A stretch of 64,000 nucleotides of DNA from positions 1-64,000 of the IMG/VR virus record IMGVR_UViG_3300046694_000202; one strand, 5' to 3'. Shown here piece after piece: positions 1 to 64,000 of this stretch (within the stretch, counting starts at the first letter, position 1; every line of letters starts with the position of its first letter). The notes under the pieces are model-generated. The model saw only the letters and a program-made list of their open reading frames with translations. It searched no databases and was not told the DNA's origin. The stretch comes from a virus. The position numbers and the translations under genes were made by a program.

Positions 1-860
1 TCCTCGGTCGGCGTCGTGCAGACCTTCTCCAGCGCCGCGTCGAGCTGCGCGCTGCGCTCGCCCTGCGGACGCAGACAAACCTGCTGATCCCACTCCACGC
101 GGGTGAGCCAGTCGTAGGCATAGAAGCGCAGCGCCGAGCGGTCAGCGCCCTCTTTCTTCGACTTCATCGTGGCCGAGTACGACGGGTGCTTGGCTGACGG
201 ATCCACAATGTGGATCATCGCCTCGCCGTCTAGCACCATCGGCTGATCACCGACCAGCTCTTGGCGCAGGGCCTGCATCTCGCCGTCGAACAGCCCGCCG
301 ATCCAGTACGTCTGGTCGAGGCCGTCGCGCGAGTAACCAACCACTGGTCGGCCGGGTGTGATGAAGACCGTCGTGCGCTGGCCATCCATCTTGAATTCGA
401 TCTGTGCCGGGAACTTCGGGTCGTGGTCGCCGTACTTCTCGGCCAGCATGATGTCGAACACCGGGATCAAGCCGGGAAAGACCTTATTGATTTCGGTCGC
501 GCCGATGCCGATACGCAGATTCTTGCGCAGCACAGCCGCAAGGTTCTCGGCGGTCTCGGTGGTGTACTGGCTCAGCGTCTGGGTGATCGCAGTCAGCGCG
601 CGCTTGCCAGTGAACTGGCGCGTCGACAGTGACAGCAGGAGCTGCACGAAATGCTGGCCTTCGTCGATGTCGGCAGCGGCGGTCACGTGCGGCATGTCGA
701 AGTCCTTCACGCCATACGTCACGAACGGGGTGAGCGCGGCGACCAGCATCTTCTTCGCGAACTCTTCCGGGTCCGCGCCGAGCTTGGTCAAAGCTTCCGT
801 CCTCTCGATCTTGCTGTTGGTGGCCTTGCACTCAGCCATCAGTCGGTTAAAGCGTCTCAT
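1..860 (-). CDS. ATP-dependent DNA ligase (C-terminus runs off the left edge)
   Basis: Seals nicks in phage DNA during replication, using ATP to form a ligase-AMP intermediate. The visible 286 codons contain the nucleotidyltransferase signature: motif I FKMDGQR (adenylated Lys about residue 157) and motif III VLDGEAM (about 209-215), after a helical N-terminal DNA-binding region as in T4/T7-type and archaeal-like ligases. The ATG at 860 overlaps the polymerase stop as ATGA, so it is translationally coupled as the third gene of an exonuclease-polymerase-ligase set. Later motifs and the OB domain lie outside the window. A 13-base dyad (202-214) is embedded in the reading frame. The family call is firm; the full length is unknown. 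Confidence 0.93.
   Translation of the reverse strand, partial: MRRFNRLMAECKATNSKIERTEALTKLGADPEEFAKKMLVAALTPFVTYGVKDFDMPHVTAAADIDEGQHFVQLLLSLSTRQFTGKRALTAITQTLSQYTTETAENLAAVLRKNLRIGIGATEINKVFPGLIPVFDIMLAEKYGDHDPKFPAQIEFKMDGQRTTVFITPGRPVVGYSRDGLDQTYWIGGLFDGEMQALRQELVGDQPMVLDGEAMIHIVDPSAKHPSYSATMKSKKEGADRSALRFYAYDWLTRVEWDQQVCLRPQGERSAQLDAALEKVCTTPTE
202..214. repeat. dispersed dyad TCCACAATGTGGA, copy 1
   Basis: Near-palindromic 13-mer inside the ligase gene. Identical copies lie at 15138 and 25730. Function unknown. Confidence 0.4.
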
Positions 861-3577
861 GCTGTTGCTTCCTCTTCTTGCTCGACGGGCATCCCGTCAA
901 GGATGTAGTCCAAAATCGCCTTGCGTTCTTCCCGCGTGGCACGTTTGCCGTAGCGGTCCTCGGAGATGCAAGGCAACCCCTTCTGCATTTCCATCAGTTC
1001 AACCTGCCCGTTCGTCGAAGACTTCGGGTTCCACGCCTGCAAGGTCTTGCCGATCGCAAGCGACGAGTCGAGCTTCAGGTTCTTCATCAGGCCCGCGTCG
1101 TCGATCATCACTTCATAGAAGTCGTCGCAGAAGTCGATCACCTGTGAGCGCGGTACGCTGTAGATCAACTCGTCATGCACGAGCAGATAGAAGCGAGCGC
1201 GGTAACCCTTGCTGCGAATCATGTCGTCCATGCGGATCATGGCGCGCTTCGCGAGCGACCCACCGAGGCCCTGCACCTTCGCGTTCACACACTGGTTACC
1301 AGCTCGGCGGTTGATCTTCTTGATCACCAGCTCGCCGAACGCTGCGATGCCGGGGTCGCGGTAAGTGTCGAACTTCATCCGCATGACGTTGACCCACTCG
1401 GTCGTCGCTTCGAACCGGTCGCGGCGATGGTGGTCGGGCAGCTCGACGTAGCCCAGCTCGCGCGCTTCGTTGATCGTGGTGACACGCCACTCTTCAGCGA
1501 CCGAGAACGTAGTCCGGTACTTCTCGACCATCTCCCACATGAAGTCGCTCGACCAGCCCAGCGCTTCGCCAGTCGTGCCCAATGCCCCGCTGTACCAGTA
1601 CCCGAAGTTCGCGGGCTTGCCGATGTCGGTTCGCAGTTGCTTCTTGTTCGGGTTGTTCTCGTACTCTTCGTCGGTCAAGCCCATCAGACCGACCACGGCT
1701 TCCTTGTGCAGATCTTCGTGCGGGCGCTGGCCATAGGCCTTGCGGAACTTCGGATCGTTCGAGTAATCCCCGATGATCACCAGCTCCACCGCTGACCAGT
1801 CGGCCGACACGAGCACGTGCTCTTCGCCTTCCGCGTCGTCGTCGTCGGCCTCGAAGAAGCCACGAACGTACGCGGCCTCGCCGAACTTGCTCAGCTGCTG
1901 GCCGTTCGGGTTCGAGCATGAGCTGCGGCGCGTGGCCAGCATCGAGCTGAGCTGCGGATAGACGCGGCCCGTCTCCGGATCCACGAGGCACAGGTACGGC
2001 GTCAGGTAGAGCTTCACGCGCTGCGCGAGGCCTGCCATCTCCTTGTACGTGCGGAACACCGTGGCGCCCGCCTCGTAGCGCTCGATCTGCTGGCGCGTGG
2101 CGAGGTTGCCGAGCGTGTTCCAGTCCTCGGCCATCTTCACCGCAGGATCGACCTCGCCCGTCTTCTCGTCGATGGGCAGGCCCGCGTCGACGAACTTCTT
2201 GGTCCAGCGGCGCTGCAGCTCCTCGCGGCAGTCACCGTCGCTCTGCGTCTTGCCATCGGCCTGCATGTACGAGCCGCGCAGCAAGTCATAGATGATGGTC
2301 CGCATCGGCATGTAATGAACGAGGTTCACGCCGCTCGATTCCTTCACGCCGCGCTCGATCGACCATGCCGCGGAGACCGGGCTGCGCACCTGATGGCACT
2401 GCTCGAAGTCGTCGCCGCTGTCGGCCGACATCGCCCACTTCTCGATCTGCGCGCGGTACTTCTTATAGCCCGTCGAACCCTTGACCGGGTCCACGTACCA
2501 TTTGTCGTACTTGGCCAGCTTCTCGTGAGGCTCATCATCGAACGGCAGCAGCGCGCGGATCGCAGCCTTCATGGTTCGCAGGCAGCGCGCCTCATTGCCG
2601 CGCTCGATGTCGCGGCGTGCGAGGACGGCCGGCCCGTTGAGCTTGATGCCGTGCTGCCACGCTTCCGACGCCTTCCGAACGAAGGGCATCTCCTGCTGCA
2701 TGAACGTGCCGAAGACCGGAGGGTTGGTCTGCATGATGAACTGCATCAGGCGGTGGAAGAGCTGCACACACCAGTACGCGTCGTCCACGCCGTACTCGAA
2801 CACTTCCTCGCCCGTCAGCATCCCCATGTGGACTTCTTCGCCCAGCGTCTCTTCGAAGGTCGCCATCTGGTAGCCGAACCAGCTCAGCACTGCGCGCTTC
2901 AGGTCGTAGCCGATCTTGATCGATGCCACGTATCCGTTGTAGCTGTGCGCCGAGGTCGACTCCTTGGCCGTGACCTTGTAGACGAGATCTTCCTGATCGG
3001 CGTTGAGCGTCATACCCTGCTCGTAGCCAGCGAACGTGCGTGCCACGATAGGCAGCAGCTTCTCGATGCCACCGAGTCCAGGCTCGCGGAACTTGTCTTT
3101 GAAGTACGTGTCGGGGCTGTACGCGGTCACGCACATCTGCAGCGTGCAGATGACCTTCGTGCCGAGATCGTAGCCGAGCGACTTCTGCATCATGGTCCAC
3201 TCGAAGCCCGCGTTGTGGATCAGCCAGTACGAGTCAGGCTGCTTCGCGTCGAGCAAGCGCTTCGCCCGCGCCCAAGACACGCGGTTCTCCACGTCCTTGT
3301 GCGCAAGGTTCACGTAGTAGCCGTGGTAGTTGCCGTCCGGATAGATCGAGAAGCCCGTCACAGTCGTGCGGTTCGTGTCGAAGATCAGGCGGGTGGACGA
3401 CGACTTCTTGCCTTCGTCATCCACCTTCATGAAACGGTTCAGGCCTGCATGGCGGCGGCTGTCTTCCGTCTCGATGTCGAAGCCGACGAAGCCAGCAGCA
3501 GCCACTTCAGCGATGATCTTGTCGGCGTACTGGTCCCAGTTGCGCGCGTCGATCAGAATTTTTTGGTCGCGGTTCAC
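857..3577 (-). CDS. family A DNA polymerase with 3'-5' exonuclease
   Basis: Replicative DNA polymerase of the Pol I/T7 family, 906 residues. The N-terminal 3'-5' proofreading domain shows Exo I FDIETE (about 33-38) and Exo II IHNAGFEW (about 119-126). The polymerase domain shows motif A SADWSAVELVI (about 593-605), motif B RTDIGKPANFGYWYSG (O-helix, about 647-662) and motif C VHDE (about 800-803) carrying the catalytic carboxylates. There is no 5'-3' nuclease domain; that activity is encoded by the preceding gene. The start overlaps the exonuclease stop by 4 bases, and its stop overlaps the ligase start by 4 bases. The roughly 90-residue stretch between the exonuclease and palm domains (about 365-460) was not assigned to a domain. 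Confidence 0.97.
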   Translation of the reverse strand: MNRDQKILIDARNWDQYADKIIAEVAAAGFVGFDIETEDSRRHAGLNRFMKVDDEGKKSSSTRLIFDTNRTTVTGFSIYPDGNYHGYYVNLAHKDVENRVSWARAKRLLDAKQPDSYWLIHNAGFEWTMMQKSLGYDLGTKVICTLQMCVTAYSPDTYFKDKFREPGLGGIEKLLPIVARTFAGYEQGMTLNADQEDLVYKVTAKESTSAHSYNGYVASIKIGYDLKRAVLSWFGYQMATFEETLGEEVHMGMLTGEEVFEYGVDDAYWCVQLFHRLMQFIMQTNPPVFGTFMQQEMPFVRKASEAWQHGIKLNGPAVLARRDIERGNEARCLRTMKAAIRALLPFDDEPHEKLAKYDKWYVDPVKGSTGYKKYRAQIEKWAMSADSGDDFEQCHQVRSPVSAAWSIERGVKESSGVNLVHYMPMRTIIYDLLRGSYMQADGKTQSDGDCREELQRRWTKKFVDAGLPIDEKTGEVDPAVKMAEDWNTLGNLATRQQIERYEAGATVFRTYKEMAGLAQRVKLYLTPYLCLVDPETGRVYPQLSSMLATRRSSCSNPNGQQLSKFGEAAYVRGFFEADDDDAEGEEHVLVSADWSAVELVIIGDYSNDPKFRKAYGQRPHEDLHKEAVVGLMGLTDEEYENNPNKKQLRTDIGKPANFGYWYSGALGTTGEALGWSSDFMWEMVEKYRTTFSVAEEWRVTTINEARELGYVELPDHHRRDRFEATTEWVNVMRMKFDTYRDPGIAAFGELVIKKINRRAGNQCVNAKVQGLGGSLAKRAMIRMDDMIRSKGYRARFYLLVHDELIYSVPRSQVIDFCDDFYEVMIDDAGLMKNLKLDSSLAIGKTLQAWNPKSSTNGQVELMEMQKGLPCISEDRYGKRATREERKAILDYILDGMPVEQEEEATA

Positions 3578-4359
3578 AGCAGGAAGTCCTTCAGCACGTC
3601 GTTAAGCACGCGGTCATCCTTCTGGCCGACCACGAGATTTTCGAAGATGTCTTGCAGGGGCACGTCGTAGAAGCCAGTGATCTCCCACATGGCCTTCAGC
3701 GTCGGCTCGTTGTTCTTGACCCATTCGAGGGTCTTCTTGCCGAGATTGAAGCTCCCCGATTCGCTGTCCCAGCAAGGCACGTAGCCTTCCGTGAAGTACT
3801 GGAGCCAGCGCTCACGGTCACAGTGCTCCCATGCCTTCGGGCCGAAGCCGGGGATGCCGGGGATCTTGTCCGAGGAGTCGCCGACGAGCGTCTTCATCAA
3901 CCGCACTTCGGTGTGGTCGGTGTTCTCGTACGAGTCCTTCTTCGTGCCGGTGATCGTCGTGTGCGCGCCGTCGCACACCGCGAGATAGTCGCCGTCGTTA
4001 GAGTGGATCCTGATGGAGTCCGTGTTCGGGCGGTAGTGCCGAGCGAGCTGGACGATCACATCATCAGCTTCCCACCCCTTGATCTCCAGCGACATGCAGC
4101 GCGTGAAGCGCAGCACTTGCTTGAAGAGATCCATTGTCTTGTAGAACGAGTCGGATGCCGGTTGGCGTCCAACCTTGTAGCCGGGGAATACCTTGCGCCT
4201 ACGGTCTTTGGAACCATAGCCGTCCCATACCCAGATGATCGTGTCGAACATCGGGAGCATGTTCATCTCGAACAGCACATCGCGGATGGTGCCATTCGCC
4301 TCGAATTTGATGCGGAACTGGTTGTTCCCATCGATCAGATGCAGAGTGCGTTGTGACAT
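3574..4359 (-). CDS. 5'-3' exonuclease, FEN/PIN family
   Basis: 261-residue flap-type 5' nuclease for primer removal, a separate version of the Pol I N-terminal domain. Metal-binding acidic motifs are visible: LIDGNNQ near the N-terminus, EIKGWEADDVI and HSNDGDYLAV in the middle. They are followed by the helix-3-turn-helix GDSSDKIPGIPGFGPKAW that binds duplex DNA. The ATG at 4359 was chosen over an in-frame upstream ATG because it has TGAGG about 9 bases upstream and starts at the usual N-terminus. It is followed by the polymerase (4-base overlap). A strong terminator lies only 20 bases upstream, so expression needs readthrough or another control. Confidence 0.93.
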   Translation of the reverse strand: MSQRTLHLIDGNNQFRIKFEANGTIRDVLFEMNMLPMFDTIIWVWDGYGSKDRRRKVFPGYKVGRQPASDSFYKTMDLFKQVLRFTRCMSLEIKGWEADDVIVQLARHYRPNTDSIRIHSNDGDYLAVCDGAHTTITGTKKDSYENTDHTEVRLMKTLVGDSSDKIPGIPGFGPKAWEHCDRERWLQYFTEGYVPCWDSESGSFNLGKKTLEWVKNNEPTLKAMWEITGFYDVPLQDIFENLVVGQKDDRVLNDVLKDFLL

Positions 4360-4378
4360 GTGAACCTCAGATGGCGTA

Positions 4379-4411
4379 GAAAAAGCCGCGAACCTTTTCA
4401 AGTTCGCGGCT
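4379..4411 (-). terminator. Rho-independent terminator after the 4432 gene
   Basis: Read leftward: 10-bp stem AGCCGCGAAC/GTTCGCGGCT, 8-base loop, then five T. It ends 20 bases before the exonuclease start codon. Confidence 0.9.
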
Positions 4412-4431
4412 TCCCAGAAGCGCGTTACTGC

Positions 4432-5142
4432 TTACGCTTCTGCGTCGACTTCGACGTACTCACCGAGGCTTTCGAAGCACATCACGCCCCAGGCGTTACC
4501 CGCCTTGTTCGTCATGCGCTTGGACGTGACCTTCACCAGCACGCGTGCGCCGAGCAGGCCTTCCTGCACGACCTTCTGGTAAAAATCTTGCCACTCGCGC
4601 CAGTTGGTCGTCGACGTGGCATAACCCACGCGCGTACCTTCCTTGGCGAGAAGCACACCCTTCGGCGACTTGAGGTCTTGCGTCAGGACGATCGGGATGT
4701 CGACCGAGCGATACGGCTTTTGCTTGTTGTCGATAGCTGCGGCCTTCGCCACTGCTTCGTTCCAAGGAATGCCCTTGTCGCTCTGCACGCCGTCATACGT
4801 CGACCAGTACTGCGCGGGATTGCCCGCCTTGATCGACATCTTCGGCGCGAAGCCGATGCCTTCGCTCATGTCGATGTAGCCTTGGAACTCGGTGATGAGT
4901 TCTTCGCCGCCGACCAACAGACCGAATTCCTTCACCTTCGCCCAGATGTCGACGTTCATCGCGCCGGTCATCAGCTCGTCCATCGAGAGCTTCTTACCGG
5001 GGAGTGCGACCGGTCCACCCGTGGGGGCGGCGACTGCTACTGCGCCGCCTGCTGCTGCGACCGTTGCTGCCGGGGTGGATTGTGCGAGGTTGCCCGCTGC
5101 TGCTTGGGCTTTTGCGATTGCTTCTGCAATGGGATCCGACAT
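4432..5142 (-). CDS. replication-region protein of unknown function, possible ssDNA-binding protein analogue
   Basis: 236 residues. The first about 45 residues are an Ala/Gly/Thr-rich, low-complexity leader, followed by a compact domain of mixed composition and an acidic C-terminal tail (EYVEVDAEA). No family motif was recognised. It lies between the helicase and the exonuclease-polymerase-ligase set, and has its own upstream control region (5143-5316) and its own strong terminator, the arrangement expected of an abundantly made protein. The acidic tail and location would suit an SSB-like role, but this is only inference. Confidence 0.7.
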   Translation of the reverse strand: MSDPIAEAIAKAQAAAGNLAQSTPAATVAAAGGAVAVAAPTGGPVALPGKKLSMDELMTGAMNVDIWAKVKEFGLLVGGEELITEFQGYIDMSEGIGFAPKMSIKAGNPAQYWSTYDGVQSDKGIPWNEAVAKAAAIDNKQKPYRSVDIPIVLTQDLKSPKGVLLAKEGTRVGYATSTTNWREWQDFYQKVVQEGLLGARVLVKVTSKRMTNKAGNAWGVMCFESLGEYVEVDAEA

Positions 5143-5316
5143 GGTAATGCTCCGTAGAAATGTATAAGCGCCAGTTTCAGTTTCAGTTTCGTACCACCTC
5201 GCTGCCGGTGGTGTCAGCAGCGAGTACGAAGATCATAGCTTCGATCTTCTAACCATTCAATCGCAACTAGACGATAGATGCGACCAAATGATGTCCTTTG
5301 TGCGATTACCAACAGA
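5143..5316 (-). promoter_or_regulatory. leader/control region upstream of the 4432-5142 gene
   Basis: 174 bases with no gene. Contains a dyad-family site at 5264-5280 and an inverted repeat GAAGATC/GATCTTC (5228-5249, 8-base spacer). Reading leftward, the site precedes the hairpin, which precedes the gene. The same order recurs at 10.7 kb. Confidence 0.55.
5264..5280. repeat. CAACTA-N3-GATAG dyad-family site (5.3 kb)
   Basis: CAACTAGACGATAGATG, sharing 14 contiguous bases with the site at 10732. Placed upstream of a leftward gene like the other family members. Confidence 0.6.
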
Positions 5317-6753
5317 TCACATGAAGTCGGCCATTGCGATCTTGCGTGCCGTCGCCTTGCTCTTGTCAAACATTTCCTTCTCTTCCTGCTTGCGCTGCTC
5401 TGACAGAGCGAAGATCTCTTTTGTCGGATCAACAAGGTGTGCTTCCCTCGACTTCTGCTCGATGATCTGCATGATCCGCTGGTCGATCGAGTCGCGGTAT
5501 TCGAGCACGTAGATCAGCAGCGCATTGGTTCGAGCACCACGGATGCCACGCCGGTAGGCCTGCACGAAACTGTCGTCCATATAGTTCAGAGACGTGAAGA
5601 CCATGACTTGCAGATGGTGCCAGTTGAAGCCCACACCGGCCGTGTCGGGTGACGCAACCACGCAGTCGAGCTGGCCAGCACGGAAGGCCTGATCGATCGC
5701 GGCGCGGCGCGACGACGACACGTTGCCGTTGATCAGTGCGACGCGCAGGCCAAGGCCCTTGGCGATCTCGACGATCCGCTCCTGCTCGGGGATGAGCGCG
5801 GCGAAGATGGCGATCGGTTCGCCCGACTGCTTGGCGTCGCCCAGGTGGATCAGCAGGCGCTCGTCCTTGCCCGTCTTCTCGCCCTTCCCGATCCCGAACG
5901 TCTCGGGGTGCGCCATGATCTGGCGGCAGCGCATCGCGTTGACAGCCGGCGTCTGGCCTTCGAGGAACGAGTCGGCCAGCTCGACCAGCGCTTCGTCTTC
6001 CATCTCCTCATAAGCGGCGCGCTGCTTGGGCGACATGTCGCACAGCTCGGTCAGGATCACCTTCGCTTCCGGCCCGTGGACCTCGGTGAAGGTGTGGCGC
6101 ACGGCGACGCGCGCCAGCACCTGAGACAGCTTCTCGTGGTTGGTCCAGCCGACCGTCGTGCCGTACTCGTCCTGAATCCGGTGGTATCCAAGGAAGCCGC
6201 CGAACGAACCGTAGAAGCGCGGCTCGATGACCTCGATCGCCGGGTAGGCACTCCCGAGGTTGCCCTTGATGATGGTCCCGGTCATGCCGAGGAAATACGT
6301 GAACTGGCGCATCCCCGTGATCCAGTTCGTGGTGCGCTTCGCGTTGTAGCCCGCGTAGCCGAGATGCAGCTCGTCGACGACGCACGCGTCCAGATCCGGG
6401 TGGATCTCCTTGAAACGTTCCCAGTCATCCGAGAAGCGCTGGAAGCCCATCAAGAAGACCTTGGCGTTCGGGTTGCTCATCTGCTTCTCGCGCTGGGCCT
6501 TCGTGCCGTCGATGATCTGAACTTCCTCGGCCTTGAAGTGCGTGAAGAGAACGATCTCGTCCTTGTTCTTGCGAAGCAACGACATCGGCATCACGAACGC
6601 GGTCTTGACCTTCAGCACGTCCCAGAGGTACCACATGTACACGACCGCGCTGCCAGTCTTCTGGCAGGCCGGGTCACTGAGGTTGAGGCAGCGCTTCGTC
6701 GCGATATAGAACGCGAGGTCGGCGATCTGGTGATCACGCAGGGTGGGTTTCAT
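5317..6753 (-). CDS. superfamily 2 (SNF2/DEAD-like) helicase
   Basis: 478-residue SF2 ATPase/helicase, probably acting in replication or repair. The N-terminal RecA-like domain has a divergent Walker A region (ACQKTGSA), a DELH Walker B box (VVDELHLGY) and an SxT-like motif (FLGMTGTI). The C-terminal domain has a motif IV/V region (ALINGNVSSSRR, SPDTAGVGFNW) and motif VI QAYRRGIRG with arginine fingers. The ATG at 6753 is preferred because it overlaps the stop of the preceding gene as ATGA; an in-frame ATG lies 21 codons upstream. The Lys-Thr of Walker A is kept, but the usual GxGKT glycine spacing is not, so ATPase competence is likely rather than certain. Confidence 0.88.
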   Translation of the reverse strand: MKPTLRDHQIADLAFYIATKRCLNLSDPACQKTGSAVVYMWYLWDVLKVKTAFVMPMSLLRKNKDEIVLFTHFKAEEVQIIDGTKAQREKQMSNPNAKVFLMGFQRFSDDWERFKEIHPDLDACVVDELHLGYAGYNAKRTTNWITGMRQFTYFLGMTGTIIKGNLGSAYPAIEVIEPRFYGSFGGFLGYHRIQDEYGTTVGWTNHEKLSQVLARVAVRHTFTEVHGPEAKVILTELCDMSPKQRAAYEEMEDEALVELADSFLEGQTPAVNAMRCRQIMAHPETFGIGKGEKTGKDERLLIHLGDAKQSGEPIAIFAALIPEQERIVEIAKGLGLRVALINGNVSSSRRAAIDQAFRAGQLDCVVASPDTAGVGFNWHHLQVMVFTSLNYMDDSFVQAYRRGIRGARTNALLIYVLEYRDSIDQRIMQIIEQKSREAHLVDPTKEIFALSEQRKQEEKEMFDKSKATARKIAMADFM

Positions 6754-6965
6754 CTTTGTTTTCGCAATCGTCCGAGATGCCAGCAACCGCACATCGGACA
6801 TTCGAATGCAATGCACTCGGAAAAGGACTCAGGCAGCGTGGCGTGATGCGCTTCTGCCTTCGCCCTACTGTGGTACTGACGCTTCTTCTGGCAGGCCTCG
6901 GTGCGCAGCTTGCGGCGATCCTCCTCCGAGACCGGCTTGTCCATCAGGTCGGCCATCGTGAGCAT
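6750..6965 (-). CDS. small zinc-knuckle-like protein
   Basis: 71 residues, with a Lys/Arg-rich middle and a C-terminal CPMCGCWHLGR sequence resembling half of a zinc-binding site (an earlier Cys lies in SECIAFECP). Coupled by 4 bases to the helicase, so possibly an accessory factor for it (inference). It follows the 6968 gene with 2 bases between. Two near start codons (6965, 6956) cannot be separated. Confidence 0.7.
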   Translation of the reverse strand: MLTMADLMDKPVSEEDRRKLRTEACQKKRQYHSRAKAEAHHATLPESFSECIAFECPMCGCWHLGRLRKQR

Positions 6966-6967
6966 GG

Positions 6968-7687
6968 TTAGGCCCTGCTTCGTGCCGCTGGTAGGTTGCT
7001 CAACGGATCTTCACGCCGCGCGTGCCGCTTGAGCACCGTCATGCCGAGCGATTCCAGCGGCATCGAAACGATATGCGCCTCCTCACCAGCGAGCAGTGCG
7101 GTGCGCAACCGAACGGCGGGCTTGCTCACGATCAGATCCGCGGTGCCCGTCACGATCACACGGCGGGCGCTGTAGCGAGCCTGCTCGATGATCCCGTCGA
7201 GCAGCCGCTGGTGCTTCGGGTTGGCCTGCGTCAGCACCAGCGGCTGCACGTTCGTGCGGTCCAGCTCGATGTTGAGGTCGGCCTTCGTGTAATGCCAGAT
7301 CGGCCGCACGATCGGAGCCAGCGGGCTGCTCATCCGCGAGAGCATGAGCAGCGTCAGGTTCAGCTCGTTGTTTGTGTCTTCCATCACATACACGCCTGCT
7401 TCGTTGTCGTCCTTCGGCAACGGCAGCATGGCCTGCACGAGCGGGTCGCGCGCCAGCGCCTGGAACTGGCTCCAGTGCAGCGGATCCGGGATCGCGGCGC
7501 CGGTCGGGAACAGGTGGTTGCACGGCACGCGGCGCGACGGGATCACCACGAACGGCGACGGTGCCTTGAGCGACAGGAAGTTCAGGGCCGAGCGGCCCTG
7601 ATGCAGATAGGCGATGCCGTCGGCGGTCCAGTGCAGACCGTACGTACCGATCTCGGTCTTGTGTTCGGGGGTAGCGATTGCGTTCAT
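6968..7687 (-). CDS. conserved-type hypothetical protein
   Basis: 239 residues without a recognised motif. Even composition, no membrane segment and no signal peptide. Starts at an ATGA overlap with the two-HTH regulator upstream. The context (regulator, zinc protein, helicase) suggests a role in early DNA metabolism or control, which cannot be narrowed from sequence. Confidence 0.75.
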   Translation of the reverse strand: MNAIATPEHKTEIGTYGLHWTADGIAYLHQGRSALNFLSLKAPSPFVVIPSRRVPCNHLFPTGAAIPDPLHWSQFQALARDPLVQAMLPLPKDDNEAGVYVMEDTNNELNLTLLMLSRMSSPLAPIVRPIWHYTKADLNIELDRTNVQPLVLTQANPKHQRLLDGIIEQARYSARRVIVTGTADLIVSKPAVRLRTALLAGEEAHIVSMPLESLGMTVLKRHARREDPLSNLPAARSRA

Positions 7688-8085
7688 GCTTTGATCAGCT
7701 CCTGAATGGGTTTGCCGGTGTAGCGCATCAGGTCTAAGAGATCCGTGACGGTGGCGTCGATGTGCCCGTTCTCGATGGCGGCGATCTTGTGCGTCGTCCA
7801 GCCCAAGCGCTCCGCAGCTTCGGTGCGGCCCTGCTTGAGTTCGAGCATACGAACGGAGGCCACCAGCTCGCCGAGGCGTTCTTGGGTCTGGCCGAGGGAA
7901 CGGCGCAACCGCTTCGTCTTTACAGCCGCGTTCTCTTTGTCCTTGGGCATCCGCTTCGCGCCCGTTGCCTTGACGATCGACCGGATGGACGGAATCGAAA
8001 GGGCGAAATTGCGGGCGAGCGACGAAGCGGAATGGCCAGACGTGTAGAGATCCGCGATCTGTTGATCGCGTTCTGCTTTACACAT
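7684..8085 (-). CDS. regulator with two helix-turn-helix segments (XRE-like C-terminal half)
   Basis: 133 residues. The N-terminal half holds a resolvase/Trp-repressor-like HTH (residues about 8-40, QQIADLYTSGHSASSLARNF followed by a recognition-like helix). The C-terminal half (about 75-125) reads as an XRE/Cro-type domain (TEAAERLGWTTHKIAAIENG). It should bind DNA and is the clearest HTH regulator in the leftward operon. That makes it a candidate for either dispersed dyad family, though nothing links it directly. Its stop overlaps the next start by 4 bases. Confidence 0.8.
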   Translation of the reverse strand: MCKAERDQQIADLYTSGHSASSLARNFALSIPSIRSIVKATGAKRMPKDKENAAVKTKRLRRSLGQTQERLGELVASVRMLELKQGRTEAAERLGWTTHKIAAIENGHIDATVTDLLDLMRYTGKPIQELIKA

Positions 8086-8093
8086 GGCGGGCC

Positions 8094-8321
8094 TTAGACC
8101 TTCTGGTACGGGAACGCGGAGGGGTTCTTCTTGATCAGGGAGCTGAACGTGCTACCGAACGAAGCCGCAGTGGCCAGCGTGTCGACGGTCTTCTGGTCGA
8201 CGTTGCTGTACTGGTACTCATCGCCGTTCTTCACGAAGACGATGTTGAGCTTCTTCGACGCTGCGTCGTAGGCGAATGCGGAGATTTGTGACGAGGTCAC
8301 AGGCGTGTAGCCAGGTTTCAT
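8094..8321 (-). CDS. KTSC domain protein
   Basis: 75 residues matching the KTSC fold pattern: SSQISAFAYDAASKKLNIVF, then YQYSNVDQKTVDTL and a C-terminal FSSLIKKNP. KTSC proteins are small, widespread in phages and bacteria, and of unclear function. The start at 8321 places the family N-terminus correctly; an ATG 17 codons upstream is possible. Eight bases separate it from the HTH gene. Confidence 0.82.
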   Translation of the reverse strand: MKPGYTPVTSSQISAFAYDAASKKLNIVFVKNGDEYQYSNVDQKTVDTLATAASFGSTFSSLIKKNPSAFPYQKV

Positions 8322-8411
8322 GATTTCAAATCCAGGTTGAAAGTAAATGTTTCGATCCTTAACACTCAGCATCTCAGGCGGTGGTGGACGCCAGTCGATA
8401 CCGTTTCCTGC

Positions 8412-8690
8412 TTAGAGAACTGCGGTGATGTGCTCCTTGGTCACCGTGTGCTCCATATGGACGGCCACGACTGGGTGCGAGTTGCCATAGATGGTCAGGC
8501 AAATCGGCTCCCCCGCCTTAAGTCTTTCCAGCTCTTCCGAAGAGGGAAGCCAGAAGGACGAATGCGATATGAAGTCGCCGATCTTGCTGCGCACAACCGG
8601 CAGGGTCTCGCACGATCCGTCGCGTTCGTGGTTCCAGTCAGCTGGGGCACCAAGGTGGTTGGTGGTCAGCGTCGTATCAACAATGTTCAT
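8412..8690 (-). CDS. small hypothetical protein
   Basis: 92 residues with a central segment FWLPSSEELERLKAGEPICL followed by a beta-rich end. This layout is common among small phage proteins of unknown function. ATGA overlap with the upstream gene at 8687-8690. A 90-base gap (8322-8411) follows before the KTSC gene and contains no other gene. Confidence 0.7.
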   Translation of the reverse strand: MNIVDTTLTTNHLGAPADWNHERDGSCETLPVVRSKIGDFISHSSFWLPSSEELERLKAGEPICLTIYGNSHPVVAVHMEHTVTKEHITAVL

Positions 8691-8980
8691 GCGTTCCTCT
8701 TAAAAATTCCGACGATTTCGGGGCCGTCTGCGTGTTGTCCAAAAACGAACTCATCATCCAAGCGGTCGTTGATGCGGTTCTCGATGTCCTGCCACATGCT
8801 GAAGCCTTCGTTGCGCCAGAACATATGCGAGTGGTCCCGCATCGCCTTCTTCAAGCCGAACTCCAGGTACTTGTCCTTCAGCTCAACGAACGCGTGGATG
8901 TCGACCATGAACAGAATGGAGAGGCCGGCATCAACGACATCACGTGGATGCGTGCTGTCGGCCTGTACGGTGACCTCCAT
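8687..8980 (-). CDS. small hypothetical protein
   Basis: 97 residues with no recognised domain. The ATG at 8980 overlaps the TAA of the preceding gene (TAATG), the most economical start; an in-frame ATG 34 codons further up would run far into that gene. Rich in charged and aromatic residues in the middle (MFWRNEGFSMWQDIE). Confidence 0.65.
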   Translation of the reverse strand: MEVTVQADSTHPRDVVDAGLSILFMVDIHAFVELKDKYLEFGLKKAMRDHSHMFWRNEGFSMWQDIENRINDRLDDEFVFGQHADGPEIVGIFKRNA

Positions 8981-9162
8981 TACTTCGTGATCACCGTGTT
9001 GGCCGGGAAGGCATTCACGGGGAACACATCGCACTTCTCGATGACGCCCAGCGCCTTGAACGTCTTCATCGTCGCCTGCCACGCTGCACAGACATACGCG
9101 TCATCGAAGTTGCGAACAACGACGCGGTGCGGGCTACCTTCTGGGTACGTCGTGAACATCAT
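8980..9162 (-). CDS. small hypothetical protein
   Basis: About 60 residues from the first of two adjacent ATG codons (9162/9159). Longer in-frame starts exist inside the HNH-like gene. No recognised motif. Confidence 0.5.
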   Translation of the reverse strand: MMFTTYPEGSPHRVVVRNFDDAYVCAAWQATMKTFKALGVIEKCDVFPVNAFPANTVITK

Positions 9163-9166
9163 GAGC

Positions 9167-9712
9167 TTAGCTGCAGAGATAGTCTTTTCCGAGGGCACGT
9201 AATACCTCCTTGATGACAGCGGGGGGGAAATCCACCATGTACGGGTGGTTCTGGATGTCGGCAAAACCACGCGGCTGGGTGACGGCCAGCAGCGCTTCAA
9301 GCAGCTCGGCGCAATCGCTCTTCATTTCCAGATCGGGGTCGGCCGGCGCGCTGGCTGCAGCGCTCTTCACGGCTTCGGCTTCACGATCATGCAAGCGCCA
9401 ATGCTGCGGGTTACAGCATAGCGTGTTACTGCACTTGTTATAAAGCCGGTATGACGGGGTTTTTAAAAGCTGTTGATTCGACCATTCGTAAATGATCTTA
9501 TGAACCGGGATACGCTTGCCCTCGACTTTCACGAGGCCGAATGAGCGTGCAATAACCGGTTGGTAGAACGGGACATTATCGCGGTCGCGCATCTTCTGCA
9601 TACGCGGGCCAGAGGCGGTTCGCGCACCGGTCCAAGGCCAACAAACGTTGGGCTTCAGAAAATCGGTGATGCGCCCCTTGATGCGTTCGACGACGGCATC
9701 GAGGTCTTCCAT
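9167..9712 (-). CDS. HNH-endonuclease-like protein
   Basis: 181 residues. The middle resembles the HNH homing-endonuclease core: PVHKIIYEWSN, then NKCSNTLCCNPQHW, where other family members have HKCDNPxCVNPxHL. The first catalytic His position appears as Asn (YNKCSN), so nuclease activity may be reduced or lost. Freestanding in the replication cluster. Alpha-helical C-terminal tail of unknown role. Starts 23 bases after a terminator. Confidence 0.65.
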   Translation of the reverse strand: MEDLDAVVERIKGRITDFLKPNVCWPWTGARTASGPRMQKMRDRDNVPFYQPVIARSFGLVKVEGKRIPVHKIIYEWSNQQLLKTPSYRLYNKCSNTLCCNPQHWRLHDREAEAVKSAAASAPADPDLEMKSDCAELLEALLAVTQPRGFADIQNHPYMVDFPPAVIKEVLRALGKDYLCS

Positions 9713-9734
9713 GTTGACGATCCTGTCAGGGGTT

Positions 9735-9761
9735 GAAAAAAGCCGCGCTTGATGCGCGGCT
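9735..9761 (-). terminator. Rho-independent terminator after the 9782 gene
   Basis: Read leftward: AGCCGCGC/GCGCGGCT stem with a 5-base loop followed by six T. It lies 23 bases upstream of the next start codon. Confidence 0.88.
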
Positions 9762-9781
9762 TTCTCTACAGCGGAAGCAGC

Positions 9782-10186
9782 TTAGTGTGCCGACTTGACG
9801 AGCGTCGGGATCAGCTTGAAGTGCTTCGACAGATACGTCAGCACGTGGTCGCCGTGCTCGGCGATGTTCGCCAGCAGCTGCGCTTCCGTGACCGATGCGT
9901 CGAGGGTGCGGCCTTCGGCGATGATGTTGCCTTCGGCGTCCTTGATGGCGGCGATCGTGTGAACGTCCGCGCCCTTGAACAGAAGGCTCGCCACTTGCTT
10001 CAGGGAAGCAGTGCGCTCCGCCACGAACGCTTCGCGAGCCTTCTGTTGGTCCTGGAACTTCGCCTCGTCCGCTGCCGTCCAGTTCGTTGCAGCCTTCGGG
10101 GCGCCGCGCAATGCACGCGGCGACTTACCGTCGTTGCCGCCCTTATTTTTCTTCAGGGCGGTCGCGGTCTTCGTGGTGGATTCCAT
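9782..10186 (-). CDS. hypothetical protein with basic disordered N-terminus
   Basis: 134 residues. The first about 35 are Lys/Arg/Ala/Thr-rich and look disordered; the remainder is helical and ends LSKHFKLIPTLVKSAH. Followed by a strong terminator. Could bind nucleic acid through its basic tail; no family recognised. Confidence 0.7.
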   Translation of the reverse strand: MESTTKTATALKKNKGGNDGKSPRALRGAPKAATNWTAADEAKFQDQQKAREAFVAERTASLKQVASLLFKGADVHTIAAIKDAEGNIIAEGRTLDASVTEAQLLANIAEHGDHVLTYLSKHFKLIPTLVKSAH

Positions 10187-10281
10187 CGTTGTGATCTCGT
10201 AGATTGAATAATGGTTAAAACAAGCAGGCCAGTGCTTTAAAACTTCGCTTTAAACCGGGTGGTGACCGGCATTAAAACGAT

Positions 10282-10515
10282 TTACAGCCCAGGGTTCGAC
10301 GCGACTTCGGCGTTGAATGCCTTACCGCGCACGGTGTTACCGCGCAGCTCGTAATCGACTTGAGGGTTTTGAAACTGACGGGCGATGTAAGCTTGAAGCT
10401 CAACGTCCGTCCACGTTTCGGGCATTACTTCAATCGCCTTGACGACCTTATCGGTCGCCGCCTTCAATTGCTCTTTCACGAACTTCTTCTTCTGGGCCAG
10501 TGTCAGGGAAGACAT
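10282..10515 (-). CDS. small hypothetical protein downstream of a control region
   Basis: 77 residues, helical N-terminal half rich in Lys (QKKKFVKEQLKAATDKVVKA). First gene after the 243-base control region 10516-10758, so probably the lead gene of a transcript that includes the 9782 gene. Confidence 0.68.
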   Translation of the reverse strand: MSSLTLAQKKKFVKEQLKAATDKVVKAIEVMPETWTDVELQAYIARQFQNPQVDYELRGNTVRGKAFNAEVASNPGL

Positions 10516-10686
10516 TTACTTACATCCTTCGAGGTCTGAATATTACATTACCGATTACTTCCGTGGTGGGGGATTTAATCGGCAACTTGTGTGTTATTTA
10601 CGACATCGGCAATCTTGACCGGGCGGTTAAGTGCTTGACATCGCGATTCGAACTGAATTTCGGGGTCTGTGCGGGTTGACACATAC

Positions 10687-10721
10687 ATCGAAGGTTTGAA
10701 TTGTATGGTCAAACCTTCGAT
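10687..10721. repeat. perfect 13-bp inverted repeat
   Basis: ATCGAAGGTTTGA and its complement separated by 9 bases. No T-run follows in the leftward direction, so it is more likely a leader hairpin than a terminator. Confidence 0.7.
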
Positions 10722-10731
10722 CTTTGGGTGT

Positions 10732-10748
10732 CAACTAGACGATAGTTC
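10732..10748. repeat. CAACTA-N3-GATAG dyad-family site (10.7 kb)
   Basis: CAACTAGACGATAGTTC, differing from the perfect palindrome at 25611 at four of 17 positions. Confidence 0.62.
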
Positions 10749-10758
10749 CGATTTTGTT

Positions 10759-11490
10759 TCAAATTGTCTCGACATCGCGTTCTTCCCAGTACACGCGTTC
10801 GTTTTCCTCGCGAGCGGCCTGCTCCAGTTTCTCCTTGTATACAGCGAGGATGTTGCTGGCGTTTTCGTATGCCTGCTCCATGTGGTAATCGTCATACGTT
10901 TCTACACCCCACAGCGCATCTTCCAGCTCGGGGTCATCGCTCTCGACGAGATCACCATCTTCATCGGGCAGCATGAGCTTGACGACAACACCAGTGTAGG
11001 ACCACTTGTCTTCGCACCAGCCTTGCAGGTACTCGAAGTCGCGGCGCACGGCCTCGGCCGTGATCTCGCCCTTCGTGAGCGGCTTGCTCGGGTCACGGCC
11101 CGGAACTTCGACCATCTCGTAGGCGGTGATCCGATCCTGCCGGATCCCGTTCTCGACGTGGTACTCGCTCTTCGCCACCCGCTTGAACTTCTTGGGGGCG
11201 AGGCGCTGGATCAGCTCGGCCTTGTGCTCATCGCTCAAGCCCCAGCCGTCGCGCTTGGCCGTCTGCGTGGATTGCTGAACATCGTAGTAACGCTTCAGAT
11301 TACGATCGGATGACAAGACGCGCTCACCGGGGCGCTTATCGCGGCGGGTCCACTCGCTCACCACGCCGTGGCCGTCGCTGCGCTCCCACGGCGCCTCGGC
11401 GTCGTCGTCGTTCTCGAAGCGGACTTTGAAGGTCAGGCCTTCATGTTCGAAGGTGTCGCCGTCATACAGAAACAATTTAGAGCGGTCCAT
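10759..11490 (-). CDS. hypothetical protein
   Basis: 243 residues. The ATG at 11490 follows GGGGAATAAGAAC; the in-frame ATG 33 codons upstream lies inside the preceding gene and is rejected. Acidic (D/E runs in VRFENDDDAEAP and DEDGDLVESDDPELED), with a Lys/Arg-rich middle. No family recognised. Terminal gene before the 10.7 kb control region. Confidence 0.72.
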   Translation of the reverse strand: MDRSKLFLYDGDTFEHEGLTFKVRFENDDDAEAPWERSDGHGVVSEWTRRDKRPGERVLSSDRNLKRYYDVQQSTQTAKRDGWGLSDEHKAELIQRLAPKKFKRVAKSEYHVENGIRQDRITAYEMVEVPGRDPSKPLTKGEITAEAVRRDFEYLQGWCEDKWSYTGVVVKLMLPDEDGDLVESDDPELEDALWGVETYDDYHMEQAYENASNILAVYKEKLEQAAREENERVYWEERDVETI

Positions 11491-11494
11491 GTTC

Positions 11495-11989
11495 TTATTC
11501 CCCAGTGAATTGGTCGGGCACTTCGACTTCAGCTTTGAAGATCGAGGCCACGTAGCAGCGCATCGCGGCGATCTTTGCGGTCGGTCCATACGTCAGGCTA
11601 TCCACGTAGAACTGATACATCGCGTCATGCTGCTGATGCTCGGTCGATTCGGACCAAGACTGCTGTCCGTGCTCGGCGCACCATACGGGGATGCGGACAT
11701 TGTTGGTGTAGCCTTGCGCGTCCTTGCCCCAGTCGTCATCGCTGCGAATGATGCTGATCCCTTCGCGCTCGATGATGTCCATCGCCTGCAAGGCGTCGAC
11801 GGACGGACAGAAGCGGTGGAAGTGCGGCACAGAGCCAGGGTGGTTCTCGCGCTCGATCCAGAACGGCGTGCCCGGTTCGCGCTGCATGACCTTGATGACG
11901 CGGTCTTCCTTCCACTGCTTGTTGAGTGCGGCGGCGACCGTCCAGTCCAGCGCCGCGCCAATCAGCTCACTTGTTTTGATCTTAGCCAC
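11495..11989 (-). CDS. DUF2591 (NinX-like) family protein
   Basis: 164 residues beginning at a GTG with AGAGG 9 bases upstream. The N-terminus KTSELIGAALDWTVAAAL is the hallmark of the phage DUF2591 group found in early regions of lambda-like phages. The C-terminal part (RIPVWCAEHG, YVASIFKAEVEVPDQF) also fits. Function unknown. It overlaps the end of the preceding gene by 8 bases. No ATG start is available at the family N-terminus, which supports GTG. Confidence 0.75.
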   Translation of the reverse strand: MAKIKTSELIGAALDWTVAAALNKQWKEDRVIKVMQREPGTPFWIERENHPGSVPHFHRFCPSVDALQAMDIIEREGISIIRSDDDWGKDAQGYTNNVRIPVWCAEHGQQSWSESTEHQQHDAMYQFYVDSLTYGPTAKIAAMRCYVASIFKAEVEVPDQFTGE

Positions 11990-12317
11990 GGTTCGCCTCT
12001 TCTTGTTTGATGATGCCGGCCGCGACCAGCGCCTTCGGCCACCAGCGCTTGGCGCGGTCGTTGGCCGGGTGGAGGGAGATGTTGCGATAGTCGCCGGTCC
12101 TGAAGTCCATGTCACCATAGGCCGTGACCCAGTCGGGCACGCCACGGCTACAGCTCGGCTCGGCGCCGTAGTACTCGCGTTCGAGCCTGTGGACCAGCTC
12201 GCGGAACGTGAACGGGTCGTCCTGCCAGTCAAAGCCGGTTTCCTCGGCCTCCCCGTGCTCGGCGCTCTCTTCCGTGATGACTTCGAACGTCTGGTGGAAC
12301 TTCATGGGTTCTAGCAT
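11982..12317 (-). CDS. small hypothetical protein
   Basis: 111 residues. The ATG at 12317 has AAGGGG 5 bases upstream, which decides it over the ATG at 12305. Acidic N-terminus and a Trp-rich C-terminal half. Coupled to the DUF2591 gene. Confidence 0.7.
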   Translation of the reverse strand: MLEPMKFHQTFEVITEESAEHGEAEETGFDWQDDPFTFRELVHRLEREYYGAEPSCSRGVPDWVTAYGDMDFRTGDYRNISLHPANDRAKRWWPKALVAAGIIKQEEANRG

Positions 12318-12326
12318 GATCGCCCC

Positions 12327-13109
12327 TTAAACGTTGCGGTCGAAGAAGTGGCCCTGCTCTTCGTAGAAGCTGTGCTGGAGGTCACCCGTCCAGTAATACT
12401 CCCAGTTGATGTAGCAGAACATCGGGTGGTCCTCCGCGATCTGCCCGGTCTCGACAGCCCACTCCTCGGCGAAGGCCTTGGTGCTCTCGTAGTGGCCGCG
12501 ATACGCGTCGCGGAACTTGTCGACCGTCACGTCCTTGATGTCGCCGCCCTGGCAGTCGTTCACGAAGATCATGAAAGCCTCGATCTCTTCGTCGCTGCTC
12601 AGCTCCCCCAGCTTCTCTTCGAGATCCGCGATCTCCGACATCGACGTGTACTCGCCGATCAGGCCGTTCGGGAAACCTTCGTGGTCGTGGATCGCGTACT
12701 CCTCGGATGCCGGCAGCTTACCGGCGCCGTGGCAGCGCTTGCACACGTCCACCTTGATGCCCTCACCCGTCTGGAACGCTTCGAGTGCGTCGATGCGCGT
12801 CGGGCCGACGTAGTTCATCGCGTCGATGCCCTTCTCGACGACCCAGCGATTGTCGCGGGTCATGTGGATGTCGAAGCCAGCGGTTTCGGCCGCGTTGTCC
12901 AGCTGCTCTTCGAGCGTGTGGTCGCCCTCGCAGTCGGGACACGTGATCATCACGTTCGGGAAACGACTGGTGAGATAAACCTTGTCGCGGATCTCCGCGT
13001 AGAGATCGTCCGCGTCCATGCCTTCGGTTTCAATCCAAGTGCCGTGCAGCACACCGTTGTTATATGACGCGAGACATGCGACGTAGATACGACGTGTGGT
13101 GGTGTCCAT
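12327..13109 (-). CDS. ardA: ArdA antirestriction protein with an inserted four-cysteine module
   Basis: ArdA proteins are acidic DNA mimics that occupy type I restriction enzymes and protect incoming DNA. The N-terminus (RIYVACLASYNNGVLHGTWIE) and the C-terminal two thirds (EYAIHDHEGFPNG, GEYTSMSEIADL, then a strongly acidic end) are clear ArdA sequence. At 260 residues it is about 90 longer than ordinary ArdA. The excess lies between residues about 53 and 134, where two CxxC pairs occur (C57/C60 in CPDCEG; C123/C126 in CKRCHGAG), resembling a DnaJ-like zinc ribbon. The position of the insertion is a direct observation; zinc binding and a changed target range are inference. A hairpin lies just upstream. 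Confidence 0.9.
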   Translation of the reverse strand: MDTTTRRIYVACLASYNNGVLHGTWIETEGMDADDLYAEIRDKVYLTSRFPNVMITCPDCEGDHTLEEQLDNAAETAGFDIHMTRDNRWVVEKGIDAMNYVGPTRIDALEAFQTGEGIKVDVCKRCHGAGKLPASEEYAIHDHEGFPNGLIGEYTSMSEIADLEEKLGELSSDEEIEAFMIFVNDCQGGDIKDVTVDKFRDAYRGHYESTKAFAEEWAVETGQIAEDHPMFCYINWEYYWTGDLQHSFYEEQGHFFDRNV

Positions 13110-13137
13110 GATGCCTTCCTTGGCAGTAGAAGTGCAA

Positions 13138-13158
13138 ACAGCGCCTTAAAGGCGCTGT
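13138..13158 (-). terminator. possible weak terminator or attenuator before ardA
   Basis: ACAGCGCC/GGCGCTGT stem with a 5-base loop, only a short T-run in the leftward direction. Lies between the H-NS-like gene and ardA. Confidence 0.5.
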
Positions 13159-13184
13159 CTGTGGTGGTGAGTTAAAGCTGAATT

Positions 13185-13544
13185 CTATGCTGCTTTCTTT
13201 TCTTTCTTGAGAGGGATCAGATAATCATCGCGCGGGCCAGTCATCCAGCGCGGCTGCATACCTCGGCCGCTCCACGTGGTGCCCGACTCCGGATCTTGGT
13301 ACAGGGCCGGGAGTGCCGACTTTGCCTTTTTAGCCGGGAATGTCTTTGTGGCTTTCGGGTCTTTCTTCGACTTGATTTGCTGGACTTTGACAAAGCCCAG
13401 ATCCTGCGCGGTCAAACCATACTCGTTGATGATTTCCATCGCCTTTGCAATACCGATCTTGCGCTCTTCAACTTCAGCAATCTCGGCAAGCCGAGTAAGC
13501 TCGGCGATTTGTTCCATCAACTCTTTGTATGTGGGTTGCGACAT
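13185..13544 (-). CDS. H-NS family nucleoid/xenogeneic-silencer-like protein
   Basis: 119 residues. N-terminal coiled-coil oligomerisation region (about 3-40), a Lys-rich linker (58-76), and a C-terminal H-NS DNA-binding signature YQDPESGTTWSGRGMQPRW (about 81-99), where host proteins have the TWSGRGRxPxW form. The AT-hook-like loop is therefore RGMQP instead of RGRxP, which may change minor-groove binding. Ends in a Lys-rich tail. Expected to bind AT-rich DNA, either to silence phage genes or to compete with the host protein (inference). A dyad-family site (13637) with a promoter-like sequence lies upstream. Confidence 0.9.
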   Translation of the reverse strand: MSQPTYKELMEQIAELTRLAEIAEVEERKIGIAKAMEIINEYGLTAQDLGFVKVQQIKSKKDPKATKTFPAKKAKSALPALYQDPESGTTWSGRGMQPRWMTGPRDDYLIPLKKEKKAA

Positions 13545-13635
13545 TTACTAGCCCTCTCATGATTCCAGTTTCCGCACTGGAAGGCGCTAACGTTTAATAC
13601 GTTGTGCGGCACCTTACAACAAGTATTCCCCTTAA
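13545..13635 (-). promoter_or_regulatory. promoter candidate for the H-NS-like gene
   Basis: Read leftward: TTGATT, 17 bases, TAAGGT, with the -35-like hexamer overlapping the right arm of the dyad site at 13637-13652. This geometry suggests repression of the promoter by whatever binds the dyad. Confidence 0.5.
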
Positions 13636-13851
13636 TCAACTAGGGATAGTTTCTTTCTCTGCGACTGCATAACCGCACTCGCGCATCCAGTCGATCACGA
13701 TATTGGCCCAGTCCTCATCGCCCATCGTCCAACCGAAAAGCTCTTCCAGCTTTTCAATTGGGGACATGGCAAGAATTTCCGCGTCTTTACTCGCGTCGGT
13801 TTCGTCCAGCTCTTTGCGCTGGCGGATGATTTGAAGCAGATCAAGTCTCAT
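13636..13851 (-). CDS. small hypothetical protein
   Basis: 71 residues, helical and acidic, ending GYAVAEKETIPS. Its stop codon lies at the edge of a dyad-family site. Overlaps the upstream gene by 11 bases. Confidence 0.62.
   Translation of the reverse strand: MRLDLLQIIRQRKELDETDASKDAEILAMSPIEKLEELFGWTMGDEDWANIVIDWMRECGYAVAEKETIPS
13637..13652. repeat. CAACTA-N2-GATAG dyad-family site (13.6 kb)
   Basis: CAACTAGGGATAGTTT, one base shorter in the centre than the others. Confidence 0.5.
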
Positions 13852-14089
13852 GGTCTCTCACCAAAAGAAGGTGCCGCTGGTTATAGGTGATTGCTTTCTC
13901 GCATACGTCGACAGGCGGGGAATCACAGGGGTTATCCATCCGAATGCCGCAATACTCGCAGGGTTCCCGGTCGTCCTGCGAGTCCATCTTTGAGAGTTGT
14001 CGCAGCATATCGGCGTGTTGGTCTTTCAGCTGCTCGATGCGGTCTTCAATATCCTCGATGTCCGCTAATAGCTCTTCCCGTTCGTTCAC
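13841..14089 (-). CDS. small coiled-coil protein with cysteine pair
   Basis: 82 residues from a GTG at 14089; an ATG at 14137 would extend it further into the membrane-protein gene upstream. N-terminal half is coiled coil (EELLADIEDIEDRIEQLKDQ), C-terminal half has CEYCG and two further Cys, a possible zinc site. Confidence 0.55.
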   Translation of the reverse strand: MNEREELLADIEDIEDRIEQLKDQHADMLRQLSKMDSQDDREPCEYCGIRMDNPCDSPPVDVCEKAITYNQRHLLLVRDHET

Positions 14090-14279
14090 GGTTTCTCGCC
14101 TTCCATAAGAAATAGAACGCCAGTGTAGCTGCACCACACACAGCGGCCAGTGAGAGCGCGTTCGCGATGAACAACCACCACGGCGAGTTCCAGTGGCTCC
14201 AAAGGTTCCAGACCTGGATGAAGATCGCGACCGTCTCGATGGTCCCCGCGAACCAGCAGAGTTGCCGAAAGTTCATCAT
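14046..14279 (-). CDS. small membrane protein, two transmembrane segments
   Basis: 77 residues with hydrophobic stretches at about 5-25 and 34-60 (SPWWLFIANALSLAAVCGAA) and a basic C-terminal tail. Starts at ATGATGA with the upstream stop. An early inner-membrane protein of unknown role; superinfection exclusion is one possibility, not shown. Confidence 0.6.
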   Translation of the reverse strand: MMNFRQLCWFAGTIETVAIFIQVWNLWSHWNSPWWLFIANALSLAAVCGAATLAFYFLWKARNRERTGRAISGHRGY

Positions 14280-14491
14280 GTCGAGAACTTGTAGTTATGC
14301 GGCGGGTGTTTCACCGCTAGGTTCGCCGACAGGAGGACGACTCTGTAACCCCGAGCCTCGAAGCCTTCCCGGCCCTTGTATGGCATGTGCGCTGCATCCT
14401 CCAGCAGCGCCTCCCACGCTTCATCCTCGGTGTTGCGCGGGAGCCACCGGATAACTGTGCCGGCCGGTGTCATCGGATACCACTTGTTCAT
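14276..14491 (-). CDS. small hypothetical protein
   Basis: 71 residues from the ATG at 14491, which directly follows the upstream gene. Contains a DEAWEALLEDAAHMPYKGRE helix and a beta-rich C-terminus. No family recognised. Confidence 0.6.
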   Translation of the reverse strand: MNKWYPMTPAGTVIRWLPRNTEDEAWEALLEDAAHMPYKGREGFEARGYRVVLLSANLAVKHPPHNYKFST

Positions 14492-14493
14492 AG

Positions 14494-14724
14494 TTAATGT
14501 TTCCAAGCCAGAATGATCGCGGCGAGTCCACCCATGAACGTACCAAGGGTTGCCATGACCCCGAGGATGACCGCAAGCCATTTTTCGCGGTCGAGCTTCG
14601 AGCGTTCAGCCTTGAGCTTTTCACTCTCGGCGCGCATTAGATCAGCGGTGGGCTTCAGGTTTTCGGTGGCTCTCATGGTGTGCTCTATCTGGGCGATTTT
14701 GAGTTGGTCATCCAGTCCGCTCAT
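14494..14724 (-). CDS. small tail-anchored membrane protein
   Basis: 76 residues: N-terminal charged coiled coil (about 1-48), then one transmembrane segment (WLAVILGVMATLGTFMGGLA and following). Neighbours the two-pass membrane protein at 14046, so the two could form a complex (inference). Confidence 0.62.
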   Translation of the reverse strand: MSGLDDQLKIAQIEHTMRATENLKPTADLMRAESEKLKAERSKLDREKWLAVILGVMATLGTFMGGLAAIILAWKH

Positions 14725-14740
14725 TTATTATGCCCCTGTT

Positions 14741-15421
14741 TTAATGGGAATAAACCAGCTTGTCGTCGCCGAGGTACAGGTCGACGCCGCCATCGGCGTG
14801 CGCCGCTTTCGTCAGTTTCTCGCCGAGACCCCCCGCGTACAACTCGAATCGGTCGAAGAACCCCGCGCCATGATGGTTTCTCGTGAGCCAGTAGTCGTGG
14901 CCGGCGCGCTCAGCGGTGTAGCCGTTGCGCTTGAGCGCTTCGAGCAGCAGCGGCTCGTAGAAGTCGACGAACTGCTTGCAGTCCTCGCGGAACTCGGCTT
15001 TCGTCGACTCAGCGGCCTCGTAGTTGTCCAGCTCGACGTTGTGCATCGGGTCGTCCGGATCCACATCGGTGCTCGACCAGAGCGCCGCCTCCTCGTAGGC
15101 CTGCACGAAGTCCTCGAACCACGCGTCTCGAGGAGTGTCCACAATGTGGACAGCCGGATACTCCTCACGGACGACCTCCAGAGCCTCCCAGCGGTCCTTG
15201 GCGCGGATGAAGAACTCCACGGGGCCTTCGATCTCGGTAGCCCGCCAGAGCGGCCCTCCACCGCCTCCCCAGTAGGCTCCACCCGAGTCATAGTCGCCGT
15301 CGACGAACGGAAGGTGGTGGACCATCAGCTCGATCGGGGCGTCCTGGTCGTCCGCATGAGTGTCACGGCGCCCCATCGGGGCGCCGTATTTGCTGCTGAC
15401 TTCAGACAGTTTGAGCGGCAT
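14741..15421 (-). CDS. hypothetical protein of the accessory block
   Basis: 226 residues from an ATG one base after the upstream stop codon. Very acidic in the middle (DVDPDDPMHNVELDN) with a C-terminal HDYWLTRNHHGAGFFDRF stretch that looks like a conserved active or binding surface. Its gene contains copy 2 of the TCCACAATGTGGA dyad. Function not recognised. Confidence 0.72.
   Translation of the reverse strand: MPLKLSEVSSKYGAPMGRRDTHADDQDAPIELMVHHLPFVDGDYDSGGAYWGGGGGPLWRATEIEGPVEFFIRAKDRWEALEVVREEYPAVHIVDTPRDAWFEDFVQAYEEAALWSSTDVDPDDPMHNVELDNYEAAESTKAEFREDCKQFVDFYEPLLLEALKRNGYTAERAGHDYWLTRNHHGAGFFDRFELYAGGLGEKLTKAAHADGGVDLYLGDDKLVYSH
15138..15156. repeat. dispersed dyad TCCACAATGTGGA, copy 2 (19-base match with copy 3)
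   Basis: Identical over 19 bases to 25730-25748. Lies in coding sequence, in the same codon phase as copy 1 (His-Ile-Val-Asp). Confidence 0.45.
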
Positions 15422-15422
15422 G

Positions 15423-15722
15423 TCATTCGTCCTCGTCGTCTTCTTCGTCGTTGACCGGCACCAAGCGCTTGCCGGCGAAGTGGTCTGCGAGCGTCTGCTT
15501 GACCTCACGCGCCCCGTTGCGCCATGCGATCGGGTTGATGAAGCCGTTGCACCCGAGCTGCTGCTCGGCTTCCTCGTCGGTCAGTGCAGCGACGCGATCG
15601 GCCATCTTGCCAAGCGCGTCCATGATGAAGAGCTGCACGATCGGGCCGCTCTTCGCGAAGTTCATCAGGTGGGCGACCGCCTCATCGTTCGTGGTGGTAC
15701 GCATCCGTCTTGTAGTTTTCAT
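15423..15722 (-). CDS. small hypothetical protein
   Basis: 99 residues from the ATG at 15722, 24 bases after an operator-type dyad. Helical, with an acidic C-terminal tail (PVNDEEDDEDE). An in-frame ATG upstream would start inside the dyad and is rejected. Confidence 0.65.
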   Translation of the reverse strand: MKTTRRMRTTTNDEAVAHLMNFAKSGPIVQLFIMDALGKMADRVAALTDEEAEQQLGCNGFINPIAWRNGAREVKQTLADHFAGKRLVPVNDEEDDEDE

Positions 15723-15746
15723 GATCTCGATCCGTGAGAGTGAAAA

Positions 15747-15761
15747 GTGCGACCGTCGCAC
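15747..15761. promoter_or_regulatory. GTGCGAC-N-GTCGCAC dyad, site 1
   Basis: GTGCGACCGTCGCAC directly after the stop codon of the 15762 gene and just upstream of the 15722 start. In the leftward direction it is followed by TTTT. Confidence 0.8.
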
Positions 15762-16082
15762 TTAAGAGTGTGTGGTGTACTTCGTGCCGTTCTCGCGGGA
15801 GACAGCCGCCATCGTGAAGCCCTGCGCGGTGCTCGGCGCGTCCGCGTCACGGTAGTTCAGGCAGATCTCGACATCACCCATGTCCTTGCCGATCTGGATG
15901 CCCCCGCGCACGTCCGAGTCCTTCTCGGAGTTGGACATGCCGTACCAGACCATGTAGCCGAGGGCCTTGATGAACTCGTTGTACTGCTGGTCGGACAACT
16001 TCGACTCTTCCAGCGTGTTCGCCGGGAACAGCATCTTGTCGGAGTTGAAGTGAATCTCGATGGTGCGTTTTACGAAGGGCAT
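15762..16082 (-). CDS. small hypothetical protein
   Basis: 106 residues, mixed alpha/beta, with no recognised motif. Its TAA stop abuts dyad site 1. Confidence 0.65.
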   Translation of the reverse strand: MPFVKRTIEIHFNSDKMLFPANTLEESKLSDQQYNEFIKALGYMVWYGMSNSEKDSDVRGGIQIGKDMGDVEICLNYRDADAPSTAQGFTMAAVSRENGTKYTTHS

Positions 16083-16086
16083 GATC

Positions 16087-16260
16087 TCAGTCCTTGAGAG
16101 TGACTTCTTCCAGTTGGATTCTCACGTGCTTCACCCGATTCGACTGCTTGCTCTTCATGACGCAGCAGTCATGGTGATTCATCGGGTAGCCCGTGAGGTA
16201 GTACTTGCGGCCGGTGCGCTCGTTGAGCGCGATGATGTGATACATGCGCTCGGTTTCCAT
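16087..16260 (-). CDS. short hypothetical protein (57 residues)
   Basis: A short gene starting at ATG 16260, overlapping the upstream TAA as TAATG. It begins METERMYHIIALNERTGRKYY and ends in a basic beta-rich part. Position and coupling support it more than composition does. Confidence 0.6.
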   Translation of the reverse strand: METERMYHIIALNERTGRKYYLTGYPMNHHDCCVMKSKQSNRVKHVRIQLEEVTLKD

Positions 16261-16631
16261 TACATCCTCACCCAGTAGGTTGCGCCGCCGAAATCGACTT
16301 GACCGTAGTCCTGCTTGAGCGCGTCAGCTGCCTTGTCCCAGTCGATGTGGTCGCACGGCCACGTGTTGATGACTTCACCGCCGTGGATGCCCTCGGCGTA
16401 CTCTTCGCAATACGCCTTCCAGAACTCATCGTGGATGAGCAGGAACTGCTCCGGGGAGCCAGCGCGGTTGGCCGCGTCAACGAGCAGCATCTGGAGCGAC
16501 TTCAGCTCGTCGGTCATCCATTGCCAGTCGTCGGAGTCGAGCGGCAGCTCTTGGAGCGCCTGCTTCAGCTCGATGATCGCGGCACGCAGATCGTGCGAGC
16601 TGATGGTCTGGTAGTGGTTGTCGATGGTCAT
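16260..16631 (-). CDS. hypothetical protein, C-terminus resembling small antirestriction-type proteins
   Basis: 123 residues. The last about 45 residues (EYAEGIHGG, WPCDHIDWDKAADALKQDYG, then a short beta end YWVRM) resemble the C-terminal repeat seen in ArdA-like proteins on plasmids and phages. The similarity is weak and by memory only. N-terminal half helical. Given ardA 3 kb away, a second antirestriction factor is possible. Confidence 0.55.
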   Translation of the reverse strand: MTIDNHYQTISSHDLRAAIIELKQALQELPLDSDDWQWMTDELKSLQMLLVDAANRAGSPEQFLLIHDEFWKAYCEEYAEGIHGGEVINTWPCDHIDWDKAADALKQDYGQVDFGGATYWVRM

Positions 16632-16855
16632 TCTTGTGTCTCCTCGCGGTAACGGTCTTGTGCTTGCCTCAGCGCGATATGGAAATCCACCTTTTCGCGA
16701 TCACACCAGTGCATGAGGTCGCACAGCAGATCAGCGAGTACGGTTTCATCCTCCTCGTCGCATGACGTGTCGCGCTGGAACTTGCGCAGCGCTTCTTCAG
16801 CCCACGCAGCACGCTCGTCGTTCATGTTTTCCGGATCAGGTGGCAGCGTCTTCAC
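16628..16855 (-). CDS. small conserved-type protein of mobile elements
   Basis: 75 residues from a GTG with AGGAGG 4-5 bases upstream, inside the end of the previous gene (GTGA overlap). The pattern LADLLCDLMHWCDREKVDFH is common in small proteins of plasmids and phages with unknown function. An internal ATG at 16825 also has a good ribosome site, so two products are possible. Confidence 0.65.
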   Translation of the reverse strand: MKTLPPDPENMNDERAAWAEEALRKFQRDTSCDEEDETVLADLLCDLMHWCDREKVDFHIALRQAQDRYREETQE

Positions 16856-17340
16856 ACGGCCTCCTCGATCAGCTTGTCGAGCCTCTTAGCAGCGAAGTCG
16901 TCGACTACCTCGATGTAGTTCTCGCGGCGGTCATCGTCCTGCGGCAGCTCTTCCCAGAACGCGTCGAACTCGCTGGCCCACTGCACGATCAGATCCATCA
17001 GGCCGCGCGTGCCCTCGATGGGTTCGAGGATCTTCTGGCAGATGTCGATGTGCAGCGTGCGCCAGCGGTGGCCGACGTAGAAGCCGATGTCCGCGATGAT
17101 CTCCTGCATCCGCATCGCCTTAGCGAGCTTGGCGCGCTGCACGATCAGCTCACGGTTCAGATCGTCGTACGAGTTCACCGCGTGCTTGATGAACTCTGCG
17201 TGGAAGATCATATCTTCCGTCTTGTCGAACTCGCAGATGACCTGCTCGCCGGGTTCCTTGAGCAGCAGCCCGACGCCGTAGTGGTCGGATTCGCTGAGGA
17301 TGAGTTTCTTCTTGAACGGGTTTGTGGGTGTGAATGACAT
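16852..17340 (-). CDS. hypothetical protein
   Basis: 162 residues, mostly helical with an acidic C-terminal third (EELPQDDDRRENYIEVVDDF). No family recognised. Coupled on both sides (ends in GTGA, starts at the upstream TAATG). Confidence 0.7.
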   Translation of the reverse strand: MSFTPTNPFKKKLILSESDHYGVGLLLKEPGEQVICEFDKTEDMIFHAEFIKHAVNSYDDLNRELIVQRAKLAKAMRMQEIIADIGFYVGHRWRTLHIDICQKILEPIEGTRGLMDLIVQWASEFDAFWEELPQDDDRRENYIEVVDDFAAKRLDKLIEEAV

Positions 17341-17525
17341 TAAAGTAGCTCCTCAATTGCGCGAATGGCCCGCATAAGCGGGCCAGCCGAGATTTTTGTG
17401 TTGCGGGATAGGCTGTTGAGAATGTCAGCGCGGCGGATGTAGTCCTGCGTGACATAGTGGGCGATGTATTGTCGCTCACCTATCATCAGCTTCTCAACCT
17501 TTCGATTCGTCTTCGCTGTCGTCAT
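17340..17525 (-). CDS. small hypothetical protein
   Basis: 61 residues, basic and helical. Lies between coupled genes and overlaps the upstream gene by 32 bases, an unusually long overlap here. Confidence 0.5.
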   Translation of the reverse strand: MTTAKTNRKVEKLMIGERQYIAHYVTQDYIRRADILNSLSRNTKISAGPLMRAIRAIEELL

Positions 17526-17958
17526 CGGGTTTGTAGTCCAGCATCTTCTGGAAGAACCACGGTTGATAGGGTTCGCCTACTTCGCTGATGCTGTCGAACA
17601 CGAAGGCGAAATCTTCGGTCTCGTAGTGAAACCGCAACGTTGCGGGCCACGCCCACTGGTATGTGAGGATGTACGAGACGCCATCTACCAGCTCGTGCGC
17701 GACGAGCTTATAGCGCTTACCCTTCTTGCTGTAGAAGCGGTTCACGTCGGCGATGTGGTCGTCGTGCATCTCCCAGTCGCGGTTGCGGTTCTCGTCTTCG
17801 AGCCATACCCATGCCTGGACGAAGCAGCCGTCGTCCCCTCGCGAGACCAGCGCGTTGCTGTCGATCTCGATGTTGTCATCGGAACCGAGCGCGTACTTCT
17901 CACGAGCGCGCTGGATCTCCTCTTCGGTGGCTTGTTCTTTTATGCTGTCGTCGTCCAT
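17494..17958 (-). CDS. hypothetical protein
   Basis: 154 residues, strongly acidic at both ends (MDDDSIKEQATEEE; YKPDDDSEDESKG), with an aromatic-rich centre (QAWVWLEDENRNRDWEMHDD). Such acidity would suit a DNA-mimic protein, but no family is recognised. Confidence 0.66.
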   Translation of the reverse strand: MDDDSIKEQATEEEIQRAREKYALGSDDNIEIDSNALVSRGDDGCFVQAWVWLEDENRNRDWEMHDDHIADVNRFYSKKGKRYKLVAHELVDGVSYILTYQWAWPATLRFHYETEDFAFVFDSISEVGEPYQPWFFQKMLDYKPDDDSEDESKG

Positions 17959-18095
17959 GACCAGAGTCTCCGGTAATAAGCGAAGCGGCGTTGTTTGCGG
18001 TTACGGAGGCGTCGGCGGTCTTCCCGCTTGACGAACTCCGTGTAGCCGTTGAAGTGGTTGCGCATCGTGTGGCGCGAGATGCGGCGGACTTTCAT
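17940..18095 (-). CDS. small arginine-rich protein
   Basis: 51 residues, about a third Arg/Lys (KREDRRRLRNRKQRRFAYYR). ATGA overlap with the upstream gene. Likely nucleic-acid binding from composition alone. Confidence 0.52.
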   Translation of the reverse strand: MKVRRISRHTMRNHFNGYTEFVKREDRRRLRNRKQRRFAYYRRLWSWTTTA

Positions 18096-18340
18096 TCCGT
18101 GTCTCCCGAGACCGGCATCTTTGCGGCCAGCTTCCACGTTCCGTCGTGGAAGAGCGTGAGCGCGAGCGGTTCATCGAGACCATCCTGCTGGACCTGAAAG
18201 TTCATCATGAGGTCGTCGGTGTGGTCGCCGTTGTTCACAGCTACGAGATGGAACGCCCACTCGGATTTTGAGTAAGCCAGCATCAGCTTGAGCGCGTCTT
18301 CCGGGACCAGAACGACGGGGATCATTTGTGTGGTGCTCAT
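18092..18340 (-). CDS. small hypothetical protein
   Basis: 82 residues with a beta-rich C-terminal half (LALTLFHDGTWKLAAKM). Coupled by 4-base overlaps on both sides. Confidence 0.58.
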   Translation of the reverse strand: MSTTQMIPVVLVPEDALKLMLAYSKSEWAFHLVAVNNGDHTDDLMMNFQVQQDGLDEPLALTLFHDGTWKLAAKMPVSGDTE

Positions 18341-18606
18341 TCGAGGCTCCCGAAGATACGTTGCATGGCCATGATCTCGGCCGGGTTGTGTTCACGCAGG
18401 TAGTCGAGCGCCTTCTTGTGGTACTCGCTGCCGCCCTTCGCGCACTGCACGACGTACTGCCATGCCTGAACATCCTTCTCGAACACGTCGTCATCGTCAC
18501 AGCACTGGAGCTGGTACGGGCCGTTGTCGGAGCCGTCGCACGTGAAGATAGACCAACCTTCCTTGACGGCTTGCGAGTTGTCGAACTCGGGGATGCGGGG
18601 AATCAT
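18337..18606 (-). CDS. small hypothetical protein with CC-DDDD segment
   Basis: 89 residues. Has a central QLQCCDDDDVFEKDVQAWQY segment with two adjacent Cys, followed by a helical tail. Coupled by 4-base overlaps. No recognised family. Confidence 0.6.
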   Translation of the reverse strand: MIPRIPEFDNSQAVKEGWSIFTCDGSDNGPYQLQCCDDDDVFEKDVQAWQYVVQCAKGGSEYHKKALDYLREHNPAEIMAMQRIFGSLE

Positions 18607-18827
18607 GCTGCCACCGCGGCCTTCACCGAGTCGCTATGCCACACGACTTCGGTACGTGCTGCGCCCATGAAGCCGGGAGCGTAGGTCTGGCGCTCGATGT
18701 AGCCCACGGCGCCCTCATTGACCATCTGCGTGGCCCACTTGATGGCGCTCTTTTCGGAAGCAGACTCGCGAACTCGATAGACGCCCTTCTTGGTGGTCAT
18801 GCGGGCGCGATAGATAGCTTTGCTCAT
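18603..18827 (-). CDS. small hypothetical protein
   Basis: 74 residues, basic N-terminus. The start at 18827 is the first gene after a 24-base gap. No motif recognised. Confidence 0.58.
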   Translation of the reverse strand: MSKAIYRARMTTKKGVYRVRESASEKSAIKWATQMVNEGAVGYIERQTYAPGFMGAARTEVVWHSDSVKAAVAA

Positions 18828-18851
18828 TTGATGTTCTCTGTGTGGTGGTGA

Positions 18852-19082
18852 TTACTGTTCGTTGAAAGATGCAAGCTTCTTGCGCAGCTGCGCCTCATCC
18901 TTTGGCAGCATGAAGTCGATGCCGCTGTCACCGTCGATGATGTCGTGAAACAGGGCACCAGTTCCCTCGATGGCTGCTAGAACCGTTTCAGCAGAATCCG
19001 CCTGCACCCAAAACACGCGGTCATCAGTAGCATCGCTGCTGCCGTCGAAGCCAGCCGCCGTTACCTCGAACGATTTGTTCAT
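18852..19082 (-). CDS. small hypothetical protein
   Basis: 76 residues. The N-terminal strand pattern ending in FWVQADSAETVLAAIEG resembles other small phage proteins carrying a short alpha/beta unit. ATGA overlap with the upstream gene. Confidence 0.58.
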   Translation of the reverse strand: MNKSFEVTAAGFDGSSDATDDRVFWVQADSAETVLAAIEGTGALFHDIIDGDSGIDFMLPKDEAQLRKKLASFNEQ

Positions 19083-19432
19083 GGTAGCGACGCCTCGATC
19101 TCGTCTGCGAGATCATTCGCGCCTTTCATGAGTTCGCGGAAGCGCGGCGTATCGGTGTGGTCGCAGATCACGTCCCAGCCGTCGTTGCCGTAGACGAGGT
19201 ACACGTCGCCGACGCGCTTCACGGTCACGCCGTCATCGACGCTGAAGACCAGCCGCTCGTCGTCGGTAGCAAACATCTCGGCGAGAATCGCGTCCTTGTC
19301 CGTGCTCAGAAGGATCTCGTAGCTGTCGCCGCCGTTGTCGACGGAAACCTTGAGGCCCGAGGCGAGCGCGTCCTCGACCAGCTTCGTGACGATGCGGCGC
19401 TCGATGGCTTGGCGTTCTTGTACGTTCATCAC
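19079..19432 (-). CDS. small hypothetical protein
   Basis: 117 residues (or 116 from the second Met). Two beta-rich halves (KVSVDNGGDSYEILLSTDKD; VDDGVTVKRVGDVYLVYGND). Starts at ATGATGA with the upstream stop. Similar proteins occur on conjugative elements, function unknown. Confidence 0.62.
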   Translation of the reverse strand: MMNVQERQAIERRIVTKLVEDALASGLKVSVDNGGDSYEILLSTDKDAILAEMFATDDERLVFSVDDGVTVKRVGDVYLVYGNDGWDVICDHTDTPRFRELMKGANDLADEIEASLP

Positions 19433-19803
19433 CAGATCTCTCCCATACGGTCTTTGTAGACTTCCAGAATTGCGGCGTGGTTCTTGATGTCTCCCTCGCG
19501 GTACATGAAGCGGACCAGCTCGTCGACCATCCAGAGGTTGTGCAGCAGGTCGCTGTGATAGTGCGCCCCTTCATCACTCCAGCGGGCGCCAGTGCAGAGG
19601 CCCATGCGGCTTCCTTCGAGGCGCAGCACATAGCACTCGACCTCGCGCCCTTGGAAATACGGCTTCAACTCGGTCGGCCCTTTGATCAGGCGATCCGCGA
19701 GGATGAAGCGCTCCATGACCGGAGTCGCGACCTTGATCATGCGATCGGTGTTGTGCGCAGGCTCGAACTTCCACTCACGGCCGAACTTGTCGATGTGTGG
19801 CAT
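19429..19803 (-). CDS. small hypothetical protein
   Basis: 124 residues. The ATG at 19803 has GGGGGAG 5 bases upstream; the GTG two codons earlier would overlap the upstream stop but sits too close to the same ribosome site. Contains a central ECYVLRLEGSRMGLCTGARW segment. Confidence 0.62.
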   Translation of the reverse strand: MPHIDKFGREWKFEPAHNTDRMIKVATPVMERFILADRLIKGPTELKPYFQGREVECYVLRLEGSRMGLCTGARWSDEGAHYHSDLLHNLWMVDELVRFMYREGDIKNHAAILEVYKDRMGEIW

Positions 19804-19805
19804 GG

Positions 19806-20120
19806 TCACTCCCCCAGGAACTTGGTGAGGTCTTCGATTGTGGTCTCGATGTGGCGCAACCCCTCGTTGATTGCGTCGACGGCCTTCTCCAGCTCGTCAC
19901 GTGAGATCTCCAACTCCTCGATTTCGCGCTCCACCTTCTGGCCACCCGTGGCCTCGCGCCAGTCTTCGTCCCGCGCGAGGAAGTCGTCTTCGTACTGCAC
20001 GTGCGCGTCGTGGAGCTGCGAGTGCAGGTCTTCGAGCGGCACGATCTGGATCGTCTCCAGATAGGCCTGGAGTTCGTTGCGAATGCGCTTGATGTCGTCG
20101 AACTGGGTCTTAGTCAGCAT
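19806..20120 (-). CDS. small coiled-coil protein
   Basis: 104 residues, almost entirely predicted coiled coil (EREIEELEISRDELEKAVDA). The ATG at 20120 is chosen for its GGAG 6 bases upstream. Confidence 0.66.
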   Translation of the reverse strand: MLTKTQFDDIKRIRNELQAYLETIQIVPLEDLHSQLHDAHVQYEDDFLARDEDWREATGGQKVEREIEELEISRDELEKAVDAINEGLRHIETTIEDLTKFLGE

Positions 20121-20400
20121 CACTGTCTCCATACGCAGACTGGATCTTCTTGTTGGTATGGGAGCAGTACAGATCGACATCTTCCCAGTTGATGTCGAGC
20201 GCGATCACACGCCATCCGTTGCTCCGGTCGTTCGCGATGATCGCGTTGCGGATCTCGTTGGCGTTCGCCACTGCTGCGTCCCACGACAGCGCTTCGCCGT
20301 CCGAGCAGATGAAGTAGCACGGGTAGCCACCGGGCCATGCATAGGGTCCATCTTCACGATGGATGGCCTTGTTGAAGTCCCACAGGGTTTTGATAAGCAT
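20110..20400 (-). CDS. small hypothetical protein, conserved type
   Basis: 96 residues with a pattern (PYAWPGGYPCYFICSDGEAL, NGWRVIALDINWED, DLYCSHTNKKI) that looks like a compact domain shared by phages and plasmids. Function unknown. Overlaps the coiled-coil gene by 11 bases. Confidence 0.68.
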   Translation of the reverse strand: MLIKTLWDFNKAIHREDGPYAWPGGYPCYFICSDGEALSWDAAVANANEIRNAIIANDRSNGWRVIALDINWEDVDLYCSHTNKKIQSAYGDSDAD

Positions 20401-20452
20401 GATTGTCCTCGTTAGCCCGCCGAAGCGGGCGAATGCAGGTTGATGTGGGATG

Positions 20453-20704
20453 TCAGGAGATGGTGCAGCCGTGGGTCTTCGAGTACGTGAAGACGCGCAC
20501 CTTGCCCTTGTAGTCGACGTTCACGGTGTCAACACGTGAGCCGGTTTCTTCGCGGAAGTCGCGCAGCATCGATTCGATCTGCAGGGCCAGCAGCTTCACT
20601 GCGGTGCTCATCTCGCGCTCGGTGTACGGTGCGGCTTCAGCGGGCGGTGCAGCGAGTTCGGTGGACTCGACGGCTGCGTGTTCGTTGTTCGTGATTGCGT
20701 TCAT
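20453..20704 (-). CDS. small hypothetical protein
   Basis: 83 residues, Ala/Glu-rich N-terminus then a helical domain. The first gene after dyad site 2, with a leader of the CACTGGATCAAGAC type before the ATG. Confidence 0.6.
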   Translation of the reverse strand: MNAITNNEHAAVESTELAAPPAEAAPYTEREMSTAVKLLALQIESMLRDFREETGSRVDTVNVDYKGKVRVFTYSKTHGCTIS

Positions 20705-20724
20705 GGTGTCTTGATCCAGTGAAA

Positions 20725-20739
20725 GTGCGACAGTCGCAC
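20725..20739. promoter_or_regulatory. GTGCGAC-N-GTCGCAC dyad, site 2
   Basis: GTGCGACAGTCGCAC between the 20761 stop and the 20704 start. Confidence 0.8.
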
Positions 20740-20760
20740 GTTGTGGTGGTGTTGAACTGC

Positions 20761-21219
20761 TCAGTACTCGCGGTCTGCTTTCTGGAACAGGTGATCGAAT
20801 GCCTTTTCGATCGCTGCCCGGTTACTGCTGTCAGCGTGTTGCCACGTCCCATACAACCTTGCTGCGAACTCGCCGAGGTTGATGAGCTTCTGGGCTGTGT
20901 GCTCTCGCTGCTCACGTGACATCGATCCCATGTGCGTGCTCTCACGCTCGTAGTGCTGCCATGCGTTTGCAAGTGCTTCATCGATCGACTTGAAGTACAG
21001 ACTCTTGCCGAGTTGGCGCGTCTGCCAGTAGCTACCCTCGGGGTTTTCGAGAATCTGATAGCCCCAAGGTGGCGGCATCTTCATCTCAGTGACCCAGTAG
21101 TCGGTGCCTTCGCACTCGCTGTCGATGAAGCTCGACACGTGGTCCGAATCCTCGAACGGGCCGTGATAGAACAGCCCCTCCACCGGGTTGCCGGTGATGA
21201 CGAGTAGTTGCTTCTTCAT
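20761..21219 (-). CDS. hypothetical protein
   Basis: 152 residues. N-terminal strand (KKQLLVITGNPVEGL), then FYHGPFEDSDHVSSFIDSE and a helical C-terminal half. No family recognised. Confidence 0.66.
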   Translation of the reverse strand: MKKQLLVITGNPVEGLFYHGPFEDSDHVSSFIDSECEGTDYWVTEMKMPPPWGYQILENPEGSYWQTRQLGKSLYFKSIDEALANAWQHYERESTHMGSMSREQREHTAQKLINLGEFAARLYGTWQHADSSNRAAIEKAFDHLFQKADREY

Positions 21220-21500
21220 GCCGCCACCTGTTCGAACTGCTCGCCGAACACTTCAGCTTCTACGAGCTGATACGTGTAGCGCGGCCGGCCGTGGAAGTAC
21301 TTCGTGTCGATGACGAGGCCGCATTGCTTGGCCAAGCGATCGATGATCTCTTCCGGGTGGTGCGAGCCGTGATAGTCCATGTGATGGAAGATCTGCTCTT
21401 CGAGCGCTGCGTGGAACGCGGCCTCGACGTAGGGTGCCCGGTCTTTCGCGTCGTCCATCATCTGCTCGAACGTTGCGAACGGGCCATGTGTGGTGGTCAT
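21216..21500 (-). CDS. small hypothetical protein
   Basis: 94 residues, His-rich middle (FHHMDYHGSHHPEE) that could bind metal. First gene after dyad site 3. Coupled to the 20761 gene. Confidence 0.62.
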   Translation of the reverse strand: MTTTHGPFATFEQMMDDAKDRAPYVEAAFHAALEEQIFHHMDYHGSHHPEEIIDRLAKQCGLVIDTKYFHGRPRYTYQLVEAEVFGEQFEQVAA

Positions 21501-21533
21501 GGTGTGTTGATCCGTGAAGGTTGAAGGTTAAAA

Positions 21534-21548
21534 GTGCGACCGTCGCAC
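21534..21548. promoter_or_regulatory. GTGCGAC-N-GTCGCAC dyad, site 3
   Basis: GTGCGACCGTCGCAC. The stop codon TAA of the 21550 gene forms its edge, and TTTTAA follows in the leftward direction. Confidence 0.82.
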
Positions 21549-21549
21549 T

Positions 21550-21747
21550 TTACATATCCGGCGTGTGCGTCACTTGCTTGCCGTGCCCATCGGGCTGCAC
21601 ATCCGTCTCGGCCAGGGTGACGGACACCAGATGCTGCTTGCTCTTCGGTGCCTTGAACTGGGCGATTGCCTTGGTCTTGGCTTCGAGTAGCGTGTTCGCG
21701 TAGATCTCCGCGCGTTTGCTGTTGAAGAAAGCGATGTATCCGTTCAT
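21550..21747 (-). CDS. small hypothetical protein
   Basis: 65 residues. The ATG at 21747 has a strong AAAGGAG 5 bases upstream. The sequence begins MNGYIAFFNSKRAEIYANTL, a pattern seen in small phage and plasmid proteins that modify or adapt to the host; function unknown. Confidence 0.68.
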   Translation of the reverse strand: MNGYIAFFNSKRAEIYANTLLEAKTKAIAQFKAPKSKQHLVSVTLAETDVQPDGHGKQVTHTPDM

Positions 21748-21757
21748 TGCATCTCCT

Positions 21758-21994
21758 TTAGGTGCTGCTGCTGAATCCCGCCAACAGTTCGACGGTAAGC
21801 GGGCCTTGAAACGTGCCGACGCGATCGCACTGGTGAACGTAGTGGTCGCGGTCTTCCGGGTCATAGCCGTTGTCGTAGTACAGGCTGTGAACGAACAACT
21901 CAGTGGCCTGCTTCTCGGACTCAGCCGGGATCAGGTCAGCGACATCATCGTCCCAGCCATCGAGTCGGCCGCAGAGAAGGAACAGGTGTTTCAT
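21758..21994 (-). CDS. small hypothetical protein
   Basis: 78 residues, acidic (WDDDVADLIPAESEKQ). ATGA overlap with the upstream membrane protein gene. Followed by a strong ribosome site for the next gene. Confidence 0.62.
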   Translation of the reverse strand: MKHLFLLCGRLDGWDDDVADLIPAESEKQATELFVHSLYYDNGYDPEDRDHYVHQCDRVGTFQGPLTVELLAGFSSST

Positions 21995-22236
21995 TTACGT
22001 CTCCTTTTCTTGGTGGTGCGCAGGATGTCCCTTCGAATCGTCTGCACGAAGATCGCCAGCACGAATGCACCGATTGCGAGGAGGACGAACCAGACCAGGA
22101 TCAGCCCGAGCGGGTTACTCGGATCGATGGGCGTGCGCTCTTGGAAGAGACCACGAACCATGCCGCTCGTTTCCGCCAGTGCTGTGCGTGCTGGGTTCGT
22201 GAGCAGGTACACGAGCAGCGCGACGTGCTTATTCAT
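21991..22236 (-). CDS. small membrane protein
   Basis: 81 residues. N-terminal hydrophobic segment (VALLVYLLTNPARTAL) and a long transmembrane segment near the C-terminus (GLILVWFVLLAIGAFVLAIF), then a very basic tail (RRDILRTTKKRRRK), giving a cytoplasmic C-terminus. Confidence 0.64.
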   Translation of the reverse strand: MNKHVALLVYLLTNPARTALAETSGMVRGLFQERTPIDPSNPLGLILVWFVLLAIGAFVLAIFVQTIRRDILRTTKKRRRK

Positions 22237-22456
22237 CAGCGTCCTCCACGCCTTCGATCGAGATCTCGATGTCGTAGCCTTCAACCGCGCCCGTGATGGT
22301 CGGATCCCCGTCGAACACCATCGTGCCTTCGGTGTCGAGATAGTTGTGGACCCACTCCAAGCGGCCCTCGGGCGGCACGTCATCGGGTACCTTGATGAAC
22401 AGCGTCTCGCACTCCCACACCGCTTGCATACGGTGGACAGTCAGGATCTTAGGCAT
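22229..22456 (-). CDS. small hypothetical protein
   Basis: 75 residues, acidic C-terminal half (EISIEGVEDADE). Overlaps both neighbours by 8 bases. Confidence 0.6.
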   Translation of the reverse strand: MPKILTVHRMQAVWECETLFIKVPDDVPPEGRLEWVHNYLDTEGTMVFDGDPTITGAVEGYDIEISIEGVEDADE

Positions 22457-22631
22457 CAGGAACCTCCACTTCGTTGAAGGACTTCACATCAGTCGAGCAG
22501 TCGTCGCAGAAGCCGTCGTCAAAGATGCCCGAGAGTTCCCAATCCTGCTTCTCGATGTTCCAGCGCACCGTCGCATCGCGGCCCACGTCATCGCCGCCGC
22601 AATATGGGCAGACCATCTTGATCTTAGGCAT
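22449..22631 (-). CDS. small zinc-ribbon protein
   Basis: 60 residues with CPYCGG near the N-terminus and CDDC near the C-terminus: two CxxC knuckles of a zinc ribbon enclosing about 30 residues. Could bind nucleic acid or protein; unassigned. Confidence 0.72.
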   Translation of the reverse strand: MPKIKMVCPYCGGDDVGRDATVRWNIEKQDWELSGIFDDGFCDDCSTDVKSFNEVEVPDA

Positions 22632-22638
22632 GGCTCCC

Positions 22639-22980
22639 TCAGACGTTCATGTATTCGGAGATCTCGACGAAGTACTTCCGTCCCTTGACCTTCTTCGCAC
22701 GAGCACGCGCCTGCCAGTGCCCGCAGCAGTCGTGCTCGCAGCGGCAACCGTAGTCCAGCTCGAATTCGAGCGCCTTGACCGCATCGCGCTTCTTCACACC
22801 ACGCGGTGCGACGACCGACAGCAGCCGGGTACGGTGCTCACCATCCGCGGAGTAGATGACGTTGTCGAATGAGTTGCCGAGCAGCTTGAATGCGCCTACA
22901 TACTCCGAGCGTTCGAGATGACTCCAACCCGAGCGGTACTGGCTCGTGAGCGGCTTATGGGCGTACAGGATCTCAGGCAT
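22639..22980 (-). CDS. hypothetical protein with cysteine cluster
   Basis: 113 residues. A YGCRCEHDCCGHWQARARAK segment (four Cys and two His in 11 residues) suggests metal binding. Starts at 22980, overlapping the paralogue gene upstream. Confidence 0.62.
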   Translation of the reverse strand: MPEILYAHKPLTSQYRSGWSHLERSEYVGAFKLLGNSFDNVIYSADGEHRTRLLSVVAPRGVKKRDAVKALEFELDYGCRCEHDCCGHWQARARAKKVKGRKYFVEISEYMNV

Positions 22981-23260
22981 GAGCAGGCTCCAGCGGCAGG
23001 TACATGGATGCCTTCGAGTACTCGTCGAGCACATCGCGAATCAGGCGTGCATTGCGGCGATCGACCGTGAGTGCGTTCACGACGTTGGCGAGCGTGAACT
23101 GCGTGGCTACATCGGGTGCCCCGAACTCGGCGGCGTACAGCTTGAACAGACGCTGTCGCAGCTTGGCGGGGATGGCAGTCTCGCATTCGTGCTTTGCTGC
23201 TTCAGCCATCGTGGCGAATTCGAGGCCGTCGCAACTCTTGTAACGCTTGAGTTCGCGCAT
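22973..23260 (-). CDS. member 1 of a three-gene tandem paralogue family
   Basis: 95 residues. Shares with the next two upstream genes an N-terminal pattern Y-x-S/T-x-DG-x-x-F/N then HE-x3-AIP, here KRYKSCDGLEFATMAEAAKH, ECETAIP, followed by a variable helical C-terminal part. The ATG at 23260 has GAGG 6 bases upstream. Function unknown. Confidence 0.66.
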   Translation of the reverse strand: MRELKRYKSCDGLEFATMAEAAKHECETAIPAKLRQRLFKLYAAEFGAPDVATQFTLANVVNALTVDRRNARLIRDVLDEYSKASMYLPLEPAHA

Positions 23261-23261
23261 G

Positions 23262-23600
23262 TTAGGCCTCGTCTTCAATGATACGGTCGACGATCGAGCG
23301 CTTCGATTCGAGGAACGATTTCATGTTGTCGAGCTGCTGCACATCGTGGCGCAGCTTGGTGTAGTCCGAGAGGAGTTCCCCGAACACTACCGACTGGCTC
23401 ACAAGCACCAGCGCGAGCTTGTCAGCCGCAGAGGGTGAGAGTTCGATGCCCTCTTGCGTGAGTGCGCAGTGCTTGAGCAGCTTGGAGATGGAGCGCGGGA
23501 TAGCAATGCCGTGTTCATGGCGTGTGGCTTCTTCACGGCTGGTGAAGGTGGCGCCGTCGCGCGTTTCGTAGGTCTCGATGACCTTGAGGGGTTTGTGCAT
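23262..23600 (-). CDS. member 2 of the tandem paralogue family
   Basis: 112 residues with the same N-terminal unit (IETYETRDGATFTSREEATR, HEHGIAIP) and a different helical C-terminus. The ATG at 23600 follows the CACGGATCAAGAC leader and dyad site 4. Confidence 0.66.
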   Translation of the reverse strand: MHKPLKVIETYETRDGATFTSREEATRHEHGIAIPRSISKLLKHCALTQEGIELSPSAADKLALVLVSQSVVFGELLSDYTKLRHDVQQLDNMKSFLESKRSIVDRIIEDEA

Positions 23601-23636
23601 GGTCTTGATCCGTGAGATTAGAAGTGATGGTGGAAA

Positions 23637-23651
23637 GTGCGACGGTCGCAC
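23637..23651. promoter_or_regulatory. GTGCGAC-N-GTCGCAC dyad, site 4
   Basis: GTGCGACGGTCGCAC between paralogue 3 and paralogue 2. Confidence 0.8.
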
Positions 23652-23686
23652 TTTCCACTTCGAAGCTCAGTGGTGGATGAGCTGTC

Positions 23687-23983
23687 TTACGCTGCTGCCT
23701 GTTCGTCGTGGTGCTTTTCGAGCGCGTCGATCTGAGCCACGGTGTCGCGGGCTGCGATGTACTGATCGAGGAACGATCGCATCGCGTTCGGGTTCTGCAA
23801 CATGGCGGTCACCAGCGGCTTGAGGCCGTCAGGGTTCAGCACCATGTTGTTGAGCGCTGCGTATGAGCCTTGGATCTGCTCGATGATCGCAGCCGGGATC
23901 GCCTTGGTCATCTCGTGGCGCAGGCCGTCTTTCTGCGTGTTGTGGTTGACGCCGTCACGCGATTGGTAGAGTTGTTTCAACAT
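23687..23983 (-). CDS. member 3 of the tandem paralogue family
   Basis: 98 residues: KQLYQSRDGVNHNTQKDGLR, HEMTKAIP, then a helical segment. The shortest N-terminal unit of the three. Preceded by dyad site 5. Confidence 0.66.
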   Translation of the reverse strand: MLKQLYQSRDGVNHNTQKDGLRHEMTKAIPAAIIEQIQGSYAALNNMVLNPDGLKPLVTAMLQNPNAMRSFLDQYIAARDTVAQIDALEKHHDEQAAA

Positions 23984-24037
23984 GATGTTTGTTATCCGTT
24001 AGAGATTAGAGTTAGGTACAGCTCGAAGCTCACTGCA

Positions 24038-24214
24038 TCAGTGCGACTGTCGCACTTTTCGTTCGTCTTCCACTACGTTGACCGTCTGGCGCGGCCTATC
24101 TGTTGCCCACACGCGCAGGTCATTCGCGCGTATGAAATCGATGGCTTCATCGATTGTCTTGAACTCGCCGAATTCGTGGCCAGTTCGCTTGTGCTTCACG
24201 GTCCACGTGTTCAT
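24038..24214 (-). CDS. short hypothetical protein (58 residues)
   Basis: A short gene starting at ATG 24214 with an ATGA overlap to the upstream stop. Contains GEFKTIDEAIDFIRANDLRV, typical of a small alpha/beta unit. Its final codons encode dyad site 5 (ending VRQSH). Confidence 0.6.
   Translation of the reverse strand: MNTWTVKHKRTGHEFGEFKTIDEAIDFIRANDLRVWATDRPRQTVNVVEDERKVRQSH
24041..24055. promoter_or_regulatory. GTGCGAC-N-GTCGCAC dyad, site 5
   Basis: GTGCGACTGTCGCAC, overlapping the last codons of the 24038 gene and upstream of the 23983 start. Confidence 0.78.
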
Positions 24215-24399
24215 GCTGGGAACACCGCAAGCACGCTCTCCGGGAACAACAGCCGGCCACCCGAGAAGAAGATGATCCCGCTTCGTTCACCGATGCGGAC
24301 GATCACATCCTGCTTCTCGACGCCGTAGTTGATGTAGCGCACGGTGTCGCCGACTTTGTACAGGTTGAGCGGGGGATTCGACTCGATCAGCTCGCTCAT
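24211..24399 (-). CDS. small hypothetical protein
   Basis: 62 residues, beta-rich (YKVGDTVRYINYGVEKQDVI), like a small SH3-type barrel. Coupled to both neighbours by ATGA overlaps. Confidence 0.62.
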   Translation of the reverse strand: MSELIESNPPLNLYKVGDTVRYINYGVEKQDVIVRIGERSGIIFFSGGRLLFPESVLAVFPA

Positions 24400-24821
24400 G
24401 ATGCGGCCTCGATCTTGACCTTCTGGAAGTCGTAGGGGTTGACCTGCACGAACATCACTTGATGGAACAGATCGGCGAGGTAGTCCTTGATCCCGTTGCG
24501 GTCAATGCCAGAGATCTTGAGAACCGCGCCATATTCGAGCGAGGGTGTGACCACGACTTGATGGTCTGTCCATCCGGCATACACGCCGTGCTCGTTCATG
24601 TGGTGAAACGACGTGTTGAACACGAGCTTGTTGCTCTTGCACTCGTCTTTCGCGAGCTTGACGCCCGCATCGAGGCCTGAACCAGAGGGCAAGTGCTCCT
24701 TGAGCATGGCGTCGAGGGTGTTGCGGTGGTGGTCGCGCCACTCGGTGTTGCCATCCGCGTCGCAGCGTTCGATGGTTGCCAGCAGCGATGCGATGGCTGA
24801 GTACAGCGGTACGGTGGTCAT
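24396..24821 (-). CDS. hypothetical protein, conserved type
   Basis: 141 residues. Contains EWRDHHRNTLDAMLKEHLPS, GSGLDAGVKL and TSFHHMNEHGVYAGW segments that look like a conserved domain common in phage and plasmid accessory regions. Function unknown. GGAG lies about 9 bases before the ATG. Confidence 0.7.
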   Translation of the reverse strand: MTTVPLYSAIASLLATIERCDADGNTEWRDHHRNTLDAMLKEHLPSGSGLDAGVKLAKDECKSNKLVFNTSFHHMNEHGVYAGWTDHQVVVTPSLEYGAVLKISGIDRNGIKDYLADLFHQVMFVQVNPYDFQKVKIEAAS

Positions 24822-24946
24822 GCGTCATGTCTCCGTGGTGGAAGGGTTTACCAGAGGCTCTACAACGGCCTCGTGCGGGCCTCTGGCTACGTGGGCCTAT
24901 CCGAAGGCTCACGAGCGGCGTGGCGGTACCGCAAATCAAGCGAGAA

Positions 24947-24961
24947 GTGCGACGGTCGCAC
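24947..24961. promoter_or_regulatory. GTGCGAC-N-GTCGCAC dyad, site 6
   Basis: GTGCGACGGTCGCAC, abutting the TAA of the 24963 gene. About 125 bases separate it from the 24821 start. Confidence 0.8.
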
Positions 24962-24962
24962 T

Positions 24963-25337
24963 TTATGAGAGTGCGATTGCTGCGAGGCTGAGGAGAATGA
25001 GCACGCAGACGGCTCCGATTGCTCGATCCCAGCGATGCGCGGATTGCTGCTGTGCGGGCGTCAGGTGCAGGGTCACTCGCAGGTCGAGCGATGCGGAGCG
25101 TTGAGCGCGAGCACGAGCGCGGAGCGGGAGCTGGAGCGGCCACCTGATGGCGTCGAGCGCGGCCTCTACGTCGCGTAGCGATCGGAGGGCGTGACTAGGG
25201 CAGGAGCTGGAGCTAGAGCCGAGAGCAGGAGCTGAGAGCATGGTCGTGTTGTGTGGCGGTGTAGCTGTAGCGGCTTGCGTGGTGGTGGCCGCATTACGAA
25301 GGTGCAAGGATACCGGTTTCTTACGATCGGGATTCAT
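24963..25337 (-). CDS. probable small tail-anchored protein
   Basis: 124 residues from ATG 25337: Ser/Thr/Ala-rich N-terminus, a basic Arg/Leu middle, and one C-terminal transmembrane segment (IGAVCVLILLSLAAIALS). No family recognised and no clear ribosome site. It is kept because it follows the AT-rich control region and its stop abuts a dyad, like other genes here. Confidence 0.5.
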   Translation of the reverse strand: MNPDRKKPVSLHLRNAATTTQAATATPPHNTTMLSAPALGSSSSSCPSHALRSLRDVEAALDAIRWPLQLPLRARARAQRSASLDLRVTLHLTPAQQQSAHRWDRAIGAVCVLILLSLAAIALS

Positions 25338-25350
25338 GGTCGTGGTGGAT

Positions 25351-25363
25351 TTATCTGATAGAG
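25351..25363. repeat. TATCTGATAG site (dyad family 2)
   Basis: TTATCTGATAGAG, about 14 bases upstream of the 25337 start. Confidence 0.45.
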
Positions 25364-25450
25364 AGGCCAAAACGCAACACGGGCCAGCGTGCAGCGTCCG
25401 CAGAGGGACAAGTAAAGGTTTCGTTTTTCCTTTTTTCTATTAAAAATTAA

Positions 25451-25463
25451 ATATCTGATACTT
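25451..25463. repeat. TATCTGATA site (dyad family 2)
   Basis: ATATCTGATACTT in the AT-rich tract. Confidence 0.42.
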
Positions 25464-25610
25464 GTTGCTCATGCATGAAAGAGAAATTCCTAATGCTTTC
25501 CTTGTCCCCTCTCTCTTTGATACTTCTTCTTCTTTTATTCTTTGAAAAGGAAGGAAGAAAGAAAGAATATAATATATAGCTAAGTACTTGATTTTAAAGG
25601 ACTTTTGCCT

Positions 25611-25627
25611 CAACTATCTGATAGTTG
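25611..25627. promoter_or_regulatory. perfect 17-base palindrome CAACTATC-T-GATAGTTG
   Basis: The only perfectly symmetrical member of dyad family 2, at the edge of the AT-rich tract. Confidence 0.65.
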
Positions 25628-25726
25628 AAACGAGGAAAAATCCGCGCACGGCGCCCATTTTGGTTCCACTGTGGTCTCTTGGTGCCCCGCGAACCACCAC
25701 TGTGGTACCGCGACGGTGCGGTCGGT

Positions 25727-25735
25727 TTATCCACA
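25727..25735 (+). promoter_or_regulatory. DnaA box TTATCCACA
   Basis: Exact match to the strong bacterial DnaA box, adjacent to the AT-rich tract and overlapping dyad copy 3. Confidence 0.55.
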
Positions 25736-25748
25736 ATGTGGACAGCCG
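25730..25748. repeat. dispersed dyad TCCACAATGTGGA, copy 3
   Basis: 19-base identity with 15138-15156. Overlaps the DnaA box. Confidence 0.5.
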
Positions 25749-25877
25749 ATGGTTACGCCCCCCACAAAATTCCACAATGCGTAACGCATTTCACACTGTT
25801 GAACGCGCGCCGGCTACAGCTCCACCGCCGATTTCAACACGCACACAGTGCGGTTACCCACTAACCCGCACTAACTC

Positions 25878-26306
25878 TCACCGCGCCGGCTTCACACGCA
25901 CGGAGCAGCCCCATGCCTCAGCCAACATCTCCACGCGCAGTACCCGCACCCGCTCCTGCGCCTTCTCCTGCTGCACGGCACGCTCCCGCGACCGGCTCAG
26001 ACGCCGCTCCACATGCGTGCTAAAGCGCACTGGTTCAGGCGCTGGAGCTGTAGCGGGTTCCGCGTCAGGACGCGCCCATTCCGGCATCTGTTCCAGAGTC
26101 GTGTCACCGCGCGCCAATGCACGGCGCAGCATGGCGATCTGGGCCTCGCGCGGCGTGAAGTTCTGCACGAGCTTCGGCTTGTCCAGCTGGTCCGTCTTGG
26201 GCGCATAAGCACGTGTCACAGACAGCGGCTTACGCCAGCGACCGGGGCCACGCTCCGGATCATCTTGCCCATACTCTTTCACGTACATCCACGAGAGCGC
26301 GCCCAT
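25878..26306 (-). CDS. hypothetical basic protein
   Basis: 142 residues. The ATG at 26306 is preferred over a TTG four codons upstream because GGAG then sits 6-7 bases before it. Basic, with a Pro/Ala-rich hinge (ARPDAEPATAPAPEPVRF) between two helical parts, the second Arg-rich (HVERRLSRSRERAVQQ). Probably nucleic-acid binding (inference). Dyad site 7 lies 17 bases upstream, at the position of a translational or transcriptional operator. Confidence 0.65.
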   Translation of the reverse strand: MGALSWMYVKEYGQDDPERGPGRWRKPLSVTRAYAPKTDQLDKPKLVQNFTPREAQIAMLRRALARGDTTLEQMPEWARPDAEPATAPAPEPVRFSTHVERRLSRSRERAVQQEKAQERVRVLRVEMLAEAWGCSVRVKPAR

Positions 26307-26322
26307 CTTGGTCTCCAATAAA

Positions 26323-26337
26323 GTGCGACCGTCGCAC
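26323..26337. promoter_or_regulatory. GTGCGAC-N-GTCGCAC dyad, site 7
   Basis: GTGCGACCGTCGCAC with AAA/TTT flanks making a 21-base dyad. Located in the leader of the 25878-26306 gene. Confidence 0.82.
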
Positions 26338-26467
26338 TTTTCAAATAACGTCGCAAAAACGGATTATTAGACGCGCTACCACTCCAGCCGCTGCGTGAGA
26401 ATTACGCGGCTGATAATGGCGCACGAGCAGACGCTGCCCCTGAAGCGGGAGCAGTTTTCATAATCGA

Positions 26468-26511
26468 CCTCTTTAAATTTTGGTCCGATGAAGGGCCAAA
26501 ATTTAAAGGGG
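26468..26511 (+). ncRNA. 19-bp hairpin, possible small RNA element
   Basis: Arms of 19 bases around a GATGAA loop. On the + strand all 19 positions pair, with two U-G wobbles; on the - strand those become A-C mismatches. This favours a rightward RNA, and a terminator follows 22 bases downstream in that direction. No rightward promoter is evident. Confidence 0.35.
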
Positions 26512-26532
26512 CGCCTCTATAGGGGAAGCGCG

Positions 26533-26569
26533 AAAAGAACCAACCGGCGCGAGCCGGTCGGCTTTTTTA
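26533..26569. terminator. bidirectional Rho-independent terminator
   Basis: Stem CCAACCGGC/GCCGGTCGG around GCGA, followed by six T rightward and TTCTTTT leftward. In the leftward direction the mismatch becomes a G-U pair, giving a 9-bp stem downstream of the 26601 gene. Confidence 0.85.
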
Positions 26570-26572
26570 AAA

Positions 26573-26590
26573 CGCGCCACTAGTGGCGCG
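26573..26590. repeat. 18-base perfect palindrome CGCGCCACTAGTGGCGCG
   Basis: Immediately downstream of the 26601 gene stop. Possible binding site or extra hairpin before the terminator. Confidence 0.55.
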
Positions 26591-26600
26591 CGCTAGGCGC

Positions 26601-27464
26601 TTACACTGCTACGGTTTCGGCCTTTGCCTTGCGCTTACCCTTCGGCGCGGATTGTGCGACCGTCGCACGTTCTGCTGCTGCTGCTGCCGCGCGTTCTGCG
26701 TCAGCCTTTTCCGCCTCTTCGCGCCGTGCGTTGCGTTCGATGCGTTCCTTGTTACCCTCAAGGAGTGCATACACCGTATCAAGCGGCAGCGTGTTCAGAA
26801 CCGCGCTAGGCGCATACGGGAATAACTCCAGAATAAACGCTTCCGAGAATCGAACGCGTTCCTCATGCGGCAAAGCATCGAACGCGGCGCGCACATGTGC
26901 GACCAAGTCTGAACCCGTGCTAGGCGTACCGTTCACGCCGACAGGGGTTTGGCGTTCCTCATCATCGGCGGGCGCTGCGGGCGCTGCGGGTTTCTTGGAG
27001 GGTTCCTTACCCTTGCTTTGCGCGAAATTGAAGTGCGCGAAAAGCGCTTCCTGAGTGTACAAATCGTTATCGGAAAAGAAACCTTTCACGAGTTCAATTG
27101 CCACCTCTTCAGATTCTGCCGCTTGCACGTCCGACAGATTCAAACCCTTTGCCGTCGCTTGCTTGCAGATACCCGTTCCTTTCTCCGCATAGCGCTTTGC
27201 CGTCGCTTGCGCCGCTTGCACTTTGGTCGCTTGCTCTTCGACCGTCAGGTTTTCCCAAGCGGCGCCAACGCGCGCCGCAGCAATGGAAACCTGCAAGCGG
27301 GGGATATTGTCCGATGCAAACCCGCGTTCCTCATATCCGCCAACGCGGGCGAATGCAGCGACCGTCGCGGCATATCCGCGCATAACAACAGACGATTCGC
27401 CCGCGACGATATGCGCGCCAACGAGTGCGGCAACTTCTTTCGAAACGATTTTCTTATCGGACAT
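26601..27464 (-). CDS. first gene of the leftward operon, function unknown
   Basis: 287 residues. Helical, Ala-rich N-terminal domain (about 1-130, including ATKVQAAQATAKRYAEKG), a Pro/Ala/Lys linker (about 155-180), then an acidic helical part and a charged coiled coil ending in a basic tail (KGKRKAKAE). The N-terminal part could be a DNA-binding domain, but no family is recognised. Its promoter region carries three tandem dyads and its coding region a fourth, followed by a strong terminator. This is the setting expected of an early regulator or replication initiator. Possible self-control through the dyads is inference. Confidence 0.72.
   Translation of the reverse strand: MSDKKIVSKEVAALVGAHIVAGESSVVMRGYAATVAAFARVGGYEERGFASDNIPRLQVSIAAARVGAAWENLTVEEQATKVQAAQATAKRYAEKGTGICKQATAKGLNLSDVQAAESEEVAIELVKGFFSDNDLYTQEALFAHFNFAQSKGKEPSKKPAAPAAPADDEERQTPVGVNGTPSTGSDLVAHVRAAFDALPHEERVRFSEAFILELFPYAPSAVLNTLPLDTVYALLEGNKERIERNARREEAEKADAERAAAAAAERATVAQSAPKGKRKAKAETVAV
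26654..26668. promoter_or_regulatory. GTGCGAC-N-GTCGCAC dyad, site 8 (inside a gene)
   Basis: GTGCGACCGTCGCAC in the 3' part of the 26601 gene. The only copy well inside coding sequence. Confidence 0.7.
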
Positions 27465-27510
27465 TTTGAACCCCTATCGATTGGTACGCTTTGGTACCGA
27501 TTAGTTAAAA

Positions 27511-27525
27511 GTGCGACCGTCGCAC
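27511..27525. promoter_or_regulatory. GTGCGAC-N-GTCGCAC dyad, site 9
   Basis: GTGCGACCGTCGCAC, 46 bases upstream of the 27464 start. Confidence 0.82.
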
Positions 27526-27540
27526 TTTCCGTCGCGCTTA

Positions 27541-27555
27541 GTGCGACCGTCGCAC
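27541..27555. promoter_or_regulatory. GTGCGAC-N-GTCGCAC dyad, site 10
   Basis: Second tandem copy, 30 bases centre to centre from site 9, about three helical turns. Confidence 0.82.
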
Positions 27556-27571
27556 TTTGCGCACACGCTAT

Positions 27572-27585
27572 GTGCGACGTCGCAC
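27572..27585. promoter_or_regulatory. GTGCGAC/GTCGCAC dyad, site 11 (14-base variant)
   Basis: GTGCGACGTCGCAC lacking the central base. Third tandem copy, again about 30 bases from its neighbour. Confidence 0.75.
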
Positions 27586-27735
27586 ATGGCGCGCGAACCC
27601 AACGAGCGCACGCGCCCCTTGGCCCCGCCTCCAGCCCTACACCTGCATCCATCTCCCACGTACACAGGATACCACACTTTAATAGGCTGTGCGGGGCACG
27701 CCGTGGGATGGCTGTCAAGACCTTCTTTTGAATTT

Positions 27736-27766
27736 TTGAGATTTTCCAGGTGTGGTATGCTATAGT
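27736..27766 (+). promoter_or_regulatory. rightward promoter candidate, extended -10
   Basis: TGCTATAGT extended -10 at 27758-27766 with a TTGAGA 19 bases upstream. Precedes the 27800 gene by about 34 bases. Confidence 0.6.
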
Positions 27767-27799
27767 CTACGCAACGCCCCAACTTATGCGCTGAAAACC

Positions 27800-28168
27800 A
27801 TGATCCACACCGACTCCAGCCTGCAGATCCTGCGGGCCATCACCACCGGCCGCGACCGCTTCACAGTCAGCACCGAAGACCTAACCGCCTACTTCCGCAC
27901 CAACCCCCGCGAGTGGTTCGGGCGCAGCTACACCGCCCTCACCCTCGCCGACATCGTGGTGCCGATCGGCAAGCGGGGCCACGGCCTGTTCTCGAACCTG
28001 ATCCTCGAAACCGAATTCGTCGCCCAGGCCTGCCGCTTCGAGGCGGTCCTCATCGAGAACGCCCGCGACAGCCTCGTGAAGCCGCTCACGAAGCGCGGCT
28101 ACATGCTCCGCACCCGCGGCTATCTCCTCGCCGGAGGCGGAATCGATTTGCTCAAGGAGATCAAGTAA
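27800..28168 (+). CDS. hypothetical protein, rightward early gene
   Basis: 122 residues from ATG 27800. Alpha/beta composition; the segment CRFEAVLIENARDSLVKPL before KRGYMLRTRGYLLAGGG recalls small acetyltransferase-like folds seen in phages, but key motifs cannot be confirmed. It is one of only two rightward genes in the early half, transcribed from the divergent control region, and ends in TAATG with the HNH gene. Confidence 0.68.
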   Translation: MIHTDSSLQILRAITTGRDRFTVSTEDLTAYFRTNPREWFGRSYTALTLADIVVPIGKRGHGLFSNLILETEFVAQACRFEAVLIENARDSLVKPLTKRGYMLRTRGYLLAGGGIDLLKEIK

Positions 28169-28731
28169 TGCCCATGAAACCCCTGCCCCGAGATGAGTTC
28201 ACTGTCGCAATGGCGCGCGAGTGGTTCGCCTATGACTCCAGCGCCGGCTGCGTCATCCGAATCAAGAATCCAAAGAGGGGAAAGAAGACTGCGGGAGAGA
28301 GAGCTGGGTGTCTGCACAAAGCCTCGGGATTCTTCCGAGTGGCCTTCCAAGGCCTCAACGTCTATGAGCACCACCTAGTCTGGGCACTCTGCAAGGGGTA
28401 CTGGTCTCCTTTCCCTCTGAGACACAGAGATGACAACCCGACAAATAACCGTATCGAGAATCTGGTTGAAGATACAAATGCCGGAATTGGTTACAACGAG
28501 TTACAAACTCCTTCCGATTCTTACCCAGAATCAATGTCTGGAGTGGTCGCTGTAAAGAGCGGGAGATTCAGGGCACAAATTTTCAGAGAAAAATTAAGGT
28601 ACCTTGGTACCTACGACACCCCTGCGGAGGCCCACGCAGCTTACGTTCGGGCCAAACAAGTACTCCACAGTCCTCTTAATGTTGGGAAACCAACTGAAGA
28701 ACTGCTCTCTCAGCTGTTGAATGTTTCATAA
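28168..28731 (+). CDS. HNH homing endonuclease with AP2-type DNA-binding domain
   Basis: 187 residues, start at TAATG with AAGGAG about 8 bases upstream. N-terminal recognition part (residues about 15-55, SSAGCVIRIKNPKRGKKTAG), HNH core VYEHHLVWALCKGYWSPFPL then RHRDDNPTNNRIENLVEDT (the His, Asn and Asn of an H-N-N type HNH), and a C-terminal AP2 part (SGVVAVKSGRFRAQIF, LGTYDTPAEAHAAYVRAK). Codon and base use are more AT-rich than in neighbouring genes, suggesting recent arrival. Likely a freestanding mobile endonuclease gene; no intron or split target gene is evident. Confidence 0.9.
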   Translation: MPMKPLPRDEFTVAMAREWFAYDSSAGCVIRIKNPKRGKKTAGERAGCLHKASGFFRVAFQGLNVYEHHLVWALCKGYWSPFPLRHRDDNPTNNRIENLVEDTNAGIGYNELQTPSDSYPESMSGVVAVKSGRFRAQIFREKLRYLGTYDTPAEAHAAYVRAKQVLHSPLNVGKPTEELLSQLLNVS

Positions 28732-29057
28732 GCTTCATATGAGACTGACATTTCAGTGTTGAGTGTTGTCAAATTGCTAACAAGAGAGAGATTTGGCAGT
28801 TGAGAGTTGCTAACACAAAGTTGAGTGTGTATATTTCGCATCAATGCTTCGTGATCTGTGGTGGTGAGCGAAGCGCCTTGCAGCGGCCTCTAGGTCCACA
28901 AGGTCAAGATAGAAAGGTGGCCAGCCTGACTATCGGTCCCGATCCAGGGATATGTTTTGATCCGTAGAAGTGATAAAAGCCCCGATGACTAGCTATCATC
29001 GGGGCTTTTCCCATTCCAACTGTCAATAGTCTCGCTCTTTGTTGAATATTTGTAGAG
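28732..29057. other. 326-base convergent intergenic region
   Basis: No gene. 28740-28850 is AT-rich with short repeats (TTGAGTGT three times, TTGCTAACA twice). 28850-28970 is GC-rich with several small complementary segments but no recognised RNA. It ends in the terminator at 28975. Confidence 0.55.
28975..29009. terminator. bidirectional Rho-independent terminator
   Basis: Perfect 14-bp stem AAAAGCCCCGATGA/TCATCGGGGCTTTT with a 7-base loop, T-runs in both directions. Separates the rightward HNH gene from the leftward primase. Confidence 0.95.
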
Positions 29058-31577
29058 CTAGACGGTGCTCAGCTGCTCTCCAGAAGGGGCTGCTTTCGTA
29101 TTCGACGACCCCGTCACGCCCGCAAGAATGAGATTTTCGTAGGTTATCTCCTGTCCCCCCATCTCCGTGCCTCTGATTGAAAGCTTGAATCCGAACTCTG
29201 TAGCCAGCTCCCGCATCTTGGCTCTGAACTGAGTCGATCCAACAGGCCTGGCACTGCCCGGTCCTACGCAGAAGGACCAATATGCCTGATAGAGCTTCAC
29301 CTCCTGAACTGAGGTGAGGGTTGAAGTCTTCGCGCCAGCGGACGACGGATTTTGGAGAGGGGCTATCCGCACCTTGCCGCTCTCCATCAGAAAAAAACGT
29401 ACAGAATTGTTCAGATTCGCCACTTCACGCATTGTTTGCGCGTGCGACGCGGGAATCGTGTACTCGTTGCGCGCCCGCAGCCGGGGCATCGACTGCACCG
29501 CCCAAGCAACGATCGCTTCGCGCTCCTCAACCACGATCACATCACCGAGATCGAGCCTGCGCTCACTGGCCTTCACCGGACGGTTAAATTGGAGCACCAA
29601 CCATCGACGGTTAAATCCCTCGGATGTGTCCTCAGTCCTCGGATAATGGTTCGATGCGAACCAATGCGTGCAGACGGGGGAGAAACGGAAGATCTGTCCA
29701 CCCTTCAGCTGCCCTGACATCTCAGCTCCGTCGATGATGTCCTTGAATCTTTGGCCATCCACAGCCTTCTTTTCAGAAAGCTCACCCGCGACGTTGATGA
29801 TTTTCTCGAACATTTGGGTCGGCAGGAACTTGTCTGCCCACTCATTAGGCGGCACCGCTGCCCGAGCTGAGTCCGGAACCAGCGCTTGAGCGATCTTCAG
29901 CAGCTGTGATTTCCCAGATTTTGGGGCACCTTGCAGCAAAATCGCACGTTGATAGCGAGGTCCGAGGCCGAAAAGCGTGACCGCGAGGGCTTCCTGCAGA
30001 GCTGCGATCTTCTCCTCGCAGTCGTCATCATCACCCCAACTTTTCCGCAGAAACTCGAAAAACATGTCACTTTTACCCGCAGTTTCGGGCAAATACCGGA
30101 ACGGCAGCGTGTAAGTCATGCCATAACCGGAGTCGTGCGGCAGCAATTTCAGGTCTTCCGTGAGGAAACCATTGGCGAAATTCACGCCTTTCACGTCGAT
30201 CGTCTTGATGCCTTGGGTCAACAGCATCCGCATGACCGCGTAGACACCCTTCATGTCGTTGAACTTCTTGCACGCAGCCAGATGGCCGTAGTCGGAGCTG
30301 ATCTTCGACAGGATGAACTGGTCGTCGACCTTGTCCCAGTGTGACCCCGCCCACTTCCAGATGAAGCCATTGTGGGCACGGATGGCATACAGCGCCTCCA
30401 GATCCTTGATCGCCGCGCGTGCGATCTCCGACTGGTCCTGGCCCTTGATGTCGCCCATGCGCAGCTCTTTCACGCGCGAGCGCAACGTCCCCACCTTCAC
30501 GCCCATACCACCCGAGAGCGCGATGAACTCAAGCAACCGGTCCTCTTCGAGCTTATTGAGGTTCGACGTGGTCGCCACCTTGAAGAGCGCCTTGTCGATC
30601 GCAGCCGCGCGCTGCGGGCTGTCCTTCGGGAAGCGCTCGAACTCGTCGATCAGGAACGACTTCAAGTCCTCGAACGTGGCCTCTTCCTGCTCTTTCGAAA
30701 ACTCAAGACCATAGGCCTTCTTGTCTTCATCGGTCAGGCCCTCGTCCCAGCCAGTCGGCAACACCTTCGCCTTCTCAAACACGTCACGCTGCAGGAACTT
30801 GAGCATGTTGCGCACGTGCTTGTCGATATCGATCGGGTCTCCCGCGACGTTCTCGACGAAGTCCGCGGCGTAGGCCTGCAGCATCCCGATCGCTTCCTTC
30901 ACGCTCCGATCGCCGCGCATCACCGCGTACGCGAAGAGGCCCGCGCGCTCGGTCAGCGACGTGTCGCGCGAACCAGCGGATGCGTAATCGACCACGCGCG
31001 TCCAACCCGAGTGCGACAGCTCGACGCCGGCCTCGGTGAGCGCCGCGCGCAACATCGCCTCGATGTTGTCATCGAGCGGCACCAGATTCTTGTGAACGTC
31101 CACCAGATCGCAGTTCGCCAGATACGGCTGCATCGTGTCGGGGTGGATCGAGGGCGGCAGCACGGACTGCGTGCGCGCGGAGAGCATTTCGCAGATCGTC
31201 TGGCCGCTCGTGTTCTTGATCCGGAACGTCTTCAGGCCCGAGTAGCGGTAAGCGAGCATGAAGCCCTTCTTGCCGACGCGGCGCCACGGCGAGCGCGGCA
31301 GCAGCTGCTCGATGACGTTCATCAGCTTCACGTCTTCCGTGTCGATGTCCATCATCACGATGCCGGACTGCGGCCCGAGCACGATGCCGATGTTCCCGTC
31401 GCGGCACGACTCAATCCACTGTGCCTGCTGCTCGGGTTCGACCGGATGATCGAAATAGCGCGACCAGTCGTTCGGGACTGGCTTCTTTTCCATCGGATAA
31501 AGCGGGATCACTGGCAGGCCCGCCGCGTAATAGCGCGGCGCTGTCAGTGCAAAGATAGGTTGGCGTTCGGCTTTCAT
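29058..31577 (-). CDS. bifunctional primase-polymerase / SF3 helicase
   Basis: 839 residues. The N-terminal about 200 residues form a prim-pol domain (VIPLYPMEKKPV, then NIGIVLGPQSGIVMMDIDTED with catalytic acids). The middle is a helical linker. The C-terminal half is a D5/P4-like superfamily 3 helicase: Walker A LLQGAPKSGKS (about 545-555), Walker B region INVAGELSEKK, and motif C HWFASNHYP. It synthesises primers and unwinds DNA at the phage fork, pairing with the family A polymerase encoded at the other end of the leftward region. Its start overlaps the upstream stop by 4 bases; the gene ends convergent to the HNH gene. Confidence 0.94.
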   Translation of the reverse strand: MKAERQPIFALTAPRYYAAGLPVIPLYPMEKKPVPNDWSRYFDHPVEPEQQAQWIESCRDGNIGIVLGPQSGIVMMDIDTEDVKLMNVIEQLLPRSPWRRVGKKGFMLAYRYSGLKTFRIKNTSGQTICEMLSARTQSVLPPSIHPDTMQPYLANCDLVDVHKNLVPLDDNIEAMLRAALTEAGVELSHSGWTRVVDYASAGSRDTSLTERAGLFAYAVMRGDRSVKEAIGMLQAYAADFVENVAGDPIDIDKHVRNMLKFLQRDVFEKAKVLPTGWDEGLTDEDKKAYGLEFSKEQEEATFEDLKSFLIDEFERFPKDSPQRAAAIDKALFKVATTSNLNKLEEDRLLEFIALSGGMGVKVGTLRSRVKELRMGDIKGQDQSEIARAAIKDLEALYAIRAHNGFIWKWAGSHWDKVDDQFILSKISSDYGHLAACKKFNDMKGVYAVMRMLLTQGIKTIDVKGVNFANGFLTEDLKLLPHDSGYGMTYTLPFRYLPETAGKSDMFFEFLRKSWGDDDDCEEKIAALQEALAVTLFGLGPRYQRAILLQGAPKSGKSQLLKIAQALVPDSARAAVPPNEWADKFLPTQMFEKIINVAGELSEKKAVDGQRFKDIIDGAEMSGQLKGGQIFRFSPVCTHWFASNHYPRTEDTSEGFNRRWLVLQFNRPVKASERRLDLGDVIVVEEREAIVAWAVQSMPRLRARNEYTIPASHAQTMREVANLNNSVRFFLMESGKVRIAPLQNPSSAGAKTSTLTSVQEVKLYQAYWSFCVGPGSARPVGSTQFRAKMRELATEFGFKLSIRGTEMGGQEITYENLILAGVTGSSNTKAAPSGEQLSTV

Positions 31578-32119
31578 GCGTTTTCGTCGGTGGTGGTAGC
31601 AGTCGCGCCATCGTCGGACATGTCCTGACGGGCCAGGGCGCTTCTAAGTCGATCCATTACCTCGGTGCGCTGGTCAGGCGTCATCGAGTCCTCCATGATC
31701 GCGAGCACGGTGTCCTGGAAGCCCTTGATCTGCTTGACTCCCAGTGCTCGCTCTCGCGCCGTCACAAGCCGTTCGAGAAGACTGGTCGCCGTGCGGAAAT
31801 ACGCCATGCGCTCAGTTTGATCCGACTTCCCGATCGTCTTGCCATAATCTTTCAGCTCTTGAAACACGCCGTATAGATCCTCAGCCAGCGTGTTGTCGAT
31901 CTCATCCTCTGAAATCGGGGATGACTCTGTATTTTCCTGCTTGTTCTCGCTCGTATCGAGCCTCATCCAGATCGAGTCCTGGATCAACTTCTTGAGTTGA
32001 TCGTCATAAGGACAATCCGGACTCTTAAGGTAATTGCTGTCCTCACGAGCCAACGTGACGACTGTCTTGAAGGCCCACTGCGCGTGGTCCGTGATATCCG
32101 GATAGTGGTACTCGCTCAT
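31574..32119 (-). CDS. hypothetical protein next to terminase, possible small-terminase-like protein
   Basis: 181 residues, almost wholly helical and acidic. The ATG at 32119 has AGAGG 6 bases upstream. C-terminal half (RTATSLLERLVTARERALGV, VLAIMEDSMTPDQRTEVMDR) recalls small DNA-packaging proteins. It lies directly next to the large terminase gene but is transcribed the other way, together with the primase, which is unusual for a terminase small subunit. No DNA-binding HTH can be seen. The assignment is weak. Confidence 0.6.
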   Translation of the reverse strand: MSEYHYPDITDHAQWAFKTVVTLAREDSNYLKSPDCPYDDQLKKLIQDSIWMRLDTSENKQENTESSPISEDEIDNTLAEDLYGVFQELKDYGKTIGKSDQTERMAYFRTATSLLERLVTARERALGVKQIKGFQDTVLAIMEDSMTPDQRTEVMDRLRSALARQDMSDDGATATTTDENA

Positions 32120-32184
32120 GCTGTGCCTCTTTGAAAGAGGGCAAGAATAGCGTCTGTTGTCCCACATAAAAAAGGAAATCAACA

Positions 32185-32197
32185 CAACTATCAGATA
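32185..32197. repeat. CAACTATCAGATA site (dyad family 2)
   Basis: Left arm and centre of the 17-base palindrome found at 25611. Confidence 0.52.
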
Positions 32198-32209
32198 AAG
32201 GACCGTAAA

Positions 32210-32221
32210 TATCGTCTAGTC
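32210..32221. repeat. TATCGTCTAGTC site (dyad family 2)
   Basis: Complement of the ACTAGACGATA core at 5264 and 10732. Confidence 0.52.
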
Positions 32222-32284
32222 AGTTTTCCTTTGTGTTGCGCGCACGCGTCATCGAGAATAGCGCCTGTCCAACGGCCTGCCCTC

Positions 32285-34081
32285 ATGAGCAACCAGTACC
32301 TCCAATCTCTCCTCGATCGCGCCGCAAGTCGCTGGTCTACCGACCGGGCGTCGATGACCTATGGGGATTGGATGTGCGAGAACACCCATCTCGCCGACCG
32401 GCCGTTCAGCTTCAAACGGTACCCGTTCCAGAAGCAGATCGCCGACGACATGCATCCGAACATGGACGTGGTCAAGCCATCGCAGGTCGGCCTGACCGAG
32501 CTGCAGATCCGCAAGGTGCTCGCGTTCATCTCGCGCAATCGCGGCGTGTCGGTCATCTACACGCTGCCCGACGAGAAGATGATGGAGCGGATCGCGGCGG
32601 GCCGGATCCGCCCGATCGTCGACGAAGAGAAGGTCTTCAACCTCGAATCCATCGGCAGTGGCAAGCCCACGCGCACGAAGGAAATGATCCAGGTCGGCAA
32701 GAGCTTCCTCTACGTGACCGCTGCCGGCGAAGGCGCCGCGACCTCGATCTCGGCCGACATGGTGGTCAACGACGAAGTCGACTTGACCGATCAGGCGATC
32801 CTCGCGCTCTTCAGCTCGCGCTTGCAGGGTTCCGACTACCGGATCGCGCACCGCTTCTCGACCCCGACGTTCGAGGACTTCGGCATCGACCAGACGTTCA
32901 AGGTGAGCGACCAGCACCAGTACATGCTGAAGTGCTCGCACTGCAACCACTGGCAGACGCCGGACTTCAACAAGACGTTCGTGCAGCTCCCCGGCCTCGG
33001 CGACCTGGAGTTCGAGGAGATCGAGCAAGGGATGATCGACGAAGGCCGCATCGACCTCGATCTCGCGACGGTCAACTGCGAGCACTGCGGTGGGCTGCTG
33101 GATCTCGGCGACCACGAGCGCCGCGAGTGGGTGGCCAAGTTCCCGAACCGCAAGCACGCGCGCGGCTATCAGGTGCTCCCCTTCTCCACCGAGCGCCTGA
33201 ACCCGAAGTACATCATCACCCAGCTCTTCATGTACAAGCGCAAGGACTTCTTGCGGGGCTGGTACAACACCGTGCTCGGGCGCTCACACACAGGTGGCGA
33301 CCAGCGGCTGTCGGACGCCGACATCGCCGCGGCTTTCACCGAGCACGCGCTCAAGCAGCCGCCGATCAATGGCCTGCCCGCGTGGATCGGCGTCGACATG
33401 GGCCAGACCTGCCACATCGTGGTCGGCCAAGGCTACGACGTGAGTTCGATCCACGTGCGCGAGTTCATCGCCGTACCGGTCGGGCGCCTCCTCGAAGAGC
33501 TGGGCCGCATCTGCGCGGAATACCGCGTGGTCGGCGGCGCCTGCGACCGCCACCCGTACACGCCGACCTCCGAGGCCGCGCGCGACGTGACCTATCGCCG
33601 CGTGCTGCCGAACGAATATCGCGGCGCGAAAGAGATCAACCTCGTCAAAGACCCGACTGGCCAGATCCTGTACATGCAATCGAACCGCACGATGCTGCTC
33701 GACGAGGTCGCGCGCGCCATCCGCTTGCGCAAGATCAAGTTCTCGGGCTACGGCACGCAGCGCGCGGTGATCGTCGAGCACCTGAAGGACATGGTTCGGA
33801 ACGAGGAGCCGGAAAAGGAAGCCGAGTGGAAGAAGCTCAACGGCAACGACCACTACTTCCACGCCATCGGCTTCCTGTTGAGCGCCGTGAAGCTGCACAC
33901 GACGAACGCCTCGGCGCTCTTCGGCGGCGAAGTGCGCAGCGTCATCGCCATTGCTGGCGCTGACATCGGATTCAACTCGACTCCGGGACTGGTTCAGACG
34001 GCGAAGCCGAAGCAAAACCCCGGTGACACTCAACTACGACAGCTCTATGGCCACTCCCAAAACAGCATCTTCCACTTCTAA
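32285..34081 (+). CDS. terL: terminase large subunit (GpA-like)
   Basis: 598 residues. ATP-driven DNA packaging motor and nuclease. N-terminal ATPase region with QKQIADDMHP (Q-motif area), the Walker-A-type region VVKPSQVGLTELQ, and Walker B ISADMVVNDEVD. The C-terminal nuclease shows GVDMGQTCHIV, VVGGACDRHPYTP and NGNDHYFHAIGF acids. A central CSHC...CEHC four-cysteine element (residues about 219-266) is a zinc site typical of the GpA group. The ATG at 32285 is preferred over a non-ATG start 18 codons upstream. Overlaps the portal gene by 35 bases. Confidence 0.95.
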   Translation: MSNQYLQSLLDRAASRWSTDRASMTYGDWMCENTHLADRPFSFKRYPFQKQIADDMHPNMDVVKPSQVGLTELQIRKVLAFISRNRGVSVIYTLPDEKMMERIAAGRIRPIVDEEKVFNLESIGSGKPTRTKEMIQVGKSFLYVTAAGEGAATSISADMVVNDEVDLTDQAILALFSSRLQGSDYRIAHRFSTPTFEDFGIDQTFKVSDQHQYMLKCSHCNHWQTPDFNKTFVQLPGLGDLEFEEIEQGMIDEGRIDLDLATVNCEHCGGLLDLGDHERREWVAKFPNRKHARGYQVLPFSTERLNPKYIITQLFMYKRKDFLRGWYNTVLGRSHTGGDQRLSDADIAAAFTEHALKQPPINGLPAWIGVDMGQTCHIVVGQGYDVSSIHVREFIAVPVGRLLEELGRICAEYRVVGGACDRHPYTPTSEAARDVTYRRVLPNEYRGAKEINLVKDPTGQILYMQSNRTMLLDEVARAIRLRKIKFSGYGTQRAVIVEHLKDMVRNEEPEKEAEWKKLNGNDHYFHAIGFLLSAVKLHTTNASALFGGEVRSVIAIAGADIGFNSTPGLVQTAKPKQNPGDTQLRQLYGHSQNSIFHF

Positions 34082-35645
34082 GGGCATCGGCGGCGCCATC
34101 AGTTCGGCGCTCGCGATCATCCTTCCGCGCACGAAGGGAGCTGGGAAAGGCTCGTCGATGCCGGGGACGTACAACCCGAGCGCGCCCGAGCAGATCCTCT
34201 CGCTGCCAACCTACCGCGAGCACCTGACCGACATCTTCACGACGCGCTCGGCGAACGACTCGCGCACGTTGATCAAGAGCCTGTTCACGCAGGATCCGGA
34301 CATGTCGGCGGCGGTGAACGCGTACCTGACGGTGGCCAACACCGATATGGTCGCGGTCGTCCGTGACGTGAACGGGATGATCGACCGCGAGGGGCAGAAG
34401 CTCCTGAACGCGGCGATGGAAGCCTACGACACCCGCTTCGACTATTCGAAGGGGTTCGACCTGCGCCCGTCGTGGAAGGAGCTGGCCGAGAACTTCCGCT
34501 ACCTGCTGCTCGCGGGCGGCACGCTGCCGGTCGAAATGGTGCTCTCGAAGACCTTCGCGCCGCAGGAGTTCCGGATGATCGATCCGGTCACGCTCAACTG
34601 GAAGCAGACGCAACCGGGCGTGTTCGCGCCGATCCAGAAGACGACGAGCGGCGAAATCATTGACTTGAACATCCCTACGTTCTTCGTCAAGTTCTTTCGT
34701 CGTGACCCAACCAATCTGTACACCTACTCACCTTTCGTTTCGACGATCAACACCATCGCCGCGCGACAACAAGTCATCAACGACCTGTATCGCATCATGC
34801 AGCTGACGGGTTATCCCCGTATGGAGATCGTTGTAGTCGAAGAAGTCGTGACTCGTAATGCTCCGCTTGAGATCAAGGCGGATCAGGAGAAGCTTCAAGC
34901 GTACGTGCAGCAGGTTCTCGCCTCGATCAGCTCGTCTGTCGCCAACATCCGGCCGGATCAAGCGTTCGTCCACACCGATGCTGCTGAAGTGAAGATGACG
35001 AACGAGAAGAACCCAGGCATGGCCCTGGACATCTCGAAGATCATCGACACGCTCAACTCGCAGAACCAGGCGGGCCTGCGGATCATGGGCACGATCATCG
35101 GTCGGGGCAACGCGGGTGTGAATACGGCCTCCGTCGAGGCGCGCATTTTCTCGATGATCGCCGAAGAGCTGAACCAGCCGATCGCCGACCTCTTCTCCGA
35201 CATGCTGACACTGGCCATCCGCCTGCAAGGCTCGCAGTCGTCCGTGTCCGTGAAGTTCAAGCCCGTCGAGCTGCGGCCGGCGACCGAACTCGAACCGCAG
35301 TTCACGATGCGTCAAGCGCGCCTGAAGGCTGACCTGTCGCTCGGCATCATCGACGACGACGAATACCACCTTGAGATGTACGGCCGCTTGCGTCCGGACA
35401 GCGCACCAATCCTCACCGGCACGAACTTCATGCCAGGGACCAACGCGCAGGCTCAAGCCCAGCTTGATCAGCAAACCGCCGCGGCGAGCGCGGCTGTGGG
35501 CGATCAGAACAACTCGAACAGCACGACGAGCAAGAACAATCCGTCGTCGAACGCGAAGAAGGTCTCGCCCAATTCTGACCCGATGGGACGCTCGCTTTCA
35601 CCGAGTGGTTCGAAGTCCGCATCAAGCAACGGTGTGAAGCCTTAA
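34047..35645 (+). CDS. portal protein
   Basis: 532 residues. Forms the ring at the capsid vertex through which DNA enters and on which the neck assembles. Portal-like features: an N-terminal low-complexity part, SLFTQDPDMSAAVNAYLTVANTDMVAV, a long central stem region with FVSTINTIAARQQVINDLYR, a crown-like helical part (QNQAGLRIMGTIIGRGNAGV) and a Gln/Asn/Ser-rich disordered tail from about residue 475. The start lies within the terminase end; ribosome site weak. Confidence 0.87.
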   Translation: MATPKTASSTSKGIGGAISSALAIILPRTKGAGKGSSMPGTYNPSAPEQILSLPTYREHLTDIFTTRSANDSRTLIKSLFTQDPDMSAAVNAYLTVANTDMVAVVRDVNGMIDREGQKLLNAAMEAYDTRFDYSKGFDLRPSWKELAENFRYLLLAGGTLPVEMVLSKTFAPQEFRMIDPVTLNWKQTQPGVFAPIQKTTSGEIIDLNIPTFFVKFFRRDPTNLYTYSPFVSTINTIAARQQVINDLYRIMQLTGYPRMEIVVVEEVVTRNAPLEIKADQEKLQAYVQQVLASISSSVANIRPDQAFVHTDAAEVKMTNEKNPGMALDISKIIDTLNSQNQAGLRIMGTIIGRGNAGVNTASVEARIFSMIAEELNQPIADLFSDMLTLAIRLQGSQSSVSVKFKPVELRPATELEPQFTMRQARLKADLSLGIIDDDEYHLEMYGRLRPDSAPILTGTNFMPGTNAQAQAQLDQQTAAASAAVGDQNNSNSTTSKNNPSSNAKKVSPNSDPMGRSLSPSGSKSASSNGVKP

Positions 35646-35652
35646 AAACTCT

Positions 35653-35681
35653 TTGACTCTCGTGTAGCCCGTCGAAATAAT
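35653..35681 (+). promoter_or_regulatory. late promoter candidate 1
   Basis: TTGACT, 17 bases, AATAAT, preceded by AACTC. AACTC starts 29 bases before the -10, exactly as at 58421 and 62518. A 9-bp hairpin overlaps it (35664-35690). Confidence 0.6.
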
Positions 35682-35722
35682 ACGGGCTACTTAAACCAGC
35701 CCGTCTCAACAGCACCACCACC

Positions 35723-36856
35723 ATGCCGAAGAGCGTAGTCATCACACCGAGGATTCAAGCCCTCATCGCCCAGAACAACGGCGGGGAGTCGGTCGATCTG
35801 AATTCGATCGGGGTGTTCGAGGCGTCGGTGCTGAACACGCGCGCGCTGTCGAAGCCGGGATCGATTTTCGACAAGGGTCAAGTGAGCGTTGCGACGCTCA
35901 ACGAGATGGCGACGTACCTGAATAGCGGTGGATTCGTCCCGCTCCAGACGTTGCACCCGATGGGTGACGAGCTGCCGATCGGCCGCTTCTTCCACGGCCA
36001 AGTCATGCCGTCCACGCTCGGCGACGGTTCGAGCGAGCTGGTTTGCCTCTTCTACCTGCCGAAGTCCGATGCGAACTTCGAGAAGCTGGATCAGGGAATC
36101 ATCGACGAAGTCAGCGTCGGTGTTGTGGCTCAGCACCTGAACTGCTCCCAGTGCAACTGGGATTTCATGGGCGCGGACGCGACCACTGAGAACTTCTGGG
36201 ACCGCACGTGCGCCAACGGCCACGTGCTCGGCGTCGACGGCGTCCACCTTGCCCTCAACGGCCTCGACCGCTGGACGGAAACGTCGCTGGTCTCGAAGGG
36301 CGCCGCGAACAACGCAAAGATTCTGGGGCGCGCGAAGCAGCGCCTTGGACAAGAGCAGTACGACCGCTTGGCAGCTTCGGGCGTTGCACCCGAGCAGAAA
36401 ATGTTGATTGCCACCACCACAGATACCCCTCGGAGCCTGAAGATGGACAAGGAATTGAAAGAACTGATCGAGCAAGCCGCCGAACTCAAGGCCGATGCAA
36501 AGCATCACGGCCTCGTGCTGACGGCCAAGGACACGGAAATCACCGCGCTCAAGGCATCGGTCGAAGCGAAGGACGCAGAGATCGCCACGCTCAAGGCTGG
36601 CACGGAGCTGGCAGCAGCGACCGCCCAGCTGGCTGCAGTTCAAGGTCAAGTCACCACGCTGACCGAAGCAAAAGACACCGCCGAAACCGCGCTGACAGCT
36701 GCACAAGCTGAACTCGCGACGGCTCAAGCGCAGATCGCAACGCTGCAAGCAGGCGCCGGCAACGGTGGCAAGGCTCAAGGCGCGGCGAATGCAGACGTGA
36801 AGCTCGGACAAGCCTCGCCGTCGTCGGCGTTCAAGGCTGCACCGCGCGCACGCTAA
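35723..36856 (+). CDS. fused capsid maturation protease / scaffold
   Basis: 377 residues. The N-terminal about 220 residues (DEVSVGVVAQH, then LVSKGAANNAKILG) fit a prohead protease domain of the type that recognises and cuts head proteins. A four-residue metal-like set CSQCNWDF...CANGHV lies at about 135-170. From about 240 the protein is a long coiled coil (KELIEQAAELKADAKHHG onward) of scaffolding type with a basic C-terminus. Fused protease-scaffolds are known in siphophages. The catalytic residues are not identifiable with certainty. Located between portal and decoration protein, as expected. Confidence 0.72.
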   Translation: MPKSVVITPRIQALIAQNNGGESVDLNSIGVFEASVLNTRALSKPGSIFDKGQVSVATLNEMATYLNSGGFVPLQTLHPMGDELPIGRFFHGQVMPSTLGDGSSELVCLFYLPKSDANFEKLDQGIIDEVSVGVVAQHLNCSQCNWDFMGADATTENFWDRTCANGHVLGVDGVHLALNGLDRWTETSLVSKGAANNAKILGRAKQRLGQEQYDRLAASGVAPEQKMLIATTTDTPRSLKMDKELKELIEQAAELKADAKHHGLVLTAKDTEITALKASVEAKDAEIATLKAGTELAAATAQLAAVQGQVTTLTEAKDTAETALTAAQAELATAQAQIATLQAGAGNGGKAQGAANADVKLGQASPSSAFKAAPRAR

Positions 36857-36877
36857 TCCGCAACCCGAGAGGAAAGA

Positions 36878-37282
36878 ATGGCAAACGTAATTGGTAATGG
36901 CGTAAGTCTCCGTGGTCTCTACCATGACGACTTCCAATACCCGTTCCTGCTCGCCGCTGGTATCACCAAGGCCGATCAAGGCAAAGCCGTTGCTCTCGAT
37001 GCGACGGCTGCGAACACGGTGAAGCTGGCTGGCGACGGAGACCGGATCATTGGTCGGCTGGAAGTGGTTGAAAACCGCGTTCAGGAAGGCATCAACATCG
37101 GCACGGTCTCGATTCAAGGTGGTCTCGACTACCCGGTCAAGGTCGGCGAAGCGCTCGTCAACGGCGATAGCCTCGTCGGTTCGGCGGGTGGTCTCGTCAA
37201 GAAGGCCGGCGCAGGCGTGCTCACGAACTGGGTGGTCGTTCAGGTTCTCACGAACGGCAACGCAGTCGCGATCAAAGGCTAA
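36878..37282 (+). CDS. head decoration protein
   Basis: 134 residues. Beta-rich, with GKAVALDATAANTVKLAGDG and a conserved RIIGRLEVVENRVQEG, followed by VGEALVNGDSLVGSAGGLVK, the pattern of trimeric or monomeric decoration proteins that stabilise the expanded shell. AGAGGAAAG ribosome site. Lies directly before the capsid gene. Confidence 0.82.
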   Translation: MANVIGNGVSLRGLYHDDFQYPFLLAAGITKADQGKAVALDATAANTVKLAGDGDRIIGRLEVVENRVQEGINIGTVSIQGGLDYPVKVGEALVNGDSLVGSAGGLVKKAGAGVLTNWVVVQVLTNGNAVAIKG

Positions 37283-37292
37283 AGAAGCTCCG

Positions 37293-37316
37293 CAGCCCTG
37301 TCCACCACCAGGGCTG
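37293..37316 (+). terminator. hairpin between decoration and capsid genes
   Basis: CAGCCCTG/CAGGGCTG with an 8-base loop and no T-run. More likely an RNA-stability or attenuation element than a full terminator. Confidence 0.5.
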
Positions 37317-37353
37317 TTGAGCGGTTTCACAACACCACCACACGGATCAGAAC

Positions 37354-38541
37354 ATGCCCGATTTGATTGATATCAAGCGCGAAGCGCCTGAAGCAGTCCT
37401 CAGCAACCTGCGTCCCGCAGATGCTTCGGACCAAGGCAAGTCGGTGGATGCAGGCAAGCGCCTCATCCGCCTCGCTGCCGACGCAGGCCTCGGTCTGCGC
37501 GACTACCTCACGCTGGCGATCGACCCGCGTAAGGCCGCGGAACCCGCTCGCTACGATGGCCTCAACGGCTACGAAGCAGCTCTCTCGTACCTGAACCTCC
37601 CGGTTCGTACGGACCTCGAAAACGGCGTGCTGCTGCAAGCTGCATCGGAAACGTTCCAAACGTATCCGGGCACGCGTGCGATGTTCCCGGAAGTGATGGA
37701 CGACGTGCTGCGCTGGCGCAACCGTCAGGACCAGCTCGAACAAGTCGCTCCGCTGCTCGCGCAATCGCGCACGATCAACGGCACCGAGATGATCTCGACG
37801 TTCGTCGACGACGACTCGGCAGAGCGCACGACGCACTCCGTCGCTGAATTCGGCCGCGTGCCGGTTCGCACGATCCGCACGTCGCAACAAACCGTGGGCA
37901 TCTTCAAGCACGGCTCGGGCTACCGTACCTCGTACGAGTTCAACCGCCGCGCTTCGCTCGACATCATGACGCCGTTCGCGTCGCGTGTCGGTCGCGAGCT
38001 GGAAATCTCGAAGGTCCGCGCAGCAACCAGCATCCTGATCAACGGTGACGGCGTCAACGCTGCAGCTCCGGTGGTCGGCGTGTCGGCATTCGGCGGCAAT
38101 CAAGCCAACGCGTTCTCGACGAACTACAAGGCTTTGGCCAAGTGGCTCATGAAGCGCGCGAAGGACGGCTACCCGATCGACACGATCGCAGGCAACTACG
38201 ACATGTTCGTGGAACTGCTGTTCATGTTCCAGCCGGTCACGAACCTCGGCTCGAACACGGACATCGAAGCGATGGTTGCGCACGGCACGCCGAAGATCAA
38301 CACGTCGCTGCCGATCCTCAACAAGTCGGTGAACTTCGTGCTGTCGAGCGGCGTCCCGGCTGGTCAGCTGATCGGCTTCACGAAGGGCGAAACGCTGGAA
38401 GAGCTGGTCGAAGCTGGTTCGAACATCGCTGAAAACGAGCGCTCGATCATCAACCAGTCCATCACCTACGTGCGTACCGAGAACACGGGCTACAAGCTCG
38501 CGTTTGGCGACACGCGTCAGATCCTGGACACCACGGCCTAA
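37354..38541 (+). CDS. major capsid protein (HK97-like)
   Basis: 395 residues. Forms the icosahedral shell. Acidic, helical N-terminal arm (1-75), then an HK97-type core: PGTRAMFPEVMDDVLRW, GIFKHGSGYRTSYEFNRRAS (spine helix region), a long P-domain segment, and the C-terminal ITYVRTENTGYKLAFGDTRQ strand. Position after protease and decoration genes and the strong downstream terminator fit a highly expressed gene. Confidence 0.92.
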   Translation: MPDLIDIKREAPEAVLSNLRPADASDQGKSVDAGKRLIRLAADAGLGLRDYLTLAIDPRKAAEPARYDGLNGYEAALSYLNLPVRTDLENGVLLQAASETFQTYPGTRAMFPEVMDDVLRWRNRQDQLEQVAPLLAQSRTINGTEMISTFVDDDSAERTTHSVAEFGRVPVRTIRTSQQTVGIFKHGSGYRTSYEFNRRASLDIMTPFASRVGRELEISKVRAATSILINGDGVNAAAPVVGVSAFGGNQANAFSTNYKALAKWLMKRAKDGYPIDTIAGNYDMFVELLFMFQPVTNLGSNTDIEAMVAHGTPKINTSLPILNKSVNFVLSSGVPAGQLIGFTKGETLEELVEAGSNIAENERSIINQSITYVRTENTGYKLAFGDTRQILDTTA

Positions 38542-38562
38542 CAGCCACTGGGTTGAGGTAAA

Positions 38563-38590
38563 GGCCCGCCCCGATCGGGCGGGCCTTTTT
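38563..38590 (+). terminator. Rho-independent terminator after the capsid gene
   Basis: GGCCCGCC/GGCGGGCC stem followed by TTTTT. Confidence 0.95.
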
Positions 38591-38614
38591 CGCACCTGCT
38601 CTGGACTCCTACAC

Positions 38615-38935
38615 ATGAAAGTCATCGCCATCACCACCGGCGCGTTCCAGCTGCTCGACTCGCTCACGGGCGACTTGATCTCTGCGTTCCGCCCGTCCGT
38701 CGTCGAGAAGACCTCGTTCCTGACCGCGCGCCACGCGATCGATCAGGTGAAGGTGCTCGCCGAAGTCGCGGACAGCGCAACCGACGACGAATTTGCCAAG
38801 CACTGGCACGAGGCCGGCAAAGACATCGACCTCGCCGTTCAGTCGTTCACCGCAATCCACAGCCTCGTTGCCGCGGCTGCACCGGAAGCCGACCCGGCCC
38901 CGGCGAAGAAGTCGGCGAAGAAAGCCACTGAATAA
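38615..38935 (+). CDS. small head-region protein
   Basis: 106 residues, helical, ending in a Lys/Ala-rich tail (KKSAKKATE). Function unknown. By position a head completion or host-interaction factor. Starts 25 bases after the capsid terminator. Confidence 0.65.
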   Translation: MKVIAITTGAFQLLDSLTGDLISAFRPSVVEKTSFLTARHAIDQVKVLAEVADSATDDEFAKHWHEAGKDIDLAVQSFTAIHSLVAAAAPEADPAPAKKSAKKATE

Positions 38936-38946
38936 CCGGAGCCATC

Positions 38947-39360
38947 ATGGCAAACGATCTCAAGTACAGCCCCACGCTGAAGAACGCGCAGCAGGACGCA
39001 ATTACCGCCACGCTCGGCGCGAACGCTGTCCTCGAAATCTACAGCGGTTCAAAACCCGCTGGCCCGACGACCGCGATCGGCGCGCAAGTGCTGCTCGCCT
39101 CGCTGGCCTGCAACGCCACGTTCGCACCGGGTTCATCGAACGGCGTGCTGACGTTGAACAGCATCGCGAACGGCACGGGTACGGCCGGCGCTGCGGGCGG
39201 CACGGTCGCCACGTGGTTCCGTTTGAAGACCTCGGGCGGCACCGCGCACGTCGACGGTACGGTCGGCATCAGCGGCTGCGACCTGAATATCAACAACACG
39301 AACATCGCGACGGGTCAGACCGTTAGCGTCACGGGCTTCACGCTGGCTAACGCTAACTAA
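38947..39360 (+). CDS. putative virion surface protein, beta-sandwich type
   Basis: 137 residues, Gly/Thr/Ala-rich and beta-type (VGISGCDLNINNTNIATGQT, VSVTGFTLANAN). No membrane or catalytic motif. Next to the repeat protein, so perhaps a capsid surface or neck decoration protein (inference). Confidence 0.62.
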   Translation: MANDLKYSPTLKNAQQDAITATLGANAVLEIYSGSKPAGPTTAIGAQVLLASLACNATFAPGSSNGVLTLNSIANGTGTAGAAGGTVATWFRLKTSGGTAHVDGTVGISGCDLNINNTNIATGQTVSVTGFTLANAN

Positions 39361-39372
39361 GCGGGGTAGCAA

Positions 39373-42081
39373 ATGGGTGCGCTGTCCGGCTCCAATTCCG
39401 TAACGAGCAGCGCTACCACTTTCAACCTGTCCTCGCCGGCACAGACGGATTACATCGTCTATCCGGCGACGACAACGCCGACCAGAAAGAGCGGTGCTGG
39501 CTCGACGATCATCGCGGCGGCGGTGCTCGGCGCCGTCTCGTTCGCGACGTTCAACTACGGCAACAACCTGTTCACCTGGACAGGGGGTGCGCCGACCGCG
39601 AGCGGAACGGCGGTCGCGGGCGGGATCTACACGAACCCCACCACCGCTTCGGCGGTGGGTCAGGGTATTCGGCTCGTCCTTCCGGCCGATACGAATTCAC
39701 GCACGGCCGTCATCTACTGGGGCGCGAATAGCTGCGCGCCGCAGCTCGTCGCGACGCTCTCGGACGGCAGCGCCACACCCCTGACGCTCACGCCGACCGC
39801 GACCGGCTCGAACATCGACATCTACTACGCCGCGACCATCACGTTTGCGGCGAACAGCGCGGGCCAGACGCTGACGATCGACATGACGGTGAAGACGCTC
39901 CAGTCGGGCGGCAACATCTTCATCGGCGCGGCGAAGTATCTGACGGCGGTCTCGTCAATCACCGGCTCGGGCGCGGGTGTCCAGAACGCGAACACCAGCT
40001 CGGCGTCGGGCACGGTGGGCATCACCGGCTCGGGCGCCGGCACGCAGGCGAAGGACACCGCAGCGGCCACCGGTACGGTCAGCGTTTCTGGGGCCGCTGC
40101 ATCGACGCAAGCGCCGGATAGCGCGGCGGCAACCGGCGCCGTGGGCATCAGTGGTACGGGCGCAGTCACCGAGGGCAAGGACGTAAGCACCGGCACCGGC
40201 GCGGTCGCCGTCTCGGGGTCTGCAGCGCTCACCGAAGGCAAGGACGTAAGCACGGCCACGGGCGCCGTAGGCGTGTCTGGGGCAGGCTCCGCGACCCAGG
40301 CGAAGGACAACGCAGCGGCAACCGGCGCCGTAGGCGTGGCGGGCCTCGGAAGCGCTTCCCAGGCCAAGAACACGGGCAGCGCGACCGCCACGGTTGGCAT
40401 CAGCGGCTCGGGCGCGGCGACGCAGGCGAAGAACACCAGCTCGGCGACGGCGCAGCTCGGCGTGTCGGGCGCGGCCACGGGCACGCAGCAGAAGGATGTG
40501 AGCGCGGCGAGCGGCGCGACCGGTATCAGCGGCGCGGGCGCGGCCACGCAACAGAAGGACTCGGCGAGCGCGGCCGGCGCGGTTGAGGTTAGCGGCGCGG
40601 GCGCGGCGACCCAGCAGAAGAACACGGCGTCGGGAACCGGCGTCGTGCTCGATGGGATCGTCGGCAGCGGCGCGGGCACACAGGCACCGAACGCGGCAGC
40701 AGCCACTGGCACGGTGAGCGTGTCTGGCTCCGCTGCGGCGACGCAAGCGAAGGACACCAGCTCGGGAACGGGCACGGTCGGTATCACCGGCGCGGGCGCG
40801 GCGACGCAAGCGAAGGACACCAGCTCGGGAACGGGCACGGTCGGTATCACCGGCAGCGCGGCGATCACGCAGCAGCCGAACGTCAGCACCGCGACCGGCG
40901 CGATCGGCAACGTCTCGCAGGGCAGTGCGGCGATCACGCAGCAGCCGAACGCCGCCAGCGGAACAGGCACGGTCGGCATCACCGGCACGGGCGCGGCGAC
41001 GCAGAAACCGGACGCGAGCGCGGCGAGCGCGGCGGTCTCAGTCGACGGCAGCGCAGCGGCGAGCGCCGCGCGCGACGGCGCGAACGGATCTGGCGCGGTC
41101 GAGATCACCGGCACGGGCGCCGCGACTCAGGCGCGCAACGTCATGAATGGCGTCGGCTCGGTCTCGAACAACGAGATCACCGGCACGGGCGCGGGTGTGC
41201 AAGCCCCGAACGTGTCGGCGGCGACGGGCGCCGTGGAAATCACCGGCACCGCTGCGCCCGTGCAGCGCGCCAACGTATCGCACGCAACAGCCTTCGTCGA
41301 TAGCGGCGAAGCACCCCCGGCCCCGAGCCATAACCCTGTTTTGAACAAAGGACGAACCATGAAATGGTTCCAAGCTGGTGAAGACCTCACCTTCGATATC
41401 GAGATCCTGGTCGGCGGGGTGCCCTCGCAGCCGGACCCTGGCACCGTCACGTTCACCGTGCGCGATCAGAACGGGGTGGCTATCCCCGGCCTGAACAACC
41501 AGCCGGTCAACGTGCCGGGAACGACCGCGTCGATCTCTGTGCCCGCCGCCTCGAACATGCTCGCCGATGGCGCGGAGAGCGAGTCGCGCTTCGTGACGCT
41601 CGCCTACATCGCATCGGGTCAAAGCCGGCAGCTGCGCACGTCGTACAGCCTGCACGCGTTCCTGCCGATCGAGGCCTCGTGCGACGCGGTGCGCAGCCTC
41701 GTCGGTGTGTCCTCGGACGAACTGCCGGACGATGACATCGCGCTGGTGCTCAGCTACTTCGACCTCGTGGCCGAAGAGGGCGACACGTTCAAGGACGCCT
41801 TCCTCGCGAAGAACCAGACTCGAGCCGCGGCGAACCGCGCGCTCGCGCTGCGCGCCGCGCTCGAAGCGGTCCCGTCCTTGCAGCTGCGGATCTTCCAGTC
41901 GCGCCAGAGCGAGAACTCCTCGTTCAGCCGCTTCGGCGCCGTCGACTGGGAACGCCTGAAGCTCGACTTGCGCGACCAGCTCGCTGCAGCGCTGAAGTTC
42001 ATTTCCTCGCCCACCACGACCGCCGCGATCCCGACGTACTTCATGGTGTCCGCTCCGACCGATAACGTGACGAACTCATAA
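39373..42081 (+). CDS. repeat-rich head protein fused to a head-tail connector-like domain
   Basis: 902 residues in three parts. (1) About 1-195: beta-rich virion domain (NLFTWTGGAPTASGT, AVIYWGANSCAPQLV). (2) About 195-645: some 21 tandem units of about 21 residues with the form [VI]-T/S-G-x-G/A-A-x-x-Q-x-K/P-D/N-x5-G/A-x-V. Two neighbouring units are 63-base perfect repeats (40741, 40804). (3) About 663-902: a 240-residue domain with FDIEILVGGV and a helical C-terminus resembling a neck/connector protein. An internal ATG at 41359 can produce part 3 alone. The repeats may form an elongated surface appendage (inference). Confidence 0.78.
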   Translation: MGALSGSNSVTSSATTFNLSSPAQTDYIVYPATTTPTRKSGAGSTIIAAAVLGAVSFATFNYGNNLFTWTGGAPTASGTAVAGGIYTNPTTASAVGQGIRLVLPADTNSRTAVIYWGANSCAPQLVATLSDGSATPLTLTPTATGSNIDIYYAATITFAANSAGQTLTIDMTVKTLQSGGNIFIGAAKYLTAVSSITGSGAGVQNANTSSASGTVGITGSGAGTQAKDTAAATGTVSVSGAAASTQAPDSAAATGAVGISGTGAVTEGKDVSTGTGAVAVSGSAALTEGKDVSTATGAVGVSGAGSATQAKDNAAATGAVGVAGLGSASQAKNTGSATATVGISGSGAATQAKNTSSATAQLGVSGAATGTQQKDVSAASGATGISGAGAATQQKDSASAAGAVEVSGAGAATQQKNTASGTGVVLDGIVGSGAGTQAPNAAAATGTVSVSGSAAATQAKDTSSGTGTVGITGAGAATQAKDTSSGTGTVGITGSAAITQQPNVSTATGAIGNVSQGSAAITQQPNAASGTGTVGITGTGAATQKPDASAASAAVSVDGSAAASAARDGANGSGAVEITGTGAATQARNVMNGVGSVSNNEITGTGAGVQAPNVSAATGAVEITGTAAPVQRANVSHATAFVDSGEAPPAPSHNPVLNKGRTMKWFQAGEDLTFDIEILVGGVPSQPDPGTVTFTVRDQNGVAIPGLNNQPVNVPGTTASISVPAASNMLADGAESESRFVTLAYIASGQSRQLRTSYSLHAFLPIEASCDAVRSLVGVSSDELPDDDIALVLSYFDLVAEEGDTFKDAFLAKNQTRAAANRALALRAALEAVPSLQLRIFQSRQSENSSFSRFGAVDWERLKLDLRDQLAAALKFISSPTTTAAIPTYFMVSAPTDNVTNS
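40741..40866 (+). repeat. 63-base perfect direct repeat
   Basis: Two adjacent identical units encoding a 21-residue motif of the array, evidence of recent unit duplication. Confidence 0.9.
41359..42081 (+). CDS. internal in-frame start: connector-like protein alone (240 residues)
   Basis: ATG 41359 lies in frame with AAAGGA 6 bases upstream, an optimal spacing, exactly at the border between repeat array and C-terminal domain (MKWFQAGEDLTFDIEI). The product would be a typical stand-alone neck protein. Its end overlaps the next gene by one base (TAATG). Confidence 0.6.
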   Translation: MKWFQAGEDLTFDIEILVGGVPSQPDPGTVTFTVRDQNGVAIPGLNNQPVNVPGTTASISVPAASNMLADGAESESRFVTLAYIASGQSRQLRTSYSLHAFLPIEASCDAVRSLVGVSSDELPDDDIALVLSYFDLVAEEGDTFKDAFLAKNQTRAAANRALALRAALEAVPSLQLRIFQSRQSENSSFSRFGAVDWERLKLDLRDQLAAALKFISSPTTTAAIPTYFMVSAPTDNVTNS

Positions 42082-42596
42082 TGTCCGCACTCCCTAACCT
42101 CACTCGCGTCCTGATCAACCTGACGCGCGGCAACGCGAAGATCTGGGGCAACGTCAATCTGCCTAGCGCCGGTTCGGGCGGCAGGATTGCGTTCGGCCCC
42201 GTGGCCAAGACCCTGCTCGCAAAGCGCGGCTCGGTCGCGCAACCGGGCGACACGGTGCTCGATCTCGGCGACCGCTACGTGCTCGGCTACTTCAGCGAGT
42301 CGGCAAACGACCAGCTGTATCGCATGTTCCGCACGCCCTACTCCGCCGATGTCATGCGCGCGAGCGCGGGGCACGACCCGGTGACCGGCTTCGACAAGGG
42401 CAGCAAGGCGGTCAAGGTCGGCTTCGCCTGGTTCGACGTGCAGACGAGCGGCATGGCCGCAGACGTTGATTCCCTCAAGCGCACGAAATATCGGATCCTC
42501 ACCGGCTATCCGCTGCAGGTCAACGACGTGATCAACGGGATGAAGATCACAAGCGTCTCGGATGAGCTGGGCATCAAAATCGCCGAGGCCGAGTAA
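42081..42596 (+). CDS. probable head-tail joining protein
   Basis: 171 residues, beta-rich (NAKIWGNVNLPSAGSGGRIA). Sits between connector-like gene and tail genes with single-base overlaps, so a head-closure or tail-joining protein by position. Confidence 0.62.
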   Translation: MSALPNLTRVLINLTRGNAKIWGNVNLPSAGSGGRIAFGPVAKTLLAKRGSVAQPGDTVLDLGDRYVLGYFSESANDQLYRMFRTPYSADVMRASAGHDPVTGFDKGSKAVKVGFAWFDVQTSGMAADVDSLKRTKYRILTGYPLQVNDVINGMKITSVSDELGIKIAEAE

Positions 42597-43432
42597 TGGA
42601 ACTCGACCGCCCCTTTGAAAAAGACTGGGACGACCTGAACGCCTACGTCGAGAACGTCTTCTTCACGAACGTGAACAAGGTGGTCAATGGGGCGGCGTAC
42701 GACCTTGCGGATGACATCGAGAGGAAGCTCACGAAGCAGCTCGACACCTTCTTCTCGAACCTCTCGGACATGGTCGGCCGGTGGAAGAACGCCGCGCCGA
42801 AGTGGGTCCAGGACATCAACGGGCCGTGGACCGACTACAGCGACGACTACGCCGACTTCAAGCAGGTCAGGGAGCGCGGCGCGCGCGACTACTTCGTGCT
42901 GCGCGAGATGGCGCCGGTCGCGCGCAGCAGAACCCGCCTCGCGCGCCGGCTACGCCGTGAGCGCTTCACGCGCGGGAAGAAGAAGGGAAAGCTGCGCGGG
43001 CCGAGTCTGAAGCAAGAACTCAAGACGCTCGGCAACCCCTCGGCGTACTGGGGTAGGGTCGTCGTTACGATCGAGTCGATGACGAACACGGACACGGGCA
43101 GGCGGCGCTACAACAAGGGCACGCAGCGTCGAGGCAAGCGCCCTGGTGGGCAGATCCTGAGTCCGGCCGCTGACTATCTCACCCTGCACATCGAATGGCT
43201 CCCCTCTCTGGAGGGGCTTGACGTGCTCGACCGCGGTGTGACCGAAGAGCCGCGGGAAGGAATGCTGGGTCTGCCGGGCGAGATCGCCGTGAAGCTTGAG
43301 ACGATCCAGTGGCGCAAAGACGGCAAGCAGGCATATCGTCCGCTGCTCGGCCCGTACATGCTCTGGTATCAGGACACAACGGTGCGACAGACAATCCAGA
43401 AAATCACGGCTCAACACGGAGCACAACTATGA
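42596..43432 (+). CDS. probable neck/tail-joining protein
   Basis: 278 residues. Helical N-terminus, a very basic centre (RRLRRERFTRGKKKGKLRG), then beta-rich part. By position a tail-completion (HK97 gp10-like) protein. ATGA overlap with the next gene. Confidence 0.6.
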   Translation: MELDRPFEKDWDDLNAYVENVFFTNVNKVVNGAAYDLADDIERKLTKQLDTFFSNLSDMVGRWKNAAPKWVQDINGPWTDYSDDYADFKQVRERGARDYFVLREMAPVARSRTRLARRLRRERFTRGKKKGKLRGPSLKQELKTLGNPSAYWGRVVVTIESMTNTDTGRRRYNKGTQRRGKRPGGQILSPAADYLTLHIEWLPSLEGLDVLDRGVTEEPREGMLGLPGEIAVKLETIQWRKDGKQAYRPLLGPYMLWYQDTTVRQTIQKITAQHGAQL

Positions 43433-43890
43433 TCAGCACCAATGTGTATGGCGACCATCTCGCCAGCTTGATGAAGTTCTGCAAGGACTTCGCCACTCAA
43501 CTCAATGTCGTCGACGAAGATCCGTTCGAGCCGGTGCTTCTCGATGCGTACGACGACTATGAGCAGCTGCCGAAGGGGTCGTTGATTGGAGTCGCGGGCT
43601 ACGCGATCGACATCGACGAGCACATCGTGTCGGTGAAGGTGATGATCGGGATCGGCACGGAGAATGACACCAACACGTTCCGCTTGACTGCGGCGATGAA
43701 CAAGCTCGTTCAGCGGCTCTTGCCGACGAAACGTCTTGATGTGGTGGATTGCGAGACGGGGGCGCTGCTGGGGGTGATGACTATCGAGAACGGCGTTCGA
43801 GTGATGCCGGCGAGTAATGCTGGAGGAAGGACCATGAAGTATGTCGCTTTCATGGCCCAATCCGGTGTCACTGTGGATCTTGGTTCTTAA
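43429..43890 (+). CDS. probable tail terminator/completion protein
   Basis: 153 residues starting at an ATGA overlap. Pattern helix, then GSLIGVAGYAIDIDEHIVSV and MNKLVQRLLPTK, of the size and position of proteins that cap the tail tube just before the major tail gene. Its 3' end overlaps the antisense Arc-like gene. Confidence 0.66.
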   Translation: MISTNVYGDHLASLMKFCKDFATQLNVVDEDPFEPVLLDAYDDYEQLPKGSLIGVAGYAIDIDEHIVSVKVMIGIGTENDTNTFRLTAAMNKLVQRLLPTKRLDVVDCETGALLGVMTIENGVRVMPASNAGGRTMKYVAFMAQSGVTVDLGS

Positions 43891-44062
43891 GGCTCTCGAT
43901 CAACCGCAGATCGCTCGCCGTTCCGGCGTCGATGCCTGCTTCAATCAGCAAGATCAGCTCGGCGTTCTTTGTGCGCCGGTTGATCTTCGCCCGATTCACT
44001 ACTTGCTCGTGGACCTCGCGCGGCAAGCGGAGGGTGGATGCGATGAGATCTTCTAATTCCAT
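43868..44062 (-). CDS. Arc-like ribbon-helix-helix repressor, leftward inside the late region
   Basis: 64 residues. The N-terminal strand TLRLPREVHEQVVNRAKI followed by two helices (NRRTKNAELILLIEAGIDAG) is the Arc/MetJ ribbon-helix-helix fold that binds DNA as dimers. AGGAG lies 9 bases upstream of ATG 44062. It is the only leftward gene among the late genes and overlaps the 3' end of the tail-completion gene by 23 bases. Inverted repeats in its leader (44066-44085, 44091-44109) are likely operators. Expected to repress its own and the adjacent rightward promoter (inference). Confidence 0.85.
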   Translation of the reverse strand: MELEDLIASTLRLPREVHEQVVNRAKINRRTKNAELILLIEAGIDAGTASDLRLIESLKNQDPQ

Positions 44063-44065
44063 TTG

Positions 44066-44085
44066 TTGGTTCTCCTATCAACCAA
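44066..44085. promoter_or_regulatory. inverted repeat enclosing the ribosome site of the Arc-like gene
   Basis: TTGGTT/AACCAA with the CTCCTATC (AGGAG complement) in the loop. Could sequester the ribosome site in RNA or serve as an operator. Confidence 0.55.
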
Positions 44086-44090
44086 TAAAA

Positions 44091-44123
44091 ACCTTTGATT
44101 CTCAAAGGTAGCACAGCTACGAT
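44091..44123 (+). promoter_or_regulatory. promoter of the tail tube gene with overlapping operator
   Basis: ACCTTTGA-TTC-TCAAAGGT dyad (44091-44109) covers a TTTGAT -35-like box (44094-44099). 18 bases later TACGAT (44118-44123) is a -10-like box. It precedes the tail tube start at 44159. Confidence 0.55.
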
Positions 44124-44158
44124 CCCGACTACCAGATTTTTCAACCGGAGAACCCACG

Positions 44159-44950
44159 ATGGCTGGCGAAGCAAAGTCAAATAAGTTCATGCTGGGCACA
44201 GCCACCGTGATGGTGGGCGCCCAGTCTGACCTGTTCAACCTGAACCCCACCGACCACTCGATCGGTCTCGTGAAGAACTTCACGATCAGCGGCCAACCGT
44301 CGTACACCGAACTCACGCAAGGCGTGAAGAACTCGGTCGTGTACTCAGTCATGACGGGCAACCCCGTGACCGCGACGATGGAAGTCTACGAGCACACGGC
44401 GAAGAACTTGGCCTACGGCCTCGGTCTCGACGGCTCGGCGATGGCTCCGACCACGGTCGCCACCACGACCAACGCTGACGTGGCCGCGAACGTCGCCGGC
44501 ACGAAGCTCATCCCGTGCGCGGCCGTCACCGGCTTCCTGGTCGGCGACTGGATTCAGGCTCTGCCGGTCGGCCCGACCGACAAGGTGCTGGTCGCGAAGA
44601 TCAAGTCGATCGACGCAACCGCCAAGACGATCACGGTCCAAGACGACCACGGCTTCTCGTATGCCCTCGCCAGCGGCTCGCTGGTCAAGAAGGTGAACGT
44701 GGTTGGTATCGGTTCGAAGTCGGATCAGCCGTTCCTCTCGGCCAAGATCGTCGGCAACCTCGCGGACGGTACGCCGGTCGCGCTGTTGATCCCGAAGATC
44801 CGCGTCACGGGCGGCTTCACGCTGGCGTTCAAGTCGGACTCGTTCGGCAACCTGCCCTACAAGTTCCAGCCGTACGACCTGACCCAAGCGGATCCGTTCT
44901 ACGACACCTTCCTGCCGTACGGTCAGGCGATGTTGGCATCGGCCAACTAA
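44159..44950 (+). CDS. major tail tube protein
   Basis: 263 residues. Forms the stacked rings of the tail tube. The pattern NFTISGQPSYTELTQG, SVVYSVMTGNPVTATMEVYE and the C-terminal FSDxFG-like segment (FKSDSFGNLPYKFQPYDLTQ) is typical of siphophage tube proteins with a beta-barrel core. A DNA-binding-size insert with VGDWIQALPVG lies in the middle (about 115-150). Followed by a strong terminator. Confidence 0.9.
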   Translation: MAGEAKSNKFMLGTATVMVGAQSDLFNLNPTDHSIGLVKNFTISGQPSYTELTQGVKNSVVYSVMTGNPVTATMEVYEHTAKNLAYGLGLDGSAMAPTTVATTTNADVAANVAGTKLIPCAAVTGFLVGDWIQALPVGPTDKVLVAKIKSIDATAKTITVQDDHGFSYALASGSLVKKVNVVGIGSKSDQPFLSAKIVGNLADGTPVALLIPKIRVTGGFTLAFKSDSFGNLPYKFQPYDLTQADPFYDTFLPYGQAMLASAN

Positions 44951-44988
44951 GGTTCTTAGCGGTACGAAAAAGATCCTTGATGCACCAA

Positions 44989-45018
44989 GCCTCCAGACTC
45001 ATAATCTGGAGGCTTTTT
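44989..45018 (+). terminator. Rho-independent terminator after the tail tube gene
   Basis: Perfect GCCTCCAGA/TCTGGAGGC stem with a 7-base loop followed by TTTTT. Confidence 0.95.
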
Positions 45019-45034
45019 CATTCCTGGATCCACC

Positions 45035-45457
45035 ATGACCACCACCCAAAAATCCGCGCCGGCGCCCCGCCTCAAAGTCACCGTCAATGACGTGCAGCGC
45101 GAGCTGTTCATGTCGTTCGGCTTGCTCAACGAGCTTTGCCGCGGCGTCGGCAGCGTCCAGTCGGCGATTCAAATCCCGACCGATTCCGAGCTGCGCGACT
45201 ACACGCTGCTGGCTACCCTGTCCGAGCGCAACGAGAACGGTGAAGTCGACACGCCGATCAACCTGCGTCTGATCGACATGTCGCTCGAAGATGCCGAGAA
45301 CCTGCTGTCGTGGGCCTCCGATCACTGCGTCGATTTTTTTCTGCGGACGATGGAGAGAGTCGTCAAGACGCAGGAGAAGAACCTGGATCGGTTCGCAAGC
45401 CTGAAAGCAAAAAGCCCGGAAAGCTCACAGCCTTCGTCGACTGGTTCCGCGACCTGA
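45035..45457 (+). CDS. tail assembly chaperone, short form (gpG-like)
   Basis: 140 residues. Lambda gpG-like chaperone that coats the tape measure protein before tube assembly. N-terminus disordered, then a helical domain (FMSFGLLNELCRGVGSVQ; DMSLEDAENLLSWASDHC). The zero-frame stop comes at 45457, while a -1 frame continues to 45744; see the fusion entry. Confidence 0.85.
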   Translation: MTTTQKSAPAPRLKVTVNDVQRELFMSFGLLNELCRGVGSVQSAIQIPTDSELRDYTLLATLSERNENGEVDTPINLRLIDMSLEDAENLLSWASDHCVDFFLRTMERVVKTQEKNLDRFASLKAKSPESSQPSSTGSAT

Positions 45458-45744
45458 GCTTCACAGACGGGGTGTGCTGGGCATTCGACGTGGTGCCCTC
45501 CGAGCTGCCCCGAATTCTCTGGAAGTACACCCGAGAGGACATTAAAATTCGCACACGCTTGAAGCTTGGCGAGGGTCAAGCTCATCATGTGCAGCAATTC
45601 CAGACGATCGCCACCCTTCTCTCCGGATTCTTAGGTGGGGAAACTTCAGAATCAAGTGGCTCAGATAGTGAGTCGTCCTCTGAAAAGCCTAAGAACTTCG
45701 AGGATGCGCAACGTCAACTAGCAGCAGTCTTCGGGAAATCGTAG
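45035..45744 (+). CDS. tail assembly chaperone, -1 frameshift fusion (gpGT-like)
   Basis: Near codon 126 the sequence GCAAAAAGC (45407-45415) allows a -1 slip on five A, after which reading continues in the second frame (KPGKLTAFVDWFRDLSFTDG) to 45744, giving about 236 residues. The overlap arrangement, size and location just before the tape measure gene match the lambda G/GT pair. The slip is not a canonical XXXYYYZ heptamer, so the exact position is an inference. Confidence 0.82.
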
Positions 45745-45746
45745 GA

Positions 45747-48700
45747 ATGGCAGATAACCAGCAGATCAAAGATGTCGAAGTAGGCATCGGCCCCGCCGAA
45801 TCTTCCTTCAGGAAGTTCGAACAGTTCTCCGACATGCTGAAGGGCGTGCATCGCGCACTCCTCGAAGTGAAGGAGGTCGCCGCGGGCATTCAGGTCGGGG
45901 AGAAGAAGGACCAGCAGTCCTTCATCCAAGAGCTGAAGGGTCTGCAAAGTGAGATGCGGGTTCTGCTCAACTCCGTTCGCTCGGGGGCCCCGAACATCCA
46001 GGCGAACGCTGCCGTCCTCTCGGGCGCGGAACAGACGCGCAAGTTCGCCGACAAGAACATGGAGCTGCTGTCGAACCAGCAGCTCATCGCGTATTTGGAG
46101 CGCCGTGTCCTGCTCGAAAAGCAGCTGGGTGTCGCGAGCGAGGCGAACCGCCAGTACGCAGCCGGCCAGATCAGCATCAACAACGAGATCGAGGCGACGA
46201 CCAAGCGCGTCGTGCTGCAGGCCGAGCGCTACAAGCAAGCGCTGATCGAAGGCGACCGCACCGCGGAAGACTCAGCCAAGCGCGAACTGCGCAATGGCCG
46301 CGACCGGATCGAACTGCTTCAGAAGGAACTTGAGCTGCGCGAGCGCGGCGCGAAGGTGCGCCTCGGCCGCGCGCTCGACCAGCAGAACAATCAGGACGCC
46401 ACGCTCGCGCGCGCTCAGCTCGATGAGTTGAACGACGACAAGAGCAGCGTGGCTGCGGCCCGCCGCACGATCGGCTCCGCTCAACGCCAAGCCGAAGCGC
46501 TGGCCAAGGCAGAACTCGACCGCACCGGTAAGCAGATGCGCAGCGCGCAGGTTGAGGATAACCGCCGTGCCATCGCCGAAGGCCTGCAGCTTGAGCGCCA
46601 GATGCGTGAGGCTGAAGTCTGGAAGCGCATGGACGATGCGAAGAAGGAAGCCGCGCTCGAAAAGATGATGCGCGCGGCGCTCATCGAAGACACGGCGCGC
46701 ACGAACGCGCAAGCCGCCCAGCTCGAAAGTCGCACCCGTCAGGCCGAACTCTGGAAGCGGATGGACGACTCGCAGAAGGAAGCCGCGCTCGAAAAGATGA
46801 TGCGCGCGGCACAGGCCGAGGACGCGCGGCGCGACCGCAACGAATCAGCCAGGATCGATGCACAGATCCGTGCAGCTGAAGTCTGGAAGCGTCAGGATGA
46901 CGCGAAGAAGGAGGCTGCGGCCGAGAGGATGCTGCGCGCGGCACAGGCCGAGGACAAGCGCCGCGAAGAAACCGAGGCGGATCAGCTCGAACGGCGCACC
47001 CGTCAGGCCGAACTCTGGAAGCGCATGGACGATGCGCAGAAGGAAGCCGCGCTCGAAAAGATGATGCGGCAGGCGAGCGCTGAGGACAAGCGCCGCACGC
47101 TGGCCGAAGCCGACAAGCTCGAAACGCAGACCCGTGCAGCCGAAGTCTGGAAGCGGATGGATGACGCGAAGAAAGAGATCGCGCTCGAAAAGATGATGCG
47201 CGCAGCAGCGGCCGAGGACGCGCGGCGGGACCGAAAGGAAGCTGCGCAGCTCGATGCGCAGATCCGCCAAGCCGAAGTGTGGAAGCTCCTCGACGACCGG
47301 AAGAAAGAGCAGGCGCTCGAAAAGGCGATGCGTCAGGCCTACGCCGAAGACCTCCGCCGTGATCAAGCCAAGCAGAGCCAGACGCCCGCCTCGCAAGAAG
47401 CTCGGGACGCGGCGACGCGCGAGCGCCGCTACAACCAGACCTTCGGAGACGGCGGCGCTGCCATCGCTCTGACGCAGACCGCCCTGTTGGCCAACTACAC
47501 GGTCACGCAAGGCTTCATGCAGGCGTTCAGGTCCGCGATCCAGTTCACGGTCGAGTACGAAGAAGCGCTGGCCCACCTGAAGACGATCACGCAAGCGACG
47601 AACTCCCAGATGATGGAGCTGTCGGGCACGATCGAGGGCGTCTCGAACGCGTCGCGCTACAGCGCAGTGGATCTGGCCAAGGCCGCTGCGGCCCTGTCCG
47701 AGACCGGCGTCACGGTCAGCCAGATGGGCGTCGCGCTCAAGGGCGTCGCGGATCTCGCGACCGCCACGGGCGAGAGCTTCGACCAGACGGTTCAGACGGT
47801 CACCGGCGCGTTCGGCGCGTGGAACCTGTCGGCCACCGACACGCTGCAGATCACGAACCAGATCGCGCAGGCGGTCAACTCGTCCCGCCTGACGATGGAC
47901 AAGCTGCGCATGTCGATCGAAACGGCCGGCGAGACCGCGAGCGAAGCAGGCGTCTCGTTCAAGGACATGCTGGCCGCGACCGTGGCAATCACCGACAGCG
48001 GCACCGCCTCGGGCGCGACGCTCGGCGGCGGTCTGCGCCAGCTCCTCATCGATCTGGAAAAGCCCAGCAAGTCGATGAAGGCGATCCTCGACCAGCTCGG
48101 TCTCACGCAGGAAGACATCAGCGTCAAGACGCACGGCTTGGCCGGCGCTCTGCAGAACCTGAAGGACGCGGGCTTCACGTCGGCCGACGCGATGCAGGCG
48201 TTCGAAGCACGTAGCGCCTCCGCGTTCACGTCGCTCTCGACCAACCTGCCACGCATGGCCGAGTTCCAGCTGTCGCTGAACAACACCGACGCGGCCGCGC
48301 GCGCCAACGCCGACCAGATGAACACGCTCGGCGCGCAGTTCGATCGCTTCAAGAACCAGACGAGCATCCTGGTGGGCGAAGCGTTCAAGCCGCTGCTCGA
48401 CGGTTTCAAGAACCTGTTGATGGTGGTCTCGGACTTCGAGTCCGCGATGCGCGAAAGCACGCTGCTGGTTGAAGGTCTGGGCCTCGCCTTCGGTACGGGC
48501 GCGCTGGCGGTAGCACTGCGCTACATCGGCGGGCTGCTGGGGGGTCTGGCAGGCCTCGCGGTCGGTGGCTTCGAAGCAGCAGCTGGGGTCGCGGCGATCG
48601 GCGCGGCGATCGGCCCGGTCGTTGCCCTCGTCGCGGGTCTCGGCGCGGGCCTCTACTTCCTCATGCAGAAGGCGAACGAATCGACGGACACGTTCGAGAC

Positions 48701-51700
48701 GCAGCGCACCGCCGTCAACGGTGCGAAGGACGCGATGAAGGAATCGAAGCAGGCCTACGATAGTGTCGGCCAGCAGATCGAAACGCTGCGCAACAAGACG
48801 CAAGCGCTGAACAACGATCACGGCCTGCTGAAGCAAGCGACCGACGACGCTGGCCAGCAGTTCGAGAAGTACGGCGTCCAGCTCGACAAGAACGGGATCG
48901 AGAAGACCGAAGACCTGATCCAGAAGCTCGAAGATCTGCGCGGCCAGCTCGCCAAGCGCTACGAGATGAACACCGATGTGCTCGGCGCGCAGCTCGGCTA
49001 CATGGTCCAGAAGGCGCAGGAGGCCGCAGGCGAGCGCGCGCGCGAGCTGCAGGGCCGCATCGCTGGCCCGAACGGTCTGATCCGGAAGGCACTCGATAAC
49101 GACCTCCCGACTGTCGATGGCGGTGAGGGCTTCCTCTCGCGCACTGAGCGCGACCAGTCCAGCTTCGGTCTGCTCACCGGCCGCAAGCAGTCGCAGGGTG
49201 GCATCCCGCTCAGCACCGGCCTGAACGCTCAAACCATCCCCGGCGTCGTCCAGTACCTGAAGGATCTGGGCGTGAACGTCACGGAGAAGGTTGTGGCGGG
49301 CTTCGTCGACGCGGCTGGTGTCAACGGACAGCCTCACGACCTCGTGGCCCAAGGCGCGGCAGCTACGGCCCTCAACGAAGCACTGGGGAACGTGACGCGC
49401 GCGCGGCGCGCGCCGGGGATGAGCGAAGACGACAAGCTCATCACGAAGGCGCAGGAGCAAGCGCTCTCGAACCTGCTCGCGGAAATGACGAAGGTCACGC
49501 AGGGCGTCCAGACCGCAGAGAGCTACCAGCGGGATCTGAAGCGCGAGCAGGAATCGTCGGCGAACCAGAAGTTCGCGAACAGCGACCCGCGCGCGAAGGC
49601 GATCAGCGACGCCGTCACGGCGGCACGTCAAGACACGCTGAACACGCTCGGCCTTGCCACCGGCCCGGTCGAGCGCGTCTGGTCGGCGCTCAAGATGCAG
49701 GAGAGCGGCAACCGCCAGCTGGACGCGAACGGTAACCCGATCCGCTCGATGCCGGGGAACCCTGACAGCCCGGTCGGCATCGCACAGATCAAGCCGAGCA
49801 CGGCGCGCGATGTCGCGCAGCGCAACGGTATCCCGTTCGACCAGCACGCGCTCGAATACGATTCGGCCTACAACGAGCGTCTGGGCAAGCTTTACCTGAA
49901 GCAGAACATCGACGCCTACGGCGGCGACGTGAACATGGGCCTCGCCTCATACAACTGGGGACCGGGAGCCTTTGCGAACTTCGTCTCGCAGAAGACGAAG
50001 GACGGCCGCTCGTACGACTATCGAGACCCGACTGGTGTCACCAAAGACGAGTTCATCCAGCTCCTGACGCAAGCGCACCCCGAGACCGGTAAGTATGTCT
50101 CGCAAGTGGGGCGCGGCCTTGGCGCGCTCGGCCGGCTCAACACGCTCGAAGGCAACTCGGCTCTCACGCAGCAGAGCGCGTCGAACGCCACCCTGCTCCG
50201 TCAGCTCGAAGGCGAGCTGGCCGAGACGACCGAAGGGCCGAAGAAGGAATTCCTGAAGGGGCAAATCGACGATCTGCAGAAGTCGCAGAACGAGGTTCGC
50301 TCGAAGCTGGAATCCGCTCGTGCAGAAGCTGCCTCGGATCTGAAGAAGACCGACGAGGCCTCGGCAAAGGCTCTCAAGGCGCGGCTCGGCGAAGTCAACC
50401 GGCAGATCGAAGGCACGCTGGACCCGAAGAAGGCAGGCGCACTCGGCGACGACGCGGTTGGCCTCATCCGCGAAACGTATCAAGGTCACATCGACACGAT
50501 CGAGCGATCGAGCGCGAAGATGGGCAAGACCGGGGAATTCTCGGACGCGGTGAAGCAGCAGCTCGAATCGCTTCACGAGGAGATGGACGCCGCGATCCGG
50601 ACACAGATCGACAAGAACAAGCAGAAGGTCGACCAGCTCAAGGAGCGGATCGAGCAACTGAAGTTCAAGTCGGATCTGCGTGCGAGCGACCGCGCGTTCA
50701 GCTCCTTCATGCAGAGCATGAAGGACTTCGAGGATGCTCGTGCCAACCGCATGGGCATCGAGCTGAAGGAGAACGCCCGCCCGGTGTCGATGGACAACGC
50801 GCGCGCGGCGCTCATGGGCGACCCGCGCTACGCCGCGCGCTTCAGCGGTGTCCAACGCCAGAGCCTCAGCATGAGGACGGCGGTGGATCAGGACAACACT
50901 GACGCGAAGGACATGGTCACCTACGCGGCGAACCTGCGTCAGCTCCAAGAAGAGAAGGCCCGGTATGCCGCCGCGCTCGCCCAGACAGCGGCGCTCGGCG
51001 TCGAGGGGGATGGCACGAAGGGGTCCGCAACCGGCCTGTACGCGAAGCGCGACGAGCTGGAGCTGGACCCCGAGAAGCAGAACGAACTCAAGCGCGTCGA
51101 GCAGACGATCGCCGACCTCGCGAAGAAGCGCGAAGCGTCGCAGGCCGCGCTCAACGACCTGAAGCTCAAGGAGAACACGCTCACCGAGAAGCAATCCGCG
51201 CTGCAAGCGAAGCTGGCCGCGAAGGACGGGACGAAGGCCTATACGCTGATGGAAGGCATCAACGAGGCGAACCAGAACTTCCTGCTGACGCACGATGAGA
51301 TGGCCCTGGCGATCGACGGCTACAACAGCCTGCTCGGCACGGCCACGACTGGCTTCGCCACGTTCTTCGACAACATCGTCACCGGCTCGATGTCAGCGGG
51401 TGAGGCGATCAAGTCCTTCGCCAGCTCGTTCATCAAGGCGATGCTCCAGATCCTCGAACAGCAGGCCGCGCTGGCTATCGTGAAGACGATCATCGGGGCC
51501 TTCGGCGGGGCGATGGCTGGAGGCGCCTCGGGCACGACGACCGGGAACAACACCTTCAACTTCGACTCCGGGATCGCCCCTGCCGTGGGCACCGAAGGCG
51601 TCGGCAACAACACCTTCTCGTTCTCGATTCCCGACGTGTCGAAGATCCAAGGCGGTAAGGTTGGTGGCGCTATGGTGCGCTTCGCACGCGGTGGCACCGT

Positions 51701-52025
51701 GCAGGGTTCGATGGTCACGCGGGACTCGGTCCACGCACTGCTGCAACCGGGCGAAGTGGTCATGAACACGGGCGCGGTCGGCGCGGTCGGCGAAGACTTC
51801 CTCAACGGGCTGAACGCACAAGGCAACCGCGTGATCTCGAAGAGCACGCCGGCCCCGCAGGCGAAGCGTGAAAAGCAACCTGACCACGTGAACGTGTGGG
51901 TCGTCGCGCCTGACCAGAAGCCGCAGCTCGGCCCGCGCGACATCCTGGCCACAATCTCGGACGACGTGATGCGCGGCGGCACGACGAAACAACTCATCAA
52001 GCAAGTTGCAATGGGGCAAATGTAA
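45747..52025 (+). CDS. tail tape measure protein with lytic transglycosylase domain
   Basis: 2092 residues, setting tail length (roughly 300 nm at 0.15 nm per residue, an estimate from the general rule). Coiled coil from about 1-560, including six tandem 44-residue repeats (46611-47402; A-E-V/L-W-K-R-M-D-D unit). Next comes a helical domain, then a hydrophobic segment (about 912-975) that may insert in the membrane. A soluble lytic transglycosylase domain follows (about 1310-1405, catalytic Glu in KMQESGNRQ, later GLASYNWGPGAF) to cut peptidoglycan during DNA entry. The rest is coiled coil, with a C-terminal Gly-rich tail (FARGGTVQGSMVTRDSVHAL). Confidence 0.95.
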   Translation: MADNQQIKDVEVGIGPAESSFRKFEQFSDMLKGVHRALLEVKEVAAGIQVGEKKDQQSFIQELKGLQSEMRVLLNSVRSGAPNIQANAAVLSGAEQTRKFADKNMELLSNQQLIAYLERRVLLEKQLGVASEANRQYAAGQISINNEIEATTKRVVLQAERYKQALIEGDRTAEDSAKRELRNGRDRIELLQKELELRERGAKVRLGRALDQQNNQDATLARAQLDELNDDKSSVAAARRTIGSAQRQAEALAKAELDRTGKQMRSAQVEDNRRAIAEGLQLERQMREAEVWKRMDDAKKEAALEKMMRAALIEDTARTNAQAAQLESRTRQAELWKRMDDSQKEAALEKMMRAAQAEDARRDRNESARIDAQIRAAEVWKRQDDAKKEAAAERMLRAAQAEDKRREETEADQLERRTRQAELWKRMDDAQKEAALEKMMRQASAEDKRRTLAEADKLETQTRAAEVWKRMDDAKKEIALEKMMRAAAAEDARRDRKEAAQLDAQIRQAEVWKLLDDRKKEQALEKAMRQAYAEDLRRDQAKQSQTPASQEARDAATRERRYNQTFGDGGAAIALTQTALLANYTVTQGFMQAFRSAIQFTVEYEEALAHLKTITQATNSQMMELSGTIEGVSNASRYSAVDLAKAAAALSETGVTVSQMGVALKGVADLATATGESFDQTVQTVTGAFGAWNLSATDTLQITNQIAQAVNSSRLTMDKLRMSIETAGETASEAGVSFKDMLAATVAITDSGTASGATLGGGLRQLLIDLEKPSKSMKAILDQLGLTQEDISVKTHGLAGALQNLKDAGFTSADAMQAFEARSASAFTSLSTNLPRMAEFQLSLNNTDAAARANADQMNTLGAQFDRFKNQTSILVGEAFKPLLDGFKNLLMVVSDFESAMRESTLLVEGLGLAFGTGALAVALRYIGGLLGGLAGLAVGGFEAAAGVAAIGAAIGPVVALVAGLGAGLYFLMQKANESTDTFETQRTAVNGAKDAMKESKQAYDSVGQQIETLRNKTQALNNDHGLLKQATDDAGQQFEKYGVQLDKNGIEKTEDLIQKLEDLRGQLAKRYEMNTDVLGAQLGYMVQKAQEAAGERARELQGRIAGPNGLIRKALDNDLPTVDGGEGFLSRTERDQSSFGLLTGRKQSQGGIPLSTGLNAQTIPGVVQYLKDLGVNVTEKVVAGFVDAAGVNGQPHDLVAQGAAATALNEALGNVTRARRAPGMSEDDKLITKAQEQALSNLLAEMTKVTQGVQTAESYQRDLKREQESSANQKFANSDPRAKAISDAVTAARQDTLNTLGLATGPVERVWSALKMQESGNRQLDANGNPIRSMPGNPDSPVGIAQIKPSTARDVAQRNGIPFDQHALEYDSAYNERLGKLYLKQNIDAYGGDVNMGLASYNWGPGAFANFVSQKTKDGRSYDYRDPTGVTKDEFIQLLTQAHPETGKYVSQVGRGLGALGRLNTLEGNSALTQQSASNATLLRQLEGELAETTEGPKKEFLKGQIDDLQKSQNEVRSKLESARAEAASDLKKTDEASAKALKARLGEVNRQIEGTLDPKKAGALGDDAVGLIRETYQGHIDTIERSSAKMGKTGEFSDAVKQQLESLHEEMDAAIRTQIDKNKQKVDQLKERIEQLKFKSDLRASDRAFSSFMQSMKDFEDARANRMGIELKENARPVSMDNARAALMGDPRYAARFSGVQRQSLSMRTAVDQDNTDAKDMVTYAANLRQLQEEKARYAAALAQTAALGVEGDGTKGSATGLYAKRDELELDPEKQNELKRVEQTIADLAKKREASQAALNDLKLKENTLTEKQSALQAKLAAKDGTKAYTLMEGINEANQNFLLTHDEMALAIDGYNSLLGTATTGFATFFDNIVTGSMSAGEAIKSFASSFIKAMLQILEQQAALAIVKTIIGAFGGAMAGGASGTTTGNNTFNFDSGIAPAVGTEGVGNNTFSFSIPDVSKIQGGKVGGAMVRFARGGTVQGSMVTRDSVHALLQPGEVVMNTGAVGAVGEDFLNGLNAQGNRVISKSTPAPQAKREKQPDHVNVWVVAPDQKPQLGPRDILATISDDVMRGGTTKQLIKQVAMGQM
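46611..47402 (+). repeat. six tandem 132-base repeats (44 residues each)
   Basis: Units begin at 46611, 46743, 46875, 47007, 47139 and 47271, exactly 132 bases apart, encoding A-E-V/L-W-K-R followed by helical charged sequence. 44 residues equal four 11-residue hendecads, the pattern of a right-handed coiled coil. Confidence 0.92.
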
Positions 52026-52420
52026 TGGCCGTCTCACCGACATTCGATTTCTCAAACCACATGGTCGAGGAGAAGTACCCGGATCCGGGTACGACTCTCC
52101 AGCTCGGCAACTCGTACCGGTTCGCGACGCCGCCGACCGCGCCGGACCAGCGCATCTTCGTGCTGTCGTTCGAGTCGATGTGGCGTGGCATCACGTCAAC
52201 CGGCGCGCTCGACGCGACCACGAACTACATCAACAACGCGGGCGCCCTGCTGCTCTTCTACGAGAACTACAAGCTTCATAAGACCTTCCAGTACAAGCAC
52301 CCCTGGCTCGGGGTGATCTTGAACGTGCGCTTCAGCAAGCCACTCGAACTGCCGAAGGGCATCAAGGGCGGCGACGGATGGACCGAGGGCTTCAGCGTTG
52401 AATTCGTGGAGATGCCATGA
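52025..52420 (+). CDS. minor tail protein (gpM-like)
   Basis: 131 residues. Beta-rich tail-tip ring component: PGTTLQLGNSYRFATPPTAP, then FKYKHP-like QYKHPWLGVILNVRFSKPLE. Size and order (M, L, K, I, J) follow lambda. Single-base TAATG overlap with the tape measure gene. Confidence 0.82.
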   Translation: MAVSPTFDFSNHMVEEKYPDPGTTLQLGNSYRFATPPTAPDQRIFVLSFESMWRGITSTGALDATTNYINNAGALLLFYENYKLHKTFQYKHPWLGVILNVRFSKPLELPKGIKGGDGWTEGFSVEFVEMP

Positions 52421-52914
52421 CGATCGATACGATTCCGCAGTCCCACAAGGACGACGCGTACCTACTCGACGCCGATGCCAAGGTCGATCTGTTCCGGATC
52501 GTCCTCAATCAACAGGGCGGGAACGTCGTCATCTGCCTCACGGCGAAGAAAGCTGTGGCGTGGCAGGGGATGATGTTCGAGTCGATCCCGGTGAGCTTGG
52601 CGCAGGAAGGCACGAATGCAACCGGCGAGTGGAAGCGGCCGAAGTTCACGCTGGCCAACCCCGATGGTGTCTGGTCGGCGTTCATTGCGCAGGGCAAGCT
52701 CGACGGCGCGCAGATCACGCGCTACCGCGTGCTGCTCTCGCACCTGAATGCGAACGCGGGCATCTATCAGATGAACACGTGGCGCATCTCGAAGCCGCTC
52801 CAATTGAACAAGACGCTCGCCGTGTTCGAGCTGCGCTCCCCGCTCGACGGTCAACAGTTCCTGCTGCCCGGTCGTGCGTTCTATCCGCCAGAGTTTCCTC
52901 ATGTCTCTCTATGA
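52417..52914 (+). CDS. minor tail protein (gpL-like)
   Basis: 165 residues of the lambda gpL type, which links the M and J rings. C-terminal GRAFYPPEFPHVSL fits the family end. Lambda gpL binds an iron-sulfur cluster through cysteines that are absent here (only one Cys is present), so this protein would lack the cluster. ATGA overlap with the M-like gene; overlaps the next gene by 14 bases. Confidence 0.82.
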   Translation: MTIDTIPQSHKDDAYLLDADAKVDLFRIVLNQQGGNVVICLTAKKAVAWQGMMFESIPVSLAQEGTNATGEWKRPKFTLANPDGVWSAFIAQGKLDGAQITRYRVLLSHLNANAGIYQMNTWRISKPLQLNKTLAVFELRSPLDGQQFLLPGRAFYPPEFPHVSL

Positions 52915-53416
52915 AAAGTACACGGTAGGCTACGAAGGCGTGCCGTACAAGGTTGGCCGCGACGACTGTTATGGTCTCGCGCGCCGTTGGCTGAAGGACA
53001 AGTACGGCGTGACGCTGACCAACTACGCGCGCCCGTTCGGCTTCGAAGAGGAAGGCCTCAACCTGCTCACGGACTTCTTCCAGAAGGAAGGGTTCGTCAT
53101 CGTCAGCGTGCCGTTCAACCGGCTCGAAATCGGCGATGGTTTGATCATGCGTCTCGCGAACCGCAGCGGGAACCCGAACCACGTCGGCGTCTACGTCGGC
53201 AATGGTTACATGCTGCACCACCTGTACAACCAGAAGTCAGTGGCCGACCCTCTCACCACGCGATGGACTAGCCGCGTGGTGGACATCTACCGCCACCCTG
53301 ATGTCACAGCTAAAAATCAGGAGTTGAATGCGAAAGTCGACATCTTGAACTTCCTGCCACCGCACTTGAAAGCGAAATATGAACGAGCTTCTGCCGCTAT
53401 GGAATCCGCAAGTTGA
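52901..53416 (+). CDS. tail-tip NlpC/P60 peptidase (C-terminal half of gpK)
   Basis: 171 residues. The cysteine peptidase signature is visible: catalytic Cys in GRDDCYGLARR, then RLEIGDGL and catalytic His in NPNHVGVYVGNG. It corresponds to the peptidoglycan-cutting half of lambda gpK. Here it is a separate gene placed before the JAMM half, the reverse of the order within lambda gpK. Start at ATG 52901, inside the L-like gene. Confidence 0.9.
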   Translation: MSLYEKYTVGYEGVPYKVGRDDCYGLARRWLKDKYGVTLTNYARPFGFEEEGLNLLTDFFQKEGFVIVSVPFNRLEIGDGLIMRLANRSGNPNHVGVYVGNGYMLHHLYNQKSVADPLTTRWTSRVVDIYRHPDVTAKNQELNAKVDILNFLPPHLKAKYERASAAMESAS

Positions 53417-53744
53417 GCGCTGCGGTTTCATCCTCACCGATGGGTCGATCATCGAGTGTCCTAACGTTGATCTTAACCCTGAGAAATCCTTTGAAATCAG
53501 TGTGGATTGCATCGGACAATACGAGGGCCGCGTGTCAGCCACCTGGCACACGCACCCGAGGACCGGGCCGAACCTATCGGCCGAGGACTATCGGGCCTTC
53601 GTGAACTACCCCGACTGGTTTCATTACATCGTCGCCGAGAACGAGGTGTGGTGTTACTTCGTGCGGAACAAAGCGGTGATCCTGCTCGATGAAGACGATC
53701 TATCTACATGGCTCCCTGAAGGAGCTGCATCCGGAGCCGATTAA
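53379..53744 (+). CDS. JAMM/MPN metallopeptidase (N-terminal half of gpK)
   Basis: 121 residues with a complete JAMM motif: Glu upstream (CGFILTDGSIIEC) and ATWHTHPRTGPNLSAEDYRAF, the H-x-H-P...S-x2-D zinc site. In lambda gpK this domain is fused to NlpC; here it is split off and overlaps the previous gene by 38 bases. Probably cleaves an isopeptide or peptide bond in tail assembly or cell-wall entry. Confidence 0.9.
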   Translation: MNELLPLWNPQVERCGFILTDGSIIECPNVDLNPEKSFEISVDCIGQYEGRVSATWHTHPRTGPNLSAEDYRAFVNYPDWFHYIVAENEVWCYFVRNKAVILLDEDDLSTWLPEGAASGAD

Positions 53745-54324
53745 GGTCCACGCTCAGACGGTGGCCGAAGCGCTCACCATCCTGAAGCAGTACCCCGGCT
53801 TCGATGTCGAGAACCCTATCCCGGTGCGCGTGAAAGGCGTCGAGTGTCGCGACGGGGTCTACGCGCAGACCGAAGAGACCGAGCTGCACGTGTACCCCGC
53901 GCTCGCTGGCTCGGGTGGCAACGGCGGCGTTCTGCAGATCATCATCGGCGCGGTGATGGTCGTGGTCGGCGCCATCATGATGATCTTCCCGGCGACGGCC
54001 CCCTACGGCTTTGCCATTGCGATGTCGGGCGCGATGATGATCTTGGGCGGCATCCTCCAGCTGCTCGCGCCATCCCCGAAGTCGAGCAGCAACTCCAGCC
54101 AGTCGCTGTACGTCCCCTCGAATCAGAACACGGTGAAGATCGGCACGCGCATCCCGCTGATCTACGGCCGCGTGCGGCACTTCGGCCACTACCTCTCGTT
54201 CAACGTCGACGCGAAGCGTCTCGACGACAGCACGATGAACCTTGCTGGCTATTGCTCCGGTCGCACCGACGCCAATGGCAACCGCTATTCGTACGGTCAA
54301 GATGGCCACTGCCTGCTTGCCTAA
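53689..54324 (+). CDS. tail assembly protein (gpI-like)
   Basis: 211 residues. N-terminal ubiquitin-like beta-grasp region (KTIYLHGSLKELHPEPIKVH), a long hydrophobic central segment (VLQIIIGAVMVVVGAIMMIF and on), and a C-terminal NQNTVKIGTRIPLIYGRVRH segment shared with J-region proteins. Lambda gpI is needed to build the tail tip but is absent from virions. Start overlaps the JAMM gene by 56 bases. Confidence 0.85.
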   Translation: MKTIYLHGSLKELHPEPIKVHAQTVAEALTILKQYPGFDVENPIPVRVKGVECRDGVYAQTEETELHVYPALAGSGGNGGVLQIIIGAVMVVVGAIMMIFPATAPYGFAIAMSGAMMILGGILQLLAPSPKSSSNSSQSLYVPSNQNTVKIGTRIPLIYGRVRHFGHYLSFNVDAKRLDDSTMNLAGYCSGRTDANGNRYSYGQDGHCLLA

Positions 54325-54336
54325 CCAGAAGACAAT

Positions 54337-57300
54337 ATGACCGACGCAGTAATTCCCTTCCGTGGGGCGGGCGGTGGCCAGAAGCAGCCGACCCGCACCG
54401 ACGACAACCTCTTCTCTCGCGACGTAGTCGAGATCGTCTTTGCCCTCGGCGAAGGCCCGATCCGCGGCCCGGTCGACGGTATGAAGTCGATCTACGTGGG
54501 CGGCACGCCCGCGATGTCGCAGGACGGCTCCACGAATTTCGACAGCTTCAACGTCGGTATCATGCGCGGCCACGCGGGCGATCCGCCGGTCAACTATCGG
54601 CTCGGTGGCGAAACCTCGAACACGTCGGTCGGCGTTCGACTCTTCCAGAACACGTGGGTCTCGCGCACGACCGATGACTCGCTGCGCAACAAGGTTGACC
54701 AGCTCCAGGCGCGGATTCTCTTCAACACGCTGTACAAGTCCAACGACGATGGCACGTTCAACAACACCGCGTCGTTCGAACTCCAGTATCGCCAGTCGAC
54801 CAACCCGAACTGGTCAGCGGTCAACGGTGGCACGATCAACGTCACAGGCAAGACCACGGCTGGCTATGTGGTCGACTATGTGTGGGACGTGCCGCGCGTG
54901 AATGACACGTGGGTCATCCGCGTGAAAAAGAACAACCCGGATTCGAGCAACACCGACTTCTGTGACTTTAGCTGGGAGAGCTTTCAGGAAGTCACGAAGG
55001 GCAACCGCACGTACGACCGCGTGGCCCTCATGCACATCGTCGCGCTCGCGACGAGCCAGTTCTCGTCGGTGCCCGACATCGGCATCGATCTGGACGGTCT
55101 CGAGATTTTGGTCCCGACGAACTACAACCCCGACGCGCACGCAACCGCTGGCACGTGGGATGGCTCCTTCAAGCAGGCGTGGACGAACAATCCGGCGTGG
55201 ATCCTGTACGACCTCATCATGAACACGAGCTACGGGCTGCGGAAATATTACCCGTGGCTCACGTGCAACCGCTTCGACTTCTACGACGCGGCAGCATGGT
55301 GCGACGCGCCTGTCCCGAACGGTGTGGGTGGCTCGCAGCCGCGCTACACGTTCAGCATGGTCGTCAAGGACCAGCAGTCGGGCCTCGACATGCTCCAATA
55401 CGTGGCGGGTTCCTTCGGCGCGTGCATCTTCGATGACGCGACGGGAACGGTGCATCTGCGCGTGGACAAGTGGGAAGAGCCGTCTATGCTCTTCACCCCA
55501 GAGAACGTGACCCCGGAAGGCTTCGCCTACACGTTCTCGGACATGAGCACTCGATACAACGACATCGAGGTCAAGTTCGTGAACCCGGACCTGGACTGGC
55601 AGCAGGACATCCGGCCCGCGCGCAATCAGGATCACATCAATCTCAACGGCAGCATCCCACTCTCCTTTGACGCCATCGGCTGCACGAACGAGCACGAAGC
55701 ACTGCGCCGCGCCTACTATCGCCTCGTCACGGCCACGACGGAAGTCGCGACGGTGCAGTTCACGACCACGCGCCTCGGCGTGCTGCTCGACCCCTTCAAG
55801 CCGATCTACGTCGCCGACCCGGTGACGGGCTGGGCCGAGAGCGGCCGGATCAAGTCGATCATCAACGGCAAGATCAACCTGCGCGACCCGATCTACTTCA
55901 CGAGCAACCAGAACTACACGCTGAAGCTGCAGACCACCACGGGCATCTCGACGTTCACTGTGAACCCCGGCATGATCGGCTCGGTGTATGCGCTCAACAT
56001 CGTGTCTGGCATCGTGCCGGCGAACGTGCCTGATCGCTCGGTGTTCTCGCTGGAGGACACAGGTGGCTTCGGTCTGTCGAAGCCGTTCCGTGTGATCTCG
56101 GTGGAGCCGGCCGACAACAGCCCGAACGCATACTCGGTCACCGCTGTTGAGATGAACATCAACAAGCAGTGGGCCGCAGACAACTGCATCCCGATCGGCT
56201 CGGTCCCGTACTCGTTCAAGAACCCGCTGATTCCGCCGCCGCCGAGCAACCTCGTCTGCGAGTCGGGCACGGACATGCTGCTGCTCGGGCAAGACGGCTC
56301 GATCATGGCGCGGATCTTCGCCCACTGGGATCCGCCCGGTAGCGCGCTGGTCGACCGCTACATCATCCGCTGGAAGGAAAGCCTCCAGAACACGTGGTTC
56401 GAGACGAACTCCACGGGCGAGAGCGTCATCCTCGCACCGTGCAAGACCGGCACGACCTACGACATCGTGATCGAGGCGGTGAGCGCGTTCGGCTATCGCA
56501 GCTCGCAGCTGCAGCTCTGGAACTATAAGTGCGTCGGCAAGGACCAGCCGCCGAGCAACGTGAAGAACTTCCGCTTCACGCGCCGCGCGCTCGACATCCT
56601 GCTGACGTGGGATGCGATCCCTGACTTGGACCGCTTCGGCTACGAGCTGCGCCTTGGCTCCACGTGGGACACCGCGAAGGTGCTCGTGACCGACTACGCG
56701 GCCACGCAGTTCGCCTGGACGACGGACACGGGCGGCAGCTACAACTTCCTGATCCGCGCGAAGGACACGTCGGGCAACCTGTCGCTGCAAGCGACGATCT
56801 GCTCGGCGCTGCTCACCGGCCCGTCGCCGGTTGGCGGCGTCATCGCGATCCAGTCGGGCAACCGCGTGGACTTGCGCTGGGATCCGAACCCCGAGGACAA
56901 CATCCTCGACTACGAGATCCGCGAAGGCTCGACGTGGGCCACCGGCATCTTCTTGGCGAAGGTCAAGTCGACGAGCTACAGCGTGACCGCTGGTTCGTCT
57001 GGCACGCGCCTCTTCTGGCTCAAGGCCATCGCCTCACCGGGGATCTACTCCGACAAGGCGACGTTCGTCACGACCGACATCGCGAAGTCCGACAACACGA
57101 ACATCATCTACACCACAGACGAAGTGGTGAACCAGTTCGCCGGCACGAAGTACAACATGGTCACCTACGGCCCCGCGCAGCTGCGGATGGACGACGGCAA
57201 GGCCAAGTCGGAATACATGTTCTCGGTCGCGCTCGCGGACGTGTTCAAGGCACAGAACTCGCTGTTCATCGGCCTGGACGCGATCGTCGACGACAAGACG

Positions 57301-57921
57301 ACCTGGGCGCAATCGACCTATCCTTGGAAAGACCCGCAAGCGAACAAGGGCTGGACGACCCCTGGCGACGTGGCGTCGATCAAGTACTCGATCCAGATCT
57401 CGATGTCGACGGGCAACCCGACCGGCGTGCTGTACCAGTGGCGCATGGACAACACGCTGACTTACGCGGGCGTTGGCGAAGATGGCTCGGTCACCGAAAG
57501 CCAGACGGTCACGTACAAACCGAGCAAGTACGGCGCCGGACTCTACTGTCAAGTCGCCCCGCTGCAACCGCTGCCGACGAAGGTCACGTTCAGCACCAAC
57601 GTGCCGAACATCTTCAGCACCACGTTCTGGATCCTGCCGGATGACCTGACCGACAAGGTGTTCATGACGGTGGTCGGCCGTGACGGGAAGTTCATCAAGC
57701 TCGGCTACACCGCCGCCACCCTGTCGCTGTATGCGATCGACAACGATGGCACGAAAGTCTCGATGCCGATCGGTCTCGCAGTGGGCGAGCGCTTCCTCGT
57801 CGGTCTGTCGCAAGACACGAACGATCGCCGGATCTACTTCGCGAAGGAAAGCGGCGCGTGGTATCGCGCGTCGATCGCCAAGGGTGGAATCGGCGCTGGC
57901 GTCCAAGTCAAACTCTACTGA
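54337..57921 (+). CDS. central tail tip protein, host specificity (gpJ-like)
   Basis: 1194 residues. N-terminal hub (about 1-480) with GEGPIRGPVDGMKSIYVGGT and tip-attachment core features, followed by three fibronectin type III-like domains (about 630-905: FAHWDPPGSALVDRYIIRWK; TWDAIPDLDRFGYELRLGST; RWDPNPEDNILDYEIREGST). The C-terminal third is a beta-rich receptor-facing region. It ends the conical tail tip and contacts the cell. 3-base spacing to the next gene. Confidence 0.93.
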   Translation: MTDAVIPFRGAGGGQKQPTRTDDNLFSRDVVEIVFALGEGPIRGPVDGMKSIYVGGTPAMSQDGSTNFDSFNVGIMRGHAGDPPVNYRLGGETSNTSVGVRLFQNTWVSRTTDDSLRNKVDQLQARILFNTLYKSNDDGTFNNTASFELQYRQSTNPNWSAVNGGTINVTGKTTAGYVVDYVWDVPRVNDTWVIRVKKNNPDSSNTDFCDFSWESFQEVTKGNRTYDRVALMHIVALATSQFSSVPDIGIDLDGLEILVPTNYNPDAHATAGTWDGSFKQAWTNNPAWILYDLIMNTSYGLRKYYPWLTCNRFDFYDAAAWCDAPVPNGVGGSQPRYTFSMVVKDQQSGLDMLQYVAGSFGACIFDDATGTVHLRVDKWEEPSMLFTPENVTPEGFAYTFSDMSTRYNDIEVKFVNPDLDWQQDIRPARNQDHINLNGSIPLSFDAIGCTNEHEALRRAYYRLVTATTEVATVQFTTTRLGVLLDPFKPIYVADPVTGWAESGRIKSIINGKINLRDPIYFTSNQNYTLKLQTTTGISTFTVNPGMIGSVYALNIVSGIVPANVPDRSVFSLEDTGGFGLSKPFRVISVEPADNSPNAYSVTAVEMNINKQWAADNCIPIGSVPYSFKNPLIPPPPSNLVCESGTDMLLLGQDGSIMARIFAHWDPPGSALVDRYIIRWKESLQNTWFETNSTGESVILAPCKTGTTYDIVIEAVSAFGYRSSQLQLWNYKCVGKDQPPSNVKNFRFTRRALDILLTWDAIPDLDRFGYELRLGSTWDTAKVLVTDYAATQFAWTTDTGGSYNFLIRAKDTSGNLSLQATICSALLTGPSPVGGVIAIQSGNRVDLRWDPNPEDNILDYEIREGSTWATGIFLAKVKSTSYSVTAGSSGTRLFWLKAIASPGIYSDKATFVTTDIAKSDNTNIIYTTDEVVNQFAGTKYNMVTYGPAQLRMDDGKAKSEYMFSVALADVFKAQNSLFIGLDAIVDDKTTWAQSTYPWKDPQANKGWTTPGDVASIKYSIQISMSTGNPTGVLYQWRMDNTLTYAGVGEDGSVTESQTVTYKPSKYGAGLYCQVAPLQPLPTKVTFSTNVPNIFSTTFWILPDDLTDKVFMTVVGRDGKFIKLGYTAATLSLYAIDNDGTKVSMPIGLAVGERFLVGLSQDTNDRRIYFAKESGAWYRASIAKGGIGAGVQVKLY

Positions 57922-57923
57922 TC

Positions 57924-58391
57924 ATGCCGCATACCATCTCCGACATCACCTTCAAGTCGACCGTGCTCGACGACGACAGCTTCGTGAAGAAGGTCAACTA
58001 CGACGCCCCGGAGGGGTTCTCCCCCTTCCAGAACTTCTTCGCGGGCGACTACACGTACAAGAACGCGATCTTCCGGCTCGGGATGGAGTCGGAAGCAGGC
58101 GACCGCGGCATCATCAACAAGCTGCAGCTGGTGGTCGACGTGCCCGACATCTTCGACCGTGGCCTCACGATCGTGAACACGGCCGGCATCATCCGCGTGT
58201 TCTTCAACCGCCCTTTTCACATCCCGCCCACGATGGTCGTGGCGGTGGAAAGCGCGAGCGACGCCTGCGTGGCGCGCGTGGTTTCCGGAGCGCTCGGGGT
58301 CACAAAGACCTACTTCGACTGCTATCTCGAACGCACGAGCGACAAAGCGAAGATCACCGGAGCGTTGACGTGGGCCGCGCACGCCTACTAA
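57924..58391 (+). CDS. tail-tip associated protein
   Basis: 155 residues from ATG 57924, directly after J. Beta-rich with two similar halves. No family recognised. By position a small tail-tip or fibre attachment protein. Confidence 0.66.
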   Translation: MPHTISDITFKSTVLDDDSFVKKVNYDAPEGFSPFQNFFAGDYTYKNAIFRLGMESEAGDRGIINKLQLVVDVPDIFDRGLTIVNTAGIIRVFFNRPFHIPPTMVVAVESASDACVARVVSGALGVTKTYFDCYLERTSDKAKITGALTWAAHAY

Positions 58392-58426
58392 AACTCCTGG
58401 GCTGCGCTGGCCCGCGCCCGTAAAAT
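58392..58426 (+). promoter_or_regulatory. late promoter candidate 2
   Basis: AACTC starts 29 bases before TAAAAT, with a CCCG tract before the -10. Same spacing and ends as candidates 1 and 3, but no TTG-type -35. Precedes the tail fibre gene. Confidence 0.45.
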
Positions 58427-58451
58427 CCGGATAGCTTAAGGACACCACACC

Positions 58452-59936
58452 ATGCAGAATTACACCCAGATTCCGGACAGCCAGCGGATCTCCGATTCGC
58501 TGCTGCCGCTCCTGAATAACGACCAGACCGGGATCTCGCGCAACGCCGGGGACAACTACCCGACCATCGGTCTCGTCGTGGGGATGCCCTACTACAGCAC
58601 GAGCCAGAACAAGCTGTTCCGCCTGTCGAGCCTGTCACCGCTCACGTGGGTGGTCGAGATCGACTACAACCGGCCGTACGCGTATCAGGATAGCGTCGAT
58701 GCTGCAAACGCAAACGCCAACGGGCGCGTGTCGCGGGCCGGCGACATCATGTCGGGCTTCCTCACGCTGAGCGGCGACCCGACCGCCGCGCTGCACGCCG
58801 CGTCGAAACGGTACGTCGATGCGCAGACCACCGTCGCGATCAACAGCGCGAACTCGCGCGTCTCGCGCGGCGGCGACAGCATGTCTGGTTTCCTGACGCT
58901 GTACACCGACCCGCAGCAGCCCTACCACGCCGCGACGAAGAACTACGTCGACGTGTACATCAACAGCTTGGCGGGCAGCAAGCTCGCGAAGAACGGCGAC
59001 ACGCTCGGCGAAGTGTTCAACAACGGCTGGTATCGCTCAAACGGCGCGGTGGGCTGGTACAACCAGACGTATGGTGGCGGCATCTTCCAGAACCAGGGGG
59101 GCTACGTCAGCACCTTTGGCGGCACAGGCTTCCTGACTCCGTGGCACACGCTCGAAGTGAACACGGGCGGCATCTGGACGGCGCGCTACGGCTGGCTCGA
59201 AAACCGGTTCGCGGACAAGAGCGCCGAGGGCAGCTTCAACTCGTGCGGCACGCTGAACAACTCGACGAACCCGACCGTGGTCCCCGGCTCGTTCTATCTC
59301 CAGGCGAGCGGCCGTCAGGTGCAGCTCGTGCGTACCTTCGGCAACTGCAACTGCAACTGCGCCTGCACGTGCTTCCCCGCAGGCACGCGGATCCTGATGG
59401 GCGACAAGAAGACGTGGCGCGCGGTCGAGACGCTGCAGGTCGGCGAGATCGTCATGACCCCGACCGGCCCCGAGCCGATCCTTGAGATCGAGACGCCGTA
59501 CCTTGGCTCGCGCAAGATGTGCATGTTCGCCGACGGCTCGCTGAAGTGGACCGATGACCACGCGTTCTGGACGCGCCGCGACGGCGTGCAGGGATTCTCG
59601 GTGGTCGACAAGGACTCGTTCATGAACGGCGTCGAGGCGGGTCTCGTGAAGGGCCTGAAGAACCACGACGACCTGCTGGTGATGAACGACCGCCTGGACG
59701 AGTTCGCGCACCTTGAGGGCTGGAAGAAGAAGCGCGTGTTCCGCTACACGCAGCCGGCCGAAACGAAGGTCTATCTGCCGATCGTCGGTGGCTCGCACAT
59801 GATCATCGCTGAAGGCTTCGTCGTCAGCGCGGGCATGGACGAAGAGACGTTCGACTACAAATCGCTGGACTGGAAGGGCATGGACATCGCTCACCAGCCA
59901 ATCAACCGTGAGGCGTTCTTCGATGCTCGTTCATAA
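58452..59936 (+). CDS. tail fibre with C-terminal CxCxCxCxC tract and Hint (intein-like) domain
   Basis: 494 residues. Residues about 1-75 probably attach the fibre. Two fibre repeats follow (AGDIMSGFLTLSGDPTAALH and GGDSMSGFLTLYTDPQQPYH, each ending YVD; about 95-170), then a beta-rich shaft/tip (about 175-290). The tract at 299-307 has Cys at every second position, and C307 begins a Hint domain (CFPAGTRILM; block B motif KWTDDHAFWT with His370). The usual C-terminal His-Asn of splicing inteins is absent (ends VVSAGM), so N-terminal cleavage or ester transfer at C307 is expected instead of splicing. The stop overlaps the next start by 14 bases. Confidence 0.88.
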   Translation: MQNYTQIPDSQRISDSLLPLLNNDQTGISRNAGDNYPTIGLVVGMPYYSTSQNKLFRLSSLSPLTWVVEIDYNRPYAYQDSVDAANANANGRVSRAGDIMSGFLTLSGDPTAALHAASKRYVDAQTTVAINSANSRVSRGGDSMSGFLTLYTDPQQPYHAATKNYVDVYINSLAGSKLAKNGDTLGEVFNNGWYRSNGAVGWYNQTYGGGIFQNQGGYVSTFGGTGFLTPWHTLEVNTGGIWTARYGWLENRFADKSAEGSFNSCGTLNNSTNPTVVPGSFYLQASGRQVQLVRTFGNCNCNCACTCFPAGTRILMGDKKTWRAVETLQVGEIVMTPTGPEPILEIETPYLGSRKMCMFADGSLKWTDDHAFWTRRDGVQGFSVVDKDSFMNGVEAGLVKGLKNHDDLLVMNDRLDEFAHLEGWKKKRVFRYTQPAETKVYLPIVGGSHMIIAEGFVVSAGMDEETFDYKSLDWKGMDIAHQPINREAFFDARS

Positions 59937-60630
59937 AAGCCTGATCCCCACGGATCTCACCGAAGAGGAAGCGCAGCAGACCGTTGACATCGTCAACGTT
60001 CTGCCGGTCGGCAACGGCTTCACGATGCAGTGCGCGTCGCTGAGCCTCTACTGGCAGTTCAATCTCGACCTCGTCAAGTACGGCAACGACGTGATGTACC
60101 TGTGTCGTACCCGTACCAACCAGTGGGTCGTGATGTGGGCCACGGATCTGCACGAGTCGAAGGACAGCTTTTCCTCGGCTATGCTGCGCAAGAACGTGGA
60201 TGAGTTCAAACCAGTGGTGATGATCGGCATCAACGCGGACAAGACCGACTACACCGCCCTCTTCTTCTGCAACTCGCGCGAACCTAACAACCCGAATCCC
60301 CAGGTTGATGACGCCGCCGAGAGTGGTGACATGACGATGAAGCGGTTGATGCCATCGATCGAGCCGTTGTTGCAACGTCATTGGGCCAAGCACAAGCTGC
60401 TCAAGGACACGAAAACGAACGACTCATTGGCCGCTCTGGAGGCCCAAGTGGACCTGCTCACGAGCTGGCTGCTGATGCTCCTGCCCCTGCAGGCCGACAA
60501 GCTCCAAAGACTCCTTGACGTTGGCGTGCTGACGTTGAAAGATAGTGACGTAGCCCTGGATGACGTGGTCGCATTTAAAAGCGCACTCCGTGAAAGGCAG
60601 GCGCTTTACCTCGCGACTATCGGCAAATGA
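59923..60630 (+). CDS. unknown protein coupled to fibre and radical SAM genes
   Basis: 235 residues. An N-terminal region (PTDLTEEEAQQTVDIVNVLP, then LSLYWQFNLDLVKYGNDVMY) recalls small binding proteins, followed by a helical C-terminal half (AQVDLLTSWLLMLLPLQADK). No family recognised. It overlaps the fibre gene by 14 bases and the radical SAM gene by 4 bases, so it is probably a chaperone, recognition protein or partner in fibre processing (inference). Confidence 0.7.
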   Translation: MLVHKSLIPTDLTEEEAQQTVDIVNVLPVGNGFTMQCASLSLYWQFNLDLVKYGNDVMYLCRTRTNQWVVMWATDLHESKDSFSSAMLRKNVDEFKPVVMIGINADKTDYTALFFCNSREPNNPNPQVDDAAESGDMTMKRLMPSIEPLLQRHWAKHKLLKDTKTNDSLAALEAQVDLLTSWLLMLLPLQADKLQRLLDVGVLTLKDSDVALDDVVAFKSALRERQALYLATIGK

Positions 60631-61988
60631 CAACCTTCGTTCTCAAGACGCTCGACGCTAACAACGTCGAGCGTCGGTTTTTCTACAACAACATGCGCAG
60701 CACGCTGGTCGAGGCACAGACCGGCCGCTCGGTGATTCCGACTCGAGCCGCAGACACCCCGCAAAGCCCCGCCCAGCAAGACTTCCGCAAATCGAAAACG
60801 ATCCGGACGCTGAAGATCCAGCTCGGTCTCTCGTGTAATTACAGCTGCGATTACTGCTCGCAGCGCTTCGTGCCGCACGACGAGCCGACTGGCCCCTACT
60901 CCGTCGACCACTTCATCTCGCGCTTGAGCTGGAACGCCTCGCTCGCCGACGATGCCACGATCGAGTTCTGGGGTGGCGAGCCGCTGGTCTACTGGAAGAC
61001 GCTGGTCCCGCTGGTCGAGCAGCTGCGCATCCGCTACCCCGCGCTCACGTTCCGCATGATCACGAACGGCTCGCTGCTGGACCCGATGAAGGCGAGCTGG
61101 CTGATCACGAACGGCTTCCACATCGGCATCAGCCACGACGGTCCTGGCCAGCACGTGCGCGGCCCCGATCCGCTCGATGATCCGGAGAAGCGCGAGGCGA
61201 TCCTCATGCTGTACCGGCGCCTGCGTCCGCTCGGCCGTATCAGTTTCAACGCGATGCTGCACTCGCAAAATACGTCGCGCGCGGCGATCCAGCAGTTCTT
61301 CGTGAAGCTCACGGGCGACGAGGAAGTGCCGGTCGGTGAAGGCATGTTCGTCGATGCCTACGATGAAGGTGGCCGGGGCATGTCTTTCCTTGACGCCGCG
61401 GATCACGTCGAATATCGTCGCAAGGCGTTCACCGAGCTGAAGTCTGGGCTGGCCCTCAACTTCGGATCGGTGACCGAAAAGATTCACGACTTTGCAGAGT
61501 CAGTCGCCACGGGTCGGCCGGCGTCTACCGTAGGGCAGAAGTGCGGTTCCGATCGCGCGGACACCCTCACGGTGACACTGACAGGCGACGTTCTCACTTG
61601 CCAAAACGTCTCGGCTGTTTCCGTTGCCCCGAACGGGAAGAGCCACCGCGCTGGCAATTGGGACGAAATGGATCAGGTGCGGGTCGCCTCCTCGCGCCAC
61701 TGGTCGACTCGTGAGCACTGTTCGAGCTGCCCGGTCGTGCAATTGTGCAAGGGCAGCTGCATGTTCCTCGAAGGCGATCTCTGGAATGTCACGTGCGATA
61801 CGGCCTACAGCGATAACGTCGTGTTCCTCGCGACCGCCCTTCTGGAGCTGACCGGCTGCACCCTGCAACGCATCGAGCCGATGACTGGCTCGTTGCCTGA
61901 GCACCGCCAGGACGTTTTCACGCCACTGGCGAAAAAGAGCGGGACCACCACCCCGCGCAAAATCATACGGATCAACACGGAAAAGTAA
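60627..61988 (+). CDS. radical SAM enzyme with complete SPASM domain
   Basis: 453 residues. The radical SAM core has the CNYSCDYC (CxxxCxxC: C70, C74, C77) cluster site and the GGEP glycine motif EFWGGEPLVYW (about 113-123). The C-terminus carries the full SPASM pattern: C306-x13-G-x4-C325, then C365-x2-C-x5-C-x3-C378 and a final C390, which would hold two auxiliary [4Fe-4S] clusters. Enzymes of this type modify peptides or proteins (thioether links, oxidised Ser/Cys, epimerised residues). A phage-encoded, fibre-linked copy with all these cysteines is unusual; the fibre is the obvious candidate substrate (inference). Confidence 0.95.
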   Translation: MTTFVLKTLDANNVERRFFYNNMRSTLVEAQTGRSVIPTRAADTPQSPAQQDFRKSKTIRTLKIQLGLSCNYSCDYCSQRFVPHDEPTGPYSVDHFISRLSWNASLADDATIEFWGGEPLVYWKTLVPLVEQLRIRYPALTFRMITNGSLLDPMKASWLITNGFHIGISHDGPGQHVRGPDPLDDPEKREAILMLYRRLRPLGRISFNAMLHSQNTSRAAIQQFFVKLTGDEEVPVGEGMFVDAYDEGGRGMSFLDAADHVEYRRKAFTELKSGLALNFGSVTEKIHDFAESVATGRPASTVGQKCGSDRADTLTVTLTGDVLTCQNVSAVSVAPNGKSHRAGNWDEMDQVRVASSRHWSTREHCSSCPVVQLCKGSCMFLEGDLWNVTCDTAYSDNVVFLATALLELTGCTLQRIEPMTGSLPEHRQDVFTPLAKKSGTTTPRKIIRINTEK

Positions 61989-61990
61989 TC

Positions 61991-62266
61991 ATGGATCAGC
62001 AACCGCAACAGCAAGACCCGACGCCCCTCATCCGCGCTCTGCAAGGCCAGCGCAACGAAGCGCTCGACCACATGGCCGACGCACGTGCCGCACTCGAATT
62101 CACGCAAGCACAGCTGCGCGGCGCGACCGAAGCGCTCGCCGTGCAAGAGTCGCTGGTCGACGACCTGCGTATGCAGCTCGACACGACGAAGGCAGCGATG
62201 GCCGTTCTGCAAGAACAGCTCGAAGCCGCGCGCGCACCGCAGGCTGAACTCACACTGGTGGAGTAA
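61991..62266 (+). CDS. small coiled-coil protein
   Basis: 91 residues, Gln-rich N-terminus then a continuous coiled coil (LRGATEALAVQESLVDDLRM). No Cys, so not a peptide precursor for the radical SAM enzyme. Follows it by 2 bases. Confidence 0.68.
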   Translation: MDQQPQQQDPTPLIRALQGQRNEALDHMADARAALEFTQAQLRGATEALAVQESLVDDLRMQLDTTKAAMAVLQEQLEAARAPQAELTLVE

Positions 62267-62269
62267 GCC

Positions 62270-62353
62270 ATGCCGCTCGGCCTGATCATGTGGCTGTTCT
62301 GGGGCGTCCTCCTCTCGCCGACGCGCCCCGGCGACAAACTACCGAAAGCCTGA
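62270..62353 (+). CDS. 27-residue hydrophobic peptide
   Basis: Begins at ATG 62270 with GGAG 6 bases upstream: MPLGLIMWLFWGVLLSPTRP followed by a short charged tail. Size and hydrophobicity would fit a small membrane peptide or a leader. Too short for a family call. Confidence 0.45.
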   Translation: MPLGLIMWLFWGVLLSPTRPGDKLPKA

Positions 62354-62450
62354 CCTGAACACTGGCACTTAAACAGCGCTACAAGGGGTGCTCTGTTCCC
62401 CGACATTACTGCCGCTTGTAGCGTGCGCGAATGGTTCAGCGTGGTTCACA

Positions 62451-62475
62451 AGGACACCTACGGGTGTCCTTTTTC
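62451..62475 (+). terminator. Rho-independent terminator
   Basis: Perfect AGGACACC/GGTGTCCT stem around TACG followed by TTTT. Ends the tail fibre/radical SAM transcript. Confidence 0.92.
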
Positions 62476-62494
62476 ATTTGCCGTCCGAAACTCT

Positions 62495-62523
62495 TTGTAT
62501 CGAGTAAACCCCGTCGATAAAAT
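62495..62523 (+). promoter_or_regulatory. late promoter candidate 3
   Basis: TTGTAT, 17 bases, TAAAAT, preceded by AACTC and with CCCGTCGA before the -10, matching candidate 1 closely. Precedes the lysis genes. Confidence 0.6.
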
Positions 62524-62556
62524 TTGGGCCACTCACCACCACAACGAGTGCCCACG

Positions 62557-63090
62557 ATGTCAATCACATCCGACCAACTTCGGCAGATCTGGAGAAACGC
62601 TTCGGCCACGCGCTGCGAGAAGTTTGCTCCCCTCCTGTCCGATGCGATGGCGCGCTTCGGTATCGATACGAACGAAGAGATCGTCTACTTCCTCGCGCAA
62701 GTCTCACACGAGTCTGGCGAAGCCCAATGGCTGGAAGAGCTGGCATCAGGCAAGGCGTACGAGGGCCGCAAGGATCTCGGCAATACGCAGCCCGGTGACG
62801 GTGTTCGTTACAAGGGCCGAGGCCTCATCCAATGTACGGGCCGGACGAACTATCAGCTGATGGGGATGATGCTCGACCTCGATCTGATCTCGAACCCCGA
62901 GCAGCTGTGTGAGCCGAAGAACGCTGTCGATAGCGCTGCCGCCTTCTGGTGGAACCACAAGCTCGACAACATCGCGCTCAAGAAAGACTTCGTCGCTGTG
63001 ACGAAGGTCATCAACGGTGGCACCAACGGTCTGGCCGACCGGCAGTTGTATCTGTCGCGCGCTCGGGCAGCGATCCCGGAGGCGGCATAA
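62557..63090 (+). CDS. endolysin, GH19 chitinase/lysozyme type
   Basis: 177 residues. GH19 signature: catalytic Glu region FLAQVSHESGEAQWLEELAS, then AYEGRKDLGNTQPGDGVRYKG and RGLIQCTGRTNYQLMG, and a C-terminal FWWNHKLDN segment. Degrades peptidoglycan. No signal peptide, so it would depend on a holin for access. Start at ATG 62557; the in-frame start 11 codons upstream is rejected. Confidence 0.94.
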   Translation: MSITSDQLRQIWRNASATRCEKFAPLLSDAMARFGIDTNEEIVYFLAQVSHESGEAQWLEELASGKAYEGRKDLGNTQPGDGVRYKGRGLIQCTGRTNYQLMGMMLDLDLISNPEQLCEPKNAVDSAAAFWWNHKLDNIALKKDFVAVTKVINGGTNGLADRQLYLSRARAAIPEAA

Positions 63091-63477
63091 ATGACCCGGA
63101 AAGACTTCTTCGTTCGTGCGGCATTCACATCGTGGGCGTTGGTCGTTGCGGGGATCGCGGTAGGCAATACGTGCGCCGTTGGCGGCTGGGGCTTCACCGC
63201 CCTGATGGTGGTTGTGAGTGCTCTGCTCGTGGCTGACTTAGTCGTCAACGACTTCATGCCAGAGCGATTCACTTTCACGTGGGCTTTGGATGCACGCAAG
63301 TGGACTTACACGCTTGCTTCCTTTTCCTACGCAAGTCATCTGTTCGTAGCTGAACAGTCATCCCGAAGCGTGCGTTTCGACATGCTCTTCATTTTTAGCT
63401 CAATGGCGATATTCGCCCTGACCTTGAGTTTTCGAAATCTTTTACACATGCGGGGCCGAGAGTGCAACAGACCTTAA
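63091..63477 (+). CDS. membrane protein of the lysis cassette
   Basis: 128 residues with about four transmembrane segments (about 10-30, 34-54, 68-88, 96-115). Directly follows the endolysin. Possibly a holin partner or antiholin. Overlaps the next gene by 16 bases. Confidence 0.68.
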   Translation: MTRKDFFVRAAFTSWALVVAGIAVGNTCAVGGWGFTALMVVVSALLVADLVVNDFMPERFTFTWALDARKWTYTLASFSYASHLFVAEQSSRSVRFDMLFIFSSMAIFALTLSFRNLLHMRGRECNRP

Positions 63478-63863
63478 AGCAGTGGACCGTCTTCCTGGCC
63501 CTTATGTGGTCAGCCACCGCTTATGCGGCCACTCATGCTGAGATCGCGTTCGGCGCGGACTTGGCAAGCATCCCGGTGATCGCGTACCTGATCACCTTGA
63601 TCCTCAGTGGCATCGGTGGATCGGCGTCTACGCTTCAGCGCCTCTCGGTCGCACCTGATCTCTCTCGATGGAAGCTCGAAGTCGCGAAGGATCTCGTGTG
63701 CGGCATGGCGTCAGGTCTCGTCACTTTCTTCTTCTGCGAAGCACTCGGGTGGTCCTCGGTCAGCGAGGCCGGCGCAATCACGATCGCTGGCTACGGCAGC
63801 TCGAAGGTGCTTGATCTTTTCCTCTCCCGCTTCACGCAGCAAGTCAGCGACGCCAAGTCTTAA
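63462..63863 (+). CDS. holin-like membrane protein (LydA-type)
   Basis: 133 residues from a GTG at 63462. N-terminal signal/anchor (about 5-24), then two or three more transmembrane segments (PVIAYLITLILSGIGGSAST; GMASGLVTFFFCEALGW; the third about 110-127). Size and position after the endolysin fit a class I/III holin that forms the membrane lesion. Family assignment moderate. Confidence 0.7.
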   Translation: MQQTLKQWTVFLALMWSATAYAATHAEIAFGADLASIPVIAYLITLILSGIGGSASTLQRLSVAPDLSRWKLEVAKDLVCGMASGLVTFFFCEALGWSSVSEAGAITIAGYGSSKVLDLFLSRFTQQVSDAKS

Positions 63864-63873
63864 AGGATTCTAA

Positions 63874-64000
63874 ATGGCCAATACCGGTCTTCCGACAAAC
63901 CCGGATGGGCAGTCCGTAACCACGGTCATCGCCCCGGTTCTGTCGACCTCCCCTCACGCAGCGATCAAGATCCTGTATGGCTCGGGTGTACCCGCGACCA
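63874..64000 (+). CDS. partial gene at the right edge
   Basis: 42 codons visible, beginning MANTGLPTNPDGQSVTTVIA. AAGGAT ribosome site before ATG 63874. Low-complexity start as in some structural proteins; product not identifiable. Confidence 0.6.
   Translation, partial: MANTGLPTNPDGQSVTTVIAPVLSTSPHAAIKILYGSGVPAT

What the first reader, a model, noticed from the sequence alone, without database searches (positions are those of the whole stretch)
59310..59936. Hint domain lacking the splicing His-Asn: self-cleaving or transferring fibre
The C307 nucleophile, the conserved FPAGT start and the T367-x-x-H370 block are kept, but the C-terminal end is VVSAGM instead of His-Asn plus a nucleophile. 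Such Hint domains (hedgehog- and BIL-like) usually cleave at their N-terminus or pass the upstream part onto an acceptor. In a fibre this could attach the fibre to another virion protein or to a cell-surface molecule.
Basis: partly seen in the sequence, partly recalled or inferred. Interest (0 to 1): 0.75.

Follow-up and report, generated by a model that had tools for sequence, protein, structure and literature searches.

The report
Phage fibre tip with self-trimming domain
A phage tail-fibre protein ends in a ladder of alternating cysteines followed by an intein-like domain that should cut itself off, and a radical enzyme encoded beside it in many viruses probably modifies that ladder, which would mean that phages chemically finish the tips of their own fibres.

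Summary
The Hint domain is real. Residues 307-460 of the fibre (58452-59936) give an AlphaFold2 model whose best PDB matches are bacterial-intein-like (BIL), intein and hedgehog domains (Z 17.5 to BIL2). The nucleophile Cys and block-B His are kept in 19 of 19 distinct relatives; the terminal Asn is absent in 19 of 19.

The Hint directly follows a tract of alternating cysteines (N298-T306, NCNCNCACT), and a radical-SAM/SPASM enzyme (60627-61988) lies two genes on. Scanning viral contigs with that enzyme, 57 of 80 loci have such a tract upstream; six with adequate upstream sequence do not. Of 80 distinct tract proteins near the enzyme, 62 end at the tract, 18 run directly into a Hint, none are internal. 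The Hint was gained or lost repeatedly on the enzyme tree (6 changes).

Best reading: the Hint cleaves at its N-terminus, leaving the tract at the fibre's C-terminus, as in Hint-less relatives, and the radical enzyme modifies the tract. Linkage is shown; cleavage and chemistry are inferred. Ten literature searches found no description of this. Transfer to an acceptor is possible but unsupported.

The parts
58452..59936 (+). tail-fibre gene, 494 aa: N-terminal fibre repeats, alternating-Cys tract, Hint domain
   Evidence: PHROG tail fiber matches; 47% identical to Achromobacter phage JWF protein annotated Hom_end-associated Hint
59343..59369 (+). alternating-Cys tract N298-T306 (NCNCNCACT), directly before the Hint nucleophile
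   Evidence: same tract position in 18 of 80 distinct tract proteins, C-terminal in the other 62
59370..59831 (+). Hint domain C307-A460
   Evidence: AF2 model and PDB matches
59370..59372 (+). C307, predicted N-terminal nucleophile
   Evidence: 19 of 19 distinct relatives; aligns with intein residue 1
59550..59561 (+). block B T367-x-x-H370
   Evidence: His 19 of 19; Thr 12, Ser 6, Ala 1 of 19
59796..59798 (+). H449, block-F-like His (motif name recalled)
   Evidence: His in 13 of 19, so not essential to the family
59826..59834 (+). S459-A460-G461 where splicing inteins have His-Asn-(Cys/Ser/Thr)
   Evidence: Asn at 460 in 0 of 19 (A 14, G 2, V, D, S 1 each); structural register
59832..59933 (+). 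C-terminal appendix G461-S494 with conserved D468-Y469 and W474
   Evidence: D 17, Y 17, W 17 of 19; low pLDDT at the end
59923..60630 (+). 235-aa protein of unknown function (P0002 family; 240 aa if started at GTG 59908)
   Evidence: conserved between the fibre and the rSAM gene in JWF-like phages; no Pfam/NCBIfam match; AF2 model without a PDB match
60627..61988 (+). radical-SAM/SPASM protein, 453 aa, phrog_1802
   Evidence: PF04055 E 3.6e-7, TIGR04085 SPASM 32.5 bits, cut-off 27, phrog_1802 E 8e-62
60834..60857 (+). CX3CX2C radical-SAM cluster motif (C70-C77)
   Evidence: 110 of 110 distinct family members
61542..61601 (+). SPASM motif CX13GX4C (C306-C325)
   Evidence: 110 of 110 fit CX9-15GX4C
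61719..61760 (+). SPASM motif CX2CX5CX3C (C365-C378)
   Evidence: 110 of 110
54337..57921 (+). central tail fibre J-like gene upstream, places the Hint fibre at the tail tip
   Evidence: phrog_31 E 7e-162

Best explanation
The fibre is one substrate of a phage-encoded fibre-tip maturation cassette. (1, shown) The fibre carries an alternating-Cys tract followed at once by a Hint domain that keeps the N-terminal catalytic residues and lacks the terminal Asn. (2, inferred) The Hint turns the T306-C307 peptide bond into a thioester, which is then opened, most simply by water, so the C-terminal half leaves and the fibre ends in ...NCNCNCACT. (3, inferred from linkage) The radical-SAM/SPASM enzyme two genes on modifies the tract, most likely by joining Cys sulfurs to carbon atoms of neighbouring Asn/Asp/Ala residues. 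(4, inferred) The result is a hardened or chemically special distal tip used in contact with the host surface; the Hint acts as a removable follower that lets the tract be made internally and then become the end.
For: Hint fold and residues. Cassette fibre / P0002 / rSAM in Achromobacter phages JWF and 2-1 and in further phage contigs. Enzyme-first test: 57 of 80 loci fetched with the rSAM alone hold a same-strand ORF with at least 4 alternating Cys, against 1 of 80 on the other strand; in 63 rSAM-free viral loci 3 had any, all minus-strand and none with an NC pattern. Tract-first test: of 39 coding C-terminal tracts among 120 stretches, 26 have this rSAM, 4 a weaker rSAM, 9 are cut off within 3 kb downstream, 0 lack it with sequence in hand. 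All five tract+Hint loci whose fetched piece lacked the rSAM have it 1.2-2.6 kb downstream in the same record (positions). Position: of 80 distinct tract proteins, 62 end within 7 aa of the tract, 18 run straight into a Hint, 0 internal; 79 of 80 lie upstream of the rSAM; 79 of 80 begin with Asn-Cys. Hint presence changes 6 times on the rSAM tree, at least 4 forced by starred branches: an exchangeable part always at the same boundary. SPASM cysteines intact in 110 of 110 (last Cys 109). 54 of 80 loci also have a 2OG-Fe(II)-oxygenase-like gene nearby, 0 of 63 controls.
Against: No cleavage, no modification and no mass data exist. Six of the 80 enzyme loci have the full upstream flank and no tract (L280, L290, L301, L304, L306, L317). 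Tract-like runs without this rSAM in the piece occur: internal in L140/L175/L191 and L244, and in L247. Many loci are near-copies, so counts are not independent. No NCBIfam equivalog reaches its cut-off for the enzyme (best PapB 55.6 bits of 340), so its chemistry is open. A metal-binding tract would give the same sequence pattern. Block-F-like His is not conserved (13 of 19).
Confidence: 0.6

Rival explanations
1. Hedgehog-like transfer: the thioester at T306 is attacked by an alcohol or amine on another virion protein, a lipid or a glycan, so the fibre tip is covalently joined to an acceptor.
For: Hint fold includes hedgehog as a match (1at0 Z 13.1); a conserved appendix (D468, Y469, W474, 17 of 19) follows the Hint where hedgehog has its adduct-recognition part (recalled); a CDP-alcohol phosphatidyltransferase gene lies in one Hint cassette (L123).
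Against: Closest structures are BIL domains, not hedgehog (Z 17.5 against 13.1). Hint-less relatives with the tract at the C-terminus (62 of 80) need no such step. No acceptor identified.
Confidence: 0.15
2. The tract is a metal- or disulfide-binding tip and the rSAM acts on something else in the tail; the Hint only trims the fibre.
For: Alternating Cys in a trimeric beta-rich fibre end would put thiols on one face (inference); tract length varies freely from 4 to 12 Cys, as expected of a repetitive ligand array.
Against: Tract and rSAM occur together from both directions, and the tract composition is narrow (N 231, A 62, D 62, T 14 of 382 X residues), more than metal binding asks for.
Confidence: 0.2
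3. The Hint no longer cleaves and is kept as a folded cap or chaperone at the fibre end.
For: The terminal Asn is gone in all 19 and block-F-like His is lost in 6 of 19.
Against: The nucleophile Cys and block-B His stay in 19 of 19 across relatives down to about 20-32% identity, which a mere cap would not need.
Confidence: 0.12

Closest known systems
Bacterial-intein-like (BIL) domains, e.g. BIL2 of the T. thermophila BUBL1 locus (6y75/6tmm) and C. thermocellum BIL (2lwy)
   Same: Hint fold, N-terminal Cys, no extein-splicing role evident; best structural matches
   Different: lacks the terminal Asn (the solved BIL2 is entered as a C1A-N143A mutant, so the wild type has it); sits at one fixed place behind an alternating-Cys tract on a tail fibre and is paired with a radical-SAM gene
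Hedgehog autoprocessing domain (1at0)
   Same: Hint fold, Cys nucleophile, no terminal Asn chemistry, extra C-terminal part
   Different: lower structural score (Z 13.1); no evidence of sterol or other acceptor
Radical-SAM/SPASM maturases of sactipeptides, ranthipeptides (PapB) and quinohemoprotein amine dehydrogenase (QhpD)
   Same: CX3CX2C and full SPASM cysteines; best weak NCBIfam scores are PapB and the QhpD type, both thioether-forming as recalled
   Different: far below every equivalog cut-off; own phage family phrog_1802; the presumed substrate is the end of a virion tail protein, not a small leader-bearing peptide
Achromobacter phage JWF 'Hom_end-associated Hint family protein' and neighbouring 'anaerobic sulfatase-maturating enzyme'
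   Same: same three-gene cassette
   Different: annotated separately; no functional link proposed in the record

Membership tests
Hint superfamily | Hint fold | tested here: met
   AF2 pLDDT 80; 40 PDB chains at Foldseek E<=0.001, the listed ones being intein, BIL and hedgehog structures; Z 17.5
Hint superfamily | N-terminal Cys/Ser/Thr nucleophile and block-B His | tested here: met
   19/19 and 19/19
Splicing intein | C-terminal Asn (Gln) followed by Cys/Ser/Thr | tested here: not met
   A460-G461 here; Asn 0/19 at that position
BIL domain | Hint closest to BIL structures, host protein not a typical intein-bearing housekeeping protein | tested here: met
   top structural rows are BIL2; host protein is a tail fibre
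BIL domain | autocleavage shown | not testable with these tools
   needs protein chemistry
Hedgehog-type Hint | transfer of the N-terminal part to a nucleophilic acceptor | not testable with these tools
   no acceptor identified
Radical SAM/SPASM | CX3CX2C and SPASM cysteines | tested here: met
   110/110 for three motifs, 109/110 for the last Cys; TIGR04085 above cut-off
PapB, QhpD, SCIFF and other named maturase equivalogs | score above the NCBIfam equivalog cut-off | tested here: not met
   best 55.6 of 340 bits
RiPP precursor/maturase pair | modified core shown by mass | not testable with these tools
   only gene linkage shown

The most novel reading that the evidence does not exclude
Many tailed phages carry a virion-finishing system in which a radical-SAM/SPASM enzyme, often with 2OG-Fe(II) oxygenases, builds a chemically cross-linked or otherwise modified alternating-Cys tip at the C-terminus of a tail protein; in a minority a Hint domain is placed behind the tract as a self-removing follower, or delivers the tip as a thioester to a further partner. 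It would mean that phages carry out RiPP-like chemistry on their own receptor-contact structures, and that some phage radical-SAM and oxygenase genes listed as auxiliary metabolic genes are tail-maturation genes.
Probability: 0.45. Interest if true: 0.92.

Novelty: new variant of a known kind. Interest (0 to 1): 0.8.

Why it matters
If true, a phage structural protein is matured by radical chemistry and self-trimming, which I have not found described. It would give a function to phrog_1802 and to some phage 2OG-Fe(II) oxygenases, a new substrate class for radical-SAM enzymes, and a self-exposing C-terminus for protein engineering. It is testable with a cultured phage, JWF.

Tried and rejected
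Rejected: 'degenerate intein with splicing' (no terminal Asn in 19 of 19). Rejected: 'Hint phages lack the radical-SAM gene' for L008, L013, L014, L099, L123; the gene lay outside the fetched piece. Rejected: chance low-complexity tract; the codons differ synonymously among relatives.

Led nowhere: the AF2 model of P0002 has no PDB match (best Foldseek E 0.16). Pfam, NCBIfam and PHROGs do not name P0002. Plasmid search with the L106 enzyme gave only about 22-33% matches to other radical-SAM proteins. Literature search used a poor term set and was wasted. Passages (not the whole text) of PMC9959647, PMC3899368, PMC7996906 and PMC10457797 were read: the term search of each main text gave 0 occurrences of 'radical SAM' and 0 of 'Hint' or 'Hint domain'; PMC10783043 mentions a radical-SAM gene beside queuosine-type genes, unrelated (passages).

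Counting notes: one search counts 80 loci, many near-copies. Of the 23 without a 4-Cys tract, 5 have a shorter Cys-rich end (L271, L291, L299, L305, L321), 12 have under 2 kb upstream, 6 have the full flank and none. One search keeps one row per distinct ORF end, drops ORFs under 60 aa, ORFs running off the piece and tracts over 6.5 kb from the enzyme. One search kept 39 of 120 stretches by rule (in frame, ORF at least 100 aa, tract within 12 aa of the stop, N/D/A before it); the other 81 include spurious frames, but also L134 and L229 (with the rSAM), L139 (weak rSAM 3 kb off), and L140/L175/L191, L244, L247 (no rSAM in the piece). Five of the 39 (L141, L143, L152, L171, L173) show the same tract. 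In one search, 10 of 19 records have a match (one of them weak, L139's); the 9 without are 4-24 kb records. In one search the 'Hint' label of L328, L335 and L336 was set by hand because the tract lies outside those pieces; the tree is a quick one and warns of long branches (L015, L106, L330). The first 2OG count (55 of 80) used seeds not all confirmed by Pfam; the count of 54 uses only seeds above the Pfam cut-off.

Full report
What is there. The stretch 59310-59936 is the end of a 494-aa tail-fibre gene (58452-59936). The gene follows a J-like central tail fibre gene (54337-57921, phrog_31 E 7e-162) and one small protein, so it belongs to the tail tip. It is followed by a 235-aa protein of unknown function (59923-60630) and a radical-SAM/SPASM protein (60627-61988). 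The window lies in a virus record of 83,429 bases.

The Hint domain. Sequence profiles give only weak hits (Hint_2 13.8 bits, cut-off 28.4; phmmer E 0.0027 to a PDB protein with an intein C-terminal domain). A structure predicted from 13 aligned relatives (pLDDT 80, pTM 0.78) is clearly Hint: 40 PDB chains at Foldseek E<=0.001, the first being the T. thermophila BIL2 domain at 1.6e-8; VIA Z 17.5 to BIL2, 14.7 to the C. thermocellum BIL, 14.8 to the gp41-1 intein, 13.1 to hedgehog. C307 falls on intein residue 1 and A460 on the terminal Asn. In 19 distinct relatives the nucleophile Cys is 19/19, block-B His 19/19, Asn at 460 0/19, block-F-like His 13/19. So the chemistry of the N-terminal side is kept and that of the C-terminal side is gone in the whole family.

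The tract. Directly before C307 stands N298-C-N-C-N-C-A-C-T306. In JWF it is NCNCDCNCNCS, in phage 2-1 NCNCDCNCS: the repeat number changes while the boundary stays. A pattern scan for CxCxCxCF followed by x-(A/G)-G-T found 15 viral stretches; all belong to records with this radical-SAM family except L017, whose contig ends about 0.9 kb after the tract. The same scan in species genomes gave 29 stretches, most in spurious frames; the four clear tract+Hint ORFs (L099, L106, L111, L123) all have the enzyme close by. A fifth, in Rugamonas (L124, CYCCCSCFTAGT), is unlike the rest and was not pursued.

The cassette without the Hint. In L090 the gene before the same enzyme encodes a 112-aa protein that simply ends in GNCNCDCACDCACDCACDCACDCACS. 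This proved general. Of the 23 others, 5 have a shorter Cys-rich end, 12 have under 2 kb of upstream sequence, 6 truly lack it. From the other side, 39 coding C-terminal tracts were found among 120 stretches matching a tract pattern: 26 with this enzyme, 4 with a more distant radical-SAM protein, 9 cut off within 3 kb, none without.

Why cleavage is the best reading. Over 150 loci with the enzyme, 80 distinct tract ORFs fall into two classes: 62 whose tract ends at most 7 aa from the stop, and 18 whose tract runs straight into a Hint; none is internal. On a tree of 86 enzymes (65 C-terminal, 21 Hint) the Hint label needs 6 changes, at least 4 forced by starred branches. A part that comes and goes, always at the exact place where its N-terminal cleavage would leave the tract as C-terminus, is most simply a self-removing piece. 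This is an inference from position, not a demonstration.

Why modification of the tract is the best reading. The enzyme has the radical-SAM motif and full SPASM cysteines (110 of 110 distinct members; 109 of 110 for the last Cys), as do enzymes that act on peptides and proteins. Its best though weak equivalog scores are to PapB and the QhpD type, both of which, as recalled, form Cys thioethers. The tract is narrow in composition (X residues N 231, A 62, D 62, T 14, S 6, others 7; first pair Asn-Cys in 79 of 80). It is thus a plausible substrate. The product is unknown.

Further enzymes. 54 of 80 enzyme loci have at least one 2OG-Fe(II)-oxygenase-like gene within 4.5 kb on the same strand, 11 two or more, 0 of 63 controls (Pfam PF13759/PF13640 in L295 and L278). 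The window's listed ORFs between fibre and enzyme include none, and the Hint loci L248-L254, L311, L313 and L318 have none nearby, whereas L289 (Hint) has one. Single cassettes hold an aminotransferase V (L311), a fatty-acid desaturase (L325) or a CDP-alcohol phosphatidyltransferase (L123). These suggest that tips are elaborated in different ways, but each is one observation.

Relation to the known. It works like a BIL or hedgehog Hint on the Hint side and like a RiPP- or protein-maturase on the enzyme side. It is a Hint domain by fold and residues; it is not a splicing intein; it is not a member of any named radical-SAM equivalog. Neither Hint activity nor modification has been shown. Ten searches of the paper library found no description of this pairing; subscription literature is mostly not in that library.

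Verdict. Best explanation 0.6; interest 0.8.

Noticed in passing
L295:2960-4817, L278:4315-4998, L289:4264-4887 and others among L248-L327: 2OG-Fe(II)-oxygenase-like genes stand near the tract gene and the radical-SAM gene in 54 of 80 enzyme loci; phage 2OG oxygenases may be tail-maturation enzymes.
   Followed up: partly
L311:3032-4126 and L014: An aminotransferase class V (SerC-like) gene directly follows the tract+Hint fibre gene, then a P0002-like gene and the radical-SAM gene.
   Followed up: partly
L123:360-1160 (-): CDP-alcohol phosphatidyltransferase (PF01066) between the tract+Hint gene and the radical-SAM gene in a Rhodospirillaceae genome.
   Followed up: partly
L325:4181-4894: Fatty-acid desaturase (PF00487) directly before the radical-SAM gene.
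   Followed up: no
window 59923-60630; L264:1528-2295; L311:4190-4987: P0002 family: shares an A-L-E-x-Q-V-D-L-L stretch across hits down to 23% identity; function unknown, no PDB match.
   Followed up: partly
window 59832-59933: Conserved D-Y-x4-W appendix after the Hint (17 of 19 relatives), possibly a recognition part.
   Followed up: no
L139, L159, L183, L197, L246: Tail proteins ending in the same kind of tract beside a different, distant radical-SAM protein (about 22-27% identity in L159, L183, L197, L246): perhaps a second, parallel system.
   Followed up: no
L140, L175, L191: Internal NCNCACNCACDC tract in very long ORFs (1,047 to 2,086 aa) with no radical-SAM gene in the piece.
   Followed up: no
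L283:3395-4315, L295:2136-2960, L298:4123-4995: A protein of about 275-310 aa with an Ig-like-looking C-terminus (my reading of the sequence; no Pfam match for the L283 and L298 proteins) often follows the tract gene.
   Followed up: no
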